Below the pieces are notes generated by a model that was not told where the DNA came from, did not search any database, and worked only from the letters and a program-made list of their open reading frames with translations. From positions 124,001-188,000 of the forward strand of contig JADLHZ010000012.1 in the NCBI GenBank assembly GCA_020848545.1: a DNA stretch of 64,000 nucleotides. Reading direction: 5' to 3'. The position numbers and the translations under genes are program-made. Below are positions 1 through 64,000 of this stretch, in pieces (position 1 is the stretch's first letter; each line of letters opens with the position of its first letter). Source of the stretch: Deltaproteobacteria bacterium (GTDB lineage: Bacteria > Myxococcota > JADLHZ01).

Positions 1-1
1 G

Positions 2-436
2 AAGGCGGGCGAGCAAGGCAAAGGCTTCGCCGTCGTCGCCGTCGAAATGCGCAACCTCGCCGAGCAGTCGAAGCAAGCGACGGCGCAAGTGCGCACCATC
101 TTGAGCGACATTCAGCGCGCCACCCGCGCCGCCGTGGCGGTGACCGAAGAGGGTTCGCGCAAGGCCGAGACCAGCGTCGAGCTCGCGAACTCGTCGGGCG
201 AGAACATCCGCCGTTTGGCCGAGGTCATCAAGGAGTCGTCGCTCGCCGCCAAGCAGATCGCCGCGCTCGCCAATCAGCAGTCGGTCGGCATCGAGCAGAT
301 CTCGGCGGCGATGACCAACATCAAGCACTCGACGAGCGAAGCCGTGTCCGGCACGAAGCAGATCGAGCGTGCACTGCAAGACCTGAAATCGCTCTCCGAC
401 AAGCTCGGGCGGATCGTCAGCCCGTACGAGATGTGA
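2..436 (+). CDS. Methyl-accepting chemotaxis protein, C-terminal part
   Basis: This is the 3' end of a chemoreceptor gene that begins outside the window. The first visible residues, [20 protein letters not shown], are the conserved hairpin tip of the MCP signalling domain, which contacts CheA and CheW. The rest is a long amphipathic helix, the returning arm of the cytoplasmic coiled coil, ending in IVSPYEM. No CheR-tethering pentapeptide is visible at the C terminus. Only about 144 residues are present, so the sensor domain and any membrane segments cannot be judged. It lies directly upstream of cheA on the same strand, so it is probably the receptor, or one of the receptors, for that kinase. 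Confidence 0.93.
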
Positions 437-443
437 GGGCCCC

Positions 444-2780
444 CTGAGCGAGATCCCGCGCGAGATCCTGCTGAAGCTGCTCGAGGTATTCTCCGTCGAG
501 GCGCAGGAGCACATCGAGCACATCACGCGCAATTTGCTGGAGCTGGAAAAGGGGCCGAGCGAAGAGGCCTCGTCGGCGTTGATCGAGGAGATCTTCCGTG
601 AGGCGCACTCACTGAAGGGCTCCGCTGGCACGCTCGGGCTCTCCGACATGGAGCGCGTCGCCCACGCCGCCGAAGACCTGTTCAACGCGTGCCACAAGAA
701 AGAGCTCGCGCTGACGCCGGACATCGTCGACACCGTGCTGCAGACGCTCGACGCGTTGACGGCGATGCTCGCGCGCGCCCGCACCGACGAAAAGACGCCG
801 GAAGAAGAGATCAAAGATCTCGTCGCACGCATCGAGGCCCCACTGCGCGGTGGCCAGGCGCCGCCCGGAAAGCCCGAGCCGCCTCCGGTCGTGGAGGCAC
901 CGCCGGCGAAGGCGCGCACGGCAAAGAAGACGCCGAAGACCGCGGGGCCGGAGACGCCCGCGCCCGAAGTCAGCAAACCCGAGCCCGAAAAAGAACCCGA
1001 GGAAGAAAAGGCGGCAGCGGCGCCCAAGCCCATCGCCACCACCTTCGAGCGCACGATCCGCGTATCGATGCAGAAGCTCGACTCGTTCATGCGTCAAGCC
1101 GAAGAGATCCTGCTGGCGAAGATCCGCGTCGATCAGCGGCTGAGCGAAGTGCGGCTCTTGAGCGAGCAAGTGCAGGCGGCGCTGCGCGATCTCGATCGCA
1201 GCAAAGACGGCGTCCGGCGCATGAGCAAGGACTGGAAGACGACTGAAGAGCTCGCCGTTCTCCATTACATCAAGCAATCGGGCGAGCAGCTGAAGAACGT
1301 GGGCAATCGCCTCAACTTCATCACGCGCAATCTGGTGAACGACTCGCAGCAGATGCAGCTGATGAACCAGAACCTGCAGGAAGATCTGAAGGGCCTGCGG
1401 CTCATGCCGATCGGCAGCGTGTTCGAGCCCTTCCATCGCATGGTGCGCGATCTCTCGAAGCGGCTCGAGAAGAAGGTGGCCCTGGAGGTCTCGGGGAGCG
1501 ACATCGAGGTCGACAAGCGCATCATCGAAGAGATCAAAGATCCCTTGGTGCACATCCTGCGCAACTGCGTCGATCACGGCGTCGAGATGCCCGCCGATCG
1601 CGCGAAGGCGAACAAGTCCGAGACCGGGACGATCGAGCTGCGCACCGAGCAACGCGGCAATCGCTTGTTCATCGTGATCAAGGACGACGGCCGTGGCATC
1701 GATCCCAAGCTCTTGCGCCGCGCCGCCGCGGCGAAGGGCATCATCGCCCAAGACGAAGCCGATCAGATGAGCGACGAAGACGCGCGGCGCTTGGTGTTCG
1801 CGCCAGGCTTCTCGACGGCGGCGGCGGTGACCGACATCTCGGGGCGCGGGGTCGGCCTCGACGTCGTCAAGCAGAACATCGGCCGGCTCGGCGGCGTCAT
1901 CGAGCTGGCGAGCGAGCTCGGCAAATCCACGATGTTTTCGATCTCGGTGCCGCTCACGCTCGCCACCGCCCAAGGCTTGCTCGTGAGCTTGCGCTCGGAG
2001 ACCTATGCCCTGCCGTTGAACTCGGTCGAGCGCATCCTTCGCTTCTCGCCGAGCGACCTCGCGATGGTGCGCGGCAAGTCGAACATTCGCCTGGACGGCC
2101 GCCTGGTCCCCTTCGTCGCGCTCGCCGAGGTGCTGAACATCCCACAAAAAGGCCTCGCCACCGATGCGCAGGGCATGTTCTCGGCCGTCGTCGTCGGCGC
2201 CGTCGAGAAGCGCGTCGCGTTCGCGGTCGACGCCGTGCTCGAAGAGCAAGAGATCGTGACGAAGGCCCTCGGCAAGCCGCTCGTGCGGGTGAAGAACGTG
2301 GCCGGCGCGACGATCCTCGGCGACGGCAGCGTGGTCGTGCTCTTGAACCCGAACGATCTCGTGCGCACGGCGTTTGGTGAGTCGATCAAATCACCCGAGC
2401 TGCACGCCGAGGGCGAGCGCTCGACGGTGCTCGTCGCCGACGACACGATCACCACGCGCACGCTGCAAAAGTCGCTGCTCGAGATGGCCGGCTTTCGCGT
2501 GATCACCGCCAAGGACGGCGAAGAAGCGTTTCAGCTCCTGCAGCAAGAGGCGGTCCAGGTGCTCGTCACGGACGTACAGATGCCGCGCCTCGACGGCTTC
2601 GACCTCACGGCGCGGGTGCGCAACGACGCGCGCTTTCGCAACCTGCCGGTGATCTTGGTGACTTCGCTCGGATCCGAGGCAGACAAGGCGCGCGGCATCG
2701 AGGTGGGGGCGGACGCCTACATCGTGAAAAAAGAGTACGAGAAGGGCAAAATCTTAGAGGTGATCCGCCAGCTATTGTAA
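444..2780 (+). CDS. cheA: Hybrid chemotaxis histidine kinase CheA with C-terminal receiver
   Basis: Receptor-coupled histidine kinase that phosphorylates response regulators. From the CTG at 444 the protein has 778 residues. Domains in order: HPt (about 1-105, phospho-His55 in EAHSLKGSAGTLG), a Pro/Ala/Glu linker (110-195), dimerisation helices (from about 199), HATPase (NCVDHG near 372, DDGRGID near 414, GRGVGLDVV near 468), CheW-like domain (509-645) and a complete receiver (660-778, phosphoacceptor Asp710 in TDVQMPRLDG). The only ATG/GTG/TTG in frame, TTG 534, would remove half of the HPt domain and place the His at residue 25. I therefore prefer CTG 444, which follows GAGGG at 435-439. 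The architecture is that of FrzE-like CheA-CheY hybrids. The MCP ends 7 bases upstream and cheB follows closely. Confidence 0.93.
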   Translation: MSEIPREILLKLLEVFSVEAQEHIEHITRNLLELEKGPSEEASSALIEEIFREAHSLKGSAGTLGLSDMERVAHAAEDLFNACHKKELALTPDIVDTVLQTLDALTAMLARARTDEKTPEEEIKDLVARIEAPLRGGQAPPGKPEPPPVVEAPPAKARTAKKTPKTAGPETPAPEVSKPEPEKEPEEEKAAAAPKPIATTFERTIRVSMQKLDSFMRQAEEILLAKIRVDQRLSEVRLLSEQVQAALRDLDRSKDGVRRMSKDWKTTEELAVLHYIKQSGEQLKNVGNRLNFITRNLVNDSQQMQLMNQNLQEDLKGLRLMPIGSVFEPFHRMVRDLSKRLEKKVALEVSGSDIEVDKRIIEEIKDPLVHILRNCVDHGVEMPADRAKANKSETGTIELRTEQRGNRLFIVIKDDGRGIDPKLLRRAAAAKGIIAQDEADQMSDEDARRLVFAPGFSTAAAVTDISGRGVGLDVVKQNIGRLGGVIELASELGKSTMFSISVPLTLATAQGLLVSLRSETYALPLNSVERILRFSPSDLAMVRGKSNIRLDGRLVPFVALAEVLNIPQKGLATDAQGMFSAVVVGAVEKRVAFAVDAVLEEQEIVTKALGKPLVRVKNVAGATILGDGSVVVLLNPNDLVRTAFGESIKSPELHAEGERSTVLVADDTITTRTLQKSLLEMAGFRVITAKDGEEAFQLLQQEAVQVLVTDVQMPRLDGFDLTARVRNDARFRNLPVILVTSLGSEADKARGIEVGADAYIVKKEYEKGKILEVIRQLL

Positions 2781-2795
2781 TGTCCTCAGTTGGGA

Positions 2796-3863
2796 ATGTG
2801 GCGCGTCCTCGTCGTCGAAAACAATCAGGAGATCCGCGAGCGTCTCCTCACGGCGTGCCGAAAGCTCTCGGTGCTGCGTGTCGTCGCGACGACCGACGAC
2901 GGCGAGCAAGCCACGCGGCTCTGCCATGTGCTCAGGCCCGACGCCGTCATCTGTAACGTCAGCCTGTGCGCGCACGATCGCTTCGCGATCCTCCAGAACA
3001 TCATGGCGCACAGCCCCACGCGCATCTTGGTCTATGGCTCCGGCAACCGCGCCTACGATCTCGGCCTCGATCGCGCACACCAACATGGCGCGATGCAGGT
3101 CTACACGACGAACCCGAGCGACGAGACGACGACGCAGCGCTTGCTGCAGATGCTCCAAGACCTCTGCATCCTCGACAAGCCGGCGGCGAAATTCGCGCAC
3201 GCGCCGCCGCTCGGGAGCCCGCGCGGGCTCGGCGCGAACCTCGCTTCGAAGCAGCCCAAAGAGCCGGTCAAAGCGCTGCAGTTCCCTGCGCGCCTCGTCG
3301 CCATCGGCGCATCGACCGGCGGCCCCGCGGCGATCGAGTTCCTCTTGCGCAAGTGGTCGCGAGACTTTCCGCTGCCGGTGATCGTCGCGCAGCACATGAC
3401 CACCGGCTTCTCGCGCGATCTCGTGCGCTGGCTCGACACCCTCGGCAGCCTGCGCGTCAAGCTCGGTGAGGACGACGAGACGCTCGTGCCTGGCACGATG
3501 TACTTCGCGCCCGACGGCCAGCACATCACGCTCGCGAGCGAGGAGCGCCTGCGCTTGACGGCAGCGAAGCCGGACGAGGCCGAGGTGCCGTCCGTCAACC
3601 GCTTGCTCGAGTCGGTGGCGAAGCACTTCGGCGCTTCGGCGATCGGCGCACTGCTGACCGGCATGGGCGAGGACGGCGCGCAGGGCTTGCTCGCGATGAG
3701 CCAAACCGGGGCGCGCACGGTCGCGCAGGATCGCGAGAGCTCTCTCGTCTACGGCATGCCGAACGCGGCGCACCGGCTCGGCGCGGCGCAGCTCGTGCTC
3801 GGCCTGAGCGACATCGCCGAGTACTTGAACGACTGCGCGCGCGCGCGGCGAGGGAAGAAGTGA
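2796..3863 (+). CDS. cheB: Chemotaxis methylesterase CheB with degenerate receiver
   Basis: Protein-glutamate methylesterase/deamidase that resets MCP methylation; 355 residues from ATG 2796 (TTG 2790 is an alternative). The C-terminal catalytic domain is intact, with Ser173 in IGASTGGP, His200 in VAQHMTTGF and Asp293 in GMGEDGA. The N-terminal receiver-like domain (1-125) has lost its phosphorylation chemistry: the usual acidic pair is EN in VVENNQE, the phosphoacceptor position is Asn54 in VICNVSLC, and no conserved Lys follows the last strand (QVYTTNP). In ordinary CheB, phosphorylation of this domain relieves inhibition of the esterase, so this enzyme is probably constitutive or controlled by binding. 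Its stop overlaps the next gene's GTG. Confidence 0.92.
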   Translation: MWRVLVVENNQEIRERLLTACRKLSVLRVVATTDDGEQATRLCHVLRPDAVICNVSLCAHDRFAILQNIMAHSPTRILVYGSGNRAYDLGLDRAHQHGAMQVYTTNPSDETTTQRLLQMLQDLCILDKPAAKFAHAPPLGSPRGLGANLASKQPKEPVKALQFPARLVAIGASTGGPAAIEFLLRKWSRDFPLPVIVAQHMTTGFSRDLVRWLDTLGSLRVKLGEDDETLVPGTMYFAPDGQHITLASEERLRLTAAKPDEAEVPSVNRLLESVAKHFGASAIGALLTGMGEDGAQGLLAMSQTGARTVAQDRESSLVYGMPNAAHRLGAAQLVLGLSDIAEYLNDCARARRGKK

Positions 3864-5587
3864 CGCACGTCGCCCGCGTGGCGCTGCTCTGCCTCACGCT
3901 CTTCGCCACGGCGTCCCACGCGCAGGCGCAGACCTTCGAAGGCGTCGAGCTCGACCTCCTGGAGCCGACGCCCTTCGCCGACGCCGGCGTCGTCACCGAC
4001 ACGGCGCAGCGCTACGAGCAGTGGGGCTACAGTGCGCAGCTCACGGTGCACTACGCCCTGAACCCGCTGGTCTGGCGCTATCCGAACAACAGCGTCTCGC
4101 TCGCCGTGAGCCACACGCTCTACATGTACGTGATGGGCCACGTGGCGGTGTTGCCGTGGCTCTCGATCGGCGGCGGCTTGCCGGTCGAGCTCTTGTTCAC
4201 GCCGGTCGACCTGCGCGGCATCGCGCCGGCGCCGGGCGCGGGCGTGGGCGATTTGAAGCTGTCGGTGAAAGCCACCTTCCTCGATCAATACCGGCACTTT
4301 CTGAACCTGGGCATCGCCGTCGACTTTTCACTGCCGACCTCGGGCGGCAAAGCGTACCTCGGCAGCACGACGGTCGGCGCTTATCCACGCCTCGTCGTCT
4401 CGCGACGCTTCTCGATCGTAGAGGTCGCGCTGAACTTCGGCGCCCGCTTGCGTGTCGGCCGTGAGGTCGCGGGCAGCATGGTCGCGAGCCAGCTCGCCTA
4501 CAACGTGATGCTGCGCTTGCTCTTGCCGTGGCGCGCCGGCCCGACGTCTTACGAGATCGCGGCCGAGCTGTGGGGGCTCACCTCCGCGGTCCGGCCGTTT
4601 GCGCGCGAAGGCGAGAACGTCGTCGAGTGGCTCGCGTCGCTGCGCGTGGGCCTCTTCGACAACTTCTACATGACGGCGTCGGTCGGTGGCGGTCTCATCG
4701 CCGGCTACGGGAGCCCGGACATGCGCGCGATGCTCGGCCTCGCCTGGGCGCCGCGCGAGATGGACAGAGACGGCGACGGCATCGTCGATCGCAAGGACAG
4801 CTGCCCGGATCAGGCCGAGACGATGAACGGCATCGACGACTGGGACGGCTGCCCCGAAGCGGATCGCGATCGTGACGGCATCCCAGACATCGTCGACAAG
4901 TGCCCGGACCGACGCGAGACGCGAAACGGCTACAAGGACGAAGACGGCTGCCCCGACAAGCGCCCGAAGAAGTGCAAGCCGCTGGTCGTCTACGACGCCG
5001 ACGAGAACGACGAGCCCGACGAGAAGCCGGCCGACGACGAAGCGTGCCCTGAGCCGCCGCCGCCACCGCCGCCCAAAGACGCGCCGCCGCCGAAGGATCG
5101 CGATCACGACGGCGTCTCCGACACCGACGACAAGTGCCCGGACGAGCCGGAGAACATCAACGGCAACAACGACGACGACGGCTGCCCCGACGAAGGCCAG
5201 GGCGTCACGGTGTTCGTGTCGAAGCAGAAGATCAACATCTTGGAGAAGATCAACTTCGAGACGGCGAGCGCCGTCATCAAGCCGGAGTCGTTCACCATCT
5301 TGGATCAAGTGTCGCAACAGCTGCGCGCGCATCCCGAGGTGAAGACGCTGCGCATCGAAGGCCACACCGACAGCGTCGGCGCCGACGACTACAACATGCG
5401 CCTCTCGCAAGCGCGCGCGGAGAGCGTGAAGAAGTACCTCACCGAGAAGGGCCGCATCGCGCCGGAACGATTGATCGCCAAGGGCTACGGCGAGACGCGC
5501 CCGATCGCGTCGAACACCACGCCGCGCGGCAAGGCGCAGAACCGGCGCGTCGAGTTCTTGATCGTCGAGCAGGACGAGCCGAAGTAG
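3860..5587 (+). CDS. OmpA-family outer-membrane protein with TSP3 calcium repeats
   Basis: Predicted outer-membrane protein tethered to peptidoglycan, 575 residues. The signal peptide (about 1-24) ends near SHAQAQ. It is followed by a roughly 260-residue beta-rich region that probably forms a barrel. Next come thrombospondin type-3 Asp-rich repeats (about 295-450, for example DRDGDGIVDRKDSCPD) interrupted by a poly-Pro stretch, and then a C-terminal OmpA domain (about 455-570, with IEGHTDSVG and NRRVEFLIV). TSP3 repeats bind calcium and OmpA domains bind diaminopimelate in peptidoglycan. The start is a GTG overlapping the cheB stop, so it is translationally coupled to chemotaxis genes, which is odd for an envelope protein. 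Its role is not known. Confidence 0.9.
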   Translation: MTHVARVALLCLTLFATASHAQAQTFEGVELDLLEPTPFADAGVVTDTAQRYEQWGYSAQLTVHYALNPLVWRYPNNSVSLAVSHTLYMYVMGHVAVLPWLSIGGGLPVELLFTPVDLRGIAPAPGAGVGDLKLSVKATFLDQYRHFLNLGIAVDFSLPTSGGKAYLGSTTVGAYPRLVVSRRFSIVEVALNFGARLRVGREVAGSMVASQLAYNVMLRLLLPWRAGPTSYEIAAELWGLTSAVRPFAREGENVVEWLASLRVGLFDNFYMTASVGGGLIAGYGSPDMRAMLGLAWAPREMDRDGDGIVDRKDSCPDQAETMNGIDDWDGCPEADRDRDGIPDIVDKCPDRRETRNGYKDEDGCPDKRPKKCKPLVVYDADENDEPDEKPADDEACPEPPPPPPPKDAPPPKDRDHDGVSDTDDKCPDEPENINGNNDDDGCPDEGQGVTVFVSKQKINILEKINFETASAVIKPESFTILDQVSQQLRAHPEVKTLRIEGHTDSVGADDYNMRLSQARAESVKKYLTEKGRIAPERLIAKGYGETRPIASNTTPRGKAQNRRVEFLIVEQDEPK

Positions 5588-5602
5588 GACCGCGCTCAGC
5601 TA

Positions 5603-6361
5603 TCAGTTTCGGAGCACGTAGGCGCCGCTCTTGTCGATGCGAAACGCCGGCAGCTTGTGCGTCGCTTCGAACGCCGCGTAAAACGGCTGCAGCTGCTTCC
5701 ACAGCGCCATCGTCGCCTCCGGCGCGCGGCGCGTCCCGAGATCGGAGAGCCCGGCGTCGGTGAGCTTGGTCGGGAAGATGTGGATCGGGATCTGTTTTTG
5801 CCCCTGATCCTTCGCGAGCAGCGCCAGCCAGTAGACTTCTTCGGCGAGCGGATCCGTGAGCGGCATGCAGCCGATCGTCACGCAGCTCCCATGGATGTAG
5901 ATGTCGCCGCCCATCTGCGGCGCTTTCTCACCAGCCGCCTTGGCGCGCGCCGCCGTGCGAGCGACGTCGGCGGCGTTCGGATACGCGACCCGCAAGGAGA
6001 GATGGTAGTTGCTCGTCGGGTTGAAGTGATCGATCGTGTAGAGGCCCTCCGGCACCTGGCCGTCGCCTTGTTCATACTTCGGCCCGAGATCGCCCGAGGA
6101 CGCGCAGATGGGGTAGCTCTCGTAGAGCGCGTACGCGCCGTCCTTCCGCACCCAGACCTCGAGCGCCTTGTCGCGCTTGAACACACGGAGGAAGATCGCT
6201 GCCGGCGGATACGAGAGTCCGCGCTCCTTGAAGCGATCGCGCAATTTCTGATCGACGTTCTTCTGCGCGCCGCGCACGCGTGCGATCTTCATTTGTTCGT
6301 CTTTGAAGCTGCCGGCCTGTGCGGGGCTCGCGATGAGCAAGAGGAGGAGCGCGATGCGCAT
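5603..6361 (-). CDS. YafK-type L,D-transpeptidase (YkuD domain)
   Basis: Exported cell-wall enzyme of 252 residues. The signal peptide MRIALLLLLIASPAQA is clear. The catalytic signature appears as IYIHGSCVTIGCMPLTD, with the nucleophilic Cys in the HGxxxxxGC arrangement of the YkuD fold. The upstream blocks ICASSGDLGPKYEQGDGQ and PEGLYTI match the YafK/DpaA subgroup. DpaA in E. coli releases Braun lipoprotein from peptidoglycan, whereas other YkuD proteins make 3-3 cross-links, so the exact reaction is open. The gene follows the receiver protein by 15 bases on the same strand and converges with the OmpA gene. Confidence 0.9.
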   Translation of the reverse strand: MRIALLLLLIASPAQAGSFKDEQMKIARVRGAQKNVDQKLRDRFKERGLSYPPAAIFLRVFKRDKALEVWVRKDGAYALYESYPICASSGDLGPKYEQGDGQVPEGLYTIDHFNPTSNYHLSLRVAYPNAADVARTAARAKAAGEKAPQMGGDIYIHGSCVTIGCMPLTDPLAEEVYWLALLAKDQGQKQIPIHIFPTKLTDAGLSDLGTRRAPEATMALWKQLQPFYAAFEATHKLPAFRIDKSGAYVLRN

Positions 6362-6376
6362 GCGTCGTGTCTAAGC

Positions 6377-6778
6377 TCAGGCGACCTTTTGTGGCAACGC
6401 ATGCCGGCGCACGACTGAGGAGAGGAAGGCTTTGAAGCTCGTGCGGTTGTACGGCTTGATCAGAAAGTCGTCGACGCCGATCGAGCGGCACTCCTCGACC
6501 TTGTAGCGGTTCAACGTGCCGGAGCACATCAAGATGCGCGCCTCTTGATCTTGGTGCCGCAAGAAGCGCGCGGTCGTGACGCCGTCGATGCCGGGCAGCA
6601 CGACGTCGAGCAGCACGAAGTCCGGCTTGTAGAGGCCGTAGAGGCGCAGCGCCTCCTCGCCGGTCACGGCCTCGGCCACGACTTCGACTTCGCTCGTGTG
6701 CAGGAGCGCGGAGAGGACGCGGCGGCTCACTTCCGAGTCATCGACGACGAGCGCGCGGAGCTTCCTGGGAGCATTCAT
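6377..6778 (-). CDS. Single-domain response regulator (CheY-like)
   Basis: Stand-alone receiver of 133 residues with all phosphorylation residues: the acidic pair in VVDDSEVSRR, phosphoacceptor Asp in LLDVVLPGIDG, Ser in MCSGT and Lys in LIKPYNR. There is no output domain, so it signals by protein contact like CheY. The start at 6778 is chosen because GGAGG (6785-6789 on this strand) lies 6 bases upstream and the receiver fold begins just after it; the open frame further upstream is low-complexity and overlaps the divergent acyltransferase. It is probably co-transcribed with the L,D-transpeptidase downstream. The cognate kinase is not identified; the hybrid CheA nearby is a candidate. Confidence 0.92.
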   Translation of the reverse strand: MNAPRKLRALVVDDSEVSRRVLSALLHTSEVEVVAEAVTGEEALRLYGLYKPDFVLLDVVLPGIDGVTTARFLRHQDQEARILMCSGTLNRYKVEECRSIGVDDFLIKPYNRTSFKAFLSSVVRRHALPQKVA

Positions 6779-6898
6779 GGTTGGCCTCCGCTCGCCTAGA
6801 AATTCAACCTGCGTGCCAACGGCCTCGCCTGGGATCATTCGCGAATTTCGCACAGGCAGCGGGTGCAATCGACCCCCAGGGTGCACTAGACCCGGCAC
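6779..6898. other. Divergent intergenic region, response regulator / acyltransferase
   Basis: This 120-base gap separates two divergently transcribed genes and must hold promoters for both. Apart from the GGAGG at 6785-6789 I see no motif I can name. Confidence 0.4.
6785..6789 (-). promoter_or_regulatory. Shine-Dalgarno site of the response regulator
   Basis: The minus strand reads GGAGG, six bases before the ATG at 6778. It fixes the start of the receiver protein against the longer open frame. Confidence 0.8.
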
Positions 6899-7507
6899 AT
6901 GCCTACCGATGCCGACTTCATCGCACAACACCAGCAGCGCCTGTCGTGGATGCCTTGGCTGTGGTTCACGCTGAAGGACAAGCACAAGACGTGGGCCGAG
7001 CCGTGGCAGCAAGAAATCCAAGATCGTCTGCGCGCGCTCGAGACGATTACGATCGGCGAGGGCTGCTTCATCGCGCCCGAAGCGCGGCTCTTCGGCGAAC
7101 CGGGCCGCGGCATCGTCATCGGCGACCGCGTGAGCATCGCCGCCGATGTGTTCGTGCACGGGCCGGTGACCCTCGGCGCCGACGTAAGCCTGAACGCACG
7201 CGTCAGCATCGACGGCGGATCGCGCGGCGTCACCGTCGGCGAAGGCACGCGCATCGCCACCGGCGCCGCGATCTATGCGTTCGACCACGGGCTCGCCGCC
7301 GCCGAGATGATCCGCACCCAAGGCGTGTCGTCGCGCGGCGTGCACATCGGCCGTGACGTGTGGATCGGCGCGAACGCCGGCATCACCGACGGCGTGACGA
7401 TCGGTGACGGCGCCGTCGTGGCGATGGGCGCCGTTGTCACGCGTGACGTGCTGCCCGGCGACATCGTCGGCGGCGTGCCGGCGAAGCGCATCGGACAAAG
7501 GCGCTAG
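6899..7507 (+). CDS. Hexapeptide-repeat acyltransferase
   Basis: Left-handed beta-helix acyltransferase of 202 residues, probably an acetyl-CoA-dependent O-acetyltransferase of the maltose/nodulation acetyltransferase group. Hexapeptide repeats run from about residue 50 to 195 (for example [19 protein letters not shown]). The family's acceptor-site loop is visible as IYAFDHG, whose His is the expected catalytic base. The C terminus [14 protein letters not shown] is typical of the family. The N-terminal 45 residues are Trp-rich and unlike the standard Mac domain, so the substrate cannot be named. It stands alone and converges with serS with a 9-base gap. Confidence 0.88.
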
Positions 7508-7516
7508 CGGCCGGGA

Positions 7517-9234
<1,718 letters not shown>

Positions 9235-9259
9235 GTTTTTCGGCGATACGCTATTTGCG

Positions 9260-12200
9260 CTACTTCAAATCTTTGATCTCGTCTTCGATCTCGCCCTTAT
9301 CGGTCGCGTTGGGGCTGAGCTTCAAGTACGTCTGAAACTCCTTGATCGCTTCCTTGTTCTGCCCGGCGTCCTTGAACAAGTACCCGAGCCGGTAGTGCGC
9401 CGACGCGTCGTTCGGGTTGATCTTCAACGCCATGCGGAAGAACTTGATCGCGTTCGGCCGGCTGCCGTTTTGCTGATAGATGCGGCCCATGCGCACCGCG
9501 AGCGTTCCGTTCGTCGGCTCCTTCTTGAATGCGGCGGAGTAGAGATCGAGCGCCTCGGCCATCTGGTTCAGATCTTCCAAGTGCTGGCCGAGCTCGAGCA
9601 CCAGGGCCTTGCGTGAAGGATCCATCGCCAGCGCTTCTTTGATCGCGTCCGCGGCCTCCTTCTTCCTGCCCTGCTGCTCGGCCACCTTCGCCAGCATCAC
9701 GAAGACGTCGGCGTTCTTCACGCCGGCCTTCTGATCGTTCTCCTTGGCGCGCTCGAAGGCGTCGTGCGCTTCGTCGAGCTTGACCTTCTCCAAGTAAGCC
9801 TGGCCGAGCAGGAAGTGGTAGCGGGACTCGGCGGGCTTCAGATCGATCGCGCGCTTGATGTGCAGCTTCACGAGATCTGGTTCCTTCGGATAATAACTGC
9901 GCGCCATCAGCTCGAGCGCGTCGACGTCGTTCTCGTCTTCCTTGATCAGCTGCTGCAACACGCTACGCGCGCGATCGCCGTTGTCCTTGGCGATGAGCAC
10001 CTCCGCTTCGGCGCGGCGCAGGCGCTTGTCTTTCGGGTGCTCGTCGAGGCCAAGGTTGATCAAGCGCTGCGCCTCGTCGAGCGCGCCGGCCTTCTTGGCC
10101 GTGTCGATATAGGTGACGAGCGTGTCCAAGTTCTTCGCATCGACCGCGGTGTTCTCGATCGCCAGACGGGCACCTTCGGCGGTCTTGCCGCTCTTCGTCA
10201 GCGCGTCGGCCCAGCGCGTCGCGACCTTGCCGAGGTCGATGACCCACGGATCATCCTCGACGCCGAGGCGGTAGCGCTCCGCCGCTTCCGCGAAGTTGCC
10301 GGCCTCGAAGAGCGCGTCGGCGTGGGCGACGAACGCCCGCGATTCGGAGGTGAGCTTTGCCGTCAACGCGTAGCGCAGGAGCTTCACCTTCGGCGGCTGC
10401 TTGGCCAAGCGGATGCTCGCGAGCATCGGCAGCGCGAAGGTCTTGTCCGCCTTGATCGCGGCCGCGTAGAGCTTGAGCGCCGCCGGCACCTTCTTTTGCG
10501 CTTCGAAGAGCGCGCCGTCGGCGTAGAGCGTCGCGCGCTTCTCGACGCCGGCTGCCTTCGCCGCCGCGATCGCTTGTTGCGCTTCTGGGATCGCGCCCTT
10601 CTTCGAGAGCACCTGCATCTCGGCGAGGAAAAGCGACTCTTTGTACGAGCCATCGTCAAGCCTCTTCGTCGCGGCGAGCACCTTCATGGCCGCCTCGTCG
10701 TCGCCTTTGCCGATGAGCGCCCAGGTGAGCGAGCGGCCAAGGCGCAGGGACGGCACGTCTTGCCATGCCTTTTCGAGCTGCTCGATCGCGACGTTCGAGC
10801 GGCCGCTCGCGCCGGCGATCTCGGCGAAGAGCTCGCGGGCCTTCGCTCGATCGCGCTCCCCGAGCTTGTCGAGCGACTTCATCATCTCGCCCGCGCTCTT
10901 CTTCGCCTCGCCGCGCGTCGCCGGATCCTCGGCGTTGAGCTCGGCGCGGGCGAGGATCACCCGCAGGGTCTGCGGCTGCGCTTCTTCGGCTTTCTCGACG
11001 TACGACGCGGCTGAATCGCGATCCCCCGTGCGCCGCGCGATCTCCGAGTGGCCGAGGTAAGCGTCGATACTCTTCGGGCCGGTCTTGTTGACGTCGTCCA
11101 CCTTGACGACTTCGTCGAAGTGCTTGCCGGCGAGCGCCGTGTCCCCCTTCGCGAGCGCCGCATACCCAGCGAGCAAGTGCGCGTCGCGATCGCCCTTGTC
11201 GCGCGCGAAGAGCTTGTCGAGCTGCGCCTGCATCGCGGCGCTGTCACCCTTCAAGAACGCGATCGCCGCGTTGGCGCGCTCTTCGTGCGGGTGCAGATCG
11301 CTGCCCTCCTTCGGCGGCAGCGCCAGAAGCTTCTCGGCGAGCGCGCGCGATCCGAGCAGCACCGCGCCTTGCCACAACAAGCGCACGCGCAGCGCGTTGT
11401 CGTCCTTCGTCTCGGCCGGCTCGTTGCGCGCTTGGCGGGCCTTCGAACGCTCGTCGAGCACCGCGAGCGCCTTCGTGTAGGCGTCGAGATCCTTGCCTTC
11501 GATCGCGGCGAAGTCGGGCGCCGGCGGCACCGGCGGCAGCTGCACCGGCGGCGGCGTCTGCGGGTTCTGGGGCGCAGGCGGGTTCAGGAGCACCCACGGA
11601 AGCTCGCCGGTGATGAAGTACGACGCTGCCGTTCCGCCGAGCGTGATGGCGAGGACGAGCACCAACCCGAGCGCGACGCGTGTGCGTTGCTTGGCGCGCG
11701 CCGTCGAGCGTTCCTCGGCCGCTTCCTCGCCCTGGCTCTGCTTCGCCATCCGCTGGCGATCTTTGGCGGTCGCGATCTGCGTCGCGGCTTCTTGCTTGCT
11801 CTGGGGCGGGCCGGAGGACGCTTCGCCTTCGAGCTCGAGCGGCGTCGGCAGCTCATCGTCGGCGTCAGCCTTCGCGGCGCCGCTGCTCGAACCGCCGAGG
11901 AGCGCCTGCGTATCGAGCGGCTCGGGGATGTCGAGCGGCTCCGGCGGAGCGTCGATGGGGTCGGACGCGCCGGGGCTGCCAGGTGGCGGCTCGAGCCCGT
12001 CGGGCATCGCGAGGGGCTCCGACCCTGCGCTCGTCGCGTCGCTTTGGAAGTCAGCGGCGGACACCGTCGGCGTCGGTCCGATCGAGGTCGCGTCATCGGG
12101 CGACGCCGGCGCCGGAAGGTCTTCGACCGCAGCGCCGAGCGTGATGCCGCCAAATTGCGGGGGCGCGTCGTCCGTATCGCGGGTGTCAGACACTGTCGAT

Positions 12201-13309
12201 CCGGATGCTGTCGATCCGGCCGCGGGCTCGACGAGGCCAGGGAGATCGTCCGGTGGCGTCATCGGATCCTTCGCGACCATCGTCTCAGCTTCGTCGGCCG
12301 AGGGGAGGTCGTCGAAGTTGAGCTTGCTCGCGAGGGACGGTGGTGCAGCGGGCGTGGGCTCAGGCGGCGGTGGCGAGATCGGCGCCGCCGCCACGGCCGT
12401 GCGCTCGTCGAGGATCTCGTCGGCCTCTTCGATCGGCTCGGCTTCCTCTGGCGTTTCGATGACCGCGGGCGGCGCCGGAGGCGGCGGCGGGACGATCTTC
12501 GGCGGCGACATGTGGACGGGCGCCGGCGAGATCATCGTCTTGTCGCCGCTGAACAAATCGTCTGATTCATCGACGACGAGCGGACCGCTGGCGGGGCTCG
12601 CGCCAGGGAGCGGAATCGCGGGGTTCGTAGTGCCGAGCGGGTCGACAGTGTCTGACACCGACTTCACGACGGACATCGGCTGCGTCTGGTCGCTCGCTGG
12701 CGTCAGCGGCGGGGGCGCGCGCGGCGGCGGCGCCGCGGGCAGCGGGATCGCCGGGTTCGTGTTGCCGGTCGACGGCGGTCGTGGCGGCGGCGCCGCCGGC
12801 AGCGGGATGGCGGGGTTCGTGCTCGGCGCTGCCGGCAGCGGGATCGCCGGGTTCGTGTTGCCGGTTGGCGCAGGTCGCGGCGGCGGCACCGTCACGGGTC
12901 GCGTCACCTCGTCATGCACCCCGCCGGGGAGCGGAATCGCGCCGGGCGCCGGACGAGCGACACCGGGCTTCGTCACTTCATCGTGGACCGTCTCGCCGAA
13001 CACCTTGCGGATCGCCGGCTGCGTGACCTCGTCGTGGATGGTCTGTGGCACCTTCGCGGGTGCGGCCCCAGGCAAGGGGATCGCGCCGCTGTCGCTCTTC
13101 GCCATCGCGGCCGATGGGGTCACCGGCGTGGGATCGGGCGGCGGCTCCGGCGCAGGGGCCGCTGGGGCGGGCGGCGCGTTTCCCGTCGGCATCACGGCGA
13201 AGCGGGTGCCGCATGCCTGGCACTTCACCGCACCGCCGGTCGCCGGGATCTTCGTTTCGTCGATCTTGTATGCCGCGCTGCACTGCGTGCATGTGACCCG
13301 AATCGCCAA
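9260..13309 (-). CDS. Giant zinc-ribbon / single-TM / TPR protein
   Basis: 1349-residue membrane-anchored scaffold of unknown function. The N terminus holds an MJ0042-type zinc ribbon (Cys7, Cys10, Cys31, Cys34). Residues 45-535 form a disordered Pro/Ala/Asp-rich linker with repeats of NPAIPLP and HDEVTxP. One membrane helix follows (about 540-565, ALGLVLVLAITLGGTAAS), then about 700 residues of TPR helices, presumably periplasmic, ending in TPRs such as NDASAHYRLGYLFKDAGQ. The start is TTG 13309, supported by GAGGAG at 13316-13321. Two copies of the palindromic word encode VSDT in the linker. The layout resembles cytoplasmic-linker/periplasmic-scaffold proteins of myxobacterial motility machines, but I cannot assign a role. 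Confidence 0.85.
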   Translation of the reverse strand: MAIRVTCTQCSAAYKIDETKIPATGGAVKCQACGTRFAVMPTGNAPPAPAAPAPEPPPDPTPVTPSAAMAKSDSGAIPLPGAAPAKVPQTIHDEVTQPAIRKVFGETVHDEVTKPGVARPAPGAIPLPGGVHDEVTRPVTVPPPRPAPTGNTNPAIPLPAAPSTNPAIPLPAAPPPRPPSTGNTNPAIPLPAAPPPRAPPPLTPASDQTQPMSVVKSVSDTVDPLGTTNPAIPLPGASPASGPLVVDESDDLFSGDKTMISPAPVHMSPPKIVPPPPPAPPAVIETPEEAEPIEEADEILDERTAVAAAPISPPPPEPTPAAPPSLASKLNFDDLPSADEAETMVAKDPMTPPDDLPGLVEPAAGSTASGSTVSDTRDTDDAPPQFGGITLGAAVEDLPAPASPDDATSIGPTPTVSAADFQSDATSAGSEPLAMPDGLEPPPGSPGASDPIDAPPEPLDIPEPLDTQALLGGSSSGAAKADADDELPTPLELEGEASSGPPQSKQEAATQIATAKDRQRMAKQSQGEEAAEERSTARAKQRTRVALGLVLVLAITLGGTAASYFITGELPWVLLNPPAPQNPQTPPPVQLPPVPPAPDFAAIEGKDLDAYTKALAVLDERSKARQARNEPAETKDDNALRVRLLWQGAVLLGSRALAEKLLALPPKEGSDLHPHEERANAAIAFLKGDSAAMQAQLDKLFARDKGDRDAHLLAGYAALAKGDTALAGKHFDEVVKVDDVNKTGPKSIDAYLGHSEIARRTGDRDSAASYVEKAEEAQPQTLRVILARAELNAEDPATRGEAKKSAGEMMKSLDKLGERDRAKARELFAEIAGASGRSNVAIEQLEKAWQDVPSLRLGRSLTWALIGKGDDEAAMKVLAATKRLDDGSYKESLFLAEMQVLSKKGAIPEAQQAIAAAKAAGVEKRATLYADGALFEAQKKVPAALKLYAAAIKADKTFALPMLASIRLAKQPPKVKLLRYALTAKLTSESRAFVAHADALFEAGNFAEAAERYRLGVEDDPWVIDLGKVATRWADALTKSGKTAEGARLAIENTAVDAKNLDTLVTYIDTAKKAGALDEAQRLINLGLDEHPKDKRLRRAEAEVLIAKDNGDRARSVLQQLIKEDENDVDALELMARSYYPKEPDLVKLHIKRAIDLKPAESRYHFLLGQAYLEKVKLDEAHDAFERAKENDQKAGVKNADVFVMLAKVAEQQGRKKEAADAIKEALAMDPSRKALVLELGQHLEDLNQMAEALDLYSAAFKKEPTNGTLAVRMGRIYQQNGSRPNAIKFFRMALKINPNDASAHYRLGYLFKDAGQNKEAIKEFQTYLKLSPNATDKGEIEDEIKDLK
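12183..12193. repeat. Palindromic word GTGTCAGACAC
   Basis: Exact copy inside the linker of the giant TPR protein, read as Val-Ser-Asp-Thr on the minus strand. Confidence 0.85.
12590..13090 (-). repeat. Imperfect coding repeats in the TPR protein linker
   Basis: The stretch repeats units like GGCAGCGGGATCGCCGGGTT (plus strand near 12738, 12799 and 12834, with diverged copies either side). On the coding strand these give the peptide NPAIPLP. Interleaved units give HDEVTxP (three copies near 12910, 12975 and 13030). Such repeats lengthen or shorten a disordered tether by slippage or recombination. Confidence 0.8.
12648..12658. repeat. Palindromic word GTGTCTGACAC
   Basis: Exact copy in the same gene, 455 bases from the previous one, opposite orientation, again read as Val-Ser-Asp-Thr. 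Confidence 0.85.
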
Positions 13310-13315
13310 AGTGCG

Positions 13316-13321
13316 CTCCTC
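13316..13321 (-). promoter_or_regulatory. Shine-Dalgarno site supporting a TTG start
   Basis: GAGGAG on the minus strand, six bases before TTG 13309. No other start codon precedes the zinc ribbon, so this site decides the start of the giant TPR protein. Confidence 0.75.
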
Positions 13322-13342
13322 GCCCGACGCGCCCTAGGAAAC

Positions 13343-14170
13343 CTAGAGCTCGCCGAAGCGCTCCTGCAAACGCACGTATCGATCGTATTGCTCGGTGACT
13401 CTGTCGCTCACCGGGTCGGCGACGATGCCCTGCTCCGTCGCCATCTTTTCGATCAACATGCGTTTGACCAACCGTCGCACGTCATCTTGCGGCAAATTCT
13501 GCACGTCGGCGAATTCTCGGCTGATCAAAGGGTGATAAATTTGGTGCAGGTGCAAATAGTCGGAGAAGGCGTCGAGCGTCTTCTCGTCGGCGATGAACAC
13601 GTCGCCGTCGTAGCGCCTGAGGATCTTCGCCCGCTCGAGCCGCTGCTCCACGTCGGCGCGCTGCACGACCGGGATGCCCGCGCGCGCGTAGATGTCGACT
13701 TGATTCTGCGTCGTCGGCAAGCGCACCCAGCCGCCGCTCTTGATCGGCTCGCCGGACGCGAGCAGCGAGCGCATCGCTTCGATGACGCGGCCGAGCCCGT
13801 GCTCGACGAGCGCGTTCTGCAAGCGGCGATCGGCCTCACGCAGGCGTTGGCAGAGCTTGCGCATCATCCGGACGGCGATCTCGGAGTTGCTGCGCAGCAT
13901 CGCTTCAAAGGTCTCTTTGTCGATCTCGACGAGCTCGCAGTCCTCGGCGATCGTCGCGGTCGCCGAGCGCGGCAGGCCTTCGAGCAGCGCCATCTCGCCG
14001 AAGAACTCGCCGACGCCGATGTGCGCCAAGACGATCTCGGTCTCGCCGAGCGTTCGCCACACGCGCACGCGTCCGCTTTTCACGACGTACATGCGGCTGC
14101 CGGGATCGTTCTCGCGAAAGAGCACGGTCCCGGCACGGTACGATCTGGCCAAGTGGGAGTCGTCGTTCAT
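13343..14170 (-). CDS. Crp/Fnr-type cyclic-nucleotide-binding regulator
   Basis: 275-residue regulator. Residues 8-125 form a cyclic-nucleotide-binding beta roll (FRENDPGSRMYVVKSGRVRV, GEFFGEMALLEGLPRSATAT; the Gly-Glu-x-Ala-Leu and Arg-Ser-Ala-Thr phosphate-binding cassette is complete). A dimer helix follows, then a divergent winged helix near 180-235 (QNQVDIYARAGIPVVQRADV, GDVFIADEKTLDAF). A C-terminal extension of about 45 residues is unusual. The intact phosphate cassette suggests it binds cAMP or a related nucleotide; the class III cyclase at 57.6-59.6 kb is a possible source. The ATG overlaps the stop of the zinc-ribbon/TPR gene upstream (ATGA), so the two are co-translated. Confidence 0.85.
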   Translation of the reverse strand: MNDDSHLARSYRAGTVLFRENDPGSRMYVVKSGRVRVWRTLGETEIVLAHIGVGEFFGEMALLEGLPRSATATIAEDCELVEIDKETFEAMLRSNSEIAVRMMRKLCQRLREADRRLQNALVEHGLGRVIEAMRSLLASGEPIKSGGWVRLPTTQNQVDIYARAGIPVVQRADVEQRLERAKILRRYDGDVFIADEKTLDAFSDYLHLHQIYHPLISREFADVQNLPQDDVRRLVKRMLIEKMATEQGIVADPVSDRVTEQYDRYVRLQERFGEL

Positions 14171-15789
14171 TTTTCGCTTTCGGCCTTCTGAATGATCGCC
14201 TTGACCAAGTTCGCGTCCTTGGCGTCCGGGGCCATGCGCAAATACGCCTTGTATGACTCGATCGCTTTCTCGCGTTTGTTCTGCGACGCGTAGGTGACGC
14301 CGAGCCCACGGTACGCGAGCGCGAAGGCGGCGTCGGCGTCGAGCGCCTTCTTGTATTCGGCCAGCGCGTCGCCGTACTTCTTCTGCAGGTACAGCTTGTT
14401 GCCCTTGGCGTAGTGCTCGAGCGCCGTCGCGCGCTTCTGCGGATCGACCTTCTTGTCGTCGGGCTTGCCGCTCGCCGCTTGCGCGCCCGTCGCCGCGTTG
14501 GTGCCAGACACTGCACTGTCGCCAGACACGCCCGTGGCGCCGCTCGCTTGCAGGCCGCCGGTTGCCGTTGCCGGCGGTGGATCCTTTGGCAGATCCTTGG
14601 TCGCGGCGCCGGCGATGATCACGGCGATGGCGACGCAAGCGATGATGCCGATGCCGCCGAAGATCAGCAGCTTCTTCTTGTAGCTCTTTTCGGCGGCGGC
14701 GTCGGCGGCCTTCTCGGCTTCGGCGACGGCGGCGGTCGCGCTCTCGACCGGGACGATCACGGCCGGCGGCGGCGCTTTCTCCGGCCTGTCGTTTTGCGGG
14801 ATCGACGGCAATCCGAGCGCCTGCGCGAACGCGTCCATCTCGTTCTTCTTCGGCACCGGCGGCGGGCCGGAGCCGTTGCCCTTGCTCGCGAGCGGCGGCG
14901 GACCATCACTCACCGACCATTGATCGTCTTTTCCGTCTTTGCCGAGCGGCGGCGGCGCCACCGTGTCCCACGGCGCCGGCCCGAGCGTGCTCATCGACTG
15001 GAGCGAGGGCGACGCCGACGCTGCACCCGGTGCCTTGCCGGGCATCGGCGGTGGCGTCAGCGCGGCGGCGAATGATCCGCCGGCGAGGCTCAGAAGCTCG
15101 AGATTCTCTTCACCAGCACCAACGGCAGCTGGAGGCGCCGCCGCGACCGGTGGCGGCACCGCGGCCGTTGTCGCGACAGCCACTTGCGCCTCCGCCGCCG
15201 GCATCACCGTCGCGGCTGGCAGCCCCGGGATCGCGGGGATCGGCACGTTCGGCGTGGGTCCCGAGCCCGACGCGGTGCCAGACACTTGCATCGGCGCTTG
15301 CATCGGCGCCGTGCCGTTGTCGCCTGGCTGCGCGTTGGGAGGCGCGATGTCGATCTGCGGCGCCTGCGGCTGAATCGGTGGCTCGGTGGCAGACACCGGC
15401 GGCTCGACGATCGGCGGCTCGGTGCCAGACACTTGCGCGGCGCCGGCGGCCGATTGCGCGTGGAGCTCATCCAAGCGGGCGATCGCGGTTTGCGGCTCCG
15501 GCGCCAGCGCTGCCGCGGCCGCGGCCTCGTTCATCACGCGGTTCGGAATGGTCGGACCCGGCTCCAAGTTCTTCAGCTCCACCGCCATCTCGCTCGCAAC
15601 GACATGGAAGAACGGCACGAGCTCGACGGGCGGCGACGCCTGCGACGGAAAGGTCAGCGGGACGATCGGCGGGAACAACCCTTGGTGTGGAAAATACACC
15701 GACTTGGCACAGCCGCCGCAGCTCGCCGGAGGGCCATCGAGGACGCTGATCGCGAGCTTCGTCGCGCAGTTAGGGCAGTGGACTTCCAT
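14167..15789 (-). CDS. Zinc-ribbon / single-TM / TPR protein
   Basis: 540-residue protein with the same layout as the giant TPR protein: N-terminal zinc ribbon (Cys5, Cys8, Cys24, Cys27), long Pro/Ala-rich linker, one membrane helix (about 371-395, LLIFGGIGIIACVAIAVIIAG) and C-terminal TPR repeats (about 455-535). The linker contains several copies of VSGTEPP/VSATEPP, each made by a variant of the palindromic word. ATG 15789 is preferred; TTG 15801 adds four residues. It overlaps the Crp-like gene, which makes co-regulation likely. The function is unknown; the architecture suggests an inner-membrane assembly factor or scaffold. Confidence 0.82.
   Translation of the reverse strand: MEVHCPNCATKLAISVLDGPPASCGGCAKSVYFPHQGLFPPIVPLTFPSQASPPVELVPFFHVVASEMAVELKNLEPGPTIPNRVMNEAAAAAALAPEPQTAIARLDELHAQSAAGAAQVSGTEPPIVEPPVSATEPPIQPQAPQIDIAPPNAQPGDNGTAPMQAPMQVSGTASGSGPTPNVPIPAIPGLPAATVMPAAEAQVAVATTAAVPPPVAAAPPAAVGAGEENLELLSLAGGSFAAALTPPPMPGKAPGAASASPSLQSMSTLGPAPWDTVAPPPLGKDGKDDQWSVSDGPPPLASKGNGSGPPPVPKKNEMDAFAQALGLPSIPQNDRPEKAPPPAVIVPVESATAAVAEAEKAADAAAEKSYKKKLLIFGGIGIIACVAIAVIIAGAATKDLPKDPPPATATGGLQASGATGVSGDSAVSGTNAATGAQAASGKPDDKKVDPQKRATALEHYAKGNKLYLQKKYGDALAEYKKALDADAAFALAYRGLGVTYASQNKREKAIESYKAYLRMAPDAKDANLVKAIIQKAESEK
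14501..14511. repeat. Variant word GTGCCAGACAC
   Basis: One change from the main word; read as Val-Ser-Gly-Thr in the linker of the 540-aa zinc-ribbon protein. A weaker copy (CGCCAGACAC) follows at 14520. Confidence 0.75.
15275..15285. repeat. Variant word GTGCCAGACAC
   Basis: Second copy of the one-change variant in the same gene, Val-Ser-Gly-Thr. Confidence 0.75.
15386..15396. repeat. Variant word GTGGCAGACAC
   Basis: Another one-change variant in the same gene, read as Val-Ser-Ala-Thr. Confidence 0.7.
15422..15432. repeat. Variant word GTGCCAGACAC
   Basis: Third copy of this variant in the zinc-ribbon/TPR gene, Val-Ser-Gly-Thr. Confidence 0.75.
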
Positions 15790-15877
15790 AGGATTTGGCA
15801 ATCGGCTTGGAAGTATAGGGGGAGGCTAGAGGCGACTCCATTTTTTTAGTCCCAGGGACCTTTTTCGTCCCGGGATC
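15790..15877. other. Gap with palindrome GTCCCAGGGAC and T tracts
   Basis: The gap between nuoN and the zinc-ribbon/TPR gene contains the 11-bp palindrome GTCCCAGGGAC (15849-15859) flanked by runs of seven and five T on the plus strand. It resembles the dispersed REP-like words in this window in size and symmetry. Its T-runs lie on the strand opposite to the flanking genes, so it is not a standard terminator for nuoN. Confidence 0.5.
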
Positions 15878-17386
15878 TCAAACGAGCTTCGCGAACATGT
15901 CGATCCAGCGCTGCGGCATCATGCCGACGATGAGGACGCCAAAGGTCGTCACCACGAGCGCGCCGGTGAGCCACGGCGAGAACACGCGCGGCTCCGTGCT
16001 CTGGCGCGGCGGCGGGTTCTTCATGAACATGTAAACGACGATGCTCAGGTAATAGTAGACCGAGACCACGGAGTTCAAAACCGCGACGATGACGAGCCCG
16101 ATGTGCCCGGCGTCGAGCGCGGGCCCAAAGAGCAGCACCTTGCCGGTGAAGCCCGCAGTCGGCGGAATTCCGGAGAGCGCGAACATGAACACCGCGAACG
16201 CCACGCCGAGCGCCGGATGCTGGAAGCCCACGCCGGCGAAGCGATTGATGAGCATCTCGTCGTGGCGGCCGTTCTTGCGCTCCAAAGCGATGAGCACGCC
16301 GAACGCGCCGAGCGTCGCGAGCCCGTAGACGAAGAGGTAGAACACGAGCCCCTGCACCGCCGGCTCGCCGCGCTCCAACGCGCCGACCATGCCGACGAGC
16401 AAGTAGCCCGCGTGCGCGATCGACGAGTAGGCGAGCATGCGCTTGACGTTGCGTTGCAAGACGGCGCTCAGATTCCCGAGCGTCATCGTCACGATCGCGA
16501 GGAGCGAGAGCACGTCGACGATCCACGGCACGTGCCGCGTCGATCCGTCACCGAGCGCGAGCAGCACGAAGCGAAGAAACGCCATGAACGCGGCCGCCTT
16601 CACGGTCACCGCCATGAAGCCCGTGACCATCGTCGGCGCGCCTTGATAAGCGTCCGGCGCCCACATGTGAAACGGCACAGCCGCGATCTTGAACGCGAAG
16701 CCGACGACGCAGAGCGTGGCGCCGACGAGTAACAACGTCTGCATCGGAAACGCCGTGCCCGAGAGCAGCTTCTGCGCCGAGGTGGAGATGCCGGCGTACG
16801 CCGTCGTGCCTGTGGCGCCGAACACCATCGCCGCACCGAAGAGGAAAAACGCCGACGCGAAGGCGCCGGACAGGAAGTACTTCAACGCCGCTTCTTGGCT
16901 GCGCCTGTCCGATCGCCGGAAGCCGACGAGCACGTACACCGCGAGCGACATGATCTCGAGGCCGACGAAAAACGTGAGCAGCTCGGTCGCCGCGACCATC
17001 AGCATCATGCCGGAGACGCAAAAGAGCGAGAGCGCGAAGTATTCGCCGCGCACGATGCCCTGCGTGGTGATCGACGCGGCGCCCATGCTGATGGCGAGCG
17101 CGGCGATGACCACGATCAACCCTTGGCCGACGAGCGAGAGCCGATCGATTGCCAGCGTGCCGCCCCACACCGCCTTGGCTTGTGGCTCGATCTGCGTGAG
17201 CAAGAAGAGCGCGAACACCAAGGACACGAGCGCGACCGCGACGAACGGCCCGGCGGTGAGCTGCCCATGCTCCGGATCTTTGTGCGAGCGCGCGACGGCC
17301 ATCAGCATCGTCACGAGGCCGCCGACGATGACCGCGATCATCGGCAAAATCTGCGGCATTCCCGCGAGCGCGTCACTGATGTTCAT
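15878..17386 (-). CDS. nuoN: NADH-quinone oxidoreductase subunit N
   Basis: Antiporter-like membrane subunit of complex I, 502 residues with about 14 hydrophobic helices. Characteristic segments are visible: YVLVGFRRSDRRSQEAALKY with the proton-path Lys, PFHMWAPDAYQGAPT and VKRMLAYSSIAHAGYLLVG. It is the last gene of the partial nuo operon and follows nuoM by 9 bases with GGGG upstream of the ATG. Proton translocation in the membrane arm is the accepted role of the family. Nothing is missing from it. Confidence 0.96.
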   Translation of the reverse strand: MNISDALAGMPQILPMIAVIVGGLVTMLMAVARSHKDPEHGQLTAGPFVAVALVSLVFALFLLTQIEPQAKAVWGGTLAIDRLSLVGQGLIVVIAALAISMGAASITTQGIVRGEYFALSLFCVSGMMLMVAATELLTFFVGLEIMSLAVYVLVGFRRSDRRSQEAALKYFLSGAFASAFFLFGAAMVFGATGTTAYAGISTSAQKLLSGTAFPMQTLLLVGATLCVVGFAFKIAAVPFHMWAPDAYQGAPTMVTGFMAVTVKAAAFMAFLRFVLLALGDGSTRHVPWIVDVLSLLAIVTMTLGNLSAVLQRNVKRMLAYSSIAHAGYLLVGMVGALERGEPAVQGLVFYLFVYGLATLGAFGVLIALERKNGRHDEMLINRFAGVGFQHPALGVAFAVFMFALSGIPPTAGFTGKVLLFGPALDAGHIGLVIVAVLNSVVSVYYYLSIVVYMFMKNPPPRQSTEPRVFSPWLTGALVVTTFGVLIVGMMPQRWIDMFAKLV

Positions 17387-17395
17387 GCGTCCCCT

Positions 17396-19069
17396 CTACT
17401 GCGGCACGAGCGTCGGCTGCCCAGGATCGGCAGGCTTCGGCCCGTTCGGGTTGATCTGGTTCTCTTGGTTCAGGCGCTGCAATCGTTGCAGCAGCGCGGG
17501 CTGCCGGCGAAACGGCTCGGGCGCCGTGCCCGGCATCGGCACCGCCGGCGCGGCCGCGTTGAAGTCGTTGACGATCTTCTGCACGCTCGGCTCGATCGAC
17601 GTGAGGAACAAGCGCGGCATCACGCCCATGACGACGACGAGCACCACGAAGGGCGCGAACATCAAGATCTCGCGGCTGTTCAAGTCCTTCACGTGCAGGT
17701 TCTCGGCGTGCCGCACCGGCCCGAAGAACATGCGCTGATACGGCCAGAGCAAGTACACCGCGGCGAAGATGACACCGAGCGCGCCGACCGTGACGAGCGC
17801 CGGGCCCCAACCGTAGAAGGGCCGCACGCTGCCGAGCGCGCTCGAGCCGAAGGTGCCGGCGAGGATCATGAACTCGCCGACGAAGCCGTTGAGCCCGGGC
17901 AGCCCGATCGACGACAGCGTGATGATCAGAAACACCGACGCGTACATGGGCGCGACCTTGGCGAGGCCGCCGAACGCGTCGATCTCTCGGGTGTGCCGCC
18001 GTTCATAGATGACGCCGACGAGGAGGAAGAGCGCGCCGGTCGAGATGCCGTGGTTCAGCATTTGATAGACGGCGCCGGTCACGCCCGCGGTGCTCATCGC
18101 CGCGATGCCGAGCATCACGAAGCCCAAGTGGCTCACCGACGAATAGGCGACGACCTTCTTGATGTCCTTTTGCACCATCGACACGAGCGCGCCGTAGACG
18201 ATGCCGATGACCGCGATGACGCCGATCCACGGCAGCATCTCGCGCGCGGCCAACGGGAACAGCGGCATGGCGAAGCGCAGGAAGCCGTAGGTGCCCATCT
18301 TCAAGAGCACGCCGGCGAGGATCACCGAGCCGCCGGTCGGCGCTTCGACGTGCGCGAGCGGCAACCAGGTGTGCACCGGGAACATCGGCACTTTGATCGC
18401 AAACGACAACGCGAAGGCGAGGAACATCCAGCGCTGCGCCGCGAGGCCGATGGTGTGCTTGGTGAGGACGGCCAGCTCGAAGGTGCGCGGCGCGCCGACC
18501 GGGCCAGCCTTGAAGTAGAGCCACAAGATCGCGACCAGCATCAGCACGCTGCCCGCCATCGTGTAGAGGAAGAACTTGATCGTCGCTTCGATCTTGTTCT
18601 TGCCGCCGAAGACGCCGATCAAGAAGTACATCGGGATCAGCATCGCTTCCCAGAACACGTAGAAGAGCAGGAGGTCCTGCGCTACGAGCGCGCCGAGCAT
18701 CGCCGACTCGAGCACGAGGATGCAGATCAAGTACTCGCGCACTTTGTCTTCGATCGCCGAGTACGACGACACGATGACCAAAGGCGTGAGAAAGGTCGTC
18801 AGCACGACGAGGAACAACGAGATGCCGTCGACGCCGAGCAAGTACTGCGCGCCGATCGACTCGATCCACGGCACCCGCTCGACGAACTGCAGCGCCGAGC
18901 TCGACGGCTCGAAGCGCTGCCAGAGAACCAGCGACGCGACGAAGGCAGCGCCGCTGACGAAGAGCGCGAAGCCGCGCGCGCCCGGCGCCTTGCCGCGCGG
19001 GAACGCCATGAGCAAGACGGCGCCGACGAGCGGCAGAAACGTGATCAGCGAGAGCAAGTGCGCGCTCAT
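17396..19069 (-). CDS. nuoM: NADH-quinone oxidoreductase subunit M
   Basis: Antiporter-like membrane subunit of complex I, 557 residues from the ATG at 19069, which overlaps the nuoL stop (ATGA). Family landmarks: FYVFWEAMLIPMYFLIGV with the essential Glu, HTWLPLAHVEAPTGGSVILA and DIKKVVAYSSVSHLGFVMLG. After the last membrane helix there is an extra hydrophilic C-terminal tail of about 60 residues, rich in Pro, Gln and Asn, that standard NuoM lacks. The tail might reach into the cytoplasm or periplasm and contact other proteins; that part is inference. Confidence 0.96.
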   Translation of the reverse strand: MSAHLLSLITFLPLVGAVLLMAFPRGKAPGARGFALFVSGAAFVASLVLWQRFEPSSSALQFVERVPWIESIGAQYLLGVDGISLFLVVLTTFLTPLVIVSSYSAIEDKVREYLICILVLESAMLGALVAQDLLLFYVFWEAMLIPMYFLIGVFGGKNKIEATIKFFLYTMAGSVLMLVAILWLYFKAGPVGAPRTFELAVLTKHTIGLAAQRWMFLAFALSFAIKVPMFPVHTWLPLAHVEAPTGGSVILAGVLLKMGTYGFLRFAMPLFPLAAREMLPWIGVIAVIGIVYGALVSMVQKDIKKVVAYSSVSHLGFVMLGIAAMSTAGVTGAVYQMLNHGISTGALFLLVGVIYERRHTREIDAFGGLAKVAPMYASVFLIITLSSIGLPGLNGFVGEFMILAGTFGSSALGSVRPFYGWGPALVTVGALGVIFAAVYLLWPYQRMFFGPVRHAENLHVKDLNSREILMFAPFVVLVVVMGVMPRLFLTSIEPSVQKIVNDFNAAAPAVPMPGTAPEPFRRQPALLQRLQRLNQENQINPNGPKPADPGQPTLVPQ

Positions 19070-21045
19070 CTCAACACCACCCATACGACGATGGCGGCGG
19101 CGCCAAACGCGAACACCGTCGCGTAGCGCTGCAGGCTGCCGTTCTGAATCCAACGGACGAGGTAGCCACCGTACTTCGCTGGTACCGCGAAGATCCCGAT
19201 CATCACTTTGTCGATGAGGAACTGATCGACCAGCTTGTAGAAGAAGACGTACGAGGTGCGCTCGATCGGCTTGACGATGACCTTCTCGTACGCCTCGTCG
19301 ACGTACCACTTGTTGTAGAGCACTTTGACGAAGCCGCGGCCGGGCAGCGTCTGCAGCAACGTCATCTGCTTCTGCGTCGGCTCCTGCTTGATGCCGAACA
19401 AGCGGATGGCGAGCACCATCGATCCGAGCGAGCAGACGAGCGTCGCCGCCATCAGGCCGATCTCGAGCGCGTGGTGATCGCCGTGCGCTTCTGGCAACGC
19501 GCCGACGACCGGCGAGAGGAGCTGCGCGAGCATCAGATGGCCGCCCAAGATGTGCGGCACGTTCAGAAAGCCGGTGAGCAACGCGCCCAAGCCGAGCACG
19601 ATCAACGCGAGCGACATCAGCGGCATTTCTTTGGCGTGCTCAAAGGTGTGCTGATCGCCGCGGTACTTGCCGCTGAAGAAGGTCAAGAGCGTCACGCGCC
19701 ACATGTAGAAGGACGTGAGCGTGGCCGCCGCCAGCGCGAGCGCGAAGAGCAGGTAGTTCAAGCCGGGAAACGCCGCGAGCTTGCCGCCGTCGAGCCCCGA
19801 TTGAAACGCCTGCCACATGATCTCGTCCTTCGAGAAGAAGCCCGAGAAGCCCGGAAAGCCCATGATCGCGAAGGTGCTGACGACGAAGGTCCAGGTGGTG
19901 ATCGGCAGCTTCTTCCACAAGCCGCCCATCTTGCGGATGTCTTGCTCGTGGTGGAGCGCGTAGATGACGGCGCCCGAGCCCAAGAACAAGCACGCCTTGA
20001 AGAACGCGTGGGTGAAGACATGGAAGAAGCCAGCCGAGAACGCACCGACACCGACGCCCAAGAACATGAAGCCGAGCTGCGACACCGTCGAGTACGCGAG
20101 CACCTTCTTGATGTCGGTCTGCATCAGGCCCATCGTCGCCGCGAACAACGCGGTCAGCGCGCCGACGATCGCGACGACCGCCAACGCCGCCGGCGCCGCC
20201 GTGTACAGCCAGCTCAAGCGGCAGATCATATAGATGCCGGCGGTCACCATGGTCGCCGCGTGGATCAACGCCGAGACGGGCGTGGGGCCGGCCATCGCGT
20301 CCGGGAGCCAGATGAAGAGCGGGATCTGCGCGCTCTTGCCGGTGGCGCCGAGGAAGAGAAACAGCGCCGCGATCAACGCGACCGTGCCGCCGGCGGCGCC
20401 GAGCGCCTGCAGCTTCCCCGGCATCGTCGCGAAGTCCATCGTGCCGAGCGCGAAGAACAAGGTGAGCGTGCCGATGATGACGCCGAAGTCGCCAACGCGG
20501 TTGACGATGAACGCCTTCTTGCCGGCGCTAGCGTTGGCGTCGTCGCTGAACCAGAAGCCGATGAGCAGATACGAGCAGAGGCCGACGCCCTCCCAGCCGA
20601 CGAACATGAGCACCATGTTGTCGCCGAGCACCAAGAGCAGCATCGAGAAGACGAAGAGGTTCAAGTACGAGAAGTAGCGATGGACCGACGGATCGTCGCC
20701 CATGTACTCGGTCGAATACAGATGAATCAGCGAGCCGATGCCGGTGATCACGCAGATCATGATCGCCGAAAGCTGATCGACGGCGATGCGCCCGGAGACC
20801 TCGAGGTTGCCCGCCGAGATCCAGGTGCCGAAGTCGTAGACGATGCGGATCGCGGCCTTGTCGACCTCAGGCGCCGTGAAGATGGTGTACGCCATCGTCG
20901 CCGAGATGCCGGCGCCCACGATGATCGGCATGCACGCCACGAAGAACACCAAGCCCTTCGGCAGGCGCGCCCCGAGCACGCCGTTGAAGAAGCTGCCGGC
21001 GAGCGGGAGCAAGAGCAGCCACGGGAGCCATTCGTTCAGTTGCAT
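19066..21045 (-). CDS. nuoL: NADH-quinone oxidoreductase subunit L
   Basis: Distal antiporter-like subunit of complex I with the long lateral helix, 659 residues. Landmarks are LFVGWEGVGLCSYLLIGFWF (essential Glu), PLFIWLPDAMAGPTPVSALI and DIKKVLAYSTVSQLGFMFLG. The C-terminal region with LYNKWYVDEAYEKVIVKP leads to the lateral helix and final membrane anchor. Its ATG directly abuts the nuoK stop with no spacing, which indicates coupling. All expected regions are present. Confidence 0.97.
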   Translation of the reverse strand: MQLNEWLPWLLLLPLAGSFFNGVLGARLPKGLVFFVACMPIIVGAGISATMAYTIFTAPEVDKAAIRIVYDFGTWISAGNLEVSGRIAVDQLSAIMICVITGIGSLIHLYSTEYMGDDPSVHRYFSYLNLFVFSMLLLVLGDNMVLMFVGWEGVGLCSYLLIGFWFSDDANASAGKKAFIVNRVGDFGVIIGTLTLFFALGTMDFATMPGKLQALGAAGGTVALIAALFLFLGATGKSAQIPLFIWLPDAMAGPTPVSALIHAATMVTAGIYMICRLSWLYTAAPAALAVVAIVGALTALFAATMGLMQTDIKKVLAYSTVSQLGFMFLGVGVGAFSAGFFHVFTHAFFKACLFLGSGAVIYALHHEQDIRKMGGLWKKLPITTWTFVVSTFAIMGFPGFSGFFSKDEIMWQAFQSGLDGGKLAAFPGLNYLLFALALAAATLTSFYMWRVTLLTFFSGKYRGDQHTFEHAKEMPLMSLALIVLGLGALLTGFLNVPHILGGHLMLAQLLSPVVGALPEAHGDHHALEIGLMAATLVCSLGSMVLAIRLFGIKQEPTQKQMTLLQTLPGRGFVKVLYNKWYVDEAYEKVIVKPIERTSYVFFYKLVDQFLIDKVMIGIFAVPAKYGGYLVRWIQNGSLQRYATVFAFGAAAIVVWVVLR

Positions 21046-21366
21046 TTACGATTGCTCCAGAAGGTCGCGCAGCTCGTCGACGTCGGTCGTGTTGTGCGTG
21101 CGGAAGACGCCGATCAAGATCGCGAGCCCGACCGCCGCTTCTGCCGCGGCGACCGCCATGACGAAAAACGAGATGGTCTGCCCGCGCGCCACGCCCCAGC
21201 GCTCGGCGAAGACGACGAAGAGCAGGTTCGCCGCGTTCAGCATCAGCTCGACCGACATCAGCATCACGATGACGCTCTTGCGCAGCAGCACGCCGAGGAC
21301 GCCGATGACGAAGAGCGCCACGGCCAAGGCGATCACATGTTCAACCGGCACTCCGATCGGAACCAT
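21046..21366 (-). CDS. nuoK: NADH-quinone oxidoreductase subunit K
   Basis: Small membrane subunit of complex I, 106 residues, three hydrophobic helices, normal length. The conserved core SVELMLNAANLLFV carries the membrane Glu of the proton path, and the second carboxylate lies in AAEAAVGLAILIGVFR. It sits between nuoJ (3-base gap) and nuoL (no gap) in the usual order. Confidence 0.97.
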   Translation of the reverse strand: MVPIGVPVEHVIALAVALFVIGVLGVLLRKSVIVMLMSVELMLNAANLLFVVFAERWGVARGQTISFFVMAVAAAEAAVGLAILIGVFRTHNTTDVDELRDLLEQS

Positions 21367-21369
21367 CGC

Positions 21370-21879
21370 TCACAACCTCTTCTTGGAAATGACGACCGCG
21401 CCGACGACGGCGACGAGCAAGAGCACGCTGAGCATTTCGAACGGCAGCACGAAGGTGGTCATGATCTCGCGGCCGACTTGCTCGACGGTGCCGTAGTCCT
21501 TCGACAGCGCGTTCACGTGCGGCGGGCCGGAGGTGATGAACTGGTTGTCGTCGACCATCAGGCCGCGCGCGAGGCCATACGAGAGCCCGCCGATGATCGT
21601 GAAGACGCCAGCGACCCACGGCCAGCTCCGCCGCGTCTTCGGATCTTCGAGGTTCAGCAGCATGATGACGAACACGAAGAGCACGATGATCGCGCCGGCG
21701 TAGACCAAGAGCTGCATGACGGCGACGAACTGCGCGTGCAACAAGACGTAGATGACGGACAAGGCGCCGAGCGAGAGGATCAGCGCCATCGCTGCGCGCA
21801 ACGGGTTCGCCAACACGAGCACCATGGAAGCGCCGAGCAAGGTGATGGCAGCCGCGGCGTAGAAGACAAAGACATCCAT
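21370..21879 (-). CDS. nuoJ: NADH-quinone oxidoreductase subunit J
   Basis: Membrane subunit of complex I, 169 residues with five hydrophobic helices. The conserved segment QLLVYAGAIIVLFVFVIMLL contains the Tyr-Ala-Gly-Ala-Ile motif of the flexible helix 3 that undergoes pi-bulge changes during turnover. The gene starts one base after the nuoF stop codon, although nuoG, nuoH and nuoI normally separate F from J. Confidence 0.96.
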   Translation of the reverse strand: MDVFVFYAAAAITLLGASMVLVLANPLRAAMALILSLGALSVIYVLLHAQFVAVMQLLVYAGAIIVLFVFVIMLLNLEDPKTRRSWPWVAGVFTIIGGLSYGLARGLMVDDNQFITSGPPHVNALSKDYGTVEQVGREIMTTFVLPFEMLSVLLLVAVVGAVVISKKRL

Positions 21880-21880
21880 G

Positions 21881-23269
21881 TTAGAGCACCCACCCGCTCG
21901 GCAGGATCTCTTCCTCGGCCGGATATGGACACTTGTGATCGCGCACGTGCGCCACGAACTCGTCCTTGAACTTTTCGAAGTAGCTCATCGTCGGCATCGC
22001 CGCCGCGTCACCGAGCGCGCAGATCGTGTTGCCCATGATGTTCTTGCCGGCCGAGTAAATCGTCTCGAGGTCGTTCGGCGTGCCGTCGCCGCGCTCGACG
22101 CGAAGCAACATGCGCTCGAGCCACCCTGTGCCTTCGCGGCACGGCGTACATTGGCCGCACGACTCGTGGTGATAGAACTGAATCAGGTTCAAGAGCGCGC
22201 GCACGATGCACGTCTTGTCGTCGATGACGATGATGCCGCACGAGCCTAGGAACGAATTCACCTTGCGCAAGGACTCGAAGTCCAAGCGCACGTCGATCTC
22301 TTCTGGGATCTTCGTTTTGGGATCGCGCGTCTCGCCCTCTTTCAACGGCGGCAACAATTGCGGCGCCGGCCTCGGCACCAGGATCGGCACGGATGAGCCG
22401 CCAGGCACGATGCCCTTCAGCTGGCGGCCCGGGAGCATGCCGCCGCAGATGTCGAACACGAGCTCGCGCAGCGTCACGTGGTGGGGCAATTCATAGGTGC
22501 CCGGCTTCTTCACCGCGCCCGAGACGCAGTAGAGCTTGGTGCCGCCGCACTTCTCGATGCCGTACTTCGTGAACCACTCGACGCCCTTCGTCATGACGAG
22601 CGGCGCCAGGATGATCGTCTCGACGTTGTTGACGATCGTCGGCTTCTGGAACGCGCCCTTCACCGCAGGAAACGGCGGCTTCAGGCGCGGATAGCCGCGC
22701 TTGCCTTCGAGCGACTCCAACAACGCCGTCTCTTCACCGCAGATGTACGCGCCGGCACCCGGGTGCGTGTAGACCTGGAGCTCCACACCTTGAATGTCCT
22801 TGAAGAGCCCCTTTGCTTTGGCCTCTTCGATCGCGAAGTTCATGCGCTGCATCGCGAGGCCGAACTCACCGCGGATGAAGACGTAGCAGACCTGGGCCTT
22901 GATCGCGTACGACGCGATCGCGATGCCCTCGAGCAGCAAGTGCGGATCGCGCTCCATGATGTAGCGATCTTTGAAGGTGCCGGGCTCGCTCTCATCGGCG
23001 TTGATGACGAGATAGGTCTCGGTGCGGTTCGGCGGCAGGAAGCCCCACTTCATGCCGGTGGGAAAACCAGCGCCGCCGCGGCCGCGGGTGTTCGCCTGCT
23101 TCATCGCGTCGATGATCTCTTCCGGCTTCTTGGTCTTGGCGATCTCCAGGCCTTTGTAGCCACCGTCCGCCAAGTACGCGTCGAGCTTGTGCGCGTTCGG
23201 CTGGCGCCAGCGCTTCGACAGCGGCTTTTCGCACTCGAGCAATTCCTTGAGGCGCGCTTCGGTCGTCAT
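21881..23269 (-). CDS. nuoF: NADH-quinone oxidoreductase subunit F (NADH/FMN binding)
   Basis: Peripheral-arm subunit that oxidises NADH with FMN and passes electrons to the N3 4Fe-4S cluster, 462 residues. FMN/NADH site: RGRGGAGFPTGMKWGF and NADESEPGTFKDR. N3 cluster ligands: Cys in ESCGQCTPCREGTGW plus a fourth in NTICALGDAAAMP. The ATG at 23269 overlaps the nuoE stop (ATGA). A longer upstream open frame is the nuoE shadow. The normal next gene, nuoG, which supplies the cluster chain, is not here. Confidence 0.97.
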   Translation of the reverse strand: MTTEARLKELLECEKPLSKRWRQPNAHKLDAYLADGGYKGLEIAKTKKPEEIIDAMKQANTRGRGGAGFPTGMKWGFLPPNRTETYLVINADESEPGTFKDRYIMERDPHLLLEGIAIASYAIKAQVCYVFIRGEFGLAMQRMNFAIEEAKAKGLFKDIQGVELQVYTHPGAGAYICGEETALLESLEGKRGYPRLKPPFPAVKGAFQKPTIVNNVETIILAPLVMTKGVEWFTKYGIEKCGGTKLYCVSGAVKKPGTYELPHHVTLRELVFDICGGMLPGRQLKGIVPGGSSVPILVPRPAPQLLPPLKEGETRDPKTKIPEEIDVRLDFESLRKVNSFLGSCGIIVIDDKTCIVRALLNLIQFYHHESCGQCTPCREGTGWLERMLLRVERGDGTPNDLETIYSAGKNIMGNTICALGDAAAMPTMSYFEKFKDEFVAHVRDHKCPYPAEEEILPSGWVL

Positions 23270-23757
23270 AGGGGTTTCTCCCCTTTGCGCACCTTCGCCA
23301 AGATCCCTTCGACGATCTTCCAGTCGACGTTCTCGACGTAGTTGCCGTTGACCAGCATGGCCGGCGCGCTGCCGCAGCTCGCGAGGCACTCGACGGTGCC
23401 GACGGTGAACAGGCCGTCTTTGGTCGTCTCGCCCGCATGCACGTGCAATTCGTCTTCGAGCTTCTTCACGATCGTTCGGCTGCCGCGCATCGCGCAGGAC
23501 AGCGTGCGGCACACCTCGATGTGGCACTTGCCGATCGCGTGCTCGCGCAGCATCGGATAGAAGGTGACCACCTCTTTGACCTGCGGCGCCGGCAGATCGA
23601 GCAGCTGGGCCACGCGCGCTTGGATCGCGTCTGGCAGCGAGCCGATTTCGTTCTGCACCATGATTAGGGCCGGGATCAGCGCCGCGCGTTTTTGCGGATA
23701 GCGCGTCGCGAGCGCCGCGATGGCCTTCTCAGTCTCGGGCTTGATGGACATACTCAT
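23266..23757 (-). CDS. nuoE: NADH-quinone oxidoreductase subunit E
   Basis: Thioredoxin-like 2Fe-2S subunit of complex I, 163 residues. Cluster N1a ligands appear as CRTLSC and, 36 residues later, ECLASCGSAP. The helical N terminus (YPQKRAALIPALIMVQNEIG) is typical. It is the first gene of the nuo segment in this window; nuoA-D, which normally precede it, are absent and the divergent DUF1295 gene lies upstream instead. The operon promoter is therefore expected just beyond 23757. Confidence 0.96.
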   Translation of the reverse strand: MSMSIKPETEKAIAALATRYPQKRAALIPALIMVQNEIGSLPDAIQARVAQLLDLPAPQVKEVVTFYPMLREHAIGKCHIEVCRTLSCAMRGSRTIVKKLEDELHVHAGETTKDGLFTVGTVECLASCGSAPAMLVNGNYVENVDWKIVEGILAKVRKGEKPL

Positions 23758-23818
23758 TGATTTGCAGCCTCGACCGGCGTTCTCGAAAGATGGACTGCCG
23801 GCCGGCGTTCACATATTT

Positions 23819-24622
23819 GTGACGGTAGTGGGAGTCAACGGGCCGTTCCTTCACGTCTTTTGCGTCTGCGCCGCGGTCGCCTTCGGCTCGTGGTTGGCGA
23901 GCGTCATCACCAAGAACAACTCGCAGGTCGATCGCCTCTGGTCGCTGATGCCGGAGGTCTACATCGGCATCTTCGCGGCCGAGGCCGGCTTCGCGAACGC
24001 CAGATTGAATCTGATGCTCGCGCTGTCCATCCTGTGGGGCGCGCGGCTCACCTACAACTTCTGGCGCAAGGGCGGGTATCGCAGAGGCGGCGAGGATTAT
24101 CGCTGGCCGATCCTGCGCGCGCGCATGCGGCCCTGGGTGTTTCAGTTGTTCAATTTCGGCTTCATCTCCGCCTATCAGCACTTTCTTCTCTTGTTGATCG
24201 CGGCGCCGGCGGCGGTGGCCTTCGATCGCCAAGCAACGCCGCTGAACGCTGTCGACCTCGGCGCAGCGGCGGCGTTCCTCGTGTTCCTCGGCGGCGAGAC
24301 GCTGGCAGACCAGCAGCAGTGGCGCTTTCACGCGAGGAAAGCCCGCGGCGAAGCCAGCGGTTTTCTCAGCGAAGGGCTCTTTCGTTACAGCCGCCATCCG
24401 AACTTCTTCTGCGAGATGGCGATGTGGTGGTGCATCTACGCGTTCGCGGTGGCGGCGAGCGGCGCGTGGCTGCATCCGGTCATCGCCGGCCCTGTGCTGC
24501 TCACGCTGCTCTTTCAGGGATCGACCAGATTCACCGAGTCGATCACGCTGCAGAAGTATCCGGCGTACGCCGACTATCAGCGGCGAACCTCGCGCTTGGT
24601 CCCGCTGCCGCCGCGCTCATAG
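23819..24622 (+). CDS. DUF1295 membrane protein (steroid 5-alpha-reductase-like fold)
   Basis: Integral membrane protein of about 267 residues with six or so hydrophobic segments. Family landmarks: NNSQVDRLWSLMPEVYIGIF near the N terminus, LTYNFWRKGGYRRGGEDYRW in the middle, and the C-terminal FRYSRHPNFFCEMAMWW followed by KYPAYADYQRRTSRLVP, which resembles NADPH-binding regions of steroid reductases and isoprenylcysteine methyltransferases. The substrate is unknown. The start is uncertain: the frame opens at ATG 23720, but that lies inside divergent nuoE, so GTG 23819 or 23828 is likelier. The stop overlaps the convergent lipoprotein gene by 6 bases. Confidence 0.85.
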   Translation: MTVVGVNGPFLHVFCVCAAVAFGSWLASVITKNNSQVDRLWSLMPEVYIGIFAAEAGFANARLNLMLALSILWGARLTYNFWRKGGYRRGGEDYRWPILRARMRPWVFQLFNFGFISAYQHFLLLLIAAPAAVAFDRQATPLNAVDLGAAAAFLVFLGGETLADQQQWRFHARKARGEASGFLSEGLFRYSRHPNFFCEMAMWWCIYAFAVAASGAWLHPVIAGPVLLTLLFQGSTRFTESITLQKYPAYADYQRRTSRLVPLPPRS

Positions 24623-26947
24623 CTCGACGCCGCGGAAGATGTTGTCCTTTACCCAGTTGTACTTGCGCTGCAGCAGGTCGTCGCCGGTGCCCAAGTCCTC
24701 GGCGACGAAGCCGCGCAGAGCCACCGGGTCCTTGATGTACATATAGACGACGTAGATGAAGCTGTGATCGCGCGAGTTGTTGTCGTAGTTCCCCGCGATG
24801 CCGGCAAATCCAGGACAACGCACGCCGGCCGCGTTCGCGGCGGAGCACTGGAGCACGCGCTCGAAGAAGAGGTTGTGGCCCGCGCGCAAGGTCGCGAGCG
24901 GGATGCCGCTGATCGTCACCTGCTGTTGCAGCGGATAGAGACTGATCCCGAGCGCCTCGGACATTTGGTGGCCGAGCTCTTCGAAGATTTGCAGGTAGTC
25001 CGAGCTGCGGTTCACATAGTTGCCGTCTTGGCAGACGTAGGCGCCGCCCGTCGGCTTGAACATGACCGGCATGCGCGCGCGGTTGCATGGCTGGCGGATG
25101 CGTCCTTGCTGCATGAACCTGCTGGTGTCACACCAGTCGCGCGCCACGCGTTGATAGAGACCGTCGACCAGCCAGTTCGGCAACATCCACAAGCTGTAGC
25201 CGAGCTCGGTGACGAGCGCGCGATCGTCGCTCCACAGGTCGCGCACGAGCACCGGCGCGTTCGCTTGTGGTTGCGCGGGACAGCCGTCGCTGAGCCCGTA
25301 GTCGTAGAGTTCGAACTGCCGGTCGATCTCTCGGCGCATCATCGCACGCGACGCATTCGCAAAGAGCAACGCGCGATCGAAGCGCACCGTCGCCGCGTAG
25401 AGATCGTTGCCGTAGGCCGGCGTGGTCCACGCAGTCGTGTTGTATGCGCCCATCGGCCGCGCCCTGAACGCCAGGAGCGCCGGCCGCTCGGCGAGCGCGC
25501 TCTTGCCCACCGTCGTGTGGCCAACCCACGGCTTCGTCGGATCGACGTCGTCGAGGCGCGCCGTGTGGAGCCCCGGCGAGCCATCGATCCACGCGGCGAC
25601 GAGCTTCGCGCGATAGACGGCGAGATCGAGCTGCGGGGCGCGCGCTTTGCTCGGCAGGTAGCTCGCGATGATCGACGACTGCACGCCGCCGCCGATCAAG
25701 CGAAGATCGCGCACTTCGCTCGGCTGCGTGCCGTAGAACGGATCGATCGCGCCGCGCTCGGCGTGCGCCACGTGAACCTCGCCGCGAAAGAACACCGGGC
25801 GCGACACGTCTTCGGGCGACACCGCGCGCTCGCCCGCGATGAGCGGCTGCCAGCCTTGCGCCGCCGACGCTGTCAGCACGCTCAGGCGATCGATCTTCTT
25901 CAACGCGATCGCGATCTGCGACACGCCGTCGCTGCCGATGCTGCCGTCCGCCGCGTCGGCGAGCTCGAGCGTCGACGTCAACGCGAAATAGCGAAAGCGC
26001 CGATACACCATCGCCCGTTGCAGCGTGCGCGGCGCGAGCGTTCGGTAGAGGACGTGAATCTCCGTCGCCGCGCCTTGCGTCAACGTCGCGCTCAGCCGTC
26101 CCGCGATCTGCGCGCCTGTCGTCAGCCGTTGAAACGCGCCCCACGCACCCACGTTACGCAAGCTCACGTACAGATCACCGTCGGCGCCGACGACGAGCAA
26201 GTAGAGCCAGGAGCTTTGCGCGACGAGGGCCACACCCGCGGCACCGTTGATGACGTCAGGAGGGCCCGCCGGCGGCGCCATCGCTTCCCACACGCCGGGC
26301 GTGCAGCTGCGCGAAATATTGATCGTGCCGGCAGCGCTCACCGACGCCGCGTAGAGCCAATACGAATCTTCTGCGACCGCGGCGATCGCTGGCGCGCCGG
26401 TCGTCGCTGTCGCGTGCACGCGCGTCCATTCGTAGACGTCGCGCAGCCGCACTTCGGTCCCTTCGTGGCTCTTGCAGTTGAGCGCGGCGTTCGTGAGATC
26501 GCGGCCGGCGGCGAGCTCGGTCGACAAGCAGTCGCCCCAGTTTTCTTCGAAGGTGATGATCGGTTGCCCTGCGTACACTGCACGCAGGCGCGCGACGTAA
26601 GATCCGAACTTGTCTTGTTGAATGACGCAGGTCGGGCTCCACCGACACAGCGTGGCCGGGCTCGTCGGCGCCGCGAGCGCGATGTTCGCGTACCAATAAT
26701 AGAGATCTTGATTCTGGCCGATGGTGTTCGCGGGCACCGATGGCGAGGCATCGGAGTACGCTGTGGCGATCGTCTCCCACAGGCCGGTCGCTTGGTTGAG
26801 CACTTGGATGTCCACCGGGGCGTTTCCGGCAAAGACATAGCCCTGCATCGGCACGCTCGCCGCGTAGCTCGCGACCTCCGTATCGTTCGTAGGGCCGGTG
26901 ACGCAGGCCGGAGCAAGGAGCGCGACGAGTAGGACGAGCCTTTTCAT
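24617..26947 (-). CDS. Large predicted lipoprotein with zincin-like EELGH segment
   Basis: 776-residue exported protein that I do not recognise as a named family. The N terminus MKRLVLLVALLAPACVTG looks like a lipoprotein signal with Cys15. The middle part (about 190-480) repeats blocks such as YLLVVGADGDLYVSLRNVGAWG, suggesting a beta-propeller like those that display periodic probes of sugar-binding lectins. The C-terminal third contains FEELGHQMSEALG, which sits where a metallopeptidase would have HELGH but carries Glu in place of the first His, followed by AGHNLFFERVLQCS. It may be an inactive peptidase relative. The ATG at 26947 is the first that yields a signal peptide. Confidence 0.7.
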   Translation of the reverse strand: MKRLVLLVALLAPACVTGPTNDTEVASYAASVPMQGYVFAGNAPVDIQVLNQATGLWETIATAYSDASPSVPANTIGQNQDLYYWYANIALAAPTSPATLCRWSPTCVIQQDKFGSYVARLRAVYAGQPIITFEENWGDCLSTELAAGRDLTNAALNCKSHEGTEVRLRDVYEWTRVHATATTGAPAIAAVAEDSYWLYAASVSAAGTINISRSCTPGVWEAMAPPAGPPDVINGAAGVALVAQSSWLYLLVVGADGDLYVSLRNVGAWGAFQRLTTGAQIAGRLSATLTQGAATEIHVLYRTLAPRTLQRAMVYRRFRYFALTSTLELADAADGSIGSDGVSQIAIALKKIDRLSVLTASAAQGWQPLIAGERAVSPEDVSRPVFFRGEVHVAHAERGAIDPFYGTQPSEVRDLRLIGGGVQSSIIASYLPSKARAPQLDLAVYRAKLVAAWIDGSPGLHTARLDDVDPTKPWVGHTTVGKSALAERPALLAFRARPMGAYNTTAWTTPAYGNDLYAATVRFDRALLFANASRAMMRREIDRQFELYDYGLSDGCPAQPQANAPVLVRDLWSDDRALVTELGYSLWMLPNWLVDGLYQRVARDWCDTSRFMQQGRIRQPCNRARMPVMFKPTGGAYVCQDGNYVNRSSDYLQIFEELGHQMSEALGISLYPLQQQVTISGIPLATLRAGHNLFFERVLQCSAANAAGVRCPGFAGIAGNYDNNSRDHSFIYVVYMYIKDPVALRGFVAEDLGTGDDLLQRKYNWVKDNIFRGVEL

Positions 26948-27087
26948 GGCCGTGTCGGTAGCAACCGGCGCTTCGGGCCGCCACCTGCTTCCGTGCGCAA
27001 GTGTCACGTGGCGTGCTGCTTTTCGCGCGGCGGCCGCTCGGACACGAATTCTTGACCGAGCACCAGCGAGAATCGATACTCGACGGG
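26948..27087. other. Divergent intergenic region, lipoprotein / DUF4398 operon
   Basis: A 140-base gap between two outward-facing genes. Promoters for the large lipoprotein and for the six-gene cluster to the right must lie here. No operator-like repeat is evident. Confidence 0.4.
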
Positions 27088-27537
27088 ATGCGTTGTGCTC
27101 TCATCGCCGGGCTCGTGTGCGTGTTTGTCGCGCAAGCCTGCGCCTTCGCCGCGACGGGCCGGATCGTGCGCGCCGGCTCTGCGCTGTCGAGCGCCGAACG
27201 GGCCGAGGCCGACAAGTACGCGATCTACGAGATCACACACGCGCGCGAGTGCTTGCACAAGGCGCGCGAGGAGTACGGCTACGCCGAGTACGAAAGCGCG
27301 GACAAGCTCGCGCTGATGTCGATCAGCTGGAGCGAGAAGGCGCTCGAGAAGGCGCGCGATCACGATCAGCCGCGGCCTTCGCCTTCTCCGCCACCGGTCG
27401 CGCCAGCACCGGCCCGTGCGCCAGAACCTGCGCCGCCGCCGACGATCACGCCGATCCCGGCCGAGCCTGCGCCCACGCCGCCGCCCGCTGAGTCACCGTC
27501 ACCGCAGGCACCGCCGCCGCAACCGCAGGCCCACTGA
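27088..27537 (+). CDS. DUF4398-type exported protein with Pro-rich tail
   Basis: 149-residue predicted lipoprotein or secreted protein: signal MRCALIAGLVCVFVAQAC, then a short helical hairpin (about 25-90) with ERAEADKYAIYEITHARECL and YESADKLALMSISWSEKALE, matching DUF4398 proteins that occur beside OmpA lipoproteins. The tail (95-149) is almost entirely Pro, Ala, Gln and Glu and could span the periplasm. ATG 27088 gives the signal peptide; the longer frame from 27001 does not. Its stop overlaps the next ATG (TGATG), so the pair is coupled. Confidence 0.82.
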   Translation: MRCALIAGLVCVFVAQACAFAATGRIVRAGSALSSAERAEADKYAIYEITHARECLHKAREEYGYAEYESADKLALMSISWSEKALEKARDHDQPRPSPSPPPVAPAPARAPEPAPPPTITPIPAEPAPTPPPAESPSPQAPPPQPQAH

Positions 27538-28691
27538 TGCGAAGTTTCCAGCACGCGCACCTCGCCGTCGCCGCGTCCTTCGCGTTGCTCCAGGCGTGCA
27601 CCAGCGGCGCCACGCTCGAGCAAGACGGCCAGACGATCCGCAAAGACATCGCCCGCGCGCGCGACGCCGGCGCGATTCGCTGCGCGCCCAAAGAGCTCGC
27701 GATCGCCGAGGCGAACGTGGAATTTTTGGAGACCGAGCTCTCAGAGGGCGACTGGCACCGCGCCGAGTACCACGCCGACACCGCGCGCGAAGCGATCAAG
27801 AAAGCCCTGGCCGTCACCGATCCGGATCAGTGCGGCGAGAAGCGCGTGCTCATCAAAGAGACGCCGACGCCCTCGATCACCCGAAAAGACTCCGACGGCG
27901 ACGGCCTCTTCGACGACGAAGATCAGTGCCCGCTCGAGCCCGGGCCGACCGCGAACAAAGGCTGCCCGCTCAAAGACTCGGACAACGACGGCGTCCTCGA
28001 TCCTGACGACAAGTGCCCGACCGAAGCCGGCCCGGCGTCGAACTTCGGCTGCCCGATCAAAGACACCGACGGCGACGGCCTCACCGACGACGTCGATCAG
28101 TGCCCCGCCGATCCTGGCCCACAGACGAACCAGGGCTGCCCAATTAAGGACACCGACGGCGACGGCGTGCTCGATCCGGACGACGGCTGTCCGAACGATC
28201 CCGGCCCGGCGTCGAACAAGGGCTGCCCGCTGACCGATCGCGACGGCGACGGCGTCACCGACGACATCGATCAGTGCCCCGACGTGCCGGGCGATCCGAC
28301 GCTGCAAGGCTGCCCGAAGAAGACGCTCGTCGTCGTCAAAGACGATCGCATCGAGATCCGCCAGCAAGTGCACTTCGCGACCGGCAAGGCGAAGATCTTG
28401 AAGGACAGCTTCGAGCTCCTGAGCCAAGTCGCCAGCGTCTTGCGCTCGAACCCGGCGATGAAGGTCCGCATCGAAGGCCACACGGACAACGTTGGCAGCG
28501 AGAAGAACAACATGAAGCTCTCGGACGCGCGCGCCAAGTCCGTGCGCGAGCACATCATGACCAAAGAAGGCGTCGACGGCGAACGCATGGAAGCGGTGGG
28601 CTACGGCCCGTCGAAGCCGATCGCGTCGAACTCGACAGCCAAGGGCCGCGCGCTGAACCGCCGCGTCGAATTCAACATCGTCAGCAAATGA
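27537..28691 (+). CDS. OmpA lipoprotein with five TSP3 repeats
   Basis: 384-residue predicted outer-membrane lipoprotein. Lipobox LLQAC at about residue 21; a DUF4398-like helical hairpin follows (25-95). Five regular thrombospondin-type-3 units (about 118-260) each have a DxDxDG core and a Cys pair, such as KDSDGDGLFDDEDQCP. The C-terminal OmpA domain (275-384) has IEGHTDNVGSEKNN and NRRVEFNIV for peptidoglycan binding. The Asp-rich repeats probably bind calcium. It shares the hairpin domain with the gene before it, suggesting a pair derived by duplication. Its stop overlaps the FabV-like start (ATGA). Confidence 0.9.
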   Translation: MRSFQHAHLAVAASFALLQACTSGATLEQDGQTIRKDIARARDAGAIRCAPKELAIAEANVEFLETELSEGDWHRAEYHADTAREAIKKALAVTDPDQCGEKRVLIKETPTPSITRKDSDGDGLFDDEDQCPLEPGPTANKGCPLKDSDNDGVLDPDDKCPTEAGPASNFGCPIKDTDGDGLTDDVDQCPADPGPQTNQGCPIKDTDGDGVLDPDDGCPNDPGPASNKGCPLTDRDGDGVTDDIDQCPDVPGDPTLQGCPKKTLVVVKDDRIEIRQQVHFATGKAKILKDSFELLSQVASVLRSNPAMKVRIEGHTDNVGSEKNNMKLSDARAKSVREHIMTKEGVDGERMEAVGYGPSKPIASNSTAKGRALNRRVEFNIVSK

Positions 28692-29764
28692 TGGGCTTCC
28701 TGCCACTCAAGAAGCTGCCGCTCGGTGGCATCGACCGCCGCGCGATCGCCCAGAACATCGCCGAGCAGGGGCCCGCCGTCGCCGCGGAAGATCTGCGCGC
28801 GGACGTGGCGCGGACGAACAAACAGCATGCGGCCCTCGGGGCCAACGAGTGCGTCCTCATCCTCGGCGGCTCGCAAGGGCTCGGGCGCGCGATGGCCGTG
28901 CAGCTCCTGTTCGGCGAGCGCGCGAACGTGTTCTGCGTGCACTACGACAGCGAGAGGCTGCAGATCGGCGCCCAGCACGTGAAGGCCATTCGCGCGCTGG
29001 CGGCGACGGAGCACCTGCAGGCGAGCTTCATGAACGCCGACGCCACGGATCCGAAGGTGGTCGAGAGCGTGATCACCGCGCTGCGCGCAGGCTACGAGAC
29101 AGTGCACCTGTGGAACGGCATCGCCGCCGGCGCGCCGAAGCGCTTCGCCGAGCACGGCCCGATTCAAGTGCTCGATCTCGACGTCGCCTACGATCCGGTG
29201 CGGCAGATCGCCGACATGGCACAGGTGCGCGGCATCGGCCTCGTCGACGTCGACGTCGCGTCGCAGCAAGACATCGACAAGACGCACCGCTTGATGGGCA
29301 CGTCGACCGAGCTGTGGACCGACGCGCTCGCGGCGGCCGGGTTGCTCACGCGCGGCCGCAGCGTCGTGGCGTTCGCCGACTACGACTTCGAGCCGGACAA
29401 TCCGGTGTACGGCATGGGCCCGCTGGCGAGCGCAAAGAAGCTTCAGAGAAAGAGCATGATCGCCATCCGCGAGAAGCACGGCGCCAGAACGGTGCGCGTT
29501 TGCTATCCGGCAATGAACACGACCGCGATCGGCGCGATCCCGGGCGGGCTGCTCACCTTCGCCGGCACGTGGAAGAAGCTCGCCGAGCACAAAGAGCAAG
29601 CCGACATTCATACGCTCGCCGCGCGTTCGATGGTGATGTGGCATCCGCAGTTCTCAATGAGCGAGCTGCGCTTGGATACGGCGTACCAGCTCGCGCTCGC
29701 GGCGTTCTCGCGAGAAGCGGCGGCACTCACTCCCGACAACTGGCGCGAGCGTTTGTTCGCCTGA
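28688..29764 (+). CDS. FabV/TER-like enoyl reductase
   Basis: 358-residue NAD(P)-dependent oxidoreductase resembling FabV and trans-2-enoyl-CoA reductases. The dinucleotide fold begins at VLILGGSQGLGRAMA. The catalytic Tyr-x8-Lys spacing of FabV is present as YGMGPLASAK, preceded by the family-like ELWTDALAAAGLLTRGRSVV. FabV normally has about 400 residues; this one is shorter and its N terminus differs, so the substrate could be an unusual acyl chain. It overlaps the OmpA stop and is followed after 19 bases by a flavin-dependent FabK/NMO-like gene, so two unrelated enoyl-reductase-type enzymes sit together. Confidence 0.8.
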   Translation: MMGFLPLKKLPLGGIDRRAIAQNIAEQGPAVAAEDLRADVARTNKQHAALGANECVLILGGSQGLGRAMAVQLLFGERANVFCVHYDSERLQIGAQHVKAIRALAATEHLQASFMNADATDPKVVESVITALRAGYETVHLWNGIAAGAPKRFAEHGPIQVLDLDVAYDPVRQIADMAQVRGIGLVDVDVASQQDIDKTHRLMGTSTELWTDALAAAGLLTRGRSVVAFADYDFEPDNPVYGMGPLASAKKLQRKSMIAIREKHGARTVRVCYPAMNTTAIGAIPGGLLTFAGTWKKLAEHKEQADIHTLAARSMVMWHPQFSMSELRLDTAYQLALAAFSREAAALTPDNWRERLFA

Positions 29765-29783
29765 TTGTGCTAGCGCTCGCGGC

Positions 29784-30773
29784 ATGAAATCGTTCACCGA
29801 ACAGGTCGGCATCGAAGTCCCGCTCATCTGCGGGGCCATGTATCCGTGCAGCAACCCCGAGCTCGTCGCCGCAGTCAGCGAAGCCGGCGGCATCGGCATC
29901 GTGCAGCCCTTATCGATGGTCTTCGTGCACCGCCACGACTTTCGCGGCGGGCTGCAGCTCATCAAGCGGCTGACCAAGAAGCCGATCGGCATGAACATCA
30001 TCGTCGAGAAGTCGAGCAAGATTTACGAGGACCGCATGAAGAAGTGGCTCGACGTGTCGCTCGAAGAGGGCGTGCGCTTCTTCGTCACCTCGCTCGGCAA
30101 TCCGCGCTGGGTCTGCGAGCGCGCGCATGCTTCTGGCGCTCTCGTGTACCACGACGTCACCACGCGAAAGTGGGCAGAGAAGGCGTTGGAAGGCGGCGTC
30201 GACGGCCTCATCGCCGTCAACAACCGCGCCGGCGGCCACGCGGGCGGGCTCGGCGCCGAGCAGCTCTTTGCCGATCTGTCCGGCCTCGGGGTTCCTTTGA
30301 TCGCGGCCGGCGGCGTGGGCGCGCCCGAGGAATTTCGCGCGATGCTCGACCTGGGCTACGCCGCGGTGCAGCTCGGTACGCGCTTCATCGCTACGCCCGA
30401 GTGCCGCGCGCATCAGACGTACAAGGACGCGATCGTCAAAGCCGAAGAGCGCGACATCGTGCTGACGAAGCGGATCACCGGCGTGCCGGTGAGCGTGATT
30501 CGCACGCCGTACATCGATCAGGTCGGCACCGAGGCGGGGCTCATCGCGCGGATGCTGCTCCGGAACAATCGCACGAAGCACTGGGTGCGCATGGCGTACT
30601 CGATTCAATCGATGATCAAGCTGCGCCGCTCGTCGCTGAAGGGCATGTCGTACCAAGACTACTGGCAGGCCGGAAAAAGCGTGCACGGGATCGAAGCGAT
30701 CGAGCCGGCGGGGGACATCGTGCGGAAGTTCGCTGCGGCGCTGGCTCCGGGGGCAGCGAAGGTGGCGCGGTGA
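29784..30773 (+). CDS. NMO/FabK-family flavoprotein
   Basis: 329-residue FMN-dependent TIM barrel of the nitronate monooxygenase / FabK enoyl-ACP reductase family. Visible motifs: N-terminal PLICGAMYPCSNPELVAAVS, NNRAGGHAGGLG with the active-site His region, AAGGVGAPEEFRAML, and the phosphate-binding GYAAVQLGTRFIAT. The C-terminal part about 225-329 is helical. A role in acyl or polyketide double-bond reduction fits the FabV-like neighbour, whereas nitronate oxidation is the alternative. The stop overlaps the GTG of the next gene. Confidence 0.88.
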   Translation: MKSFTEQVGIEVPLICGAMYPCSNPELVAAVSEAGGIGIVQPLSMVFVHRHDFRGGLQLIKRLTKKPIGMNIIVEKSSKIYEDRMKKWLDVSLEEGVRFFVTSLGNPRWVCERAHASGALVYHDVTTRKWAEKALEGGVDGLIAVNNRAGGHAGGLGAEQLFADLSGLGVPLIAAGGVGAPEEFRAMLDLGYAAVQLGTRFIATPECRAHQTYKDAIVKAEERDIVLTKRITGVPVSVIRTPYIDQVGTEAGLIARMLLRNNRTKHWVRMAYSIQSMIKLRRSSLKGMSYQDYWQAGKSVHGIEAIEPAGDIVRKFAAALAPGAAKVAR

Positions 30774-32062
30774 AAGCGCTCGGGGGGATTGTCGTTCTGT
30801 TCTTCGCCGCGAGCGCGAGCGCGCAGTCGCTCAAGCCTGAGGTCGTCAAGGACTGCGTCGAGCAGGACAAGTGCATGAACGTTCTCTACGACGCCGCGAA
30901 TGACCCGCGGCTTCAGCGACAGGCGTATCCGCTGCTGAATGCGCAATGCGACAAGATCACCAGAGGCGTGACGTACGACAACCTCGGAGCGTGCGCCGGC
31001 GCGCGCAAGATCGCGCGCGGGCTCGATCTCGTGGGTCCGCCCGATCGCGAGTGGATGACGTACTTGGAGCAACTGTGCAGCGCCGGGCAAACGATAGCGT
31101 GCGACATCGCGGATCGAGATCGACCGATCGCCGTCCGCCTCGCCAACGCGCCGACGACCTGCACGACGTGGTTTCAAACGCAGAAGGCGGACGACAATCG
31201 GAAGTGTTGGGACCTCGTCTTGCAAGAGTACGGTCAAGCCCTTCGCGAGAACCTGTTGCTGCCCGCGGATAAGAGCGTGCTGCGCATCGCCGCGAAGACG
31301 CTCGCCGGAAGATGCAGCACAAAGGACGGCATGCCCTGCGTGGACGCTGCCATGTACCTTCGCGCGATCGGTGAGAAAGACGCCGTCGCCAAGCTCGTCG
31401 AGATCGGTGGTCCGTGGGTCGTCGAGGCCTGTCGCTCCGCAGACTACTGTTCGAAGATATCGGCCTTGGTGAAGGGCTCGAAGTTCGAATTCGGCGCGCT
31501 GCTGGCTGCGTGCTCTGGCGGCAGCCGCTCTTCCTGCGGCGAGCTCACGAAACACGGCGACACGCCGGAGATCACCGCGGCCGCGTGCGCTGGCGGTATT
31601 CCCGAAATGTGCCAACGCCTGCGCTGCGAGGCAAAACAGGCAAGAGACATCGCGACGCTCTGCTCGCCAAAGAGCTGGGCCGCGTGCATCTGCGCCGAAG
31701 CGAAGGATCACAAACCACACACGAGCGACGCGCAGCTCGACACAGCGATCGAGCACTATGTTGCCGAAGCACGCAAAGCCAACGCGAAGACCGTTTCGCC
31801 GGCGTTCGCCCCGACGCTCGGCAGCGACAACGCGCGCGCGAACCAGGCGTACGACGCGGCGGTCTACAAGATCCCGGCCGATCGCTGCTACCACGACGGC
31901 ACGCGACCCCCTTCGCCGAGCTACGACATGCACGCCAACAGCATCTGCCTCGGCGCGAGCGACGCCGACGCAGCCAAGCACGAAGCGAGCATCGTCAAAG
32001 CGAAGGCAGCATACCACAGTGCGTTGCGCGCCTCGCTCGCCGCTTGGTGCCCCTGCCGATGA
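30770..32062 (+). CDS. Cys-rich exported protein of unknown function
   Basis: 430-residue protein with a signal peptide (VKALGGIVVLFFAASASAQ) read from a GTG that overlaps the previous stop. The mature part holds well over a dozen cysteines in a helical context (for example CVEQDKCMNVLYDAA, RCEAKQARDIATLCSP, AWCPCR at the end), suggesting disulfide-linked helical repeats in the periplasm, similar in feel to Sel1 or other alpha-solenoid repeats. I do not recognise a family. The overlap with both neighbours places it firmly in the six-gene cluster. Confidence 0.75.
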   Translation: MKALGGIVVLFFAASASAQSLKPEVVKDCVEQDKCMNVLYDAANDPRLQRQAYPLLNAQCDKITRGVTYDNLGACAGARKIARGLDLVGPPDREWMTYLEQLCSAGQTIACDIADRDRPIAVRLANAPTTCTTWFQTQKADDNRKCWDLVLQEYGQALRENLLLPADKSVLRIAAKTLAGRCSTKDGMPCVDAAMYLRAIGEKDAVAKLVEIGGPWVVEACRSADYCSKISALVKGSKFEFGALLAACSGGSRSSCGELTKHGDTPEITAAACAGGIPEMCQRLRCEAKQARDIATLCSPKSWAACICAEAKDHKPHTSDAQLDTAIEHYVAEARKANAKTVSPAFAPTLGSDNARANQAYDAAVYKIPADRCYHDGTRPPSPSYDMHANSICLGASDADAAKHEASIVKAKAAYHSALRASLAAWCPCR

Positions 32063-33090
32063 TGTACGTCCTCTTCTACGGCGTTTGGCTCTTCGTCTTC
32101 GCCGCTGTCGTCGCGCACAGCGTGCAGGCCGGAAAGCGCCGCGCGAAGATCGACGCGTACGCCTCGATCGCCTCGACGCTGCGCATCGAGCGCGTCAATC
32201 CGTCACGCGAGGAACCGGCGTTCTCCGGCACCATCGGCGACATCTCGATCGACATTCGCCGCATCAAGGCCCGGGATCAGGGGGTATTCCCCTTCGACAT
32301 GACGCTGCGCGCGAGCTCGGCGAGGATCGATCCCAGCATCACGCTCGTCAACGAGCCGGAGCAGCGCGTCCGCTCTGGCGCCATCCCCGGCAAAGACTTT
32401 CACTTCGGCGATCACGACTTCGACCGCCTCGTCCGCGTGAGCGGCGCCCCGGAAGCGCTGTGCGCCGGCCTCGACAGCCGTGCGCGCGCCGCGTTCATCA
32501 CGCTCGCAGGCTTGCACCAGTTCCGCTGCGACAAGAGCGCGGTGAGCATCGAGCGCGATCTGCCGCCGAGCGAGATCGCCGACGCTGTGCGCAAGATCGC
32601 GGCCGCCGCGCGGGCGATCGTCGACGCGCGATCGGATCCGCGCGCGACGCTGCTCGACAACGTGCAGACGTGCAGCGATATGATGACGGTGGCGCGTTGC
32701 CTGCGCATCCTGCTGCGCGATCACAAAAACGCCGATGAGACCGCGGCGGCGACACGAGCGTGCAGGGCGCGCGTCGATCTACCGGAGAAAGACGAGGCCG
32801 AGTGCTCGTCGCGCGTCCTCTTGTTCCATGCTGACCCGACGGTGAAGCGCGACGCGCTCGCACGCCTCGGGACGATCGGCACACCGCAGACGGCAACGTT
32901 CATCAAGAAGCAGAAGGACGGCGCCTTGAAGGACGTGCACGTCGACATGGTCGCAGCGCTCGTCGAGATCAACAGCCGCTACCCGGATCTCGCGACCATG
33001 GCGGGCCAGATCAGCTTGAGCGAAGACTCGGCCGACGGGGCGCTGTCGATCGCGCAGCAGCAGCCGGCCGCGCGCAAGCAGTCCTCGTGA
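32059..33090 (+). CDS. Membrane-anchored protein with HEAT-like C terminus
   Basis: 343-residue protein: one N-terminal membrane helix (MMYVLFYGVWLFVFAAVVAH), then a mixed soluble domain (30-170) and a helical region whose last part (about 255-315) reads HADPTVKRDALARLGTIG and VHVDMVAALVEIN, like HEAT/PBS-lyase repeats. It resembles no enzyme I know. ATG 32059 overlaps the preceding stop (ATGA). It is the last gene of the cluster beginning at 27088. Confidence 0.72.
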   Translation: MMYVLFYGVWLFVFAAVVAHSVQAGKRRAKIDAYASIASTLRIERVNPSREEPAFSGTIGDISIDIRRIKARDQGVFPFDMTLRASSARIDPSITLVNEPEQRVRSGAIPGKDFHFGDHDFDRLVRVSGAPEALCAGLDSRARAAFITLAGLHQFRCDKSAVSIERDLPPSEIADAVRKIAAAARAIVDARSDPRATLLDNVQTCSDMMTVARCLRILLRDHKNADETAAATRACRARVDLPEKDEAECSSRVLLFHADPTVKRDALARLGTIGTPQTATFIKKQKDGALKDVHVDMVAALVEINSRYPDLATMAGQISLSEDSADGALSIAQQQPAARKQSS

Positions 33091-33246
33091 GAATGAAATC
33101 TCCGCTGAATCGCGAGACGGGTTCGTATGCAAGGCGCGACCGAGCGAGCAGCGCAGGCGTACTTCTAGCCTTGCGGCGACTGAGCGGTATGCGACGCCGA
33201 GCAGCGCAGCGACCGAGCAACGCAGCAGACGGGCCCGTATCGCCCT
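33091..33246. repeat. Convergent gap with repeated CGAGCAGCGCAG-like words
   Basis: This 156-base gap lies between two converging genes. It contains related words such as CGAGCAGCGCAG (33145-33156 with one change, 33196-33207) and CGACCGAGCAACGCAG (33209-33224). I see no coding frame with a good start. It could be a short repeat cluster or a structured 3' region. Confidence 0.4.
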
Positions 33247-34170
33247 TCAGCGCTCGACGGCGATCACGCCCTTGTCGAGCAGCTCCTTCAGCTTATGCAT
33301 GACCTGAAAGTCACTACCGGCAAAGGTATCGAGGGCGGCTTGATAGGTCGGCAGCCCGATGAAGAGCTCGAACGCGTCGAGCTGTTCGGGCGAAAGATCG
33401 CGCAGCTTCGTCTTCATCGGCCGCGCCGGCCCGAGGCGCGCGCTCGGCTGCGGCAGCGACGGCAGGATCCGTGAGATCTCGTCGAACTGGCGCAGCGCTT
33501 CCAGCAGGATGGACTCGGTGCTCTCGGTGATCGTCGACTGAAACTTGGTGTCGCCGAGCGCCTTCAGCTCGAAGTTGCCGGTCTGCCACTGCACCATGCG
33601 GCCGAAGGCCTTCAGCGGCGCCATCTTCGTCGTGCCGATCTCGGCGAAGACGACTTGGCCTTCTTTCAAAAAAACGCGGCCTTCGTGCGCGCCGGTGATC
33701 TCCAACATGCCGGACTTCTTGCTCGACGCGAACAACTGCAAGAGATCAGGAAACGGCACCTCGTTGAGCTCGCCGCTCATCGTCGTGTCGCCGCCGCGCG
33801 CCTCCGCCAGGTCTTCGAGCATGGCTCTGAGCTCGTTCGGATTGAGCCCGGCCGCTTGCGCCGACACCTCGCCGAGCGCCACGACCTTCAAGATGTTGGT
33901 GCCGACGAGCACGCGATCGCCGATCTTCAGCTCGATCTTCTGCACCTTCTCGCCGTTGACGAAGGTGCCGTTGGTCGAGCCGAGATCGATGATGCCGAGG
34001 CGGGTGCCGTCGACGATGAGGCGCGCATGCTTGCGTGACACCATGTCTTCGACGAGCACCATGCCGACGTCGCTGGCGCGGCCGATGACGACCTCACCCT
34101 TGTCTGGCAGCGGAAACTCGCCGCCCTGGTACTTGCCGGAGATGAACTTCAGCGCGAATTCACCGCTCAC
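33247..34170 (-). CDS. FHA-domain protein with DUF4388
   Basis: 307-residue signalling protein. FHA domain at about 5-95, with the phosphothreonine-binding residues in VIGRASDVGMVL, SRKHARLIV and LGSTNGTFVNG. A DUF4388 domain follows (about 125-230, LLQLFASSKKSGMLEITG), typical of myxobacterial and related signalling proteins. The C-terminal tail is helical. FHA domains read Ser/Thr-kinase phosphorylation, but no kinase is seen nearby. The start is GTG 34170, 9 bases after the TPR gene. It closes the MoxR/Bat operon. Confidence 0.88.
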   Translation of the reverse strand: MSGEFALKFISGKYQGGEFPLPDKGEVVIGRASDVGMVLVEDMVSRKHARLIVDGTRLGIIDLGSTNGTFVNGEKVQKIELKIGDRVLVGTNILKVVALGEVSAQAAGLNPNELRAMLEDLAEARGGDTTMSGELNEVPFPDLLQLFASSKKSGMLEITGAHEGRVFLKEGQVVFAEIGTTKMAPLKAFGRMVQWQTGNFELKALGDTKFQSTITESTESILLEALRQFDEISRILPSLPQPSARLGPARPMKTKLRDLSPEQLDAFELFIGLPTYQAALDTFAGSDFQVMHKLKELLDKGVIAVER

Positions 34171-34179
34171 GCAGGCACC

Positions 34180-34881
34180 TTAGGGTTGCGCCATGTTGAG
34201 ATAGATCCGTGCGCGTTCGTTCTTGGGGTCACGTCTCAGAACATCTTGCCACTCTTGGCGGGCAATGTCGGCTTTACCCTGCGCGTAGTAGGCGAGGCCG
34301 AGCGCGAGCCGGGCCGGTGTGTACTCGGGCTTGTCGCGCAGCGCGTGCTGGTACTCGGTGACGGCAGCGTCGAGCTGGCCGGCGTCACGCAGGGCATTCG
34401 CGAGCTTCAAGCGGATGTCCACGAAGCCACTGCGCAGTTTCAAAGCCTTGCGATACTCGTCGATCGCCTCGTTGTAGAGGCCAGCGCTCAAGTACGCGTC
34501 GCCGGTCGCCGAGTGCATGTTCGCGAGCTTACCGGCGATGAACGGATCCAGCTCCTGCGCCTTCTGCTTCGTGATGCGCAGCGCATGGTTGTAGATCGCC
34601 CGCGCCTCTTCGTACTTGCCGAGGTCGTTGTAGAGCACGCTCAAGTTGAGCGCGGCCTCGCTGTACGCCGGGTTCACCTTCAACGCCTGCTCGAACGCCC
34701 GCTGCGCCTTCGAGAACTGCCCGAGGCCGTGATAGATGATGCCGAGCATATTGAACACGTCGGCGAAGGTCTGTGCGCGCTCGGCGACGCTCTCCAAGTA
34801 CTCCTTCGCTTTGGCGTGATCGCCGCGCAGGTAATACTCACGACCGAGCGACAAATCCTGGCGCAGCGCTTCGTCCATCAT
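34180..34881 (-). CDS. TPR-repeat protein
   Basis: 233-residue soluble protein made of about six tetratricopeptide repeats (for example FNMLGIIYHGLGQFSKAQRA and ARLALGLAYYAQGKADIARQ). There is no signal peptide, so it is presumably cytoplasmic. Start ATG 34881 has GGGGAG about seven bases upstream. It lies between the BamD-like and FHA genes with short gaps and may recruit partners for that complex; its role is not known. Confidence 0.85.
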   Translation of the reverse strand: MMDEALRQDLSLGREYYLRGDHAKAKEYLESVAERAQTFADVFNMLGIIYHGLGQFSKAQRAFEQALKVNPAYSEAALNLSVLYNDLGKYEEARAIYNHALRITKQKAQELDPFIAGKLANMHSATGDAYLSAGLYNEAIDEYRKALKLRSGFVDIRLKLANALRDAGQLDAAVTEYQHALRDKPEYTPARLALGLAYYAQGKADIARQEWQDVLRRDPKNERARIYLNMAQP

Positions 34882-34900
34882 GGCGGGCTCCCCTGATCCA

Positions 34901-35713
34901 CTACTTCTCCACGGCGCCCGACGCTGGCGTCGACGCCGGCGCGGGCGGGTCTTTCAACGTCGCCAAAACTCCAGCGGCTTCCTTCGCTTCTGCCGATTGC
35001 GGATGCGCTTCGAGCAAGCGTGCGTAGACGGCGCGCACCTTCTCGTTGTCCTTCAGTTTGACATAGGTTTCGCCGAGCTCAAGCAGCACTGCCGGCTCGA
35101 GCGAAGTGCCGGTCATGTACGTGCGCAGGTTCTCGTAGCGCGCCGCTGCGCCCCGCCACTTGTTCGAGCGTTTGTAGAAGCGCGCGACGTAGAGATCGTG
35201 CTGCGCGAGGCGCATGTAGCAATCGGCGAGGCGCTGCTTGGCCTCCTCGGCCTTGGCGCCTTCCGGAAAACGCTCGACGTACTCCTTGAACGCGCGCGCG
35301 GCCTTCTCGACCTCCGCTTGGTCCTTCTCGTGCGCCGGCGGCAGGAAGAAGAAGTCGTCCGGGATCTCTTTGAAGTGCGACATCGCCTCCATGAAGGTCG
35401 CGTGCGGCACCTCATCGTGCGTCGGGTGGTACTGGATGAACAGCCGGTAAGCGTCGATCGCTTCCAGGTACTTCTCGCTGCCGTGCTTGATGTCGGCGAG
35501 GCGCAGCTCGGCGAGGGCGGCGAACTTCGAGTACGGAAACTTCGCCTTCAGGGTGGCAAACTCGGTGGCCGCTTCGACCCAGAGCTCCTTCTTCAAGTCC
35601 TCCATGCCGGCTTCGTAGTAGTCCTGGGGCGCGTCGCCTTTGCGCATCGCCGCCGTCGCACACCCCACGCAAACGAGCGCGACACAGAGGCCGCGCCAAG
35701 TCATCGTCTTCAT
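34901..35713 (-). CDS. BamD-like TPR lipoprotein
   Basis: 270-residue lipoprotein (signal with VCVGCATA) followed by BamD/YfiO-type TPR helices: AGMEDLKKELWVEAATEF, FPYSKFAALAELRLADI, AIDAYRLFIQYHPTHDEVPH and ERFPEGAKAEEAKQRLADCY. BamD is the essential TPR lipoprotein of the beta-barrel assembly machine, so this may be the genome's BamD. The C terminus has an additional Pro-rich tail. ATG 35713 overlaps the stop of the SH3/TPR gene (ATGA); TTG 35719 is an alternative. Placement in a Bat operon is uncommon. Confidence 0.88.
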   Translation of the reverse strand: MKTMTWRGLCVALVCVGCATAAMRKGDAPQDYYEAGMEDLKKELWVEAATEFATLKAKFPYSKFAALAELRLADIKHGSEKYLEAIDAYRLFIQYHPTHDEVPHATFMEAMSHFKEIPDDFFFLPPAHEKDQAEVEKAARAFKEYVERFPEGAKAEEAKQRLADCYMRLAQHDLYVARFYKRSNKWRGAAARYENLRTYMTGTSLEPAVLLELGETYVKLKDNEKVRAVYARLLEAHPQSAEAKEAAGVLATLKDPPAPASTPASGAVEK

Positions 35714-36456
35714 CGCCAATCCTTTACTTTCACGACGCTCTGCTCACTCACGAAGGCGGTCTCACCGCTCGCCAACTCGACGGCGACGAACCCGAGCGCC
35801 GCCTCTTTGCCGGTGAGCCGCACTTCTTCGCCGGCGCCGAGCTCCATCACCGTCTTGAAGCGCTCGTCCGGTCCGCTCTTTGCCGCCGTCCGCTTCAGCA
35901 CGACCGCCGACGGTTTCCAATCGTGATACACGACTTCGATGAGCGCGCCTACGCCTGCAGAGATGCCGAGGGCGGCGCTGACCGCAATGCCGAGCGCCAC
36001 GGCCCGCGGCCGCCGGCGCAAGAACGCATATTGTAAGCCGACGAGCAGGCTGCACACGATGAGCGCCACGCCGAAGAGCTCGACGAAGGGGATGCGCACG
36101 AGCTGGTCGGCCACGTCACCGAGCAGCGAGAGCTCACGCGTGTGGCCGGGGTTCGCTTCGAGCACGCGCTCTCTGACCACGTGCAAGTTGCCGGACGCGT
36201 CCTTGCTCGGGCGCAGCAAGCTCGCGCGCTTCAGATGCAAGATTGCGAGGCCGAGCTCGTTCGACTCGGCGTAGCTCGTGCCCAGGTTGTACTCGACGTC
36301 GGCGTTCGCGAGCCCGCTCCGCTTGATGCGCAGCCACGCCGCTTGCGCTGCCTCGGTGCGGCCTTCGAGCGCAGCCTGCACGCCTTCGTCGAACAAGGAG
36401 CTCTGCGTCGTGATCGCGGGATCCGCGGCGAACGCCAGGCAGAAGAGCAAGATCAT
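35710..36456 (-). CDS. BatE-like TPR protein with SH3-like C terminus
   Basis: 248-residue protein: signal peptide (MILLFCLAFA), a TPR region (GTSYAESNELGLAILHLKRA), two membrane helices (about 120-165, FVELFGVALIVCSLLVGLQ and the next hydrophobic stretch), and a C-terminal bacterial SH3-like beta domain ending in TAFVSEQSVVKVKDWR. This arrangement is that of BatE proteins in Bat aerotolerance operons. It overlaps the batD stop and the bamD-like start. The exact biochemical role of BatE is not known. Confidence 0.82.
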   Translation of the reverse strand: MILLFCLAFAADPAITTQSSLFDEGVQAALEGRTEAAQAAWLRIKRSGLANADVEYNLGTSYAESNELGLAILHLKRASLLRPSKDASGNLHVVRERVLEANPGHTRELSLLGDVADQLVRIPFVELFGVALIVCSLLVGLQYAFLRRRPRAVALGIAVSAALGISAGVGALIEVVYHDWKPSAVVLKRTAAKSGPDERFKTVMELGAGEEVRLTGKEAALGFVAVELASGETAFVSEQSVVKVKDWR

Positions 36457-38240
36457 GCGTCGCTCCGCGGCCGATCGATCGCCGTGATCACTTGCTCCAA
36501 GCGGCCGGCGGCTTGCTCGGCTTCCTTCGCCAAGTGCCCGCCCGGCGCGAAGCGGGCGAAGTCGCAGTTGTCGAGCTCGGTGAGCAGGCTGTCGATGAGC
36601 TCGTCGGCCACGCCTTCTTTGACGAGCGCCGATCGCAGCGCGTCGCGGCCGACGCCGGTCGAGATCGAGAAGCGTTCGCTCAAGTAGGTGCGCGTGAGCC
36701 GGGTGAGCTCGGCGTAGACGATCTTCGGATCGTCGCTCTCCGTGCGAGCGCGCTTGATCCCCCGAATCGCGTTGCCCTTGGCCTCGCGCGCGATCTCCTC
36801 TTTCGTCTTCACGCGGCGGCGCAGGCGCACCGCCACGATCGCGAGCGCCGCGAGGCCGCTCGTGCCGCTGCCGAGCCACACGATCCACACGTGAGGGGGC
36901 CGCGGCCGATCGTCTCGCAAGAGCGACGCGAAGCGAATCGGATGCAACGCGCGGCCGTCTCCGCTCGGACGCAGCGCGGGCGTGCTCGTGTCCGGCGCCT
37001 GGCCCACCGCCTCACCCCCGACGTGGATCGAAAACGCTTGGCTCGCCTGCTCGCGGTAGGCGCCGATCTTCGGATCGAACCAGTGAAAGACGAGCGGTGG
37101 AATCAAATGCTCGCCCGGCTCGTTTGGAACGAAGAGGTAGTCGCGTTGAATGCGCCCGGCCAGGGTCCCCTGATCGAAGCGCTGCTCACTCTTCGTCTCT
37201 GGATCGTAGGCCTTGAATTTCGCCGAGAGCCGCGGCGCCGGCAGGCTCAGCTTCGACACGTTGCCGATGCCGCTGACGGTGACGCGCAAGGTGAGCGGCT
37301 TGCCGACCGTCGCTCTGTCAGCGCCGATCAGCTGATACTGCGCTTCCAACTGACCCACGTTCATCGGCGAGAAGCCGGGCGGCCGCTTGTCGACGGGCAG
37401 CGGCTTCACCGCGATCTCGATCGGCGGGCTCGTCACCCGGTACGAGCGGCCTTGCGAAAAGAAGAGACCGCCCGCCTGCGCTTCGGTCGTGAAGCTGCCG
37501 ACGCTGGTCTTGCCTTCGCGCAGCGCAAAGAGCGCGTAGCGGGCGATCTCGAAGACTTGGTACTCCTCGCCGTTGAAGCGTTGGATCTTCGGCTGCAAGT
37601 TCTGCCGCGGGCGATCGTCGCGCTCGAGCAGCACGCCTTCCAACTGCGGTTGCGACAGGCTGGACACGTCCGAGAGATCGACGCGCGCGAGCAGGAACAC
37701 GCTGAGCACGACCTCTTCGCCGACGAACGCTTCGAAGCGATCCGGCACGACGCGCAGCATGACGGGATCGCTCTTGCCCTGCGGCGCCGGGATGTTCGCC
37801 GTGGGCGGCCCGGTCGGCGCGACCGGCAGGTTCGGCGCCGCTTTGCCGCTGACTTCGAGCACGATGGCTTCGCTCGCTACGAGATCGCTCCCGACGCGCG
37901 CGCTCGCCGGCCCGATCTTCGCCCGGCCGGGCTTCTTCGGCTGCAAGAGGTAGGTGTAGGTCGTCGACAGCTGCACGCGTGGCGCGCTGCCGAAGTTCAT
38001 CTGAAATGACTGGCCGCGCTGGGTGCCGCGGCGAACGATCTCGAGGTTGTCGAGCTCGGGCGGTGTGTAGGCGGGATCGCTGCTCGTGCCGTCGGCGACG
38101 ACGGTCACTTCGAGCTGCACCTGATCGTTCATCGTGATCTGAGTCTGCGAGACCTCGGCGCGGATCGTGACCTTGCCGGCGGCGTGTGCGGAGTGCGCCA
38201 CGCCGAGGACCGACAAGCACAGAAGAGCGCCCGCTCTCAC
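36453..38240 (-). CDS. batD: BatD-family protein
   Basis: 595-residue exported protein with signal peptide (VRAGALLCLSVLGVAHSAHA), several Ig-like beta domains (about 25-400, for example VTIRAEVSQTQITMNDQVQL) and one membrane helix (about 455-480) before a cytoplasmic tail. Matches BatD, a periplasmic component of Bat operons linked to oxidative-stress tolerance and envelope integrity in Bacteroides, Leptospira and Francisella. The start is GTG 38240, which overlaps the stop of the batBC gene. Confidence 0.88.
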   Translation of the reverse strand: MRAGALLCLSVLGVAHSAHAAGKVTIRAEVSQTQITMNDQVQLEVTVVADGTSSDPAYTPPELDNLEIVRRGTQRGQSFQMNFGSAPRVQLSTTYTYLLQPKKPGRAKIGPASARVGSDLVASEAIVLEVSGKAAPNLPVAPTGPPTANIPAPQGKSDPVMLRVVPDRFEAFVGEEVVLSVFLLARVDLSDVSSLSQPQLEGVLLERDDRPRQNLQPKIQRFNGEEYQVFEIARYALFALREGKTSVGSFTTEAQAGGLFFSQGRSYRVTSPPIEIAVKPLPVDKRPPGFSPMNVGQLEAQYQLIGADRATVGKPLTLRVTVSGIGNVSKLSLPAPRLSAKFKAYDPETKSEQRFDQGTLAGRIQRDYLFVPNEPGEHLIPPLVFHWFDPKIGAYREQASQAFSIHVGGEAVGQAPDTSTPALRPSGDGRALHPIRFASLLRDDRPRPPHVWIVWLGSGTSGLAALAIVAVRLRRRVKTKEEIAREAKGNAIRGIKRARTESDDPKIVYAELTRLTRTYLSERFSISTGVGRDALRSALVKEGVADELIDSLLTELDNCDFARFAPGGHLAKEAEQAAGRLEQVITAIDRPRSDA

Positions 38241-39991
38241 CAATCCTTCTCCACTTTGCGCTCTTTACGCTTTTGCTGCTGCGCTTTGAAGAGATCGAAG
38301 CGCATCGGCTTCTCTTCGGCCTGCAGGGCGTCGAGGAGCTGCATTCGGCTCTTCTCCTGCTCGCTCTGCTTCTCTTGCTGGCTGCGCTCTTGCTGCGGCT
38401 GCTTCTGGTCTTTTTGGTCCTGCTTGTCCTTCTGATCTTTCGGCTCGTCCTTTTGATCTTTCTGCTCGTCCTTCTTCTCGTCCTTTTGATCCTGCTCCTT
38501 CTGATCCTTCTTCTGCTGCTCGTCCTGCTTCTTCTGCTCCTCTTCTTGCTTCTTCAGCATGCGCTGCGCGAGCTCGAGGTTGTACTGGACGTCTTTGGCC
38601 CCAGGCACTTCCTTCAGCGACTTCTTGTAGCTCTGGATGGCCTTTGAAAAGTCCTTGCCGTCGAACGCCGCGTTGCCGAGCAGAAAATGCGCGCGCGCCC
38701 GGAGCTGCTTGTCTTCCGAGAGCAACGCGCGTTCGAGCAAAGGCTCGGCGTCCTTTGGGCTGCCCTTCTTCAAGTGGGCCATGCCTTGGTTGAGCCAGAG
38801 CTCGGCGCGGTGCGAGAGCTCCTGCTTCGCGCGCTCGTACGCGGTGAGCGCTTCGTCGTGCTTACCGTCCCCGAGGAGCGCGTTGCCCTCCTTGACGTCG
38901 GAGTTCTGCAGCGTGGGCCAGGGCATCGCCGCAAACGCCGTCTGCGGCAGCGCGAGCATGACGAAGAGCGCGAGGCCAGCGCGCCGGCGCTTGCTCGACA
39001 ACAACGCCGCGAACAACAAGAGCAGCGCGCCCGGCACGAGCACCCACTGGAAGCGATCGGCGTAGACGACCTTGAACTTCGCCTCTTTCTCTTCGCGCTC
39101 GAAGCCGGCGAGGTCGCCGACGAGCTGCTCGACACCGGTGCTACCGCCGCTCGACGCCACGTAGCGGCCGCCGCCGGCCTGCGCGATGTCCTTCAAGATC
39201 GCCTCGTTCAAGCGCGTGAGCACCGTGTTGCCGCTCGCGTCCTTCATGTAACCCAAGAAGTCGCCGCGCTCGCTGTACATCGGGATCGGCTCGCCCGCCG
39301 CCGAGCCGACGCCGATGGTGAACACCGCCACGCCCTTTTCGCGCAATGCTTTGGCCTGCGCGATGGCGTCGCCCTCGTGATCTTCGCCGTCGGTGATGAC
39401 GACGACGACCTGGCTCTTGGCGCCGCCGCGGGTGCGCGCTTCATCGAGCAGCCCGTCGGCCGCCTTCAACGCCTCGGCGATCGCCGTGCCGCCGCGCGGG
39501 ATGGTCTTCGTGTCGAGCGCGCGCAAGAACACCTTCGCCGCCGAGTAGTCGCTGGTCAGCGGACACTGGATGAACGCTTGGCCCGCGAACGCGATGAACG
39601 CCACGCGATCGCCGCGCAGCTGATCCAAGAGCGCCGACAGCTCGAGCTTGCTGCGGCTCAAGCGATCCGGCTGCAGATCTTTGGCGAGCATGCTCTTCGA
39701 GGTGTCGATGGCGATGACGAGATCGAGCCCGCGGCGCGTCTGCTTCACCGTCGACGCCCCGTACTGCGGCCGCGCCAACGCGAGCACGCAGAGCGCCACG
39801 CCGGCGAGCCAGGTCACGGTGCGCGTGATCCGCTTCGGCCGCGACAGCTCGCGCTCGTGCGCCGGGAGCATCCGCGCATCGCTCGCCCGCTCCCACCGCC
39901 GCCGCCGCACCCGCTCGTAGACGAGCGTCGCCGCGAGCAACACCGGCACGAGCACGAGCAGCCAGAGCATGCGCGGATCGCCGAACTTCAT
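38237..39991 (-). CDS. BatB-BatC fusion: VWA domain plus TPR
   Basis: 584-residue membrane protein. Two N-terminal helices, then a von Willebrand A domain (about 88-290) with metal site DTSKS and VITDGEDHEG, a third helix pair (about 310-350), TPR repeats (360-460) and a very hydrophilic tail (about 470-560) of Lys, Gln, Asp and Glu. BatB (VWA) and BatC (TPR) are usually separate; here one frame encodes both. ATG 39991 overlaps the batA stop (ATGA). The tail is coded by simple-sequence DNA. Confidence 0.9.
   Translation of the reverse strand: MKFGDPRMLWLLVLVPVLLAATLVYERVRRRRWERASDARMLPAHERELSRPKRITRTVTWLAGVALCVLALARPQYGASTVKQTRRGLDLVIAIDTSKSMLAKDLQPDRLSRSKLELSALLDQLRGDRVAFIAFAGQAFIQCPLTSDYSAAKVFLRALDTKTIPRGGTAIAEALKAADGLLDEARTRGGAKSQVVVVITDGEDHEGDAIAQAKALREKGVAVFTIGVGSAAGEPIPMYSERGDFLGYMKDASGNTVLTRLNEAILKDIAQAGGGRYVASSGGSTGVEQLVGDLAGFEREEKEAKFKVVYADRFQWVLVPGALLLLFAALLSSKRRRAGLALFVMLALPQTAFAAMPWPTLQNSDVKEGNALLGDGKHDEALTAYERAKQELSHRAELWLNQGMAHLKKGSPKDAEPLLERALLSEDKQLRARAHFLLGNAAFDGKDFSKAIQSYKKSLKEVPGAKDVQYNLELAQRMLKKQEEEQKKQDEQQKKDQKEQDQKDEKKDEQKDQKDEPKDQKDKQDQKDQKQPQQERSQQEKQSEQEKSRMQLLDALQAEEKPMRFDLFKAQQQKRKERKVEKDW
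38380..38545 (-). repeat. Low-complexity DNA coding the Lys/Gln/Asp tail
   Basis: Repeating units such as CTTTTTGATC and CTGCTCGTCC on the plus strand give the coding pattern (Asp/Glu)-Gln-Lys. This is a hot spot for slippage and length change in the BatB-BatC tail. Confidence 0.75.
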
Positions 39992-41067
39992 TCGAACGCC
40001 TCCGCGAAGCGCGTCCAGCGCAGCACGCGCTCCAAGAGCACGAGCGCGAGGCCGAAGAGCAAGAACGGAATGAACAGCTCGCGGCGCGGCGCCGTGCCGG
40101 CCTCTTCGAAGCGCGTCTTCTCTTGGTGATCGAGCGCGCTCCTCAAGGTGCGTCTGAGCGCATCGCGATCCTCCGCGCGAAAGTACAAAGCGTTCGTCTT
40201 CTTCGCGATCTCTTCGAGCAGCGCCGGGTTAATCGGCACATTGACGTCGCGGTAGGCGATCTTGCCGAAGATGTCGCGCCCAGCGGGAAAGGGCACGGGG
40301 CCGTCCTTGCCGATCAAGATCGTGTAGATCTGAATGCCGAGCTCCTGCGCAATCGTGGCGGCTTCCAGCGGCGGCAGCGAGCCGGCGTTGTTGTCGCCGT
40401 CCGTCAGCAAGATGATGACGCGCGTCTTCGAGGTCTGCTCGCGCAGCCGATTGACCGCCGTGCCGAGCGCGTCGCCGATCGCGGTGCCGTCCTGAATGAC
40501 GCCGGTGCGGACGTCCTGCAGCAAGTTGACGATGACGTTGTAGTCGAGCGTCAGCGGCACCTGCGTGTACGCTTCGCCGGCGAAGACGACGAGCCCGATG
40601 CGATCCGACTTCCGCTCTTGGATCACCTCGGCGAGCACCTCTTTGGCGACGAACATGCGGTTGTTCGGCTTGAAGTCGGCGGCCTCCATCGAGCCCGAGA
40701 TGTCGAGCGCGAAGATGATGTCGATGCCCTCCGAGTAGTCGTTGCCGGCGGCGTCCTCGGACTGCGGGCGCGCCGCGGCCATGATCACGAAGGCGAGGCC
40801 GAGGCCGGCCGAGAAGAGCACCGCCGGGCGCAGCGCCTCAGGCAGGCTCTGCGGCAGGCCGCCGGCGAAGCCGGTGTATGAAAAAGACAACATTGGGGTG
40901 CGCCGGCCGGCGATCTCGAGCGCGACGTACGCGAGCACCGGCAAGAGCAGCAGCAAGAGCCACGGCGTGTGAAAGCCGAAGTTGCGCCCGGTGCCCTGCG
41001 CCCACACGAAGAACGCGCTGGCGACCACGCCTTGCAGCAAGATGAGCACGGTAGACAGAGCGCTCAC
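39988..41067 (-). CDS. batA: BatA: VWA-domain membrane protein
   Basis: 359-residue inner-membrane protein with two N-terminal helices, a von Willebrand A domain (about 90-300) and a C-terminal helix. The metal-binding MIDAS residues are complete: ALDISGSM, Thr in VPLTLDY and LLTDGDNNAG. BatA and BatB are thought to form a membrane complex with BatD. GTG 41067 overlaps the previous stop (GTGA); a longer frame to 41109 adds low-complexity residues. Confidence 0.9.
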   Translation of the reverse strand: MSALSTVLILLQGVVASAFFVWAQGTGRNFGFHTPWLLLLLLPVLAYVALEIAGRRTPMLSFSYTGFAGGLPQSLPEALRPAVLFSAGLGLAFVIMAAARPQSEDAAGNDYSEGIDIIFALDISGSMEAADFKPNNRMFVAKEVLAEVIQERKSDRIGLVVFAGEAYTQVPLTLDYNVIVNLLQDVRTGVIQDGTAIGDALGTAVNRLREQTSKTRVIILLTDGDNNAGSLPPLEAATIAQELGIQIYTILIGKDGPVPFPAGRDIFGKIAYRDVNVPINPALLEEIAKKTNALYFRAEDRDALRRTLRSALDHQEKTRFEEAGTAPRRELFIPFLLFGLALVLLERVLRWTRFAEAFE

Positions 41068-42047
41068 GCCGCCTCCACCGCTTTGGGCTCCGGCGGCCGC
41101 GTCGCCCACACTTGCTGCTCGAAGAAGTCGAGCATGGTCGCCGCCTTCTCCATCGGCGGCTCGAACTTCGCGAACTTCACGAAGTCGGCGTGCTCGAGCC
41201 AGTCGCGCAGGTTCTGCCGATCGAGGCCCGGCGCCGAGAGCACGGCGAGCTTCTCCATGAGCTCTGCGGTCGTCAGGTCGAGCGCGTTGATCGCATAGCG
41301 CTGCGCCAAGTAGCCGCGCATGATCTCGGTCGCCTCGAAGTAGTACTCGCGGTAGCGGCCCTGCTTCAGCAGCTGCTTGTCGCGCAGGAGGCGCAAGAGC
41401 ATGAGCGCGGCCTTGTGCGGCGGGATCTGCGCTTGCGCCACGATCTGCTCGACGGTGCCGCGGCGGCGCAGACGCTTGGCGAGCAAGTACGCCGCCGCTA
41501 CAGCCAGCGCGCCGCCGAGCACGTAGAACGGCCAGTACACGCGCTCGTAGATCGCGAACGGCTCGCCATCGGGCTTGCGCGCGTCGGGCTCTTTGGGCGG
41601 CGTCTGCACGTTCGCTGGCTTCTTCGCCTCTTGCTCCGCCTGCTCCTCGTCGATGACGCTCTTCACCGTGAGCGCGAGCGCCGGCGTGGAGAACGCCGCG
41701 CCGCCGACGCGCAGATCGATCGCCGGCACGTCGTGCGCGCCGACTTCGTAGCTCGCGATCTTAAACACGAGCTCTTCGGTGAGCATCGGCGCTTCGTTCT
41801 TTTGCGACGACACCTTGTCGACGACCTCGACGGCGCCCAAGGCGAGCTCGGCCGGGAACTCGAACGCGTCGGCCTCGGCGTGCTTCACCGTGATGCGCAG
41901 GAGCACGACGTCGCCGACGTACGCCTCCTTGCGGTCGAGCGTCGCGGTGATCGTCGGCGTGGTGACCGGATCTGCTGCCGCGACAACGCAGTAGCAAAAA
42001 ACGAAAACGCTCCCGGTCCCTTTTCGGACGTTTCGAAGGAGGCTCAC
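41064..42047 (-). CDS. BatD-related/DUF4381-like membrane protein
   Basis: 327-residue exported protein: signal-like N terminus, a beta domain (about 28-130, TATLDRKEAYVGDVVLLRI as in BatD), a Lys/Pro linker, one membrane helix (about 172-192) and a cytoplasmic helical tail (200-320, YYFEATEIMRGYLAQRYAIN) like DUF4381 proteins. It occupies the usual slot between the DUF58 gene and batA. The N-terminal residues RKGTGSVF are coded by a dispersed 23-bp repeat (42004-42026). GTG 42047 overlaps the DUF58 stop. Confidence 0.82.
   Translation of the reverse strand: MSLLRNVRKGTGSVFVFCYCVVAAADPVTTPTITATLDRKEAYVGDVVLLRITVKHAEADAFEFPAELALGAVEVVDKVSSQKNEAPMLTEELVFKIASYEVGAHDVPAIDLRVGGAAFSTPALALTVKSVIDEEQAEQEAKKPANVQTPPKEPDARKPDGEPFAIYERVYWPFYVLGGALAVAAAYLLAKRLRRRGTVEQIVAQAQIPPHKAALMLLRLLRDKQLLKQGRYREYYFEATEIMRGYLAQRYAINALDLTTAELMEKLAVLSAPGLDRQNLRDWLEHADFVKFAKFEPPMEKAATMLDFFEQQVWATRPPEPKAVEAA
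42004..42026 (-). repeat. 23-bp dispersed repeat, copy 1
   Basis: The plus strand reads AAAACGCTCCCGGTCCCTTT and continues for three more bases; it is identical to 51884-51906. It lies inside the signal-peptide region of the BatD-related gene. The ends AAAA and TTTT are complementary. Confidence 0.85.
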
Positions 42048-42916
42048 CGGCGACTCCGCATGCGGAAGTAGCCGAGGAGCGCCTTCGTGTAGTCGGTGCC
42101 GTTGACGATCTCGACGGGCGTGACGCCGGCCTTTTGGAAGGTCTGTGCCACTTGCCGGTGCTCGAGCCGCACGCGCTCGCGGTACGCCGAGCGCACGCGA
42201 TCAGAGGCCGTGTCGATCATCCGCTGCTCGCCGGTCTCGGGGTCTTTCACCCACATGAAGCCGACGTTCGGTAGCTCTTTCTCCATCGGGTCCGTCAGCC
42301 ACACCGGGATGACGTCGTGGCGCTTGCTGAACACGCGCAGCTTCGCCACGTCTGGCATGCCGACGAAGTCCGAGATGAAGATGACGACGCTCTTACGCTT
42401 CAGCACACTCTCCGCCATCGCCAGCGCGGACTGCCAGCTCGTGCCGACCCCCGCGGGCTTCACCGCGATGATGTCGCTGATCAAGCGTAAGACGTGCGAG
42501 CGGCCTTTCTTGGGCGGCACGAAGTGCTCGATGCGGTCGGAGAACGCGATCAACGCCACGCGGTCGTTGTGCTTAATCGCCGCGAAAGCAAAGAGCGCCG
42601 CCAGCTCCGCCGCGAGCTGCAGCTTTTCGCTCTTCTGCGATCCGAAGCGCTGCGACGCGCTGACGTCGACGACCAGGCAAATCGTGAGCTCGCGCTCCTC
42701 GGTGTACTGCTTGATATAAATGTCACGCGAGCGCGCCGAGACGTTCCAGTCGATGCGGCGCACGTCGTCGCCCGGCTGATACGGCCGCACCTCGGCGAAG
42801 GTCATGCCTTGGCCGCGGAAGATCGAGGTGTAGTTGCCGGCGAAGAGCGACCCGACCTTCTTGCGGGTGCCGATCTCGATGCGGCGCACCTTCGCCAGAA
42901 CTTCGCGAGACAACAT
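42044..42916 (-). CDS. DUF58 protein
   Basis: 290-residue cytoplasmic protein of the DUF58 family, always found next to MoxR ATPases. Signature: GMTFAEVRPYQPGDDVRRID (about 37-56), then a VWA-like fold with DVSAS. It is thought to act as the MoxR partner in chaperone-like complex maturation. Its ATG overlaps the moxR stop (TAATG). Confidence 0.93.
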   Translation of the reverse strand: MLSREVLAKVRRIEIGTRKKVGSLFAGNYTSIFRGQGMTFAEVRPYQPGDDVRRIDWNVSARSRDIYIKQYTEERELTICLVVDVSASQRFGSQKSEKLQLAAELAALFAFAAIKHNDRVALIAFSDRIEHFVPPKKGRSHVLRLISDIIAVKPAGVGTSWQSALAMAESVLKRKSVVIFISDFVGMPDVAKLRVFSKRHDVIPVWLTDPMEKELPNVGFMWVKDPETGEQRMIDTASDRVRSAYRERVRLEHRQVAQTFQKAGVTPVEIVNGTDYTKALLGYFRMRSRR

Positions 42917-43905
42917 TAGGGAATCTCGACGCTGTCGAACACGCGCTGCACGATGTTCTCGGCGGTGATCTCTTCGGCCTCGGCTTCGTAGGTGAGCAGC
43001 ACACGGTGGCGCATGACGTCGAGGCCCACGTTCTTGACGTCTTCCGGCGTGACGAAGCCGCGGTGGCGGAGGAACGCGTGCGCTTTGGCTGCGAGCGTCA
43101 ACGACAAGGTCGCGCGCGGTGAGGCGCCGTACTGAATCAGCCGCTTCAGGTCCTTGATGCGGAAGCGCTCGGGATCGCGCGTCGCGTGGACGAGGTTCAG
43201 GATGTAGTCCTTCACCTTCTCGTCCATGTAGATCTGCTTCACGACGAGGCGCGCGTTGACGATGTCTTCAGGCGTGATGATGCGGTTGATCGACGCTTGC
43301 TCGACGCCGGTCATGCGCTCGAGAATTTCGCGCTCTTCGGCCATCGTCGGGTACGAGACGACGACCTTCAGCATGAAGCGATCGAGCTGCGCTTCGGGCA
43401 AGGGGTAGGTGCCCTCTTGCTCGATCGGGTTCTGCGTGGCCAAGACCAGGAACGGCTCGGGCAACTTGAAGGTCGTGTCGCCGATGGTCACGCGGCGTTC
43501 TTGCATCGCTTCGAGCAGCGCGGACTGCACCTTGGCTGGCGCACGGTTGATCTCGTCGGCGAGGACGATGTTCGCAAAGATCGGCCCCTTCTTCACCGTG
43601 AAGTCGCCGCGCTGCATGCTGTAGATCGTCGTGCCTATCAAATCCGCGGGGAGCAGATCCGGCGTGAATTGCAGGCGCGCAAACGACAGCGCCAGCGCGT
43701 CCGACACCGCTTTGATCGCCGTCGTCTTGGCGAGGCCGGGCACGCCCTCCAACAGCACGTGGCCGCCGGACAAGATGCCGATGATGATGCGCTCGATCAT
43801 GCCGCGCTGGCCGACGATGACGCGCGAGACTTCGTTCGTCAGCTTGTCGACGAACACGCTTTCGCGCTGAACGAGCTCGCTCAGGGCTTGGATTTCACGT
43901 GACAT
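42916..43905 (-). CDS. MoxR-family AAA+ ATPase
   Basis: 329-residue AAA+ ATPase of the MoxR family and first gene of the Bat operon. Walker A is GVPGLAKT, Walker B VLADEINRA, sensor 1 ATQNP, and the family-typical LPEAQLDRF and GASPRATLSLTLAAKAHAFL are present. MoxR proteins act as chaperones for maturation of metal- or VWA-containing complexes, here most likely BatA/BatB. GGAG precedes the ATG. The promoter must lie in 43906-44093. Confidence 0.95.
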   Translation of the reverse strand: MSREIQALSELVQRESVFVDKLTNEVSRVIVGQRGMIERIIIGILSGGHVLLEGVPGLAKTTAIKAVSDALALSFARLQFTPDLLPADLIGTTIYSMQRGDFTVKKGPIFANIVLADEINRAPAKVQSALLEAMQERRVTIGDTTFKLPEPFLVLATQNPIEQEGTYPLPEAQLDRFMLKVVVSYPTMAEEREILERMTGVEQASINRIITPEDIVNARLVVKQIYMDEKVKDYILNLVHATRDPERFRIKDLKRLIQYGASPRATLSLTLAAKAHAFLRHRGFVTPEDVKNVGLDVMRHRVLLTYEAEAEEITAENIVQRVFDSVEIP

Positions 43906-43965
43906 ATTCAGACTCCGGGTAGGGCGGCTACCCTAACTCGTTTGCCGGCTCAACAGCGCCAAGCA

Positions 43966-44070
43966 ACAGGATATTCCAGCGCGACTTGGTACGCCTGCAA
44001 CGGCGACGACGGCTGCGATCTGCTCGTCACCGACGCGGCCGAAAACCGCGTGTTCTTGTTCCGCTACTGA
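43966..44070 (+). pseudogene. C-terminal fragment of an FG-GAP/VCBS-like protein
   Basis: The frame reads YSSATWYACNGDDGCDLLVT then DAAENRVFLFRY and a stop at 44068-44070. The DGCDLLVTDAAENRVFLF pattern is that of FG-GAP/VCBS beta-propeller repeats. No start or upstream coding sequence is present, so it is likely the residue of a lost gene between moxR and proS. A chance open frame is the alternative. Confidence 0.45.
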
Positions 44071-44093
44071 TCGTGGGCTAGACGCTCGCGCCC

Positions 44094-45542
44094 ATGGAAG
44101 CAGGAAAGATCACGCCCCGCGCGCAGGACTACGCGCAATGGTACCAAGACGTCATCAAAGAGGGCGACCTCGCGCAGCCGGCCGAGGTGGTCAAAGGCTG
44201 CATGGTCATCAAGCCGCACGGCTACGCGATCTGGGAGAAGATCCAGAAGGATCTCGATCGCCGCTTCAAGGCCACGGGCCACAAGAATGCTTACTTTCCG
44301 CTGCTCGTGCCGATGAGCTTCATCAAGAAGGAGGCCGAGCACGTCGAAGGCTTCGCGCCTGAGCTCGCGGTCGTCACGCACGCGGGTGGCAAAGAGCTCG
44401 ACGAGCCGTACGTGATTCGGCCGACGTCCGAGACGATCATCGGCCACTTTTTCGCGCAGTGGATTCAGTCGTACCGCGATCTGCCGCTGCTCATTAACCA
44501 GTGGGCGAACGTGATGCGCTGGGAGCTCCGCACGCGCATGTTCCTGCGCACTGGCGAGTTTCTCTGGCAGGAAGGCCACACCGCGCACGCGACGCACGAA
44601 GAGTGCATCGAAGAAGTGATGCGCATGCTCGACGTCTACGGCGACTTCGCCGAGACCGTGATGGCGATGCCGGTCGTCAAAGGCCGAAAGACCGACTGGG
44701 AGCGCTTCGCCGGCGCTTTGTCCACCTTCACGATCGAGGCGATGATGCAGGACGGAAAGGCGCTGCAAGCCGGCACCTCGCACGATCTCGGGCAGAACTT
44801 CGGCAAGGCGTTCGGCGTGAAGTTCCAGAGCAAGGAAGGCAAAGAGGAGTTCGTTTGGCAGACGAGCTGGGGTGTGTCGACGCGCTTGATCGGCGGCCTG
44901 ATTATGACCCACTCGGACGACAACGGCCTCGTGTTGCCGCCGAAGCTCGCGCCGATTCACGTGGTCATCGTGCCGATCTTCAAGAACGACGACGAGCGCA
45001 CGAAGACGCTGGCGGCTGCGGAGAAGATCGCCGCGGAGCTGCGCGCGCTCCGCTATTCCGATGAGCCGTTGGACGTCGAGATCGATCGGCGCGACGGCAT
45101 GTCGCCCGGCCAGAAGTACTACCACTGGGAGCGCCGCGGCGTTCCTTACCGCATGGAGATCGGTCCGAAGGATCTCGAGAAATCATCGGTCGCGTTGAAG
45201 CGCCGCGACGGCGGGCCGAAGACCTTCGTGCCGATGGCCGACGTGGCGAAGCAGATCCCGGGCTTGCTCGAGGCGTATCAGAACGAGCTGCTCGCCAAGG
45301 CGAAGGCGTTTCGCGACGCGAACTCGGTGAAGGCCGACAGCTGGGACGATCTCGTGAAGGCGTTGGATCAGAACAAGTTCGTTTACGCGCGCTGGGCCGG
45401 CGACGCGGCGCTCGCGGCGAAGCTGAAGGAGATCCAAGCGACGGTGCGGTGCATGCCGCTCGACGCGCAAGCGGATCCCGGGCCGTGTATTCTGACTGGG
45501 AAGGCCGCGGAGAAGCGCGTGCTCATCGCGAAGAACTACTAA
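44094..45542 (+). CDS. proS: Prolyl-tRNA synthetase, archaeal/eukaryotic-like type
   Basis: 482-residue class II synthetase charging tRNA-Pro. Its length and the absence of the INS editing domain place it in the type-3 (archaeal/eukaryote-like) group, as in Thermus, rather than the ~570-residue bacterial type. Motif 2 is in [20 protein letters not shown]; other anchors are [35 protein letters not shown] and the C-terminal [19 protein letters not shown] with Tyr at the end, a feature of this group. It stands alone. Confidence 0.96.
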
Positions 45543-45573
45543 AGATTCATTGAGGAGCGCGACTTCGCGCAGA

Positions 45574-46317
45574 TTACTTCGCGCTGAAGTAGAAGCTCTT
45601 GGCCGAGCTCTCGTCCGGGCACTCGACCGTCGCTTCGTCCACCGAACGATCGTGGATCATGTACGCGGCCCGGCTGAAGCGCACGTTCGCGCTCTCTTGC
45701 GTCGCGGCGGCGCATGGCTTGAACACGTGCAGGAACAGACGCTGCGCGCGGGCGCCAGGCAGGAGCACCGGGCGGGTCGGTGTGCGGCCGTATTGGCTGT
45801 CTTTGTGCGCCCAAATGGCCTCGAGCGTCACTTCGGCGAGCAAAAGGCGATCGCGGAGGTCGAAGCGCTCGATGAACACTTTGACGTGCTCCAAGAGATC
45901 TTCGCCGTCGACGCCGTCTTGCGCTTGCTGCATCAACAAGCTCGCGACGGTGACGAAGCTCGAAAGCGCATCGGCGCCGTGGCTCGACGCGTTTTCATCG
46001 CGGTAGCTCAGGAACAAGTGCCAGTAGGCGAGCGCGCGGCCCTGGTTATTCAGGTCGCCGGTCGCGAGCGCTTTGTTGAACGCCTCAACGGCTTCGAGCT
46101 TCTGATTGCCATTGTAGAAGGTGAGGCCGAGCGCGAGGTAATCCGAGGCCCGGCCGCCGTCGCGAATGGGCTCGACGGGCGGGCTCACCAGGTTCGGCTG
46201 CATGGTCTTCAACGACGCAATGTAGCCGCGATTGAAGGGCGAAGGTCCCGCTTGGGAGGCGCAACCGATGGTCATGCCCATGCAAAACAACGACAACAGC
46301 AGGGCAATACGACTCAT
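45574..46317 (-). CDS. TPR-containing lipoprotein
   Basis: 247-residue predicted lipoprotein: signal MSRIALLLSLFCMGMTIGC with Cys19, a short TPR stretch (about 58-105, LGLTFYNGNQKLEAVEAFNK and ALAYWHLFLSYRDEN), then a domain of unknown type with AAYMIHDRSVDEATVECPD. GAGGAGG (46324-46330) lies six bases before the ATG. It is divergent from nadC. I do not recognise the family. Confidence 0.78.
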   Translation of the reverse strand: MSRIALLLSLFCMGMTIGCASQAGPSPFNRGYIASLKTMQPNLVSPPVEPIRDGGRASDYLALGLTFYNGNQKLEAVEAFNKALATGDLNNQGRALAYWHLFLSYRDENASSHGADALSSFVTVASLLMQQAQDGVDGEDLLEHVKVFIERFDLRDRLLLAEVTLEAIWAHKDSQYGRTPTRPVLLPGARAQRLFLHVFKPCAAATQESANVRFSRAAYMIHDRSVDEATVECPDESSAKSFYFSAK

Positions 46318-46323
46318 CCAACG

Positions 46324-46330
46324 CCTCCTC
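46324..46330 (-). promoter_or_regulatory. Strong Shine-Dalgarno site of the TPR lipoprotein
   Basis: GAGGAGG on the minus strand, six bases before the ATG at 46317; one of the strongest ribosome-binding sites in the window. Confidence 0.8.
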
Positions 46331-46398
46331 AGGGAGATTACCCCCCGCGATCGTTATCGGCTCTTGTTTTTTGGTCGTTGCGGTGGTCGTGACGAAAT

Positions 46399-47244
46399 AT
46401 GCTGGATTGTGAGCTGGACGCGTTCATTACCCGCAACCTAAGCGAGGACATTGGTCCGGGGGACGTCACGACCGATGCCATCGTGCCAAGATCGCTAAAC
46501 GGCAAAGCCATGATTAAAGCGAAATCAAAGCTTTGCCTCAGCGGCCTCGACTTGGTCGCTCGGGTCTTCGACGTCCTCGCGCCGAGAACGGTGCAAGTAC
46601 GGCTCTTGTCGAACGACGGAACGGTCGTCGAGAGCGGGACAATCGTGGGCGAAGTGAGCGGTTCTTTCGCGACTTTGCTCAAAGGCGAGCGGCTCGCGCT
46701 GAATTTGCTGATGCGCCTGTCTGGGATCGCGACGATGACGCACGCCGCCCAGAGCGCGCTTTCGCCCGGCAAAACGCGGGTGCTCGACACGCGTAAGACG
46801 ACGCCAGGCCTGCGCTGGCTCGAGAAGCGCGCGGTTAAACACGGCGGCGGCACCAACCATCGCCACCACTTGGGCGACGGCGTGCTGATCAAGGACAATC
46901 ACATCGCGGCAGCCGGCGGCTCCTGCGGCGAGGCGATCCGGCTGGCCAAAGCGCACGCACACCACTTGTTGAAGATCGAGTGCGAGATCCAGCGCGTCGA
47001 CCAAATCGACGAGGCGATCGCCGCCGGCGCGCACATGCTCCTGCTCGACAACATGGATGACGCGACGCTCCAGGCCGCGATCGCCAAGGTTGCCGGGCGT
47101 GCGCAGACCGAAGCGTCGGGCAACATGACGATCGAACGCCTTTCGCGCATCAAGGGCTTCGGCCTCGACTTCGTGTCGATGGGCGCGCTGACGCACTCGG
47201 CGCCGGCCGCCGATCTGTCGATGAAAATCGCGATCGCGCCGTGA
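46399..47244 (+). CDS. nadC: Nicotinate-nucleotide pyrophosphorylase (carboxylating)
   Basis: Quinolinate phosphoribosyltransferase of NAD synthesis, 281 residues, normal length. Visible: EDIGPGDVTTDAIVP, ERLALNLLMRLSGIAT, the PRPP/quinolinate site in LDTRKTTPGLRWLEKRAVKH and GGGTNHRHHLGDGVLIKDNH, then LDNMDD and EASGNM. The stop overlaps the GTG of birA, so NAD synthesis and biotin ligation are coupled in translation, an arrangement common in bacteria. Confidence 0.96.
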   Translation: MLDCELDAFITRNLSEDIGPGDVTTDAIVPRSLNGKAMIKAKSKLCLSGLDLVARVFDVLAPRTVQVRLLSNDGTVVESGTIVGEVSGSFATLLKGERLALNLLMRLSGIATMTHAAQSALSPGKTRVLDTRKTTPGLRWLEKRAVKHGGGTNHRHHLGDGVLIKDNHIAAAGGSCGEAIRLAKAHAHHLLKIECEIQRVDQIDEAIAAGAHMLLLDNMDDATLQAAIAKVAGRAQTEASGNMTIERLSRIKGFGLDFVSMGALTHSAPAADLSMKIAIAP

Positions 47245-48017
47245 AGGCCGCCCTCCTCCAGGCGCTGCGTACCAGGCACCTCGGCCGCGAATGTTGGTTC
47301 TTCGATACATTGGAGTCGACCCAAACCACCGCCGCCGACTACGCGACCAAGGGCGCGGCGCACGGCGCGCTCGTTTGGGCGCGGGTGCAGACCGCCGGCC
47401 GCGGGCGTATGGGCCGCACCTGGCTCTCAGGCGACGGCAGCCTTTGCGCGTCGGTGATCCTGCGCGATGGCGTCGACGCGGGCAGCGCCTTTCAGTGGTC
47501 GTTCGTTGCCGGGCTCGCGCTGCATGACGTGATCACCGCGCGCATCGGCCCCGGCGCGAAGCTCAAGTGGCCGAACGACGTGTTGATCGTCGAGGCGAGC
47601 GGCGGTGCGCGCAAGGTCGCGGGGATCTTGTGCACGCTCGAGCTGCAGCCGCACCCCGCCGTGATCGTAGGCGTCGGCGTGAACCTCGGCTTCGATCCCG
47701 TCGCACACGATCCGACGCTCGCGGGTCGCGCCGCGCCGCTGCCGCGCGAGGACGCGGGCGCCTGGCTCGCGGAGCTGCTGCTCCAGCTCGAACGGCGCGC
47801 GGACGAGCACCTGCGGCTCGGCGCGCTGCATACCTTGGCCGAAACGCGGGCGCGCCTCGCGTTCGTCGGCGAGATCGCCTCGGTGAAGACGGCCGCTGGC
47901 GAGCTTCGCGGCCGCGTGCTCGGGCTGAACGACGCGTTCGAGCTGCGCGTCGAGGACGAGGCCGGGCGCGCGCAGACGATCGCCGCCGCCGACGTGTGGC
48001 CGGCCGCAGCCCCGTGA
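47241..48017 (+). CDS. birA: Biotin-[acetyl-CoA-carboxylase] ligase
   Basis: 258-residue biotin protein ligase without the N-terminal DNA-binding domain, so an enzyme only, not a repressor. Landmarks: LESTQTTAADYA, QTAGRGRMGRTWLSGDGSLC for biotinyl-AMP formation, LKWPNDVLI with the lysine, KVAGILCTLE and VGVGVNLGF. A C-terminal domain (about 205-250) follows. Start GTG 47241 overlaps nadC (GTGA). Confidence 0.95.
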   Translation: MKAALLQALRTRHLGRECWFFDTLESTQTTAADYATKGAAHGALVWARVQTAGRGRMGRTWLSGDGSLCASVILRDGVDAGSAFQWSFVAGLALHDVITARIGPGAKLKWPNDVLIVEASGGARKVAGILCTLELQPHPAVIVGVGVNLGFDPVAHDPTLAGRAAPLPREDAGAWLAELLLQLERRADEHLRLGALHTLAETRARLAFVGEIASVKTAAGELRGRVLGLNDAFELRVEDEAGRAQTIAAADVWPAAAP

Positions 48018-48102
48018 GCGAAGGCGAAAATATTTAAGTTGGGCGGCGAAATGGTAGAGTCCCTGGTGGCGGCGACCAGCAAAAACCCGCCGCAAAAGAG
48101 CC

Positions 48103-48762
48103 ATGAAAGCTAGCGTTTTCGTCTTCGGCGCCCTGAGCTTGTTCACCCCCGCGGTCTTCGCTCAGGGCCAAGATCCCTTGCTCGATCAGTTCGTACAGAG
48201 CGAGCTCAACGAGGGCAACGGCGCGAGCCAGGGCTTCCTGTCGCCAACCGGTCGCTTCCGCGTGAAGATCCCGGGCGGCTTCGAGCAGCAGGAAGGCACC
48301 GATCCCGACACGCTGATCTTCAACGGTCAATCGAGCGGCTACGCGGTGAAGCTGATCTTCAAGCGCCTGAGCGTGACCCCTGGCGCGTCGTCGTCGCAGC
48401 TGATGCTGACCACCCGCGATCGCTTCTTGTCGAAGCTCGCCAACTTCACGATCTTGAAGCAAGGCAGCGCGAAGATCGCCGGCCGCCAATGCGCCACGCT
48501 CATCGGCCGCTACGACTACCAAGGCAACAAGGGCTACCCGCAGATCATCGAGAACGCGTACGTCGTCGACGGCGGCGACGGCTTCATCATCCACTTCGAG
48601 GTGCAGGAGCCGGGCTACACCTACGCCGCCCGCGACGCGCTCGACGTCTACAAGTCGTTCAAGATGATCGCGCCGCCGCAAGCCGAGCCGGTCGCGCCGC
48701 CGCCGCAAACGCCGCCGGCGACCTCGGACGCTTCGCCAAAGCGGCCGGCGAAGAAACGCTGA
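48103..48762 (+). CDS. Secreted protein of unknown function
   Basis: 219-residue exported protein with signal peptide (MKASVFVFGALSLFTPAVFAQ) and a single compact domain (about 45-190; GRFRVKIPGGFEQQEG and YVVDGGDGFIIHFEVQEPG), followed by a Pro/Lys tail. It resembles small periplasmic or outer-membrane proteins of the PsbP/LpqN-like type only loosely. It lies 7 bases before the GltJ-like gene, which may indicate a shared function. Confidence 0.75.
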   Translation: MKASVFVFGALSLFTPAVFAQGQDPLLDQFVQSELNEGNGASQGFLSPTGRFRVKIPGGFEQQEGTDPDTLIFNGQSSGYAVKLIFKRLSVTPGASSSQLMLTTRDRFLSKLANFTILKQGSAKIAGRQCATLIGRYDYQGNKGYPQIIENAYVVDGGDGFIIHFEVQEPGYTYAARDALDVYKSFKMIAPPQAEPVAPPPQTPPATSDASPKRPAKKR

Positions 48763-48769
48763 GCGCCCT

Positions 48770-50428
48770 TTGCGGTTCACCTGCCAAAGCTGCAACGCCA
48801 AGTATGCGATCCCGGACGAGCGCGTAGAAGGCAAGGTCGTCCGCTTGAAGTGCCAGAAGTGCGGCGGCGAGATCGTCGTGCGCGGGCCGCCAAAAGCGAT
48901 CGAAGCGGAGGCGAAGACGGTGACGCAGGTGGCGCCGGCGAAGACGCCACGGCCAGAGGCGAAAACAACAGAGGCGCCGCGAACCGCAAAGATCGCGCCG
49001 GTGTCGCGCATCGAAGATCGGCCGGCCGTGCGCCTCGACGACTCCGCGAGCGAGAGCGCGTTCGGCGGCGGCGACGAGGACGAGCCGCGAGAATCGACGC
49101 GCATCGCCAACCTCACCGAGCTCGAAGGCATGCGGCAAAAAGCAGCCGCGGACCGCTTGGAGCCAAACAAGGCCAAGCCGGTGATGAAGGCGCCAACCCC
49201 GAGCGCGCCGCCCGCTCCTGCCGATCGCGCCGAGTGGCTCGCGCTGATCTCGGGCGTGCAATACGGCCCGCTCACGGCTGCTGACGTGCGCGCCAAGATC
49301 GCGAGCGGCGAGCTGCACGCGCGATCATATATGTGGCGCGAGGGCCTGGGCGAATGGCAGCGGGTGCAAAGTCTCCCCGAGTTTGCCGACGCCGTGCCGG
49401 CCAGTGCGCGTGCTTCTGCGCCAGCAAGCGCGCCGCCCACCAAAGCCGCAAAAGGCGATCCGTCGGACTTCGATGCGGTGTTCGGTCCGCGCGGAACGCC
49501 GGCGACAGTCGAGGCGGGTGCGCGCTCCGTCGAGGACGATCTCGGACCCCCGGAGCCGACCGCTGAGCAAGTCTCCGACTCGCACGTGATCAGCGCGCCG
49601 CAGGGAGAGCCCGACGAGGACATCGGCCTCGCGGCGCAGCTCGAGGGCGAGGAGCCGATCGCGCCGCAACGCGAGAACACGGCGCAGTTTCTAGCGGCCT
49701 CAGGGCTCGTCGCGGCGCGCAAACGCCGGCGTATCATGATCGCGGCGGCCGTGGCGATCGTGCTCGCGATCGTCTTGCTCATCGTGCTCGACCTTCTCGG
49801 TGTGCTGGCGCTTCCTGGCATGGGCGTGGCATACAACGCGCTCGCGATCGACAATCCGCATCAGGCGGCGTCCCAACCCTCGGCGCCTGCCGATCAGGAT
49901 CAGCTGAGCGAAGAGGAGAAGGCGCGCCTGCGCGAAGGGCTCCTCGGCAAGAAGAAGGAAGAGCCCAAAGCGCCCGCCGAGCCACGCCACGATCGCAAGC
50001 CCGAGCCGGGTGACGCGCCGTCGAAGCCGGACAGCGCCGAGCAGAAGCTCCTGGCTGACGTTTACGGCGACCACGAGAAGAGCGCGGTCCGCGTGGAGGC
50101 GCCGAAGTTCAAGACCGCCGAGCAAGACTTGCCGGACGGCATCACCGGCGAAGCGATCGCGAAGGTCGTCGAGAGCAATCAGCGCGCCGTGAAGTTCTGC
50201 CTCGAGCGCGAGCTGAAACGCGGCGGCACGCTGAGCGGACGGCTCGAGCTAGAGTTCACCATCGCGCCGAGCGGCATGGTGCAAGACGTGGACATCAAGT
50301 CGGCGAAGTTTCGTGGCACCGACTTCGGCGCGTGCGTGGTGCAAGCGGTGAAGAGCTGGCGCTTCCCGCGATTTTCTGGCGCGCCGGTGCCAGTGGAATA
50401 TCCATTCATCCTGTCGTCCGGGATGTAG
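48770..50428 (+). CDS. GltJ/AgmX-like protein: zinc ribbon, GYF, TM, AgmX/PglI domain
   Basis: 552-residue inner-membrane protein. Order: MJ0042 zinc ribbon (Cys5, Cys8, Cys30, Cys33; the C-terminal pair is CQKCGGE), a disordered linker, a GYF_2 domain (about 150-205, with SGVQYGPLTAADVRAKIASG and WREGLGEW), a second linker, one membrane helix (about 322-345) and a periplasmic AgmX/PglI/TonB-like domain (about 455-552, VVESNQRAVKFCLERELKRG). This is the layout of GltJ (AgmX), an adaptor of the Myxococcus gliding motor that binds MglA and AglZ in the cytoplasm. The start is TTG 48770, directly before the zinc ribbon. No other glt or agl gene is seen, so the role could be different. Confidence 0.88.
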   Translation: MRFTCQSCNAKYAIPDERVEGKVVRLKCQKCGGEIVVRGPPKAIEAEAKTVTQVAPAKTPRPEAKTTEAPRTAKIAPVSRIEDRPAVRLDDSASESAFGGGDEDEPRESTRIANLTELEGMRQKAAADRLEPNKAKPVMKAPTPSAPPAPADRAEWLALISGVQYGPLTAADVRAKIASGELHARSYMWREGLGEWQRVQSLPEFADAVPASARASAPASAPPTKAAKGDPSDFDAVFGPRGTPATVEAGARSVEDDLGPPEPTAEQVSDSHVISAPQGEPDEDIGLAAQLEGEEPIAPQRENTAQFLAASGLVAARKRRRIMIAAAVAIVLAIVLLIVLDLLGVLALPGMGVAYNALAIDNPHQAASQPSAPADQDQLSEEEKARLREGLLGKKKEEPKAPAEPRHDRKPEPGDAPSKPDSAEQKLLADVYGDHEKSAVRVEAPKFKTAEQDLPDGITGEAIAKVVESNQRAVKFCLERELKRGGTLSGRLELEFTIAPSGMVQDVDIKSAKFRGTDFGACVVQAVKSWRFPRFSGAPVPVEYPFILSSGM

Positions 50429-50475
50429 GACAGTAAATTTCGACAGCGTGGGGACCCTTGGCTAAACTGGTCGCG

Positions 50476-51885
50476 ATGCTCCGCAAATGGTTTCCGCGTG
50501 GCTGGCCCTACGCCGCTGCGCTGCTGCTCGTGTCGTCGGCGTACGCCTGCCGTCGCTACGTCTTCGAATTTCAGCCGAAGTCGACCTACAAGCTCGAGCA
50601 CATCGAGCTCACGGTGGATCGGCCGAGCGAGACCGACGTGCTCTTCGTCGTCGATTCGTCGGGCTCGATGAAGCAGCACCAAGAGAACCTGCAGCGAAAC
50701 ATTTCGGCGTACATCGACGTGCTCGCGAAGTCGCCGAACAAATTTCAGATCGCGGTGACGACCACCGACCTGAACGAGTGTACGGACGTGCCGCCCGCCG
50801 GCAATCAATGGGACGGAAAGTGCGGGCGCTTGCTCTCGCCGGACGGAAACGATCCGATCATCCGCCGCGTCGACTACGCGGACAACGTCGCGCTCGCCGA
50901 TCGCTTTCGCCAAGTGGTCAGCGCCGTCGGCACCGGCGGCTCGGGCTACGAGCAAGGGTTGAAGGCCGCAGCACGCGCGGTCGACCCCGAGCTCACCGCT
51001 GCGGGAAAACCGAACTCCGGCTTCGTGCGCCCGGGTGCATTGCTCATGATCGTGATCCTCAGCGACGAGTCGGACTGCAGCTACTCATACGATCAGCAAA
51101 AGGGTCACGCGCAGTTCATCGGCTTGAACCTGGAGGGCGGCGAGACTTGCTACAAGTTCCGCGACAAGCTCGAGCCGGTGCAGGCGTGGGCGGATCGCAT
51201 CACCGTCGCCAAAGGCCGTAAGTCGCTCGGCGCCGTTTGCGCGATCACCGCCGGACAAGGCCGCGGCCGCACGTTCACGCCGGGCAACTGCGTGATCGAC
51301 AGCGCCGCCGAGCCGTCGAACGCGTGCTCGTGCTTCTATGCCCAGTCGTTGAACTTCTGCGCGTACCCGTTTCCGGAGACCGAGGTCGCGGCGACGCGGC
51401 AGCCGCCGCCGGGCCAGAGCGTGAACTGCGGCGCTGGCAAGACGTGCTGCGTCGGCAACGCGTGCTGCATCGCCATGGCCGACGAGCGCTACGTGAAGTT
51501 CGCCGACAATTTCCGGCTGCGCTTCAAGGACTCGATCTGCCGCGGCAACTACGGCGAGACGCTGCGCACGTGCGCGCAGATCTCGACACGCGACTGCTTC
51601 ACGCTCGAGCACGGCCCGATGGACGGGCGCGAGGACTACATCACCGTGAAGCGCAAGCTCTTCGGCGAGGCCGTCTACGAAAACGTGCCGCAGGTCTCGG
51701 CCGAGGTCGGCTTCGAGGGTGACGGCTGGTTCCTGTTCACCGATCGCGACACCGTCGACGGCGTGCCGGTCGCCGAGGTGTGCCTCGCCGGAACGTATAA
51801 GAGGACGATCGGCGACACCTACGAGATCAAGGTCTTCACCGAGGCCATCGGCGTCGACTCCGACATCCCCGCCGACGCCGAGTAA
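50476..51885 (+). CDS. Cys-rich VWA-domain lipoprotein
   Basis: 469-residue protein with a lipoprotein-like N terminus (SSAYAC) and a von Willebrand A domain (about 45-260) whose metal site reads VVDSSGSM. The second half holds about 20 cysteines, clustered in CGAGKTCCVGNACC and NACSCFYAQSLNFC. Proteins of this type are frequent in Myxococcota and of unknown function, perhaps adhesion or matrix. ATG 50476 yields the signal; TTG 50458 is also possible. The stop codon is the first part of the second 23-bp repeat. Confidence 0.82.
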   Translation: MLRKWFPRGWPYAAALLLVSSAYACRRYVFEFQPKSTYKLEHIELTVDRPSETDVLFVVDSSGSMKQHQENLQRNISAYIDVLAKSPNKFQIAVTTTDLNECTDVPPAGNQWDGKCGRLLSPDGNDPIIRRVDYADNVALADRFRQVVSAVGTGGSGYEQGLKAAARAVDPELTAAGKPNSGFVRPGALLMIVILSDESDCSYSYDQQKGHAQFIGLNLEGGETCYKFRDKLEPVQAWADRITVAKGRKSLGAVCAITAGQGRGRTFTPGNCVIDSAAEPSNACSCFYAQSLNFCAYPFPETEVAATRQPPPGQSVNCGAGKTCCVGNACCIAMADERYVKFADNFRLRFKDSICRGNYGETLRTCAQISTRDCFTLEHGPMDGREDYITVKRKLFGEAVYENVPQVSAEVGFEGDGWFLFTDRDTVDGVPVAEVCLAGTYKRTIGDTYEIKVFTEAIGVDSDIPADAE

Positions 51886-51906
51886 AACGCTCCCGGTCCC
51901 TTTTCG
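51884..51906 (+). repeat. 23-bp dispersed repeat, copy 2
   Basis: Identical to 42004-42026 (core CGCTCCCGGTCCC with AAAA and TTTT ends). It begins in the stop codon of the VWA lipoprotein, and is thus outside a gene for most of its length. Confidence 0.85.
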
Positions 51907-51978
51907 TTTGGACGCAAACATTTGTCGTTGCGAGCGAGATTTTTCGCCAGAACGGCGGGTGGCGGGTACCGTTGACGC

Positions 51979-52350
51979 ATGGCCGTCGATCATACGGGCA
52001 AACCGCCGCCGGGCGTGCCTCCGGTGCGCCACGAAGGCTCGGAGCGTGTGTCTGACACCCACCCGAAGCCGACTGCACCCCCGCCCGTCGTTCCGCCAGC
52101 GATCCCGGGCGACGGCCTCGAGGCCCGACCCACTCCGCTCGCGACTGGCGACAGCCCGAATCCCCTGGCTGGTGGCGTGGCTCCGCAACCGACGGCGAGC
52201 AGCTGGGACAAGGCGGTCGCCACCATGCTCAGCGGCGACCGAGCGACCATCAAAGCCGCCATCCGCACCCTCTGCCGCGCGCCCCACGAGGCCGGCGAGG
52301 TCCTGGCGGTGCGGAACTTCAACGCGCGCGTCGCCACCGCCCTCGGCTGA
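51979..52350 (+). CDS. Small Pro-rich protein of unknown function
   Basis: 123-residue soluble protein. The first 70 residues are Pro/Gly-rich and include VSDT coded by the palindromic word. The rest (SSWDKAVATMLSGDRATIKA and EVLAVRNFNARVATALG) is helical. There is no clear ribosome-binding site before ATG 51979 and no family I recognise. It lies in a spot rich in short repeats, so the frame may be fortuitous, though the codon pattern looks coding. Confidence 0.5.
   Translation: MAVDHTGKPPPGVPPVRHEGSERVSDTHPKPTAPPPVVPPAIPGDGLEARPTPLATGDSPNPLAGGVAPQPTASSWDKAVATMLSGDRATIKAAIRTLCRAPHEAGEVLAVRNFNARVATALG
52048..52058. repeat. Palindromic word GTGTCTGACAC
   Basis: Exact copy in the small Pro-rich gene, read as Val-Ser-Asp-Thr. 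Confidence 0.85.
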
Positions 52351-52408
52351 CCCCGTGGTCGTCGTCGGCCTGCGGGTGACCTGCGGACGGGCGGCCTGCG
52401 GGTGTCTG

Positions 52409-52442
52409 GCACCAGGGCTCTGGCAGCACCAGGGCTCTGGCA
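52409..52442 (+). repeat. Two tandem 17-bp units
   Basis: GCACCAGGGCTCTGGCA occurs twice in direct succession (52409-52425, 52426-52442). The unit overlaps a one-base variant of the dispersed palindrome (52402-52412, GTGTCTGGCAC). The site is intergenic between the Pro-rich protein and the ABC ATPase (229-base gap). Confidence 0.85.
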
Positions 52443-52579
52443 ATATGTCGGGACGAAGGCGCCAGCGAAGCCGTTGCCGCCGCCGACGTTCAAACCGCAG
52501 CGGAGCGCGCTATTTGCCGCATCGTGAGCGCAAAATATCGCTGGCTAAGCCGCCCCGCGCGGACTAGCTTCCCCCGCCT

Positions 52580-53305
52580 ATGACGGTCGCACTCGTCCGC
52601 ACGGAAGCGCTCCCGGCCCATGATCCAACGCTGCATGCTGCCTGGTTGAACGGCGTGAGTCGCGACTACGGCGACGGCGCCCGCAAGCAGGCGGTCCTGC
52701 GCGGCATCAACCTCATGCTCGAGAAAGGCGCGTTGCACGTGATCCTCGGCGCGTCGGGCTCCGGCAAGACGACCCTTCTGAACATCATCGGCGGCCTCGA
52801 TCGTCCGTCCAACGGCGAGGTGATCGTCGACGGGCTCTCGCTGCACGCGTTACCGTCTCGCGAGCTCGTCACCTTTCGTCAGAGCCGCACGGGATTCATC
52901 TTCCAATTTTACAATCTGATGCCCACGCTGACCTCGCTCGAAAATGTCGAGGTCGCGCTCGAGCACGCCGGTCTCAAAAAGGGCGAGCGCCGGGAACGCG
53001 CCGTGGAGATGCTGCGCGCGGTGGGGCTCGTCGAGCACCTCGGCAAGTTCCCCGGCGAGCTCTCGGGCGGCGAGCAGCAACGCGTCGCCATCGCCCGCGC
53101 CCTCGTCCGCAAGCCGGCGCTTCTCCTTTGCGATGAGCCGACCGGCAACCTCGACGCCGAGAGCGGGCGCATCGTCGTCGAGTTGATCGATCGCCTGCGT
53201 AAAGAGTGCGGCTCGACGGCGATCGTCGTCACCCACAACCCCGAGCTGTTCCCGCATGCCGACCGCGTTGTCCGCATCAAGAACGGCGTGAGCGAGCCGT
53301 CGTGA
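52580..53305 (+). CDS. ABC transporter ATPase of the LolD/MacB type
   Basis: 241-residue ATPase of the LolD/MacB/FtsE class. Walker A GASGSGKTT, Q-loop FIFQFYNLMPTL, signature LSGGEQQRVAIARAL, Walker B LLLCDEPTGNLD, H-loop VVTHN. It powers the FtsX-type permease encoded directly downstream, with which it overlaps (GTGA). Such pairs drive mechanotransmission across the membrane: lipoprotein release, toxin export or cell-wall hydrolase activation. Confidence 0.95.
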   Translation: MTVALVRTEALPAHDPTLHAAWLNGVSRDYGDGARKQAVLRGINLMLEKGALHVILGASGSGKTTLLNIIGGLDRPSNGEVIVDGLSLHALPSRELVTFRQSRTGFIFQFYNLMPTLTSLENVEVALEHAGLKKGERRERAVEMLRAVGLVEHLGKFPGELSGGEQQRVAIARALVRKPALLLCDEPTGNLDAESGRIVVELIDRLRKECGSTAIVVTHNPELFPHADRVVRIKNGVSEPS

Positions 53306-55695
53306 GCGCGCTGCTCGTCAAGAAAGCGCTGCGTGACTTCCGCCGCATGGGCTTGCGGGCTTGGCTCGTGTTCGCCGTCCTCGCTGCGGGGATCGCCGTC
53401 TATGCGGGCGGCTTCCTCGCGCAAGCGAGCGTCTTCCACACGCGCGACTATTATGAGAACGCCCTGGAGCTTGCCGATCTTCATGTGGGCTTCGCCGCCA
53501 GCGAAAGCGACGAGCTCCCGAAGTGGATGAACGAATCGCTCGACGGCGGCCGTGGCTTCGAGTCCGTGGGCGCCACCGCCGCGACGATGCGCTTCCTCGC
53601 GCCGAGCACCATCGAGCTCGCCGGACAGAAGCCGGTGATGAGCCTCGACGTGTTCTACGATCCCGCGTACCCGCTCACGGTAAACAAGCTCGAGATCCTC
53701 GACGGCCGCGCCCTGAGGTCCGACGAAACGGACAAGGTGCTGATCGAAAACTCCGCCGCGCGCATCCACGGGTTCAAGGTGGGCGACAAGCTCACGCTCG
53801 ATCCCTATTTGAACCCGCACGAAGTGACGATTGTCGGCATTGCCCGCACCGCCGAGTTTCTGCTCCCCACCGCGAATCCCGAAGTGCTGATCCCATCGAA
53901 GGGTTCGCTCGTCGTGCTGTTCCGGCCGTTGAGCAAGCTCGCCGAGACCTTCGGCAGTCCGATGTACAACTCGGCTGTCCTGCGTTTTTCCGGCGTCGGT
54001 GCGACCACGGCACAGAAGCAGCGCGTGGTCGACGCGAGCGACCCGCTGGTGCTGACCACGGTCGTCGCGCGCGACGAGGCGTACTCGCATCGCTTCCTCG
54101 ACGAGGATCTCAAAGCGTTCAGCATCTTCATCCCAGTGCTCAGCGGCATCTTCGCGCTGGTGACCTTCCTCGTGCTCTTGCTCTCGCTGAGCCGGCTGAT
54201 GTCCGAGCAGCAACGTGAGATCGCGGCGCTCCTCGCGATTGGCCACAGCGCATCGACCATCATTGCGAGCTACGTCGTTGCCGCGTTCGCGTACGCATCG
54301 GCCGCGGCGTTGCTCGGCACGGCGATGGCGCCCTTCTTCGGCGATTTCCTCGGGAACGCTTACGCTGGCGCCGTGGGCTTGCCGCCGGTCTTGCCGCGTT
54401 TCGTCGCGACGCCGGTGCTCGAAGGCGCGCTGTTCGGTATCGCGTGTACTCTCGTCGCGACGATTGGTCCGGCGTTGCGCGTGACTCGCTTGTCACCCGC
54501 CGCTGCGATGCGCCCGAACATCGCCGCTGGCTTCACGCGACGCTTCGCCGCGATCGACGCGCTCATCACGCGAACGACGCGCTCGACTGTCACGCGCTTC
54601 GGCCTGCGCAATCTCCTGCGCCGTCCTCGCCTCACGCTGAGCGTCGCGAGCCTGATTGCGTTCGCGATGGCGCTGAGTCTCGCCTTCAAGCTGAGCGAGC
54701 GCGCCTGGCAGCAGTTCGCGGTCGACGGCTTCGCGGCCGAAAAATGGGACGCTGTCGTCTCGTTCAAAGTGCCGCTGAAACCCGCCGACGCCGAGGTGAT
54801 GTACGGCACCGCCGGCGTCAAATCGGCGCACCCTTTCGTCAGCGGCTTCGGGGCGATTTGCCGCGGCGAGCTCTGCGTCGATCACCGCTTGGTCGGCGTC
54901 GACCCCGAAGACAATCTGCGCGGCTTCCCGTTCGCCGAAGGCGCAATGTTCAAGAGCAAAGACGACCTTGCGATCGTGCTGAACAAGAACTTCAACCACA
55001 CCGCGCCGTACGTTCTCGGCGAGGAAGTCGAGCTCAAGAACGGGAGCCGCAGCGTGCGCGTGAAGGTGGTCGGGCTCACCTCCGACATGACGATCGGCGT
55101 CGGCTACGTTCCGATGGCGATCGCCCGCCGCCTGCTCGCGCTCGACACAGAGATCACGGGCTTCCAGGCGGTGATCGAAGGCAAGCCGCCGCGCGAAGTA
55201 AAAAAAGCGCTCTTTGCCCACGAGATGGTCACTTATGTCTCGCTCAAGGTTGAAATGGAAGACGTCGTGCACGAGTACATGCAGGTCATCTGGGCGATCA
55301 TCCGGGGCGCGATGGCGATCTCGCTCGCCCTTGCCGTCTTGTTCATGCTCACCGGCGTATCGATGGCATTGCTCGAGCGCGAACACGAATACGCGACGCT
55401 GCGCAGCTTCGGCTACTCAGACGCCAGCATCGTACGGATGATCCTCGTCGAAGTGGCCGCCGAAGCGATCCTGGCGACGGCGATGTCGATCCCGCTCGCA
55501 ATGCTCCTCGCGTCGTACTTGCGCTACGAGATGGCGCGCGCGTGGTTCGACGTGCAGTTCTACTATCCACTCGCCGACTTCCTCTCGATCATCGTCCCGG
55601 CGTTGTGTGCGCTCCCGTTCGCGGCGCTGCCGTCGTTGATCCAGCTCTTGCGCCAATCGCCGGCGACGTTGTTGCGCGCGCGCGGCATCGGCTGA
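53302..55695 (+). CDS. FtsX/MacB-type ABC permease, two FtsX domains
   Basis: 797-residue permease with N-terminal helix, a large periplasmic domain, three helices (about 275-410, FIPVLSGIFALVTFLVLLLS), a second periplasmic domain and three more helices (about 665-790). It thus contains two FtsX units in one chain, as in DUF214/YbbP-like transporters, and can work as a single subunit with the ATPase. The GTG at 53302 overlaps the ATPase stop. The substrate is unknown. Confidence 0.92.
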   Translation: MSALLVKKALRDFRRMGLRAWLVFAVLAAGIAVYAGGFLAQASVFHTRDYYENALELADLHVGFAASESDELPKWMNESLDGGRGFESVGATAATMRFLAPSTIELAGQKPVMSLDVFYDPAYPLTVNKLEILDGRALRSDETDKVLIENSAARIHGFKVGDKLTLDPYLNPHEVTIVGIARTAEFLLPTANPEVLIPSKGSLVVLFRPLSKLAETFGSPMYNSAVLRFSGVGATTAQKQRVVDASDPLVLTTVVARDEAYSHRFLDEDLKAFSIFIPVLSGIFALVTFLVLLLSLSRLMSEQQREIAALLAIGHSASTIIASYVVAAFAYASAAALLGTAMAPFFGDFLGNAYAGAVGLPPVLPRFVATPVLEGALFGIACTLVATIGPALRVTRLSPAAAMRPNIAAGFTRRFAAIDALITRTTRSTVTRFGLRNLLRRPRLTLSVASLIAFAMALSLAFKLSERAWQQFAVDGFAAEKWDAVVSFKVPLKPADAEVMYGTAGVKSAHPFVSGFGAICRGELCVDHRLVGVDPEDNLRGFPFAEGAMFKSKDDLAIVLNKNFNHTAPYVLGEEVELKNGSRSVRVKVVGLTSDMTIGVGYVPMAIARRLLALDTEITGFQAVIEGKPPREVKKALFAHEMVTYVSLKVEMEDVVHEYMQVIWAIIRGAMAISLALAVLFMLTGVSMALLEREHEYATLRSFGYSDASIVRMILVEVAAEAILATAMSIPLAMLLASYLRYEMARAWFDVQFYYPLADFLSIIVPALCALPFAALPSLIQLLRQSPATLLRARGIG

Positions 55696-55699
55696 ACGC

Positions 55700-56854
55700 A
55701 TGCAGCGGCTGTCGTTCACGGTCTCGCACACGGCCACAGGATCGCACGCTCGCCGCGGCCGCATGATGCTCCGCCACGGACCAGTGGAGACGCCGGTGTT
55801 CATGCCGGTCGGCACACAAGGATCGGTGAAGGCGCTGAGCTCGGAGGACGTCGCGCACGAGCTCGACGCGCAGATCATCCTCGGCAACACCTATCATTTG
55901 TATCTGCGCCCGGGGCCCGAGCGCATGCAGAGGCTCGGCGGGCTGCACAAGTTCATGCGCTGGGATCGGAACATCCTGACGGATAGCGGCGGTTTTCAGG
56001 TGTTCTCGCTCGGGCAGGGAACCGCTGATCGCAAACCGCTGCTCGAGAAGCTGACCGAAGAAGGCGCGTTCTTTCGCTCGCACATCGATGGATCGCGCCA
56101 CACGCTCACGCCGGAGACCTCGATCGCCATGCAGGAAGCGATCGGCAGCGACATCATGATGGTGCTCGACGAGTGTCCGCCGTCGACCGCCCCGCGCGAG
56201 TACCAAGCGCAATCGATGGACCGAACGACGCGCTGGGCGGAGCGCTGCCTTGGCGCACGCACCGACGCGGGAGGCGCGTTGTTTGGGATCTTTCAAGGCG
56301 GGCTCGATCTCGAGCTGCGTCAGAAACACCTCGCTGCGTTGAGCGCGCTCCCGTTCGAGGGGCTGGCGATCGGCGGCCTCGCCGTCGGCGAGACGAAGGA
56401 AGACTTCTTGCGCACGCTGCGGCACGTGGCGCCGATGATGCCGGCGGATCGGCCGCGCTACTTGATGGGCGTCGGAACACCCGAGGACCTCGTGGAAGGC
56501 GTGCACGCGGGCGTCGACATGTTCGATTGCGTGATGCCGACGCGCAACGCCCGCAACGGCACGCTGTTCGTGAACGGCGGGAAGATCGTGATCAAGAACC
56601 AGGCGTACACCGACGACGAGGGGCCGATCGATCCGAGCTGCCGCTGCTCCACGTGCCGGACCTACTCGCGCGCGTACTTGCGACACCTGTTCATCGCCGA
56701 GGAGTTGTCGTTCCATCGCTTCGCGACGCTGCACAACCTGACGCACTACTTGGACTTGATGAGGCAGATGCGCACGGCGATCGAGGCCGGATCGTTTACG
56801 GCGTGGCGCGACGCGTTCTACGCAGGCCGCGCCGCCGCGTCTTCGACGAAGTAG
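55700..56854 (+). CDS. tgt: Queuine tRNA-ribosyltransferase
   Basis: 384-residue tRNA-guanine transglycosylase, inserting preQ1 into tRNA anticodons. The active site is LTDSGGFQVFSL (catalytic base Asp), the nucleophile lies in MFDCVMPTRNARNG and zinc is held by CRCSTC plus a later His (HLF). Length and motifs are normal. The last 37 bases overlap the convergent gene at 56818-57420. Confidence 0.97.
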   Translation: MQRLSFTVSHTATGSHARRGRMMLRHGPVETPVFMPVGTQGSVKALSSEDVAHELDAQIILGNTYHLYLRPGPERMQRLGGLHKFMRWDRNILTDSGGFQVFSLGQGTADRKPLLEKLTEEGAFFRSHIDGSRHTLTPETSIAMQEAIGSDIMMVLDECPPSTAPREYQAQSMDRTTRWAERCLGARTDAGGALFGIFQGGLDLELRQKHLAALSALPFEGLAIGGLAVGETKEDFLRTLRHVAPMMPADRPRYLMGVGTPEDLVEGVHAGVDMFDCVMPTRNARNGTLFVNGGKIVIKNQAYTDDEGPIDPSCRCSTCRTYSRAYLRHLFIAEELSFHRFATLHNLTHYLDLMRQMRTAIEAGSFTAWRDAFYAGRAAASSTK

Positions 56855-57420
56855 CGTCGCTCGGCTTCGTGCTTGTCGCGAACGTCGTCGGGAAGCGCGA
56901 GGTGAACGACGTCGCCTGCGAAGGTGCCGACGCTTGCCGGGATCGCGGCGAGGAACGCGAGCATCATCGTCAGAAGGCGCGCGATCAAAGCGAGGACGCC
57001 GAGGCCAACACCGAGGGCGTTCATCGCCAGGCTGTCGTCGTTGACGAGCTCGGCTGCTTCGTCCCAGAGCTTCATCGCGCCGAGCTGCATCAGGTTCGCG
57101 ATCATCTGTGGGTACGCGAGCAGAGCTTCGGCGGCGCCGGTGATGACCTGCGCCGCGCCGACGACGTGGCGGCCGCTGCGAAGATTATCGTAGCCGTCCG
57201 TGGCGTCGACGACGCCGAGCATCATGCGGCCGGCACCGAGATCGCGCAGTTCTTCGTCGATCGGCTTCTGTGGGACCTGGGCAGCCGGCGGCGCTTGCTG
57301 CGCGGGTGGCGGGGATCGACGCTGCCGAAGCGGGGGCGGCACTGGCGCATACTGCTGGTTGGCAAGGTGCGAACGCTGCGAAGCGGCGACCGTGAATCTC
57401 GCGACGGGGGGCAGAGCCAT
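56818..57420 (-). CDS. Membrane protein of unknown function
   Basis: 200-residue protein with a Pro/Gln-rich N-terminal half (residues 20-60) and two hydrophobic segments (about 75-110 weak; 135-180 strong, with LGVGLGVLALIARLLTMMLAFL). ATG 57420 is supported by GGAGG (57426-57430) five bases upstream. The 3' end overlaps tgt by 37 bases on the opposite strand. No family is recognised. Confidence 0.65.
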   Translation of the reverse strand: MALPPVARFTVAASQRSHLANQQYAPVPPPLRQRRSPPPAQQAPPAAQVPQKPIDEELRDLGAGRMMLGVVDATDGYDNLRSGRHVVGAAQVITGAAEALLAYPQMIANLMQLGAMKLWDEAAELVNDDSLAMNALGVGLGVLALIARLLTMMLAFLAAIPASVGTFAGDVVHLALPDDVRDKHEAERRYFVEDAAARPA

Positions 57421-57425
57421 GGCTT

Positions 57426-57430
57426 CCTCC
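57426..57430 (-). promoter_or_regulatory. Shine-Dalgarno site of the membrane protein
   Basis: GGAGG on the minus strand, five bases before the ATG at 57420; it selects that start over the longer upstream frame. Confidence 0.75.
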
Positions 57431-57563
57431 GCCTTTAGCTTCGGCGCTCGACTAAAGGCCGCCGTACGACAACGCGCAAACGCCGCCGCGCGTGACCGCT
57501 GTCGCACGGCACTTACGAAATCACTATGCGCAGCGCGGGCTTAGGATGCCGGGAGGATGTCGG

Positions 57564-57574
57564 GTGTCTGACAC
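57564..57574. repeat. Palindromic word GTGTCTGACAC
   Basis: Exact copy just beyond the cyclase stop codon (57578), outside any gene. Confidence 0.85.
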
Positions 57575-57577
57575 CGC

Positions 57578-59641
57578 TCATTTGGTCGTCATCTTGAACA
57601 CGCCGTCCCAGTTCGCTTCCGGAGGGTCGCTTTGGAACTCGACACAGCGTGCGGCGAAGGTCTTTGCCGGTCCGTCATTCGGGTCGAGTGTCAGACACCC
57701 GTCGAAGATCTTTTTCGCGTCGGCGAACTTCTGCGCGCGGTAGATGGCGAGGCCTTCAGCGAACATCGCGGCGACCTTGAGTGAAGTGTCTGACACCTGA
57801 CCGCGCTCCCCGAGCACCTCGAACACCCGGACCGGGATCGCCTTGCCCTTCACGCGCAACGAGTCGAGCTCGCGGACGTGGACCAATTGCTCAACGCCGA
57901 CAAGCGAGTCCTCGCTCACCATCAGGCGGGTGCCATACTCTTTGTTGGCGCCCTCGAGCCGCGACGCCAGGTTCACGGCGTCGCCGATGACGGTGTAATC
58001 CTGGCCGTCGCGAGAACCGATGTTCCCCACGACGACGTGGCCGCTGTTGACGCCGATGCGGCAGTTGATGACCGGCCGGCCTAGCGCAGCCCAACGCTTT
58101 TGCACGTCGTCGACCACGCGTAGATGCTCGATCGCTGAGAGCAACGCGCGAGCCCGATGATCCTCCTGCACGATGGGCGCGCCGAAGAAGCACATCACGC
58201 TGTCGCCGGCGAACTTGTCGAGCGTGCCGCCGCGCCGAACGATGGCTTGGCCCACTTCATCGAAGTACTCGTTGAGCAACGCCACGAGCTCGCTCGCCTT
58301 GCGTCCTTCGCTCAAGCTCGTGAAGCCGACGAGGTCGCTGAACAAGATGCTGAGCTCGCGATCTTCGCCGCCGAGCTGCAGCTTCTCCGGGTTCTTCAGC
58401 ATCTCCTCGACGACGGCCGGTGCCAGATACCTCTTGAACGTCGCTTTGATCTGATCGCGCTGCTTCAGACCCTCGGTCATCTCGTTGAACGAGTTCGCGA
58501 GCTCGCCGATCTCATCGCGTGAAGTGACTGGCACCTTCACCGAGAGGTCGCCCGTCCGCACCTGACGTACCGCCTTGTCGAGAGAAGACAAAGGGTGGGT
58601 CAGTCGGCCCGACATTTGTGAGCCGACAATGAGGCTCAGGATCAGCGCCGCGAGCGCCACGATGAGCAGCGCCGTGCGCAAGCGTTGGTTGAACGGGCCG
58701 AGCTCGCTCTCGAGCGAACGCAAGAGGTACGCTTCGCCGATCGAACGTCCCGCGACGAGCCCAGGGATCGTCGCCGCGACGCCGAGGTACGACTCGCCGT
58801 AGAGCTTGTGATCCTGCATCGCTTTCGCCTGCGTCCGCCCCTTCGCCGCTTCGATGAGCAGCGCGGTGCGCACCGGGTCGTCACCCACGCGCGCGAGAAA
58901 CGCGTCGCCGGTGCGCAAAACGACGTCGGCGTTCGACAACGCTTCGAGCTCGGGCAAGAGGCCTTGGCTCAGCGCTTCGCCCACGAAAACGACACCGACG
59001 ACCCCCTTTGCGGTCGCGATCTCGCGGCCCATGACGAGGTAGAGCTCGTCGTCCCCGCCCGCCGGAATCAGGCCGAGCTGCGTGAGCGACGTGTCCTTGG
59101 CCGGCCAAATCTCCGCCGCTTTGTGCTCTTTCAGGGTGCGCGCCACTAAGGGAACGTTCTTGACCGAGCCGCCGTAACGCGCGCGATCGCCCTTCGAGAA
59201 GATCAGCGTGCCTTCCGCGTTGACGATCGCAACGACGGGATAACGTTCTTGAAACAGCGGCGTCTCGGCGCTGAAGAACACGCCGTGCGCTTTGACGATC
59301 GGGTTGTCGTCGCCCTCCGCAGCGTCCAAGCCGTTGTCGCTCTGCGGATCGTCGAGCCCCATGTCCGCGTCGCGCTGAATCGTGTTGCCGAGGTACGAGC
59401 GAAAGAGCGCGTCGCTCAACGCCGCCGCGGCAACGTCGTCGAAGCCGGTGAGTCGCGAGGTGATCGAGCGCTCGAGCTGACCCGCGGTGCGGGCGAAGTC
59501 GCGATCGATCTTCTCGCGCGCGGCGAGCGTCGCCGAGTACTGCGCCGCCATCACGGCGCCGCCCACGAGCGTGAGACTCAGGAGCAAGAACGCGAGATCA
59601 AGCTTGACCCGAAACGACAGGCCCTTCTTCCGTTCGGCCAA
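57578..59641 (-). CDS. Class III nucleotide cyclase with extracellular sensor and HAMP
   Basis: 687-residue membrane receptor: TM1 (about 13-35), a long extracytoplasmic Cache-type sensor (36-320), TM2 (about 323-345), HAMP (345-397), class III cyclase (about 430-605) and a short TPR-like tail. Metal-binding Asp residues lie in SILFSDLVGFTSLSEG and KFAGDSVMCFFGAP, and the substrate/transition-state site in DYTVIGDAVNLASRLEGA. All catalytic residues are present, so it should make cAMP (or cGMP). Two palindromic words lie in its 3' part (VSDT, CLTL). It is 16 bases after the cupredoxin gene. Confidence 0.92.
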   Translation of the reverse strand: MAERKKGLSFRVKLDLAFLLLSLTLVGGAVMAAQYSATLAAREKIDRDFARTAGQLERSITSRLTGFDDVAAAALSDALFRSYLGNTIQRDADMGLDDPQSDNGLDAAEGDDNPIVKAHGVFFSAETPLFQERYPVVAIVNAEGTLIFSKGDRARYGGSVKNVPLVARTLKEHKAAEIWPAKDTSLTQLGLIPAGGDDELYLVMGREIATAKGVVGVVFVGEALSQGLLPELEALSNADVVLRTGDAFLARVGDDPVRTALLIEAAKGRTQAKAMQDHKLYGESYLGVAATIPGLVAGRSIGEAYLLRSLESELGPFNQRLRTALLIVALAALILSLIVGSQMSGRLTHPLSSLDKAVRQVRTGDLSVKVPVTSRDEIGELANSFNEMTEGLKQRDQIKATFKRYLAPAVVEEMLKNPEKLQLGGEDRELSILFSDLVGFTSLSEGRKASELVALLNEYFDEVGQAIVRRGGTLDKFAGDSVMCFFGAPIVQEDHRARALLSAIEHLRVVDDVQKRWAALGRPVINCRIGVNSGHVVVGNIGSRDGQDYTVIGDAVNLASRLEGANKEYGTRLMVSEDSLVGVEQLVHVRELDSLRVKGKAIPVRVFEVLGERGQVSDTSLKVAAMFAEGLAIYRAQKFADAKKIFDGCLTLDPNDGPAKTFAARCVEFQSDPPEANWDGVFKMTTK
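57688..57698. repeat. Palindromic word GTGTCAGACAC
   Basis: Exact copy in the cyclase TPR-like tail, read in the other frame as Cys-Leu-Thr-Leu. Confidence 0.85.
57786..57796. repeat. Palindromic word GTGTCTGACAC
   Basis: Exact copy in the cyclase gene after the catalytic domain, read as Val-Ser-Asp-Thr. Confidence 0.85.
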
Positions 59642-59657
59642 CGCGCGCTCCTCGGGC

Positions 59658-60329
59658 TCAGTACTTGGCGCCGCCCTTGTAGTCTTTGCCGTACTTATCT
59701 TTGTGCTTGTCTGGCACCTTGTCCTGCACGACTTCCCAATCGACCTTGAGCGGCTCGCCGGCAGTGACGGTGACCGGCTTCGACTGAACGTCCGACCGCT
59801 TGCTCCACGCGAACATCTTATAGTCGCCGGGCGGCACGTTCTGGATGCGATAGCGGCCGTCTTTGTCGGCGATCGCGAACGCCCGGTTCGGCAGCACGAG
59901 CACGGTACCGACCATCTCGGGGTGGATGTTGCAGTACACGTCGATGACGCCGGTCTTCGTGAAGGTGATCGCCTTCGTGTCCGGCTTCTTCGTCATTCCG
60001 AGATCGAACGCACGTGCCTTCGAAATCGAAAACACGTTGTGCCAAATCGTATCCTCGTTGGCGAAGTCGACGGTCTGACCGACCGTAATCGGCATGACGT
60101 CCGGCACGAACTTCTTGTCTCGCTGCGTGATCCGCGCGCTCGCCTTGTCCGGCTCCTCGGTGAACCCCGTGAGATACAGGACAACCGGCGCCGCCTCCGC
60201 CGTCGTCACGCCCCTCACTTTGACGATGCCGTTGACCGCGCCGTTCTTCTCGGCTGCACGCGCCGGTGTCAGACACACGACGAGCGGTGTCAGACACACG
60301 ACGAGGGACGAGAGCGTGCCGCGGATCAT
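59658..60329 (-). CDS. Cupredoxin-like secreted protein (methylamine-utilisation type)
   Basis: 223-residue exported protein with a cupredoxin fold (about 75-165): VDFANEDTIWHNVFSIS, FDLG and VYCNIHPEMVGTVLVL carry the His, Cys, His and Met positions of a type-1 copper site. A carboxypeptidase-regulatory-like beta domain follows (GRYRIQNVPPGDYKMFAW). The N-terminal signal MIRGTLSSLVVCLTPLVVCL contains a perfect seven-residue duplication coded by two tandem 21-bp units. The ATG at 60329 gives the signal peptide. It sits between a barrel and a cyclase receptor, so it may be a copper or redox sensing partner. Confidence 0.82.
   Translation of the reverse strand: MIRGTLSSLVVCLTPLVVCLTPARAAEKNGAVNGIVKVRGVTTAEAAPVVLYLTGFTEEPDKASARITQRDKKFVPDVMPITVGQTVDFANEDTIWHNVFSISKARAFDLGMTKKPDTKAITFTKTGVIDVYCNIHPEMVGTVLVLPNRAFAIADKDGRYRIQNVPPGDYKMFAWSKRSDVQSKPVTVTAGEPLKVDWEVVQDKVPDKHKDKYGKDYKGGAKY
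60264..60305 (-). repeat. Tandem 21-bp duplication in a signal peptide
   Basis: Two adjacent identical 21-bp units (60264-60284, 60285-60305), each holding one exact copy of GTGTCAGACAC followed by ACGACGAG. They code LVVCLTP twice in the signal peptide of the cupredoxin protein. Confidence 0.9.
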
Positions 60330-60348
60330 GTACTGACTTGTCGCCGCA

Positions 60349-61143
60349 TCAGATGGCGATCGCAAACAATAATCTCGGCATGATGCGCGGCGACGCCGGG
60401 GTGAGCCCAAGCAAGGCGCCGACCGTGGCCCACACGCGGCCGCGGCTGAAGCCGACCGAGGGCCCGGCAAAGAAGTTGTAGACGTTCTCGCCAGTCACCG
60501 GGCGCACGGTCGACGGCGCGCCGCCGAAGTTGAGCTCGTGATAGTACTCCGCGGTCAGCCGCCACTCGTCGGCGATCTTGTGCGTGTAGGCGAGCCCCAC
60601 CGTCTGCCGAAACGCCATCGTGCCGACGAAGTGCAGCGCCAGAAGCCCGCCGACGTCGAGTGAACCGTGTGATCCCTTGATGTCGCCGATCGACGTGACG
60701 ACGTTCAGCTGAACCCACGGCGTAAACTGCATCATTTGGGCGTTGTCGGGGTGGCTGAAGTTCTGCTGGTACGCGATGCGAATCAGGTTGCGAACGAGGC
60801 GCTCTTCGTCGTTGACGTCATAGGCGCGGATACGCATCTCGGCAGTGAAGTCGGCGAGGCGGGTGCCTGCGGGGCTGACGACGACCTCCCACGGGAACGC
60901 GATCTCGATGTGATCGGTGAGCCCGTAGATCGGCGAGAACCAAATCCAGCCAGCGCCCGGCCCGTTTTCGGTGAGGATGCGGCCCCACAGCCACTGTTCG
61001 ATCTCGACGTCGCCTTTGTTGAGCGCCTCAGTGTCCCACGTGAAGAGAAACGCGCGTCGGCCCGCGTGCGCAGCGGCTGGTGTCAGACACACGACGGCGA
61101 GAACGAGGAGGGCGAGCCACGAGACGGATCTTCGAGCGTGCAT
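60349..61143 (-). CDS. Outer-membrane beta-barrel protein
   Basis: 264-residue protein with signal peptide (MHARRSVSWLALLVLAVVCLTPAAAHA) and alternating hydrophobic/aromatic strands ending in a hydrophobic C terminus, as in outer-membrane barrels of about 10-12 strands. Examples: QWLWGRILTENGPGAGWIWF and EWRLTAEYYHELNFGG. GAGGAGG (61152-61158) precedes the ATG. It is the first gene of the operon with the cupredoxin and cyclase genes (19-base gap). Its function is unknown. Confidence 0.82.
   Translation of the reverse strand: MHARRSVSWLALLVLAVVCLTPAAAHAGRRAFLFTWDTEALNKGDVEIEQWLWGRILTENGPGAGWIWFSPIYGLTDHIEIAFPWEVVVSPAGTRLADFTAEMRIRAYDVNDEERLVRNLIRIAYQQNFSHPDNAQMMQFTPWVQLNVVTSIGDIKGSHGSLDVGGLLALHFVGTMAFRQTVGLAYTHKIADEWRLTAEYYHELNFGGAPSTVRPVTGENVYNFFAGPSVGFSRGRVWATVGALLGLTPASPRIMPRLLFAIAI
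61080..61090. repeat. Palindromic word GTGTCAGACAC
   Basis: Exact copy in the signal peptide of the barrel protein, Cys-Leu-Thr-Pro; the flank ACGACG is shared with the two copies at 60266 and 60287. Confidence 0.85.
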
Positions 61144-61151
61144 GCAGCGGG

Positions 61152-61158
61152 CCTCCTC
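61152..61158 (-). promoter_or_regulatory. Strong Shine-Dalgarno site of the barrel gene
   Basis: GAGGAGG on the minus strand, eight bases before the ATG at 61143; marks the start of the operon's first gene. Confidence 0.8.
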
Positions 61159-61212
61159 AGGGTGAGAGCGTTATAGGCAGCGGCGGCAGATCGTTTCAAC
61201 GTTGCGACAAGG

Positions 61213-61656
61213 TCATAGCGCCGGCGCCGTGAAGCGCGGCCAGCGCAGCCGCGGCCAATCGCCGCAGGCCGCGAGGTATTGATCGGTGAGTGCCAGACAC
61301 TCGCGCGGCGCCATGACGCGCAAGTAGGTCTCCGCGAGCGCGAGCACTTTGGCCCGATCACACGGTTCCTTCTTCACTTCGGCGGCGAGATCGAGCACCG
61401 CGAACGTCTCGGCGCCGTAGCGAAACGGGTTGCCGTAGAGCGCGTAGCCGAGGACGAGTGTCAGACACACGCTCGCGGCGAGGACGCCGAGAACGACCCG
61501 GCGACGTAGCACCTTTCTGCCTATCGTCGCTGAGCATTCTGGGCAGTAGTCGTGCGAGCCGTGCAGCTTCAAGCACACGACACAGATCGGCCGCATGCAG
61601 TCGAAGCAGTTCGACGCCTTCGCCTTCGCGGGATGCGCGAAGCAGCCTTCGTCCAT
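61213..61656 (-). CDS. B-box-like zinc protein with one TM helix
   Basis: 147-residue protein. The N terminus (about 5-42) has Cys and His spaced as in B-box zinc fingers: CFAHPAKAKASNCFDCMRPI, then CVVCLKLHGSHDYCPEC. One membrane helix follows (about 53-72, VVLGVLAASVCLTLVLGYAL), and a short extracytoplasmic domain. Two palindromic words are inside the gene (CLTL in the helix, ECLALTD near the end). The function is unknown; it resembles short B-box membrane proteins seen in Myxococcota. Confidence 0.75.
   Translation of the reverse strand: MDEGCFAHPAKAKASNCFDCMRPICVVCLKLHGSHDYCPECSATIGRKVLRRRVVLGVLAASVCLTLVLGYALYGNPFRYGAETFAVLDLAAEVKKEPCDRAKVLALAETYLRVMAPRECLALTDQYLAACGDWPRLRWPRFTAPAL
61291..61301. 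repeat. Variant word GTGCCAGACAC
   Basis: One-change variant near the end of the B-box gene, read as Cys-Leu-Ala-Leu. Confidence 0.75.
61458..61468. repeat. Palindromic word GTGTCAGACAC
   Basis: Exact copy in the membrane helix of the B-box gene, read as Cys-Leu-Thr-Leu. Confidence 0.85.
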
Positions 61657-61657
61657 C

Positions 61658-62305
61658 TCAGGCCCGCTGGCGCGCGCGCACGCGACGAACGAGCGACCAC
61701 CCTAGCGCCGGAAACGAGACCGCGACGGTCAGCACCACGGCAACGAGGAACAAGAACGCGAGGCACGCGACGAGCTTCAAGAGGCACAGTAGCACCGCCG
61801 GCCCGAGCAGCACGGGAAGCACCTTCACGATCACGAACGGCAGCACGATGAGCAAAATGATCAGCGCGGCCGGTCCGCCCGCGTGCGCCACACGCAGTGC
61901 ATCGAAGGCACTGCCGTCGACCGCTGCTTGCGCCGAAGCTTGGAGCGCGTGGAGCAGCTCGCCGGCCAAGTCGCGGACGAAGCCGCCGCCGAGCCAGAAG
62001 ACGAGAAACAACAACACCGGCGTCAGCAAGAAGGGCACAATCAACGCCGCACCGAACAAGTGCCAGCCGAGCGACACCGCCGCCGCCGCCAGCGCGATCG
62101 ACGCGGCGTATGTCGCGGCAAATCCGAGGGCGACGAGCACTCCAACGATGGCGTCGAGCGGCGACTTCACGCCGTCTTTCAACAAGAGCACGTTGAACCA
62201 CAAGCCGAGCGCCGCGCCGACCACGACGAACGAGCGAAGAAAGGTGCGCGTCACCGCCCGGCGAGCCTGCGACAGCTCCGATCGCAAGGCTTCGCCGAAG
62301 CTCAT
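61658..62305 (-). CDS. Multi-pass membrane protein of unknown function
   Basis: 215-residue protein with about four to five hydrophobic helices (for example SFVVVGAALGLWFNVLLL, AALIVPFLLTPVLLFLVFWL, ALIILLIVLPFVIVKVLPVL). Its start overlaps the gltX stop (ATGA) and its stop is one base before the B-box gene start. No family is recognised. Confidence 0.75.
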   Translation of the reverse strand: MSFGEALRSELSQARRAVTRTFLRSFVVVGAALGLWFNVLLLKDGVKSPLDAIVGVLVALGFAATYAASIALAAAAVSLGWHLFGAALIVPFLLTPVLLFLVFWLGGGFVRDLAGELLHALQASAQAAVDGSAFDALRVAHAGGPAALIILLIVLPFVIVKVLPVLLGPAVLLCLLKLVACLAFLFLVAVVLTVAVSFPALGWSLVRRVRARQRA

Positions 62306-63729
62306 CCGGGCTTCACCACTGCGAGCACCGCGATGGCGTCACGCAGGCGCGTTCTGCACACTTCTTTTCCGAGCACTTCCATCGTCTCGAAGAGCCCGGG
62401 CGTTGCCGAGCGGCCGGTGACCGCCACGCGCACCGGCATGAACAGCTCCTTCGGCTTCAGCGCGTTCTTCTCACAGAACGCGCGGAGACGTTCATCGAGG
62501 AGCTTCGCTTCCCAACGCACGATCGTGTCGAACTCTTCGCCGAGGAGCTCGAAGGTCTTCTTCGTCTCAGCGGGAGTCTTGCCCTTCGCCACGAGCTCTT
62601 CGACCTTGTGCTCCACTTTGCCGCTGAAGAAGAACCCGGCGTAGCTCGCGAAGTCTTCGAGCTTGTCGATGCGCTCCTTCACCAAGGGGATCACGCGCTT
62701 CAAGTAGGCGTCGGAGAGCACGTGCCCGCGCAGCACGCCGAGGTAGCGATCATCGTCGAGCTCGCGCAGATAGAGGCCGTTCAACCACGTGAGCTTCGCG
62801 AGATCGAAGACCGGACCCCCGAGGCTGATGCGATCGAAGCTGAAGTGCTCGATCATGTCCTTGATCGGGAACTTCTCGCGTTGATCCGGCAGCGTCCAAC
62901 CCATGAGCGCCAGATAGTTGAGCATCGCCTCGGGGAGAAACCCGGCGCGCTCGTAGTAGTTGAGCGACACCGGGTTCTTGCGCTTGCTGATCTTCGACTT
63001 GTCGGCGTTTCGCAGCAGCGGCATGTGAATGAACTCGGGCGCCTGCCAGCCGAACGACTTGTAGAGCTGCACGTGCTTCGGCGTCGACGTGATCCATTCT
63101 TCGGCACGAATCACGTGCGTGATTTGCATCATGTGATCGTCGACGACGTTGGCGAGGTGATAGGTCGGAAAGCCGTCGGTCTTCAGCAGTACCTGATCGT
63201 CGATCTCGGCCGCGTCGAACTCGATCGCGCCTCGCAGCTTGTCTTGCACGACGATCTTGCCTTCGGTCGGCAACTTCAAACGAATGACGTGCGGCTCGCT
63301 CGCGCGTGCTTGCGTGTTGTCGAGCCCGCGGCAGTGACGATCGTAGCCGAGACGGCCGCCGGCGGCGCGCTGCTTCGTGCGCAGCTCGTCGAGGCGCTCA
63401 GCGGTGCAGAAGCAGCGGTACGCTTCGCCGCGCTCGATCAGCGTGTGCGCGGCGTCCTTGTAGTGATGCAAACGCTCGGACTGCCGATACGGGCCATGCG
63501 GGCCGCCTTTGTCCGGACCCTCGTCCCACTCGAGCCCTACCCACTTCAGCGAGTGGTAGATCATCTGCTCGCTCTCTTTGGTCGAGCGCGTTTGATCGGT
63601 GTCCTCGATGCGTAGGATGAACTTGCCGCCGTGCTTCTTCGCGAAGGCGTAGTTGAAGAGACCGATATAAGCGGTGCCGACGTGGGGATCGCCAGTCGGA
63701 GAAGGCGCGATGCGAACGCGAACGGTCAT
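62302..63729 (-). CDS. gltX: Glutamyl-tRNA synthetase
   Basis: 475-residue class I synthetase charging tRNA-Glu. The HIGH motif is the variant SPTGDPHVGTAY; the KMSKS motif appears as KISKRKN. EDTDQTRS and the ATP/tRNA-contacting WITSTPKHVQLYKSFGW are present. It follows the gmk gene by 11 bases and precedes the membrane protein with an ATGA overlap. Confidence 0.97.
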   Translation of the reverse strand: MTVRVRIAPSPTGDPHVGTAYIGLFNYAFAKKHGGKFILRIEDTDQTRSTKESEQMIYHSLKWVGLEWDEGPDKGGPHGPYRQSERLHHYKDAAHTLIERGEAYRCFCTAERLDELRTKQRAAGGRLGYDRHCRGLDNTQARASEPHVIRLKLPTEGKIVVQDKLRGAIEFDAAEIDDQVLLKTDGFPTYHLANVVDDHMMQITHVIRAEEWITSTPKHVQLYKSFGWQAPEFIHMPLLRNADKSKISKRKNPVSLNYYERAGFLPEAMLNYLALMGWTLPDQREKFPIKDMIEHFSFDRISLGGPVFDLAKLTWLNGLYLRELDDDRYLGVLRGHVLSDAYLKRVIPLVKERIDKLEDFASYAGFFFSGKVEHKVEELVAKGKTPAETKKTFELLGEEFDTIVRWEAKLLDERLRAFCEKNALKPKELFMPVRVAVTGRSATPGLFETMEVLGKEVCRTRLRDAIAVLAVVKPG

Positions 63730-63740
63730 GGCCGGCGCGT

Positions 63741-64000
63741 TTAGCGGGAACCCGAGGTGTTGTCAGCGGTGAGGATCGCCTTGAGCACGGCGGCCTTGTC
63801 CATCCGGCGAATGCGCTCGACGTGGACGACGGCGGCGAGGGCATCGCTCGCTTTGTCGAGGTCGTCGTTGACGATGAGATAATCGTAGATCGACGCCGCT
63901 TCGATCTCGCGGCGAGCGTTGAGCAAGCGGAGTTGCACCTGCTCGGGCGATTCGGTGCCGCGGCTCGACAAGCGACGCCTGAGCTCGTTCAGGGACGGCG
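63741..64000 (-). CDS. gmk: Guanylate kinase, C-terminal part
   Basis: C-terminal about 86 residues of a GMP kinase running off the window end. PSLNELRRRLSSRGTESPEQ, then RLLNARREIEA and YDYLIVNDDLDKASDALAAV match the Gmk lid and final helices. Residues that bind ATP and GMP lie outside the window. Confidence 0.93.
   Translation of the reverse strand, partial: PSLNELRRRLSSRGTESPEQVQLRLLNARREIEAASIYDYLIVNDDLDKASDALAAVVHVERIRRMDKAAVLKAILTADNTSGSR

Follow-up and report, generated by a model that had tools for sequence, protein, structure and literature searches.

Several bacterial membrane receptors, among them LuxP/LuxQ and TorT/TorS, work with a dedicated periplasmic partner protein. In these systems the gene of an exported protein is linked to that of the receptor, the partner presumably being loaded with the signal before docking, and the same kind of linkage is found in the three-gene locus described here. 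This trio differs from them in its putative blue-copper partner, in the addition of an outer-membrane barrel, and in having a cyclase, Ser/Thr kinase or phosphatase as output rather than a histidine kinase. PrrC/SenC, a Sco-type copper protein of the periplasm associated with PrrBA or RegBA, reports the redox state to a membrane sensor. These systems depart from the trio in their Sco fold, their histidine kinase output, the cbb3 oxidase as signal source and the lack of a barrel.

Copper itself is the cue of two-component sensors such as CusS and CorS (PMC10100754, PMC3707914). They resemble the trio in performing copper-related sensing at the envelope, and are unlike it in that a histidine kinase senses the metal, with no cupredoxin partner and no cyclase. 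On the output side, Myxococcus xanthus CyaA and CyaB are receptor class III adenylyl cyclases involved in osmosensing (PMC7643160). Likened by description only, both are transmembrane receptors that combine a sensor with a class III catalytic domain, as does the cyclase of the trio. CyaA, which was reportedly isolated beside mokA, is said to be a larger protein, and we know of no cupredoxin or barrel partner described for it. The initial annotation knew of no described system with this gene set, and no description of such a module was found in the open-access literature; the trio is probably a sensing device of a kind not described before, related to copper or to redox state.

The locus lies on the minus strand at positions 57578-61143 of the window, that is, the whole 64,000-nucleotide stretch of Deltaproteobacteria DNA that was analysed. 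The barrel, cupredoxin and cyclase genes first noticed there are all present, in that order and with intergenic gaps of 19 and 16 bp, and in homologous loci the frames of the first two often overlap by about 16 nt. Genes in the GC-rich loci were called by codon bias, choice by ORF length being misleading there. A RAYT/REP origin for the palindromes found beside the trio is unsupported, with no Y1_Tnp match on that contig.

The first gene (60349-61143) encodes a 264-aa protein with a signal peptide ending in AHA. Its assignment as an outer-membrane beta-barrel, proposed from the outset, agrees with an AlphaFold2 model of about 12 amphipathic strands (pLDDT 82.3) and with Foldseek matches restricted to outer-membrane barrels and channels (FapF, a COG4313 channel, NanC, OmpG and PcoB). 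In Pfam no family scored above its cut-off, the best being DUF6662 with 14.5 of 27 bits; the family alignment comprised 22 sequences. The match to PcoB (E 7e-4, TMt 0.62), together with the complete blue copper site of the cupredoxin, could point to a copper-handling operon, in which a PcoB-like barrel would move copper through the outer membrane, the cupredoxin would store or oxidise it as a cargo handler and not as a signal partner, and the receptor would sense copper ions directly to adjust cAMP. PcoB, however, ranks well below many generic barrels (rank 44, 10% identity, and no sequence match in PDB), the neighbours of the trio in the window include no recognised gene for a copper ATPase, a CopZ-like protein or a multicopper oxidase, and the sensor, devoid of cysteine, has only three histidines. 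Moreover, other loci carry unrelated BBP2-type porins or no porin, and such an operon appears improbable. Some cupredoxin-cyclase pairs that lack this barrel (L026, L039, L041 and L149) indicate that the barrel is not indispensable.

The second gene (59658-60329) starts with ATG (a longer ORF reaching 60470 overlaps the barrel gene) and encodes a 223-aa protein with a signal peptide, a cupredoxin domain and a C-terminal, Ig-like second domain resembling fn3_3/CarboxypepD_reg. The Pfam Copper-bind profile is matched with 23.8 bits (cut-off 21.2), Cupredoxin_1 falling just below its own threshold, and a profile search retrieved amicyanin and plastocyanin chains from PDB. The copper site that the initial annotation considered likely complete (His, Cys, His, Met) corresponds to H97 (60039-60041), C133 (59931-59933), H136 (59922-59924) and M139 (59913-59915), all four within 59913-60041. 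These residues are invariant in an alignment of 23 cupredoxins that includes strongly diverged receptor-linked members, and each of the 87 homologous loci that were scored retains CxxHxxM. By its ligand set the protein is thus a predicted type-1 (blue) copper protein. It shares its fold and CxxHxxM copper loop with the amicyanin/plastocyanin-type proteins often labelled "methylamine utilization protein", but is distinguished from them by its two domains, its linkage to a receptor and a score far under the amicyanin equivalog cut-off (TIGR02657, 33.7 against 110.2 bits). The second domain and the H-x-x-K-x-G-x-x-Y motif, invariant at the C-terminus, would also suit a cupredoxin/CarboxypepD-like adaptor, binding a ligand or acting as a scaffold, that joins barrel and receptor to sense the state of the envelope, its copper site being incidental. 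The invariance of the four ligands despite such divergence suggests selection on the metal site, and this possibility seems very remote.

The third gene (57578-59641) starts with a TTG codon preceded by GAGGAG and encodes a 687-aa receptor composed of TM1, an extracytoplasmic sensor, TM2, a HAMP linker, a class III cyclase domain and a TPR-like tail (model pLDDT 79.3). The class III membrane cyclase with a large extracytoplasmic sensor that had been recognised earlier is borne out by the HAMP match (54.7 bits; residues 343-393, 58463-58615), by the Guanylate_cyc match (71.3 bits, cut-off 21.9; residues 429-600, 57842-58357) and by a sensor covering residues 34-312 approximately (58706-59542). 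The tail consists of helices in the model with a sub-threshold TPR_2 match (residues 618-671 approximately, 57629-57790). All catalytic residues are intact, namely the metal-binding D436 and D480, the adenine-specifying K476 and D554, and the transition-state pair N557 and R561; the receptor is therefore a predicted ATP-specific adenylyl, not guanylyl, cyclase. Because Foldseek with the full receptor returned, among the matches listed, cyclase proteins only (CyaB, CyaC, Cya2), the fold of the sensor rests on profiles and secondary structure. Its elements follow a double-Cache-like order in the model, and profile-profile comparison (hhalign) with receptors carrying dCache_3 gave a probability of 99.6% and an E-value of 6e-25; the Pfam dCache_3/CHASE4 domain itself had no match in the window receptor and sub-threshold matches in the orthologues of L039 and L041. 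The sensor also has no haem motif and, as in most of its orthologues, no cysteine, which makes electron transfer from the cupredoxin to it unlikely.

Conservation was assessed in 195 genomes of the same phylum (apparently Myxococcota), a set in which the window genome is the only one of its class and order. The initial annotation had staked its proposal on the trio occurring together elsewhere, and of 21 strong sensor homologues 19 adjoin a cupredoxin and a barrel on the same contig. One more lies on a separate contig, in a genome where the barrel and cupredoxin genes are cut off by the edge of their own contig, and the sole exception is a GGDEF paralogue in the window genome itself. The window sensor is only 22-29% identical to those of the family, a low value that counts against the trans-envelope model proposed below. 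Cyclase homologues whose match spans the sensor with E<1e-80 likewise have a cupredoxin as neighbour. Different genera and families carry the trio, several genomes of genus g51 (family f13) among them, and its flanking genes mostly differ between genera, the window trio having a single weak flanking homologue in common with one other locus. A functional link between the three genes is thus strongly supported by genomic comparison, the linkage of partner and receptor being conserved as in receptors of the LuxPQ/TorTS kind.

The barrel, cupredoxin and sensor are kept while the output varies. An adenylyl cyclase is found in 16 loci, whereas L111 and L112 have the arrangement barrel-cupredoxin-[kinase-TM-sensor], with sensor profile E-values of 3e-102 and 1e-97; Ser/Thr kinase receptors thus carry the sensor at the end opposite to that of cyclase receptors. 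In ten further kinase-type loci the receptor C-termini match the cyclase sensor in profile-profile comparison (E 4e-20), and gene order varies as well, being kinase-barrel-cupredoxin in L020 but cupredoxin-kinase-barrel in L147. Cupredoxins of more distant relationship occur with dCache(-HAMP) receptors whose output is a SpoIIE phosphatase or a kinase; the gammaproteobacterial comparison consisted of two loci, L044 and L046. Since the front end stays with the receptor even when the output is swapped to a kinase, the trio is probably one sensing device. The original idea that the set controls nucleotide synthesis fits the predicted ATP-specific cyclase of the window, but is too narrow for the lineages with Ser/Thr kinase or SpoIIE outputs.

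In the cupredoxin tree, most receptor-linked members split (support 93/83) from a clade located beside multihaem cytochrome and Qrc/alternative-complex-III-like genes, whose cupredoxins look like ordinary electron carriers. As a counterpoint to docking, the receptor could monitor respiratory function without any contact, given the carrier-like nature of this sister clade. The cupredoxin of the trio might similarly be a periplasmic electron carrier and the barrel a substrate porin, with the Cache receptor responding to a small molecule of the pathway or to the proton motive state independently of the cupredoxin. Such a bystander role would agree with the sister clade, with the multihaem cytochromes found in some receptor operons (L036, L043) and with the normal behaviour of Cache-type sensors, which usually bind small ligands themselves. 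Yet no oxidoreductase gene able to use the carrier recurs in the trio loci, and the linkage is to the receptor, across several outputs and gene orders, not to any metabolic gene; this explanation is regarded as unlikely.

With moderate confidence, the trio can be viewed instead as a trans-envelope receptor, its membrane cyclase and hence cAMP being under the control of the barrel and the periplasmic copper protein. The barrel would admit or position the stimulus, perhaps copper itself, a redox-active molecule or a different small ligand, and the blue-copper protein would carry its state as copper occupancy or as Cu(I)/Cu(II), making copper or its redox state the candidate signal. The loaded cupredoxin would then contact and dock on the double-Cache-like sensor, and the resulting change in the TM/HAMP helices would switch the class III catalytic dimer, setting the cAMP level. 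Related lineages would use this front end of barrel, cupredoxin and sensor to act on a Ser/Thr kinase. As for the effector, the Crp-like gene pointed out at 13.3 kb does exist (cNMP_binding, 95 bits). Its proximity says nothing, because 43 cNMP-binding matches occur in the genome, along with 12 cyclase domains of class III, and its tie to the trio as a dedicated effector is unsupported.

More tentatively, the trio may represent a general, hitherto undescribed class of envelope receptors whose obligate Cache-receptor input is a blue-copper protein, fed or positioned by a barrel, and whose outputs (adenylyl cyclase, Ser/Thr kinase, PP2C-type phosphatase) were exchanged in evolution behind the same copper/redox front end. 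To our knowledge, few of the bacterial receptors that join an extracytoplasmic sensor to a Ser/Thr kinase, a phosphatase or a class III cyclase have a known input. Here one specific candidate, the copper protein whose gene shares the receptor's operon, recurs with all three output types, so that what these receptors sense becomes testable. If the proposal is correct, blue-copper proteins would serve in signalling as well as in electron transfer, and myxobacterial cAMP would gain a defined environmental cue.

The three close genes at 57578-61143 lie on the minus strand and are transcribed in the order barrel (60349-61143), cupredoxin (59658-60329) and receptor cyclase (57578-59641), with spacers of 19 and 16 bp, respectively, in keeping with the single operon described in the initial annotation. 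The cyclase start codon is TTG, with GAGGAG upstream, while the cupredoxin was assigned the ATG at 60329, an alternative longer ORF to 60470 being one that would overlap the barrel gene. Upstream of the trio, on the same strand, are two small genes of unknown function and a glutamyl-tRNA synthetase gene. Across the 8 Mb genome there are 35 copies of the palindrome GTGTCWGACAC (2 for the reversed control), 20 of which fall within 28.6 kb (52048-61468 in the window and on to 204684 of contig C12; locus L238). Five lie inside the trio genes, where the palindrome encodes VCLTP in the barrel and cupredoxin signal peptides; no RAYT gene was found on this contig.

The barrel protein scored over the cut-off of no Pfam family and had no NCBIfam match. 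Its structural model (pLDDT 82) predicts a barrel of 12 strands similar to FapF, the COG4313 channel, NanC and OmpG, and weakly to PcoB, which is consistent with the outer-membrane barrel originally proposed. Behind its signal peptide the cupredoxin has two domains, the first of the blue-copper type and the second carboxypeptidase-regulatory-like. The putative copper ligands H97, C133, H136 and M139, corresponding to the likely complete His, Cys, His, Met site foreseen for an exported protein, are invariant in an alignment with 23 relatives, as is a C-terminal H-x-x-K-x-G-x-x-Y motif. A PDB profile search matched amicyanin and plastocyanin, but against the amicyanin equivalog model the protein scored far under the cut-off. 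A second cupredoxin of the same genome (L010, C31:79.1 kb) shares 38% identity with it; the divergently oriented gene beside it encodes CxxCH motifs and, judged by eye, resembles cytochrome c peroxidase.

The cyclase matches the membrane cyclase expected. Two TM helices (residues about 8-35 and 319-345) flank its extracytoplasmic domain (about 34-312), and HAMP, the class III catalytic domain and a TPR-like tail follow. A residue check found the metal, transition-state and base-specifying residues complete and no Cys in the sensor. Lys476/Asp554 predict ATP as substrate.

Searches at the level of order and class yielded no genome but this one, and all comparisons are therefore at phylum distance. 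Among 195 searchable genomes of the phylum, apparently Myxococcota, a sensor profile retrieved 21 matches (E<1e-19) from 20 genomes. When adjacency was scored from the coordinates of the sensor, cupredoxin and barrel matches, 19 of the 21 adjoined both partners on one contig, so the co-occurrence on which the initial annotation staked its proposal was found. In genome G140 the sensor is on a different contig and the barrel-cupredoxin pair reaches a contig end. The remaining match is a paralogue in the window's own genome, away from the trio (L014, C12:10.7 kb), fused to HAMP-GGDEF, preceded by a response regulator and with no cupredoxin beside it. Cyclase homologues that span the sensor at E<1e-80 have a cupredoxin gene beside them, and gene calls gave the barrel-cupredoxin-cyclase order in ten further genomes (L100-L108, L110). 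Flanking genes are mostly unshared except among close kin, the window and L110 having one weak flanking homologue in common, and in many loci the reading frames of barrel and cupredoxin share ~16 nt. Cupredoxin-cyclase pairs without a barrel (L026, L039, L041, L149) indicate that the barrel is dispensable in some lineages. Three of these (L026, L039, L041) carry Glu or Gln in place of the adenine-specifying Lys, and thus their product may differ.

The output also varies. The third gene of L111 and of L112 encodes a Ser/Thr kinase, with an N-terminal kinase followed by a TM and the trio sensor at the C-terminus. Both match the sensor profile (E 3e-102 and 1e-97), being among its own 12 sequences; independently of it, the window cyclase's sensor alone recovers them at E 3e-13 and 2e-11. 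Ten further Kofleriaceae-type loci place the barrel-cupredoxin pair at most three genes from a zf-HC2/kinase receptor, which in L020 is upstream of the pair; profile-profile comparison aligned the C-terminal domains of these receptors to the cyclase sensor (prob 99.3%, E 4e-20, 293 columns). In L147, from another family, the order is cupredoxin-receptor kinase-barrel, the receptor being sensor-HAMP-kinase with a weak match to the sensor profile. In one Kofleriaceae-type locus the cupredoxin and receptor kinase genes are separated by an antisense gene (L021:6667-7539) whose product has a sigma-70 region 4-like domain; antisense genes of similar size occur in L025, L027 and L031.

More distant cupredoxins accompany dCache_3-HAMP-SpoIIE receptors and outer-membrane proteins or multihaem cytochromes (L036, L042, L043), dCache_3-HAMP-kinases in two gammaproteobacteria (L044, L046), or a kinase-unknown-BBP2-cupredoxin cluster. 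A four-gene cluster (receptor-like Ser/Thr kinase, secreted protein of ~380 aa, BBP2-type porin, cupredoxin of ~330 aa) is kept in most of L116, L119-L126, L131, L134 and L140, across several families. By profile comparison the dCache_3 sensors are related to that of the trio (prob 99.6%, E 6e-25), within a broad family of which some members may be cupredoxin-free. In a tree of 86 cupredoxins, most receptor-linked members separate, with 93/83 support, from a clade whose genes neighbour Qrc/alternative-complex-III-like complexes. Context labels, some 'none' labels stemming only from contig ends, are strongly clustered (20 changes versus 48.5 in shuffles), with repeated switching nonetheless. 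The window cupredoxin groups with the barrel-linked clade (90/88 support), with no firm exact position. Members of a separate cupredoxin clade, among them those of L122, L128, L130, L133, L139, L145 and L146, are encoded directly 5' of genes for a pentahaem cytochrome, a fused molybdopterin-like/FeS protein and one of NrfD-like type, a set of the Qrc or alternative complex III kind.

Barrel, cupredoxin and one type of sensor stay persistently linked, in several orders and with different outputs attached at opposite ends of the sensor, as would be expected of a shared input module. This suggests that the cupredoxin acts as partner to the sensor. Given its complete copper site, copper occupancy or redox state would be the natural variable read out. 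The cupredoxin would probably dock on the sensor rather than transfer electrons into it, because the sensor lacks Cys. The barrel may serve to bring in the stimulus or to hold the complex in place. The Crp-like gene at 13.3 kb, pointed out in the initial annotation, has no particular claim to being the cAMP effector; a different class III cyclase gene in this genome (L012, C36:88.8 kb), with a cNMP-binding protein gene directly downstream, makes a better candidate cyclase-effector pair than that of the window.

In line with the initial annotation, no description of such a module was found in the open-access library that was searched. Receptors with a dedicated periplasmic partner are closest in working, the trio differing in partner fold, barrel and output range. 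It would be a novel variant on partner-dependent receptors, and may be more broadly novel.
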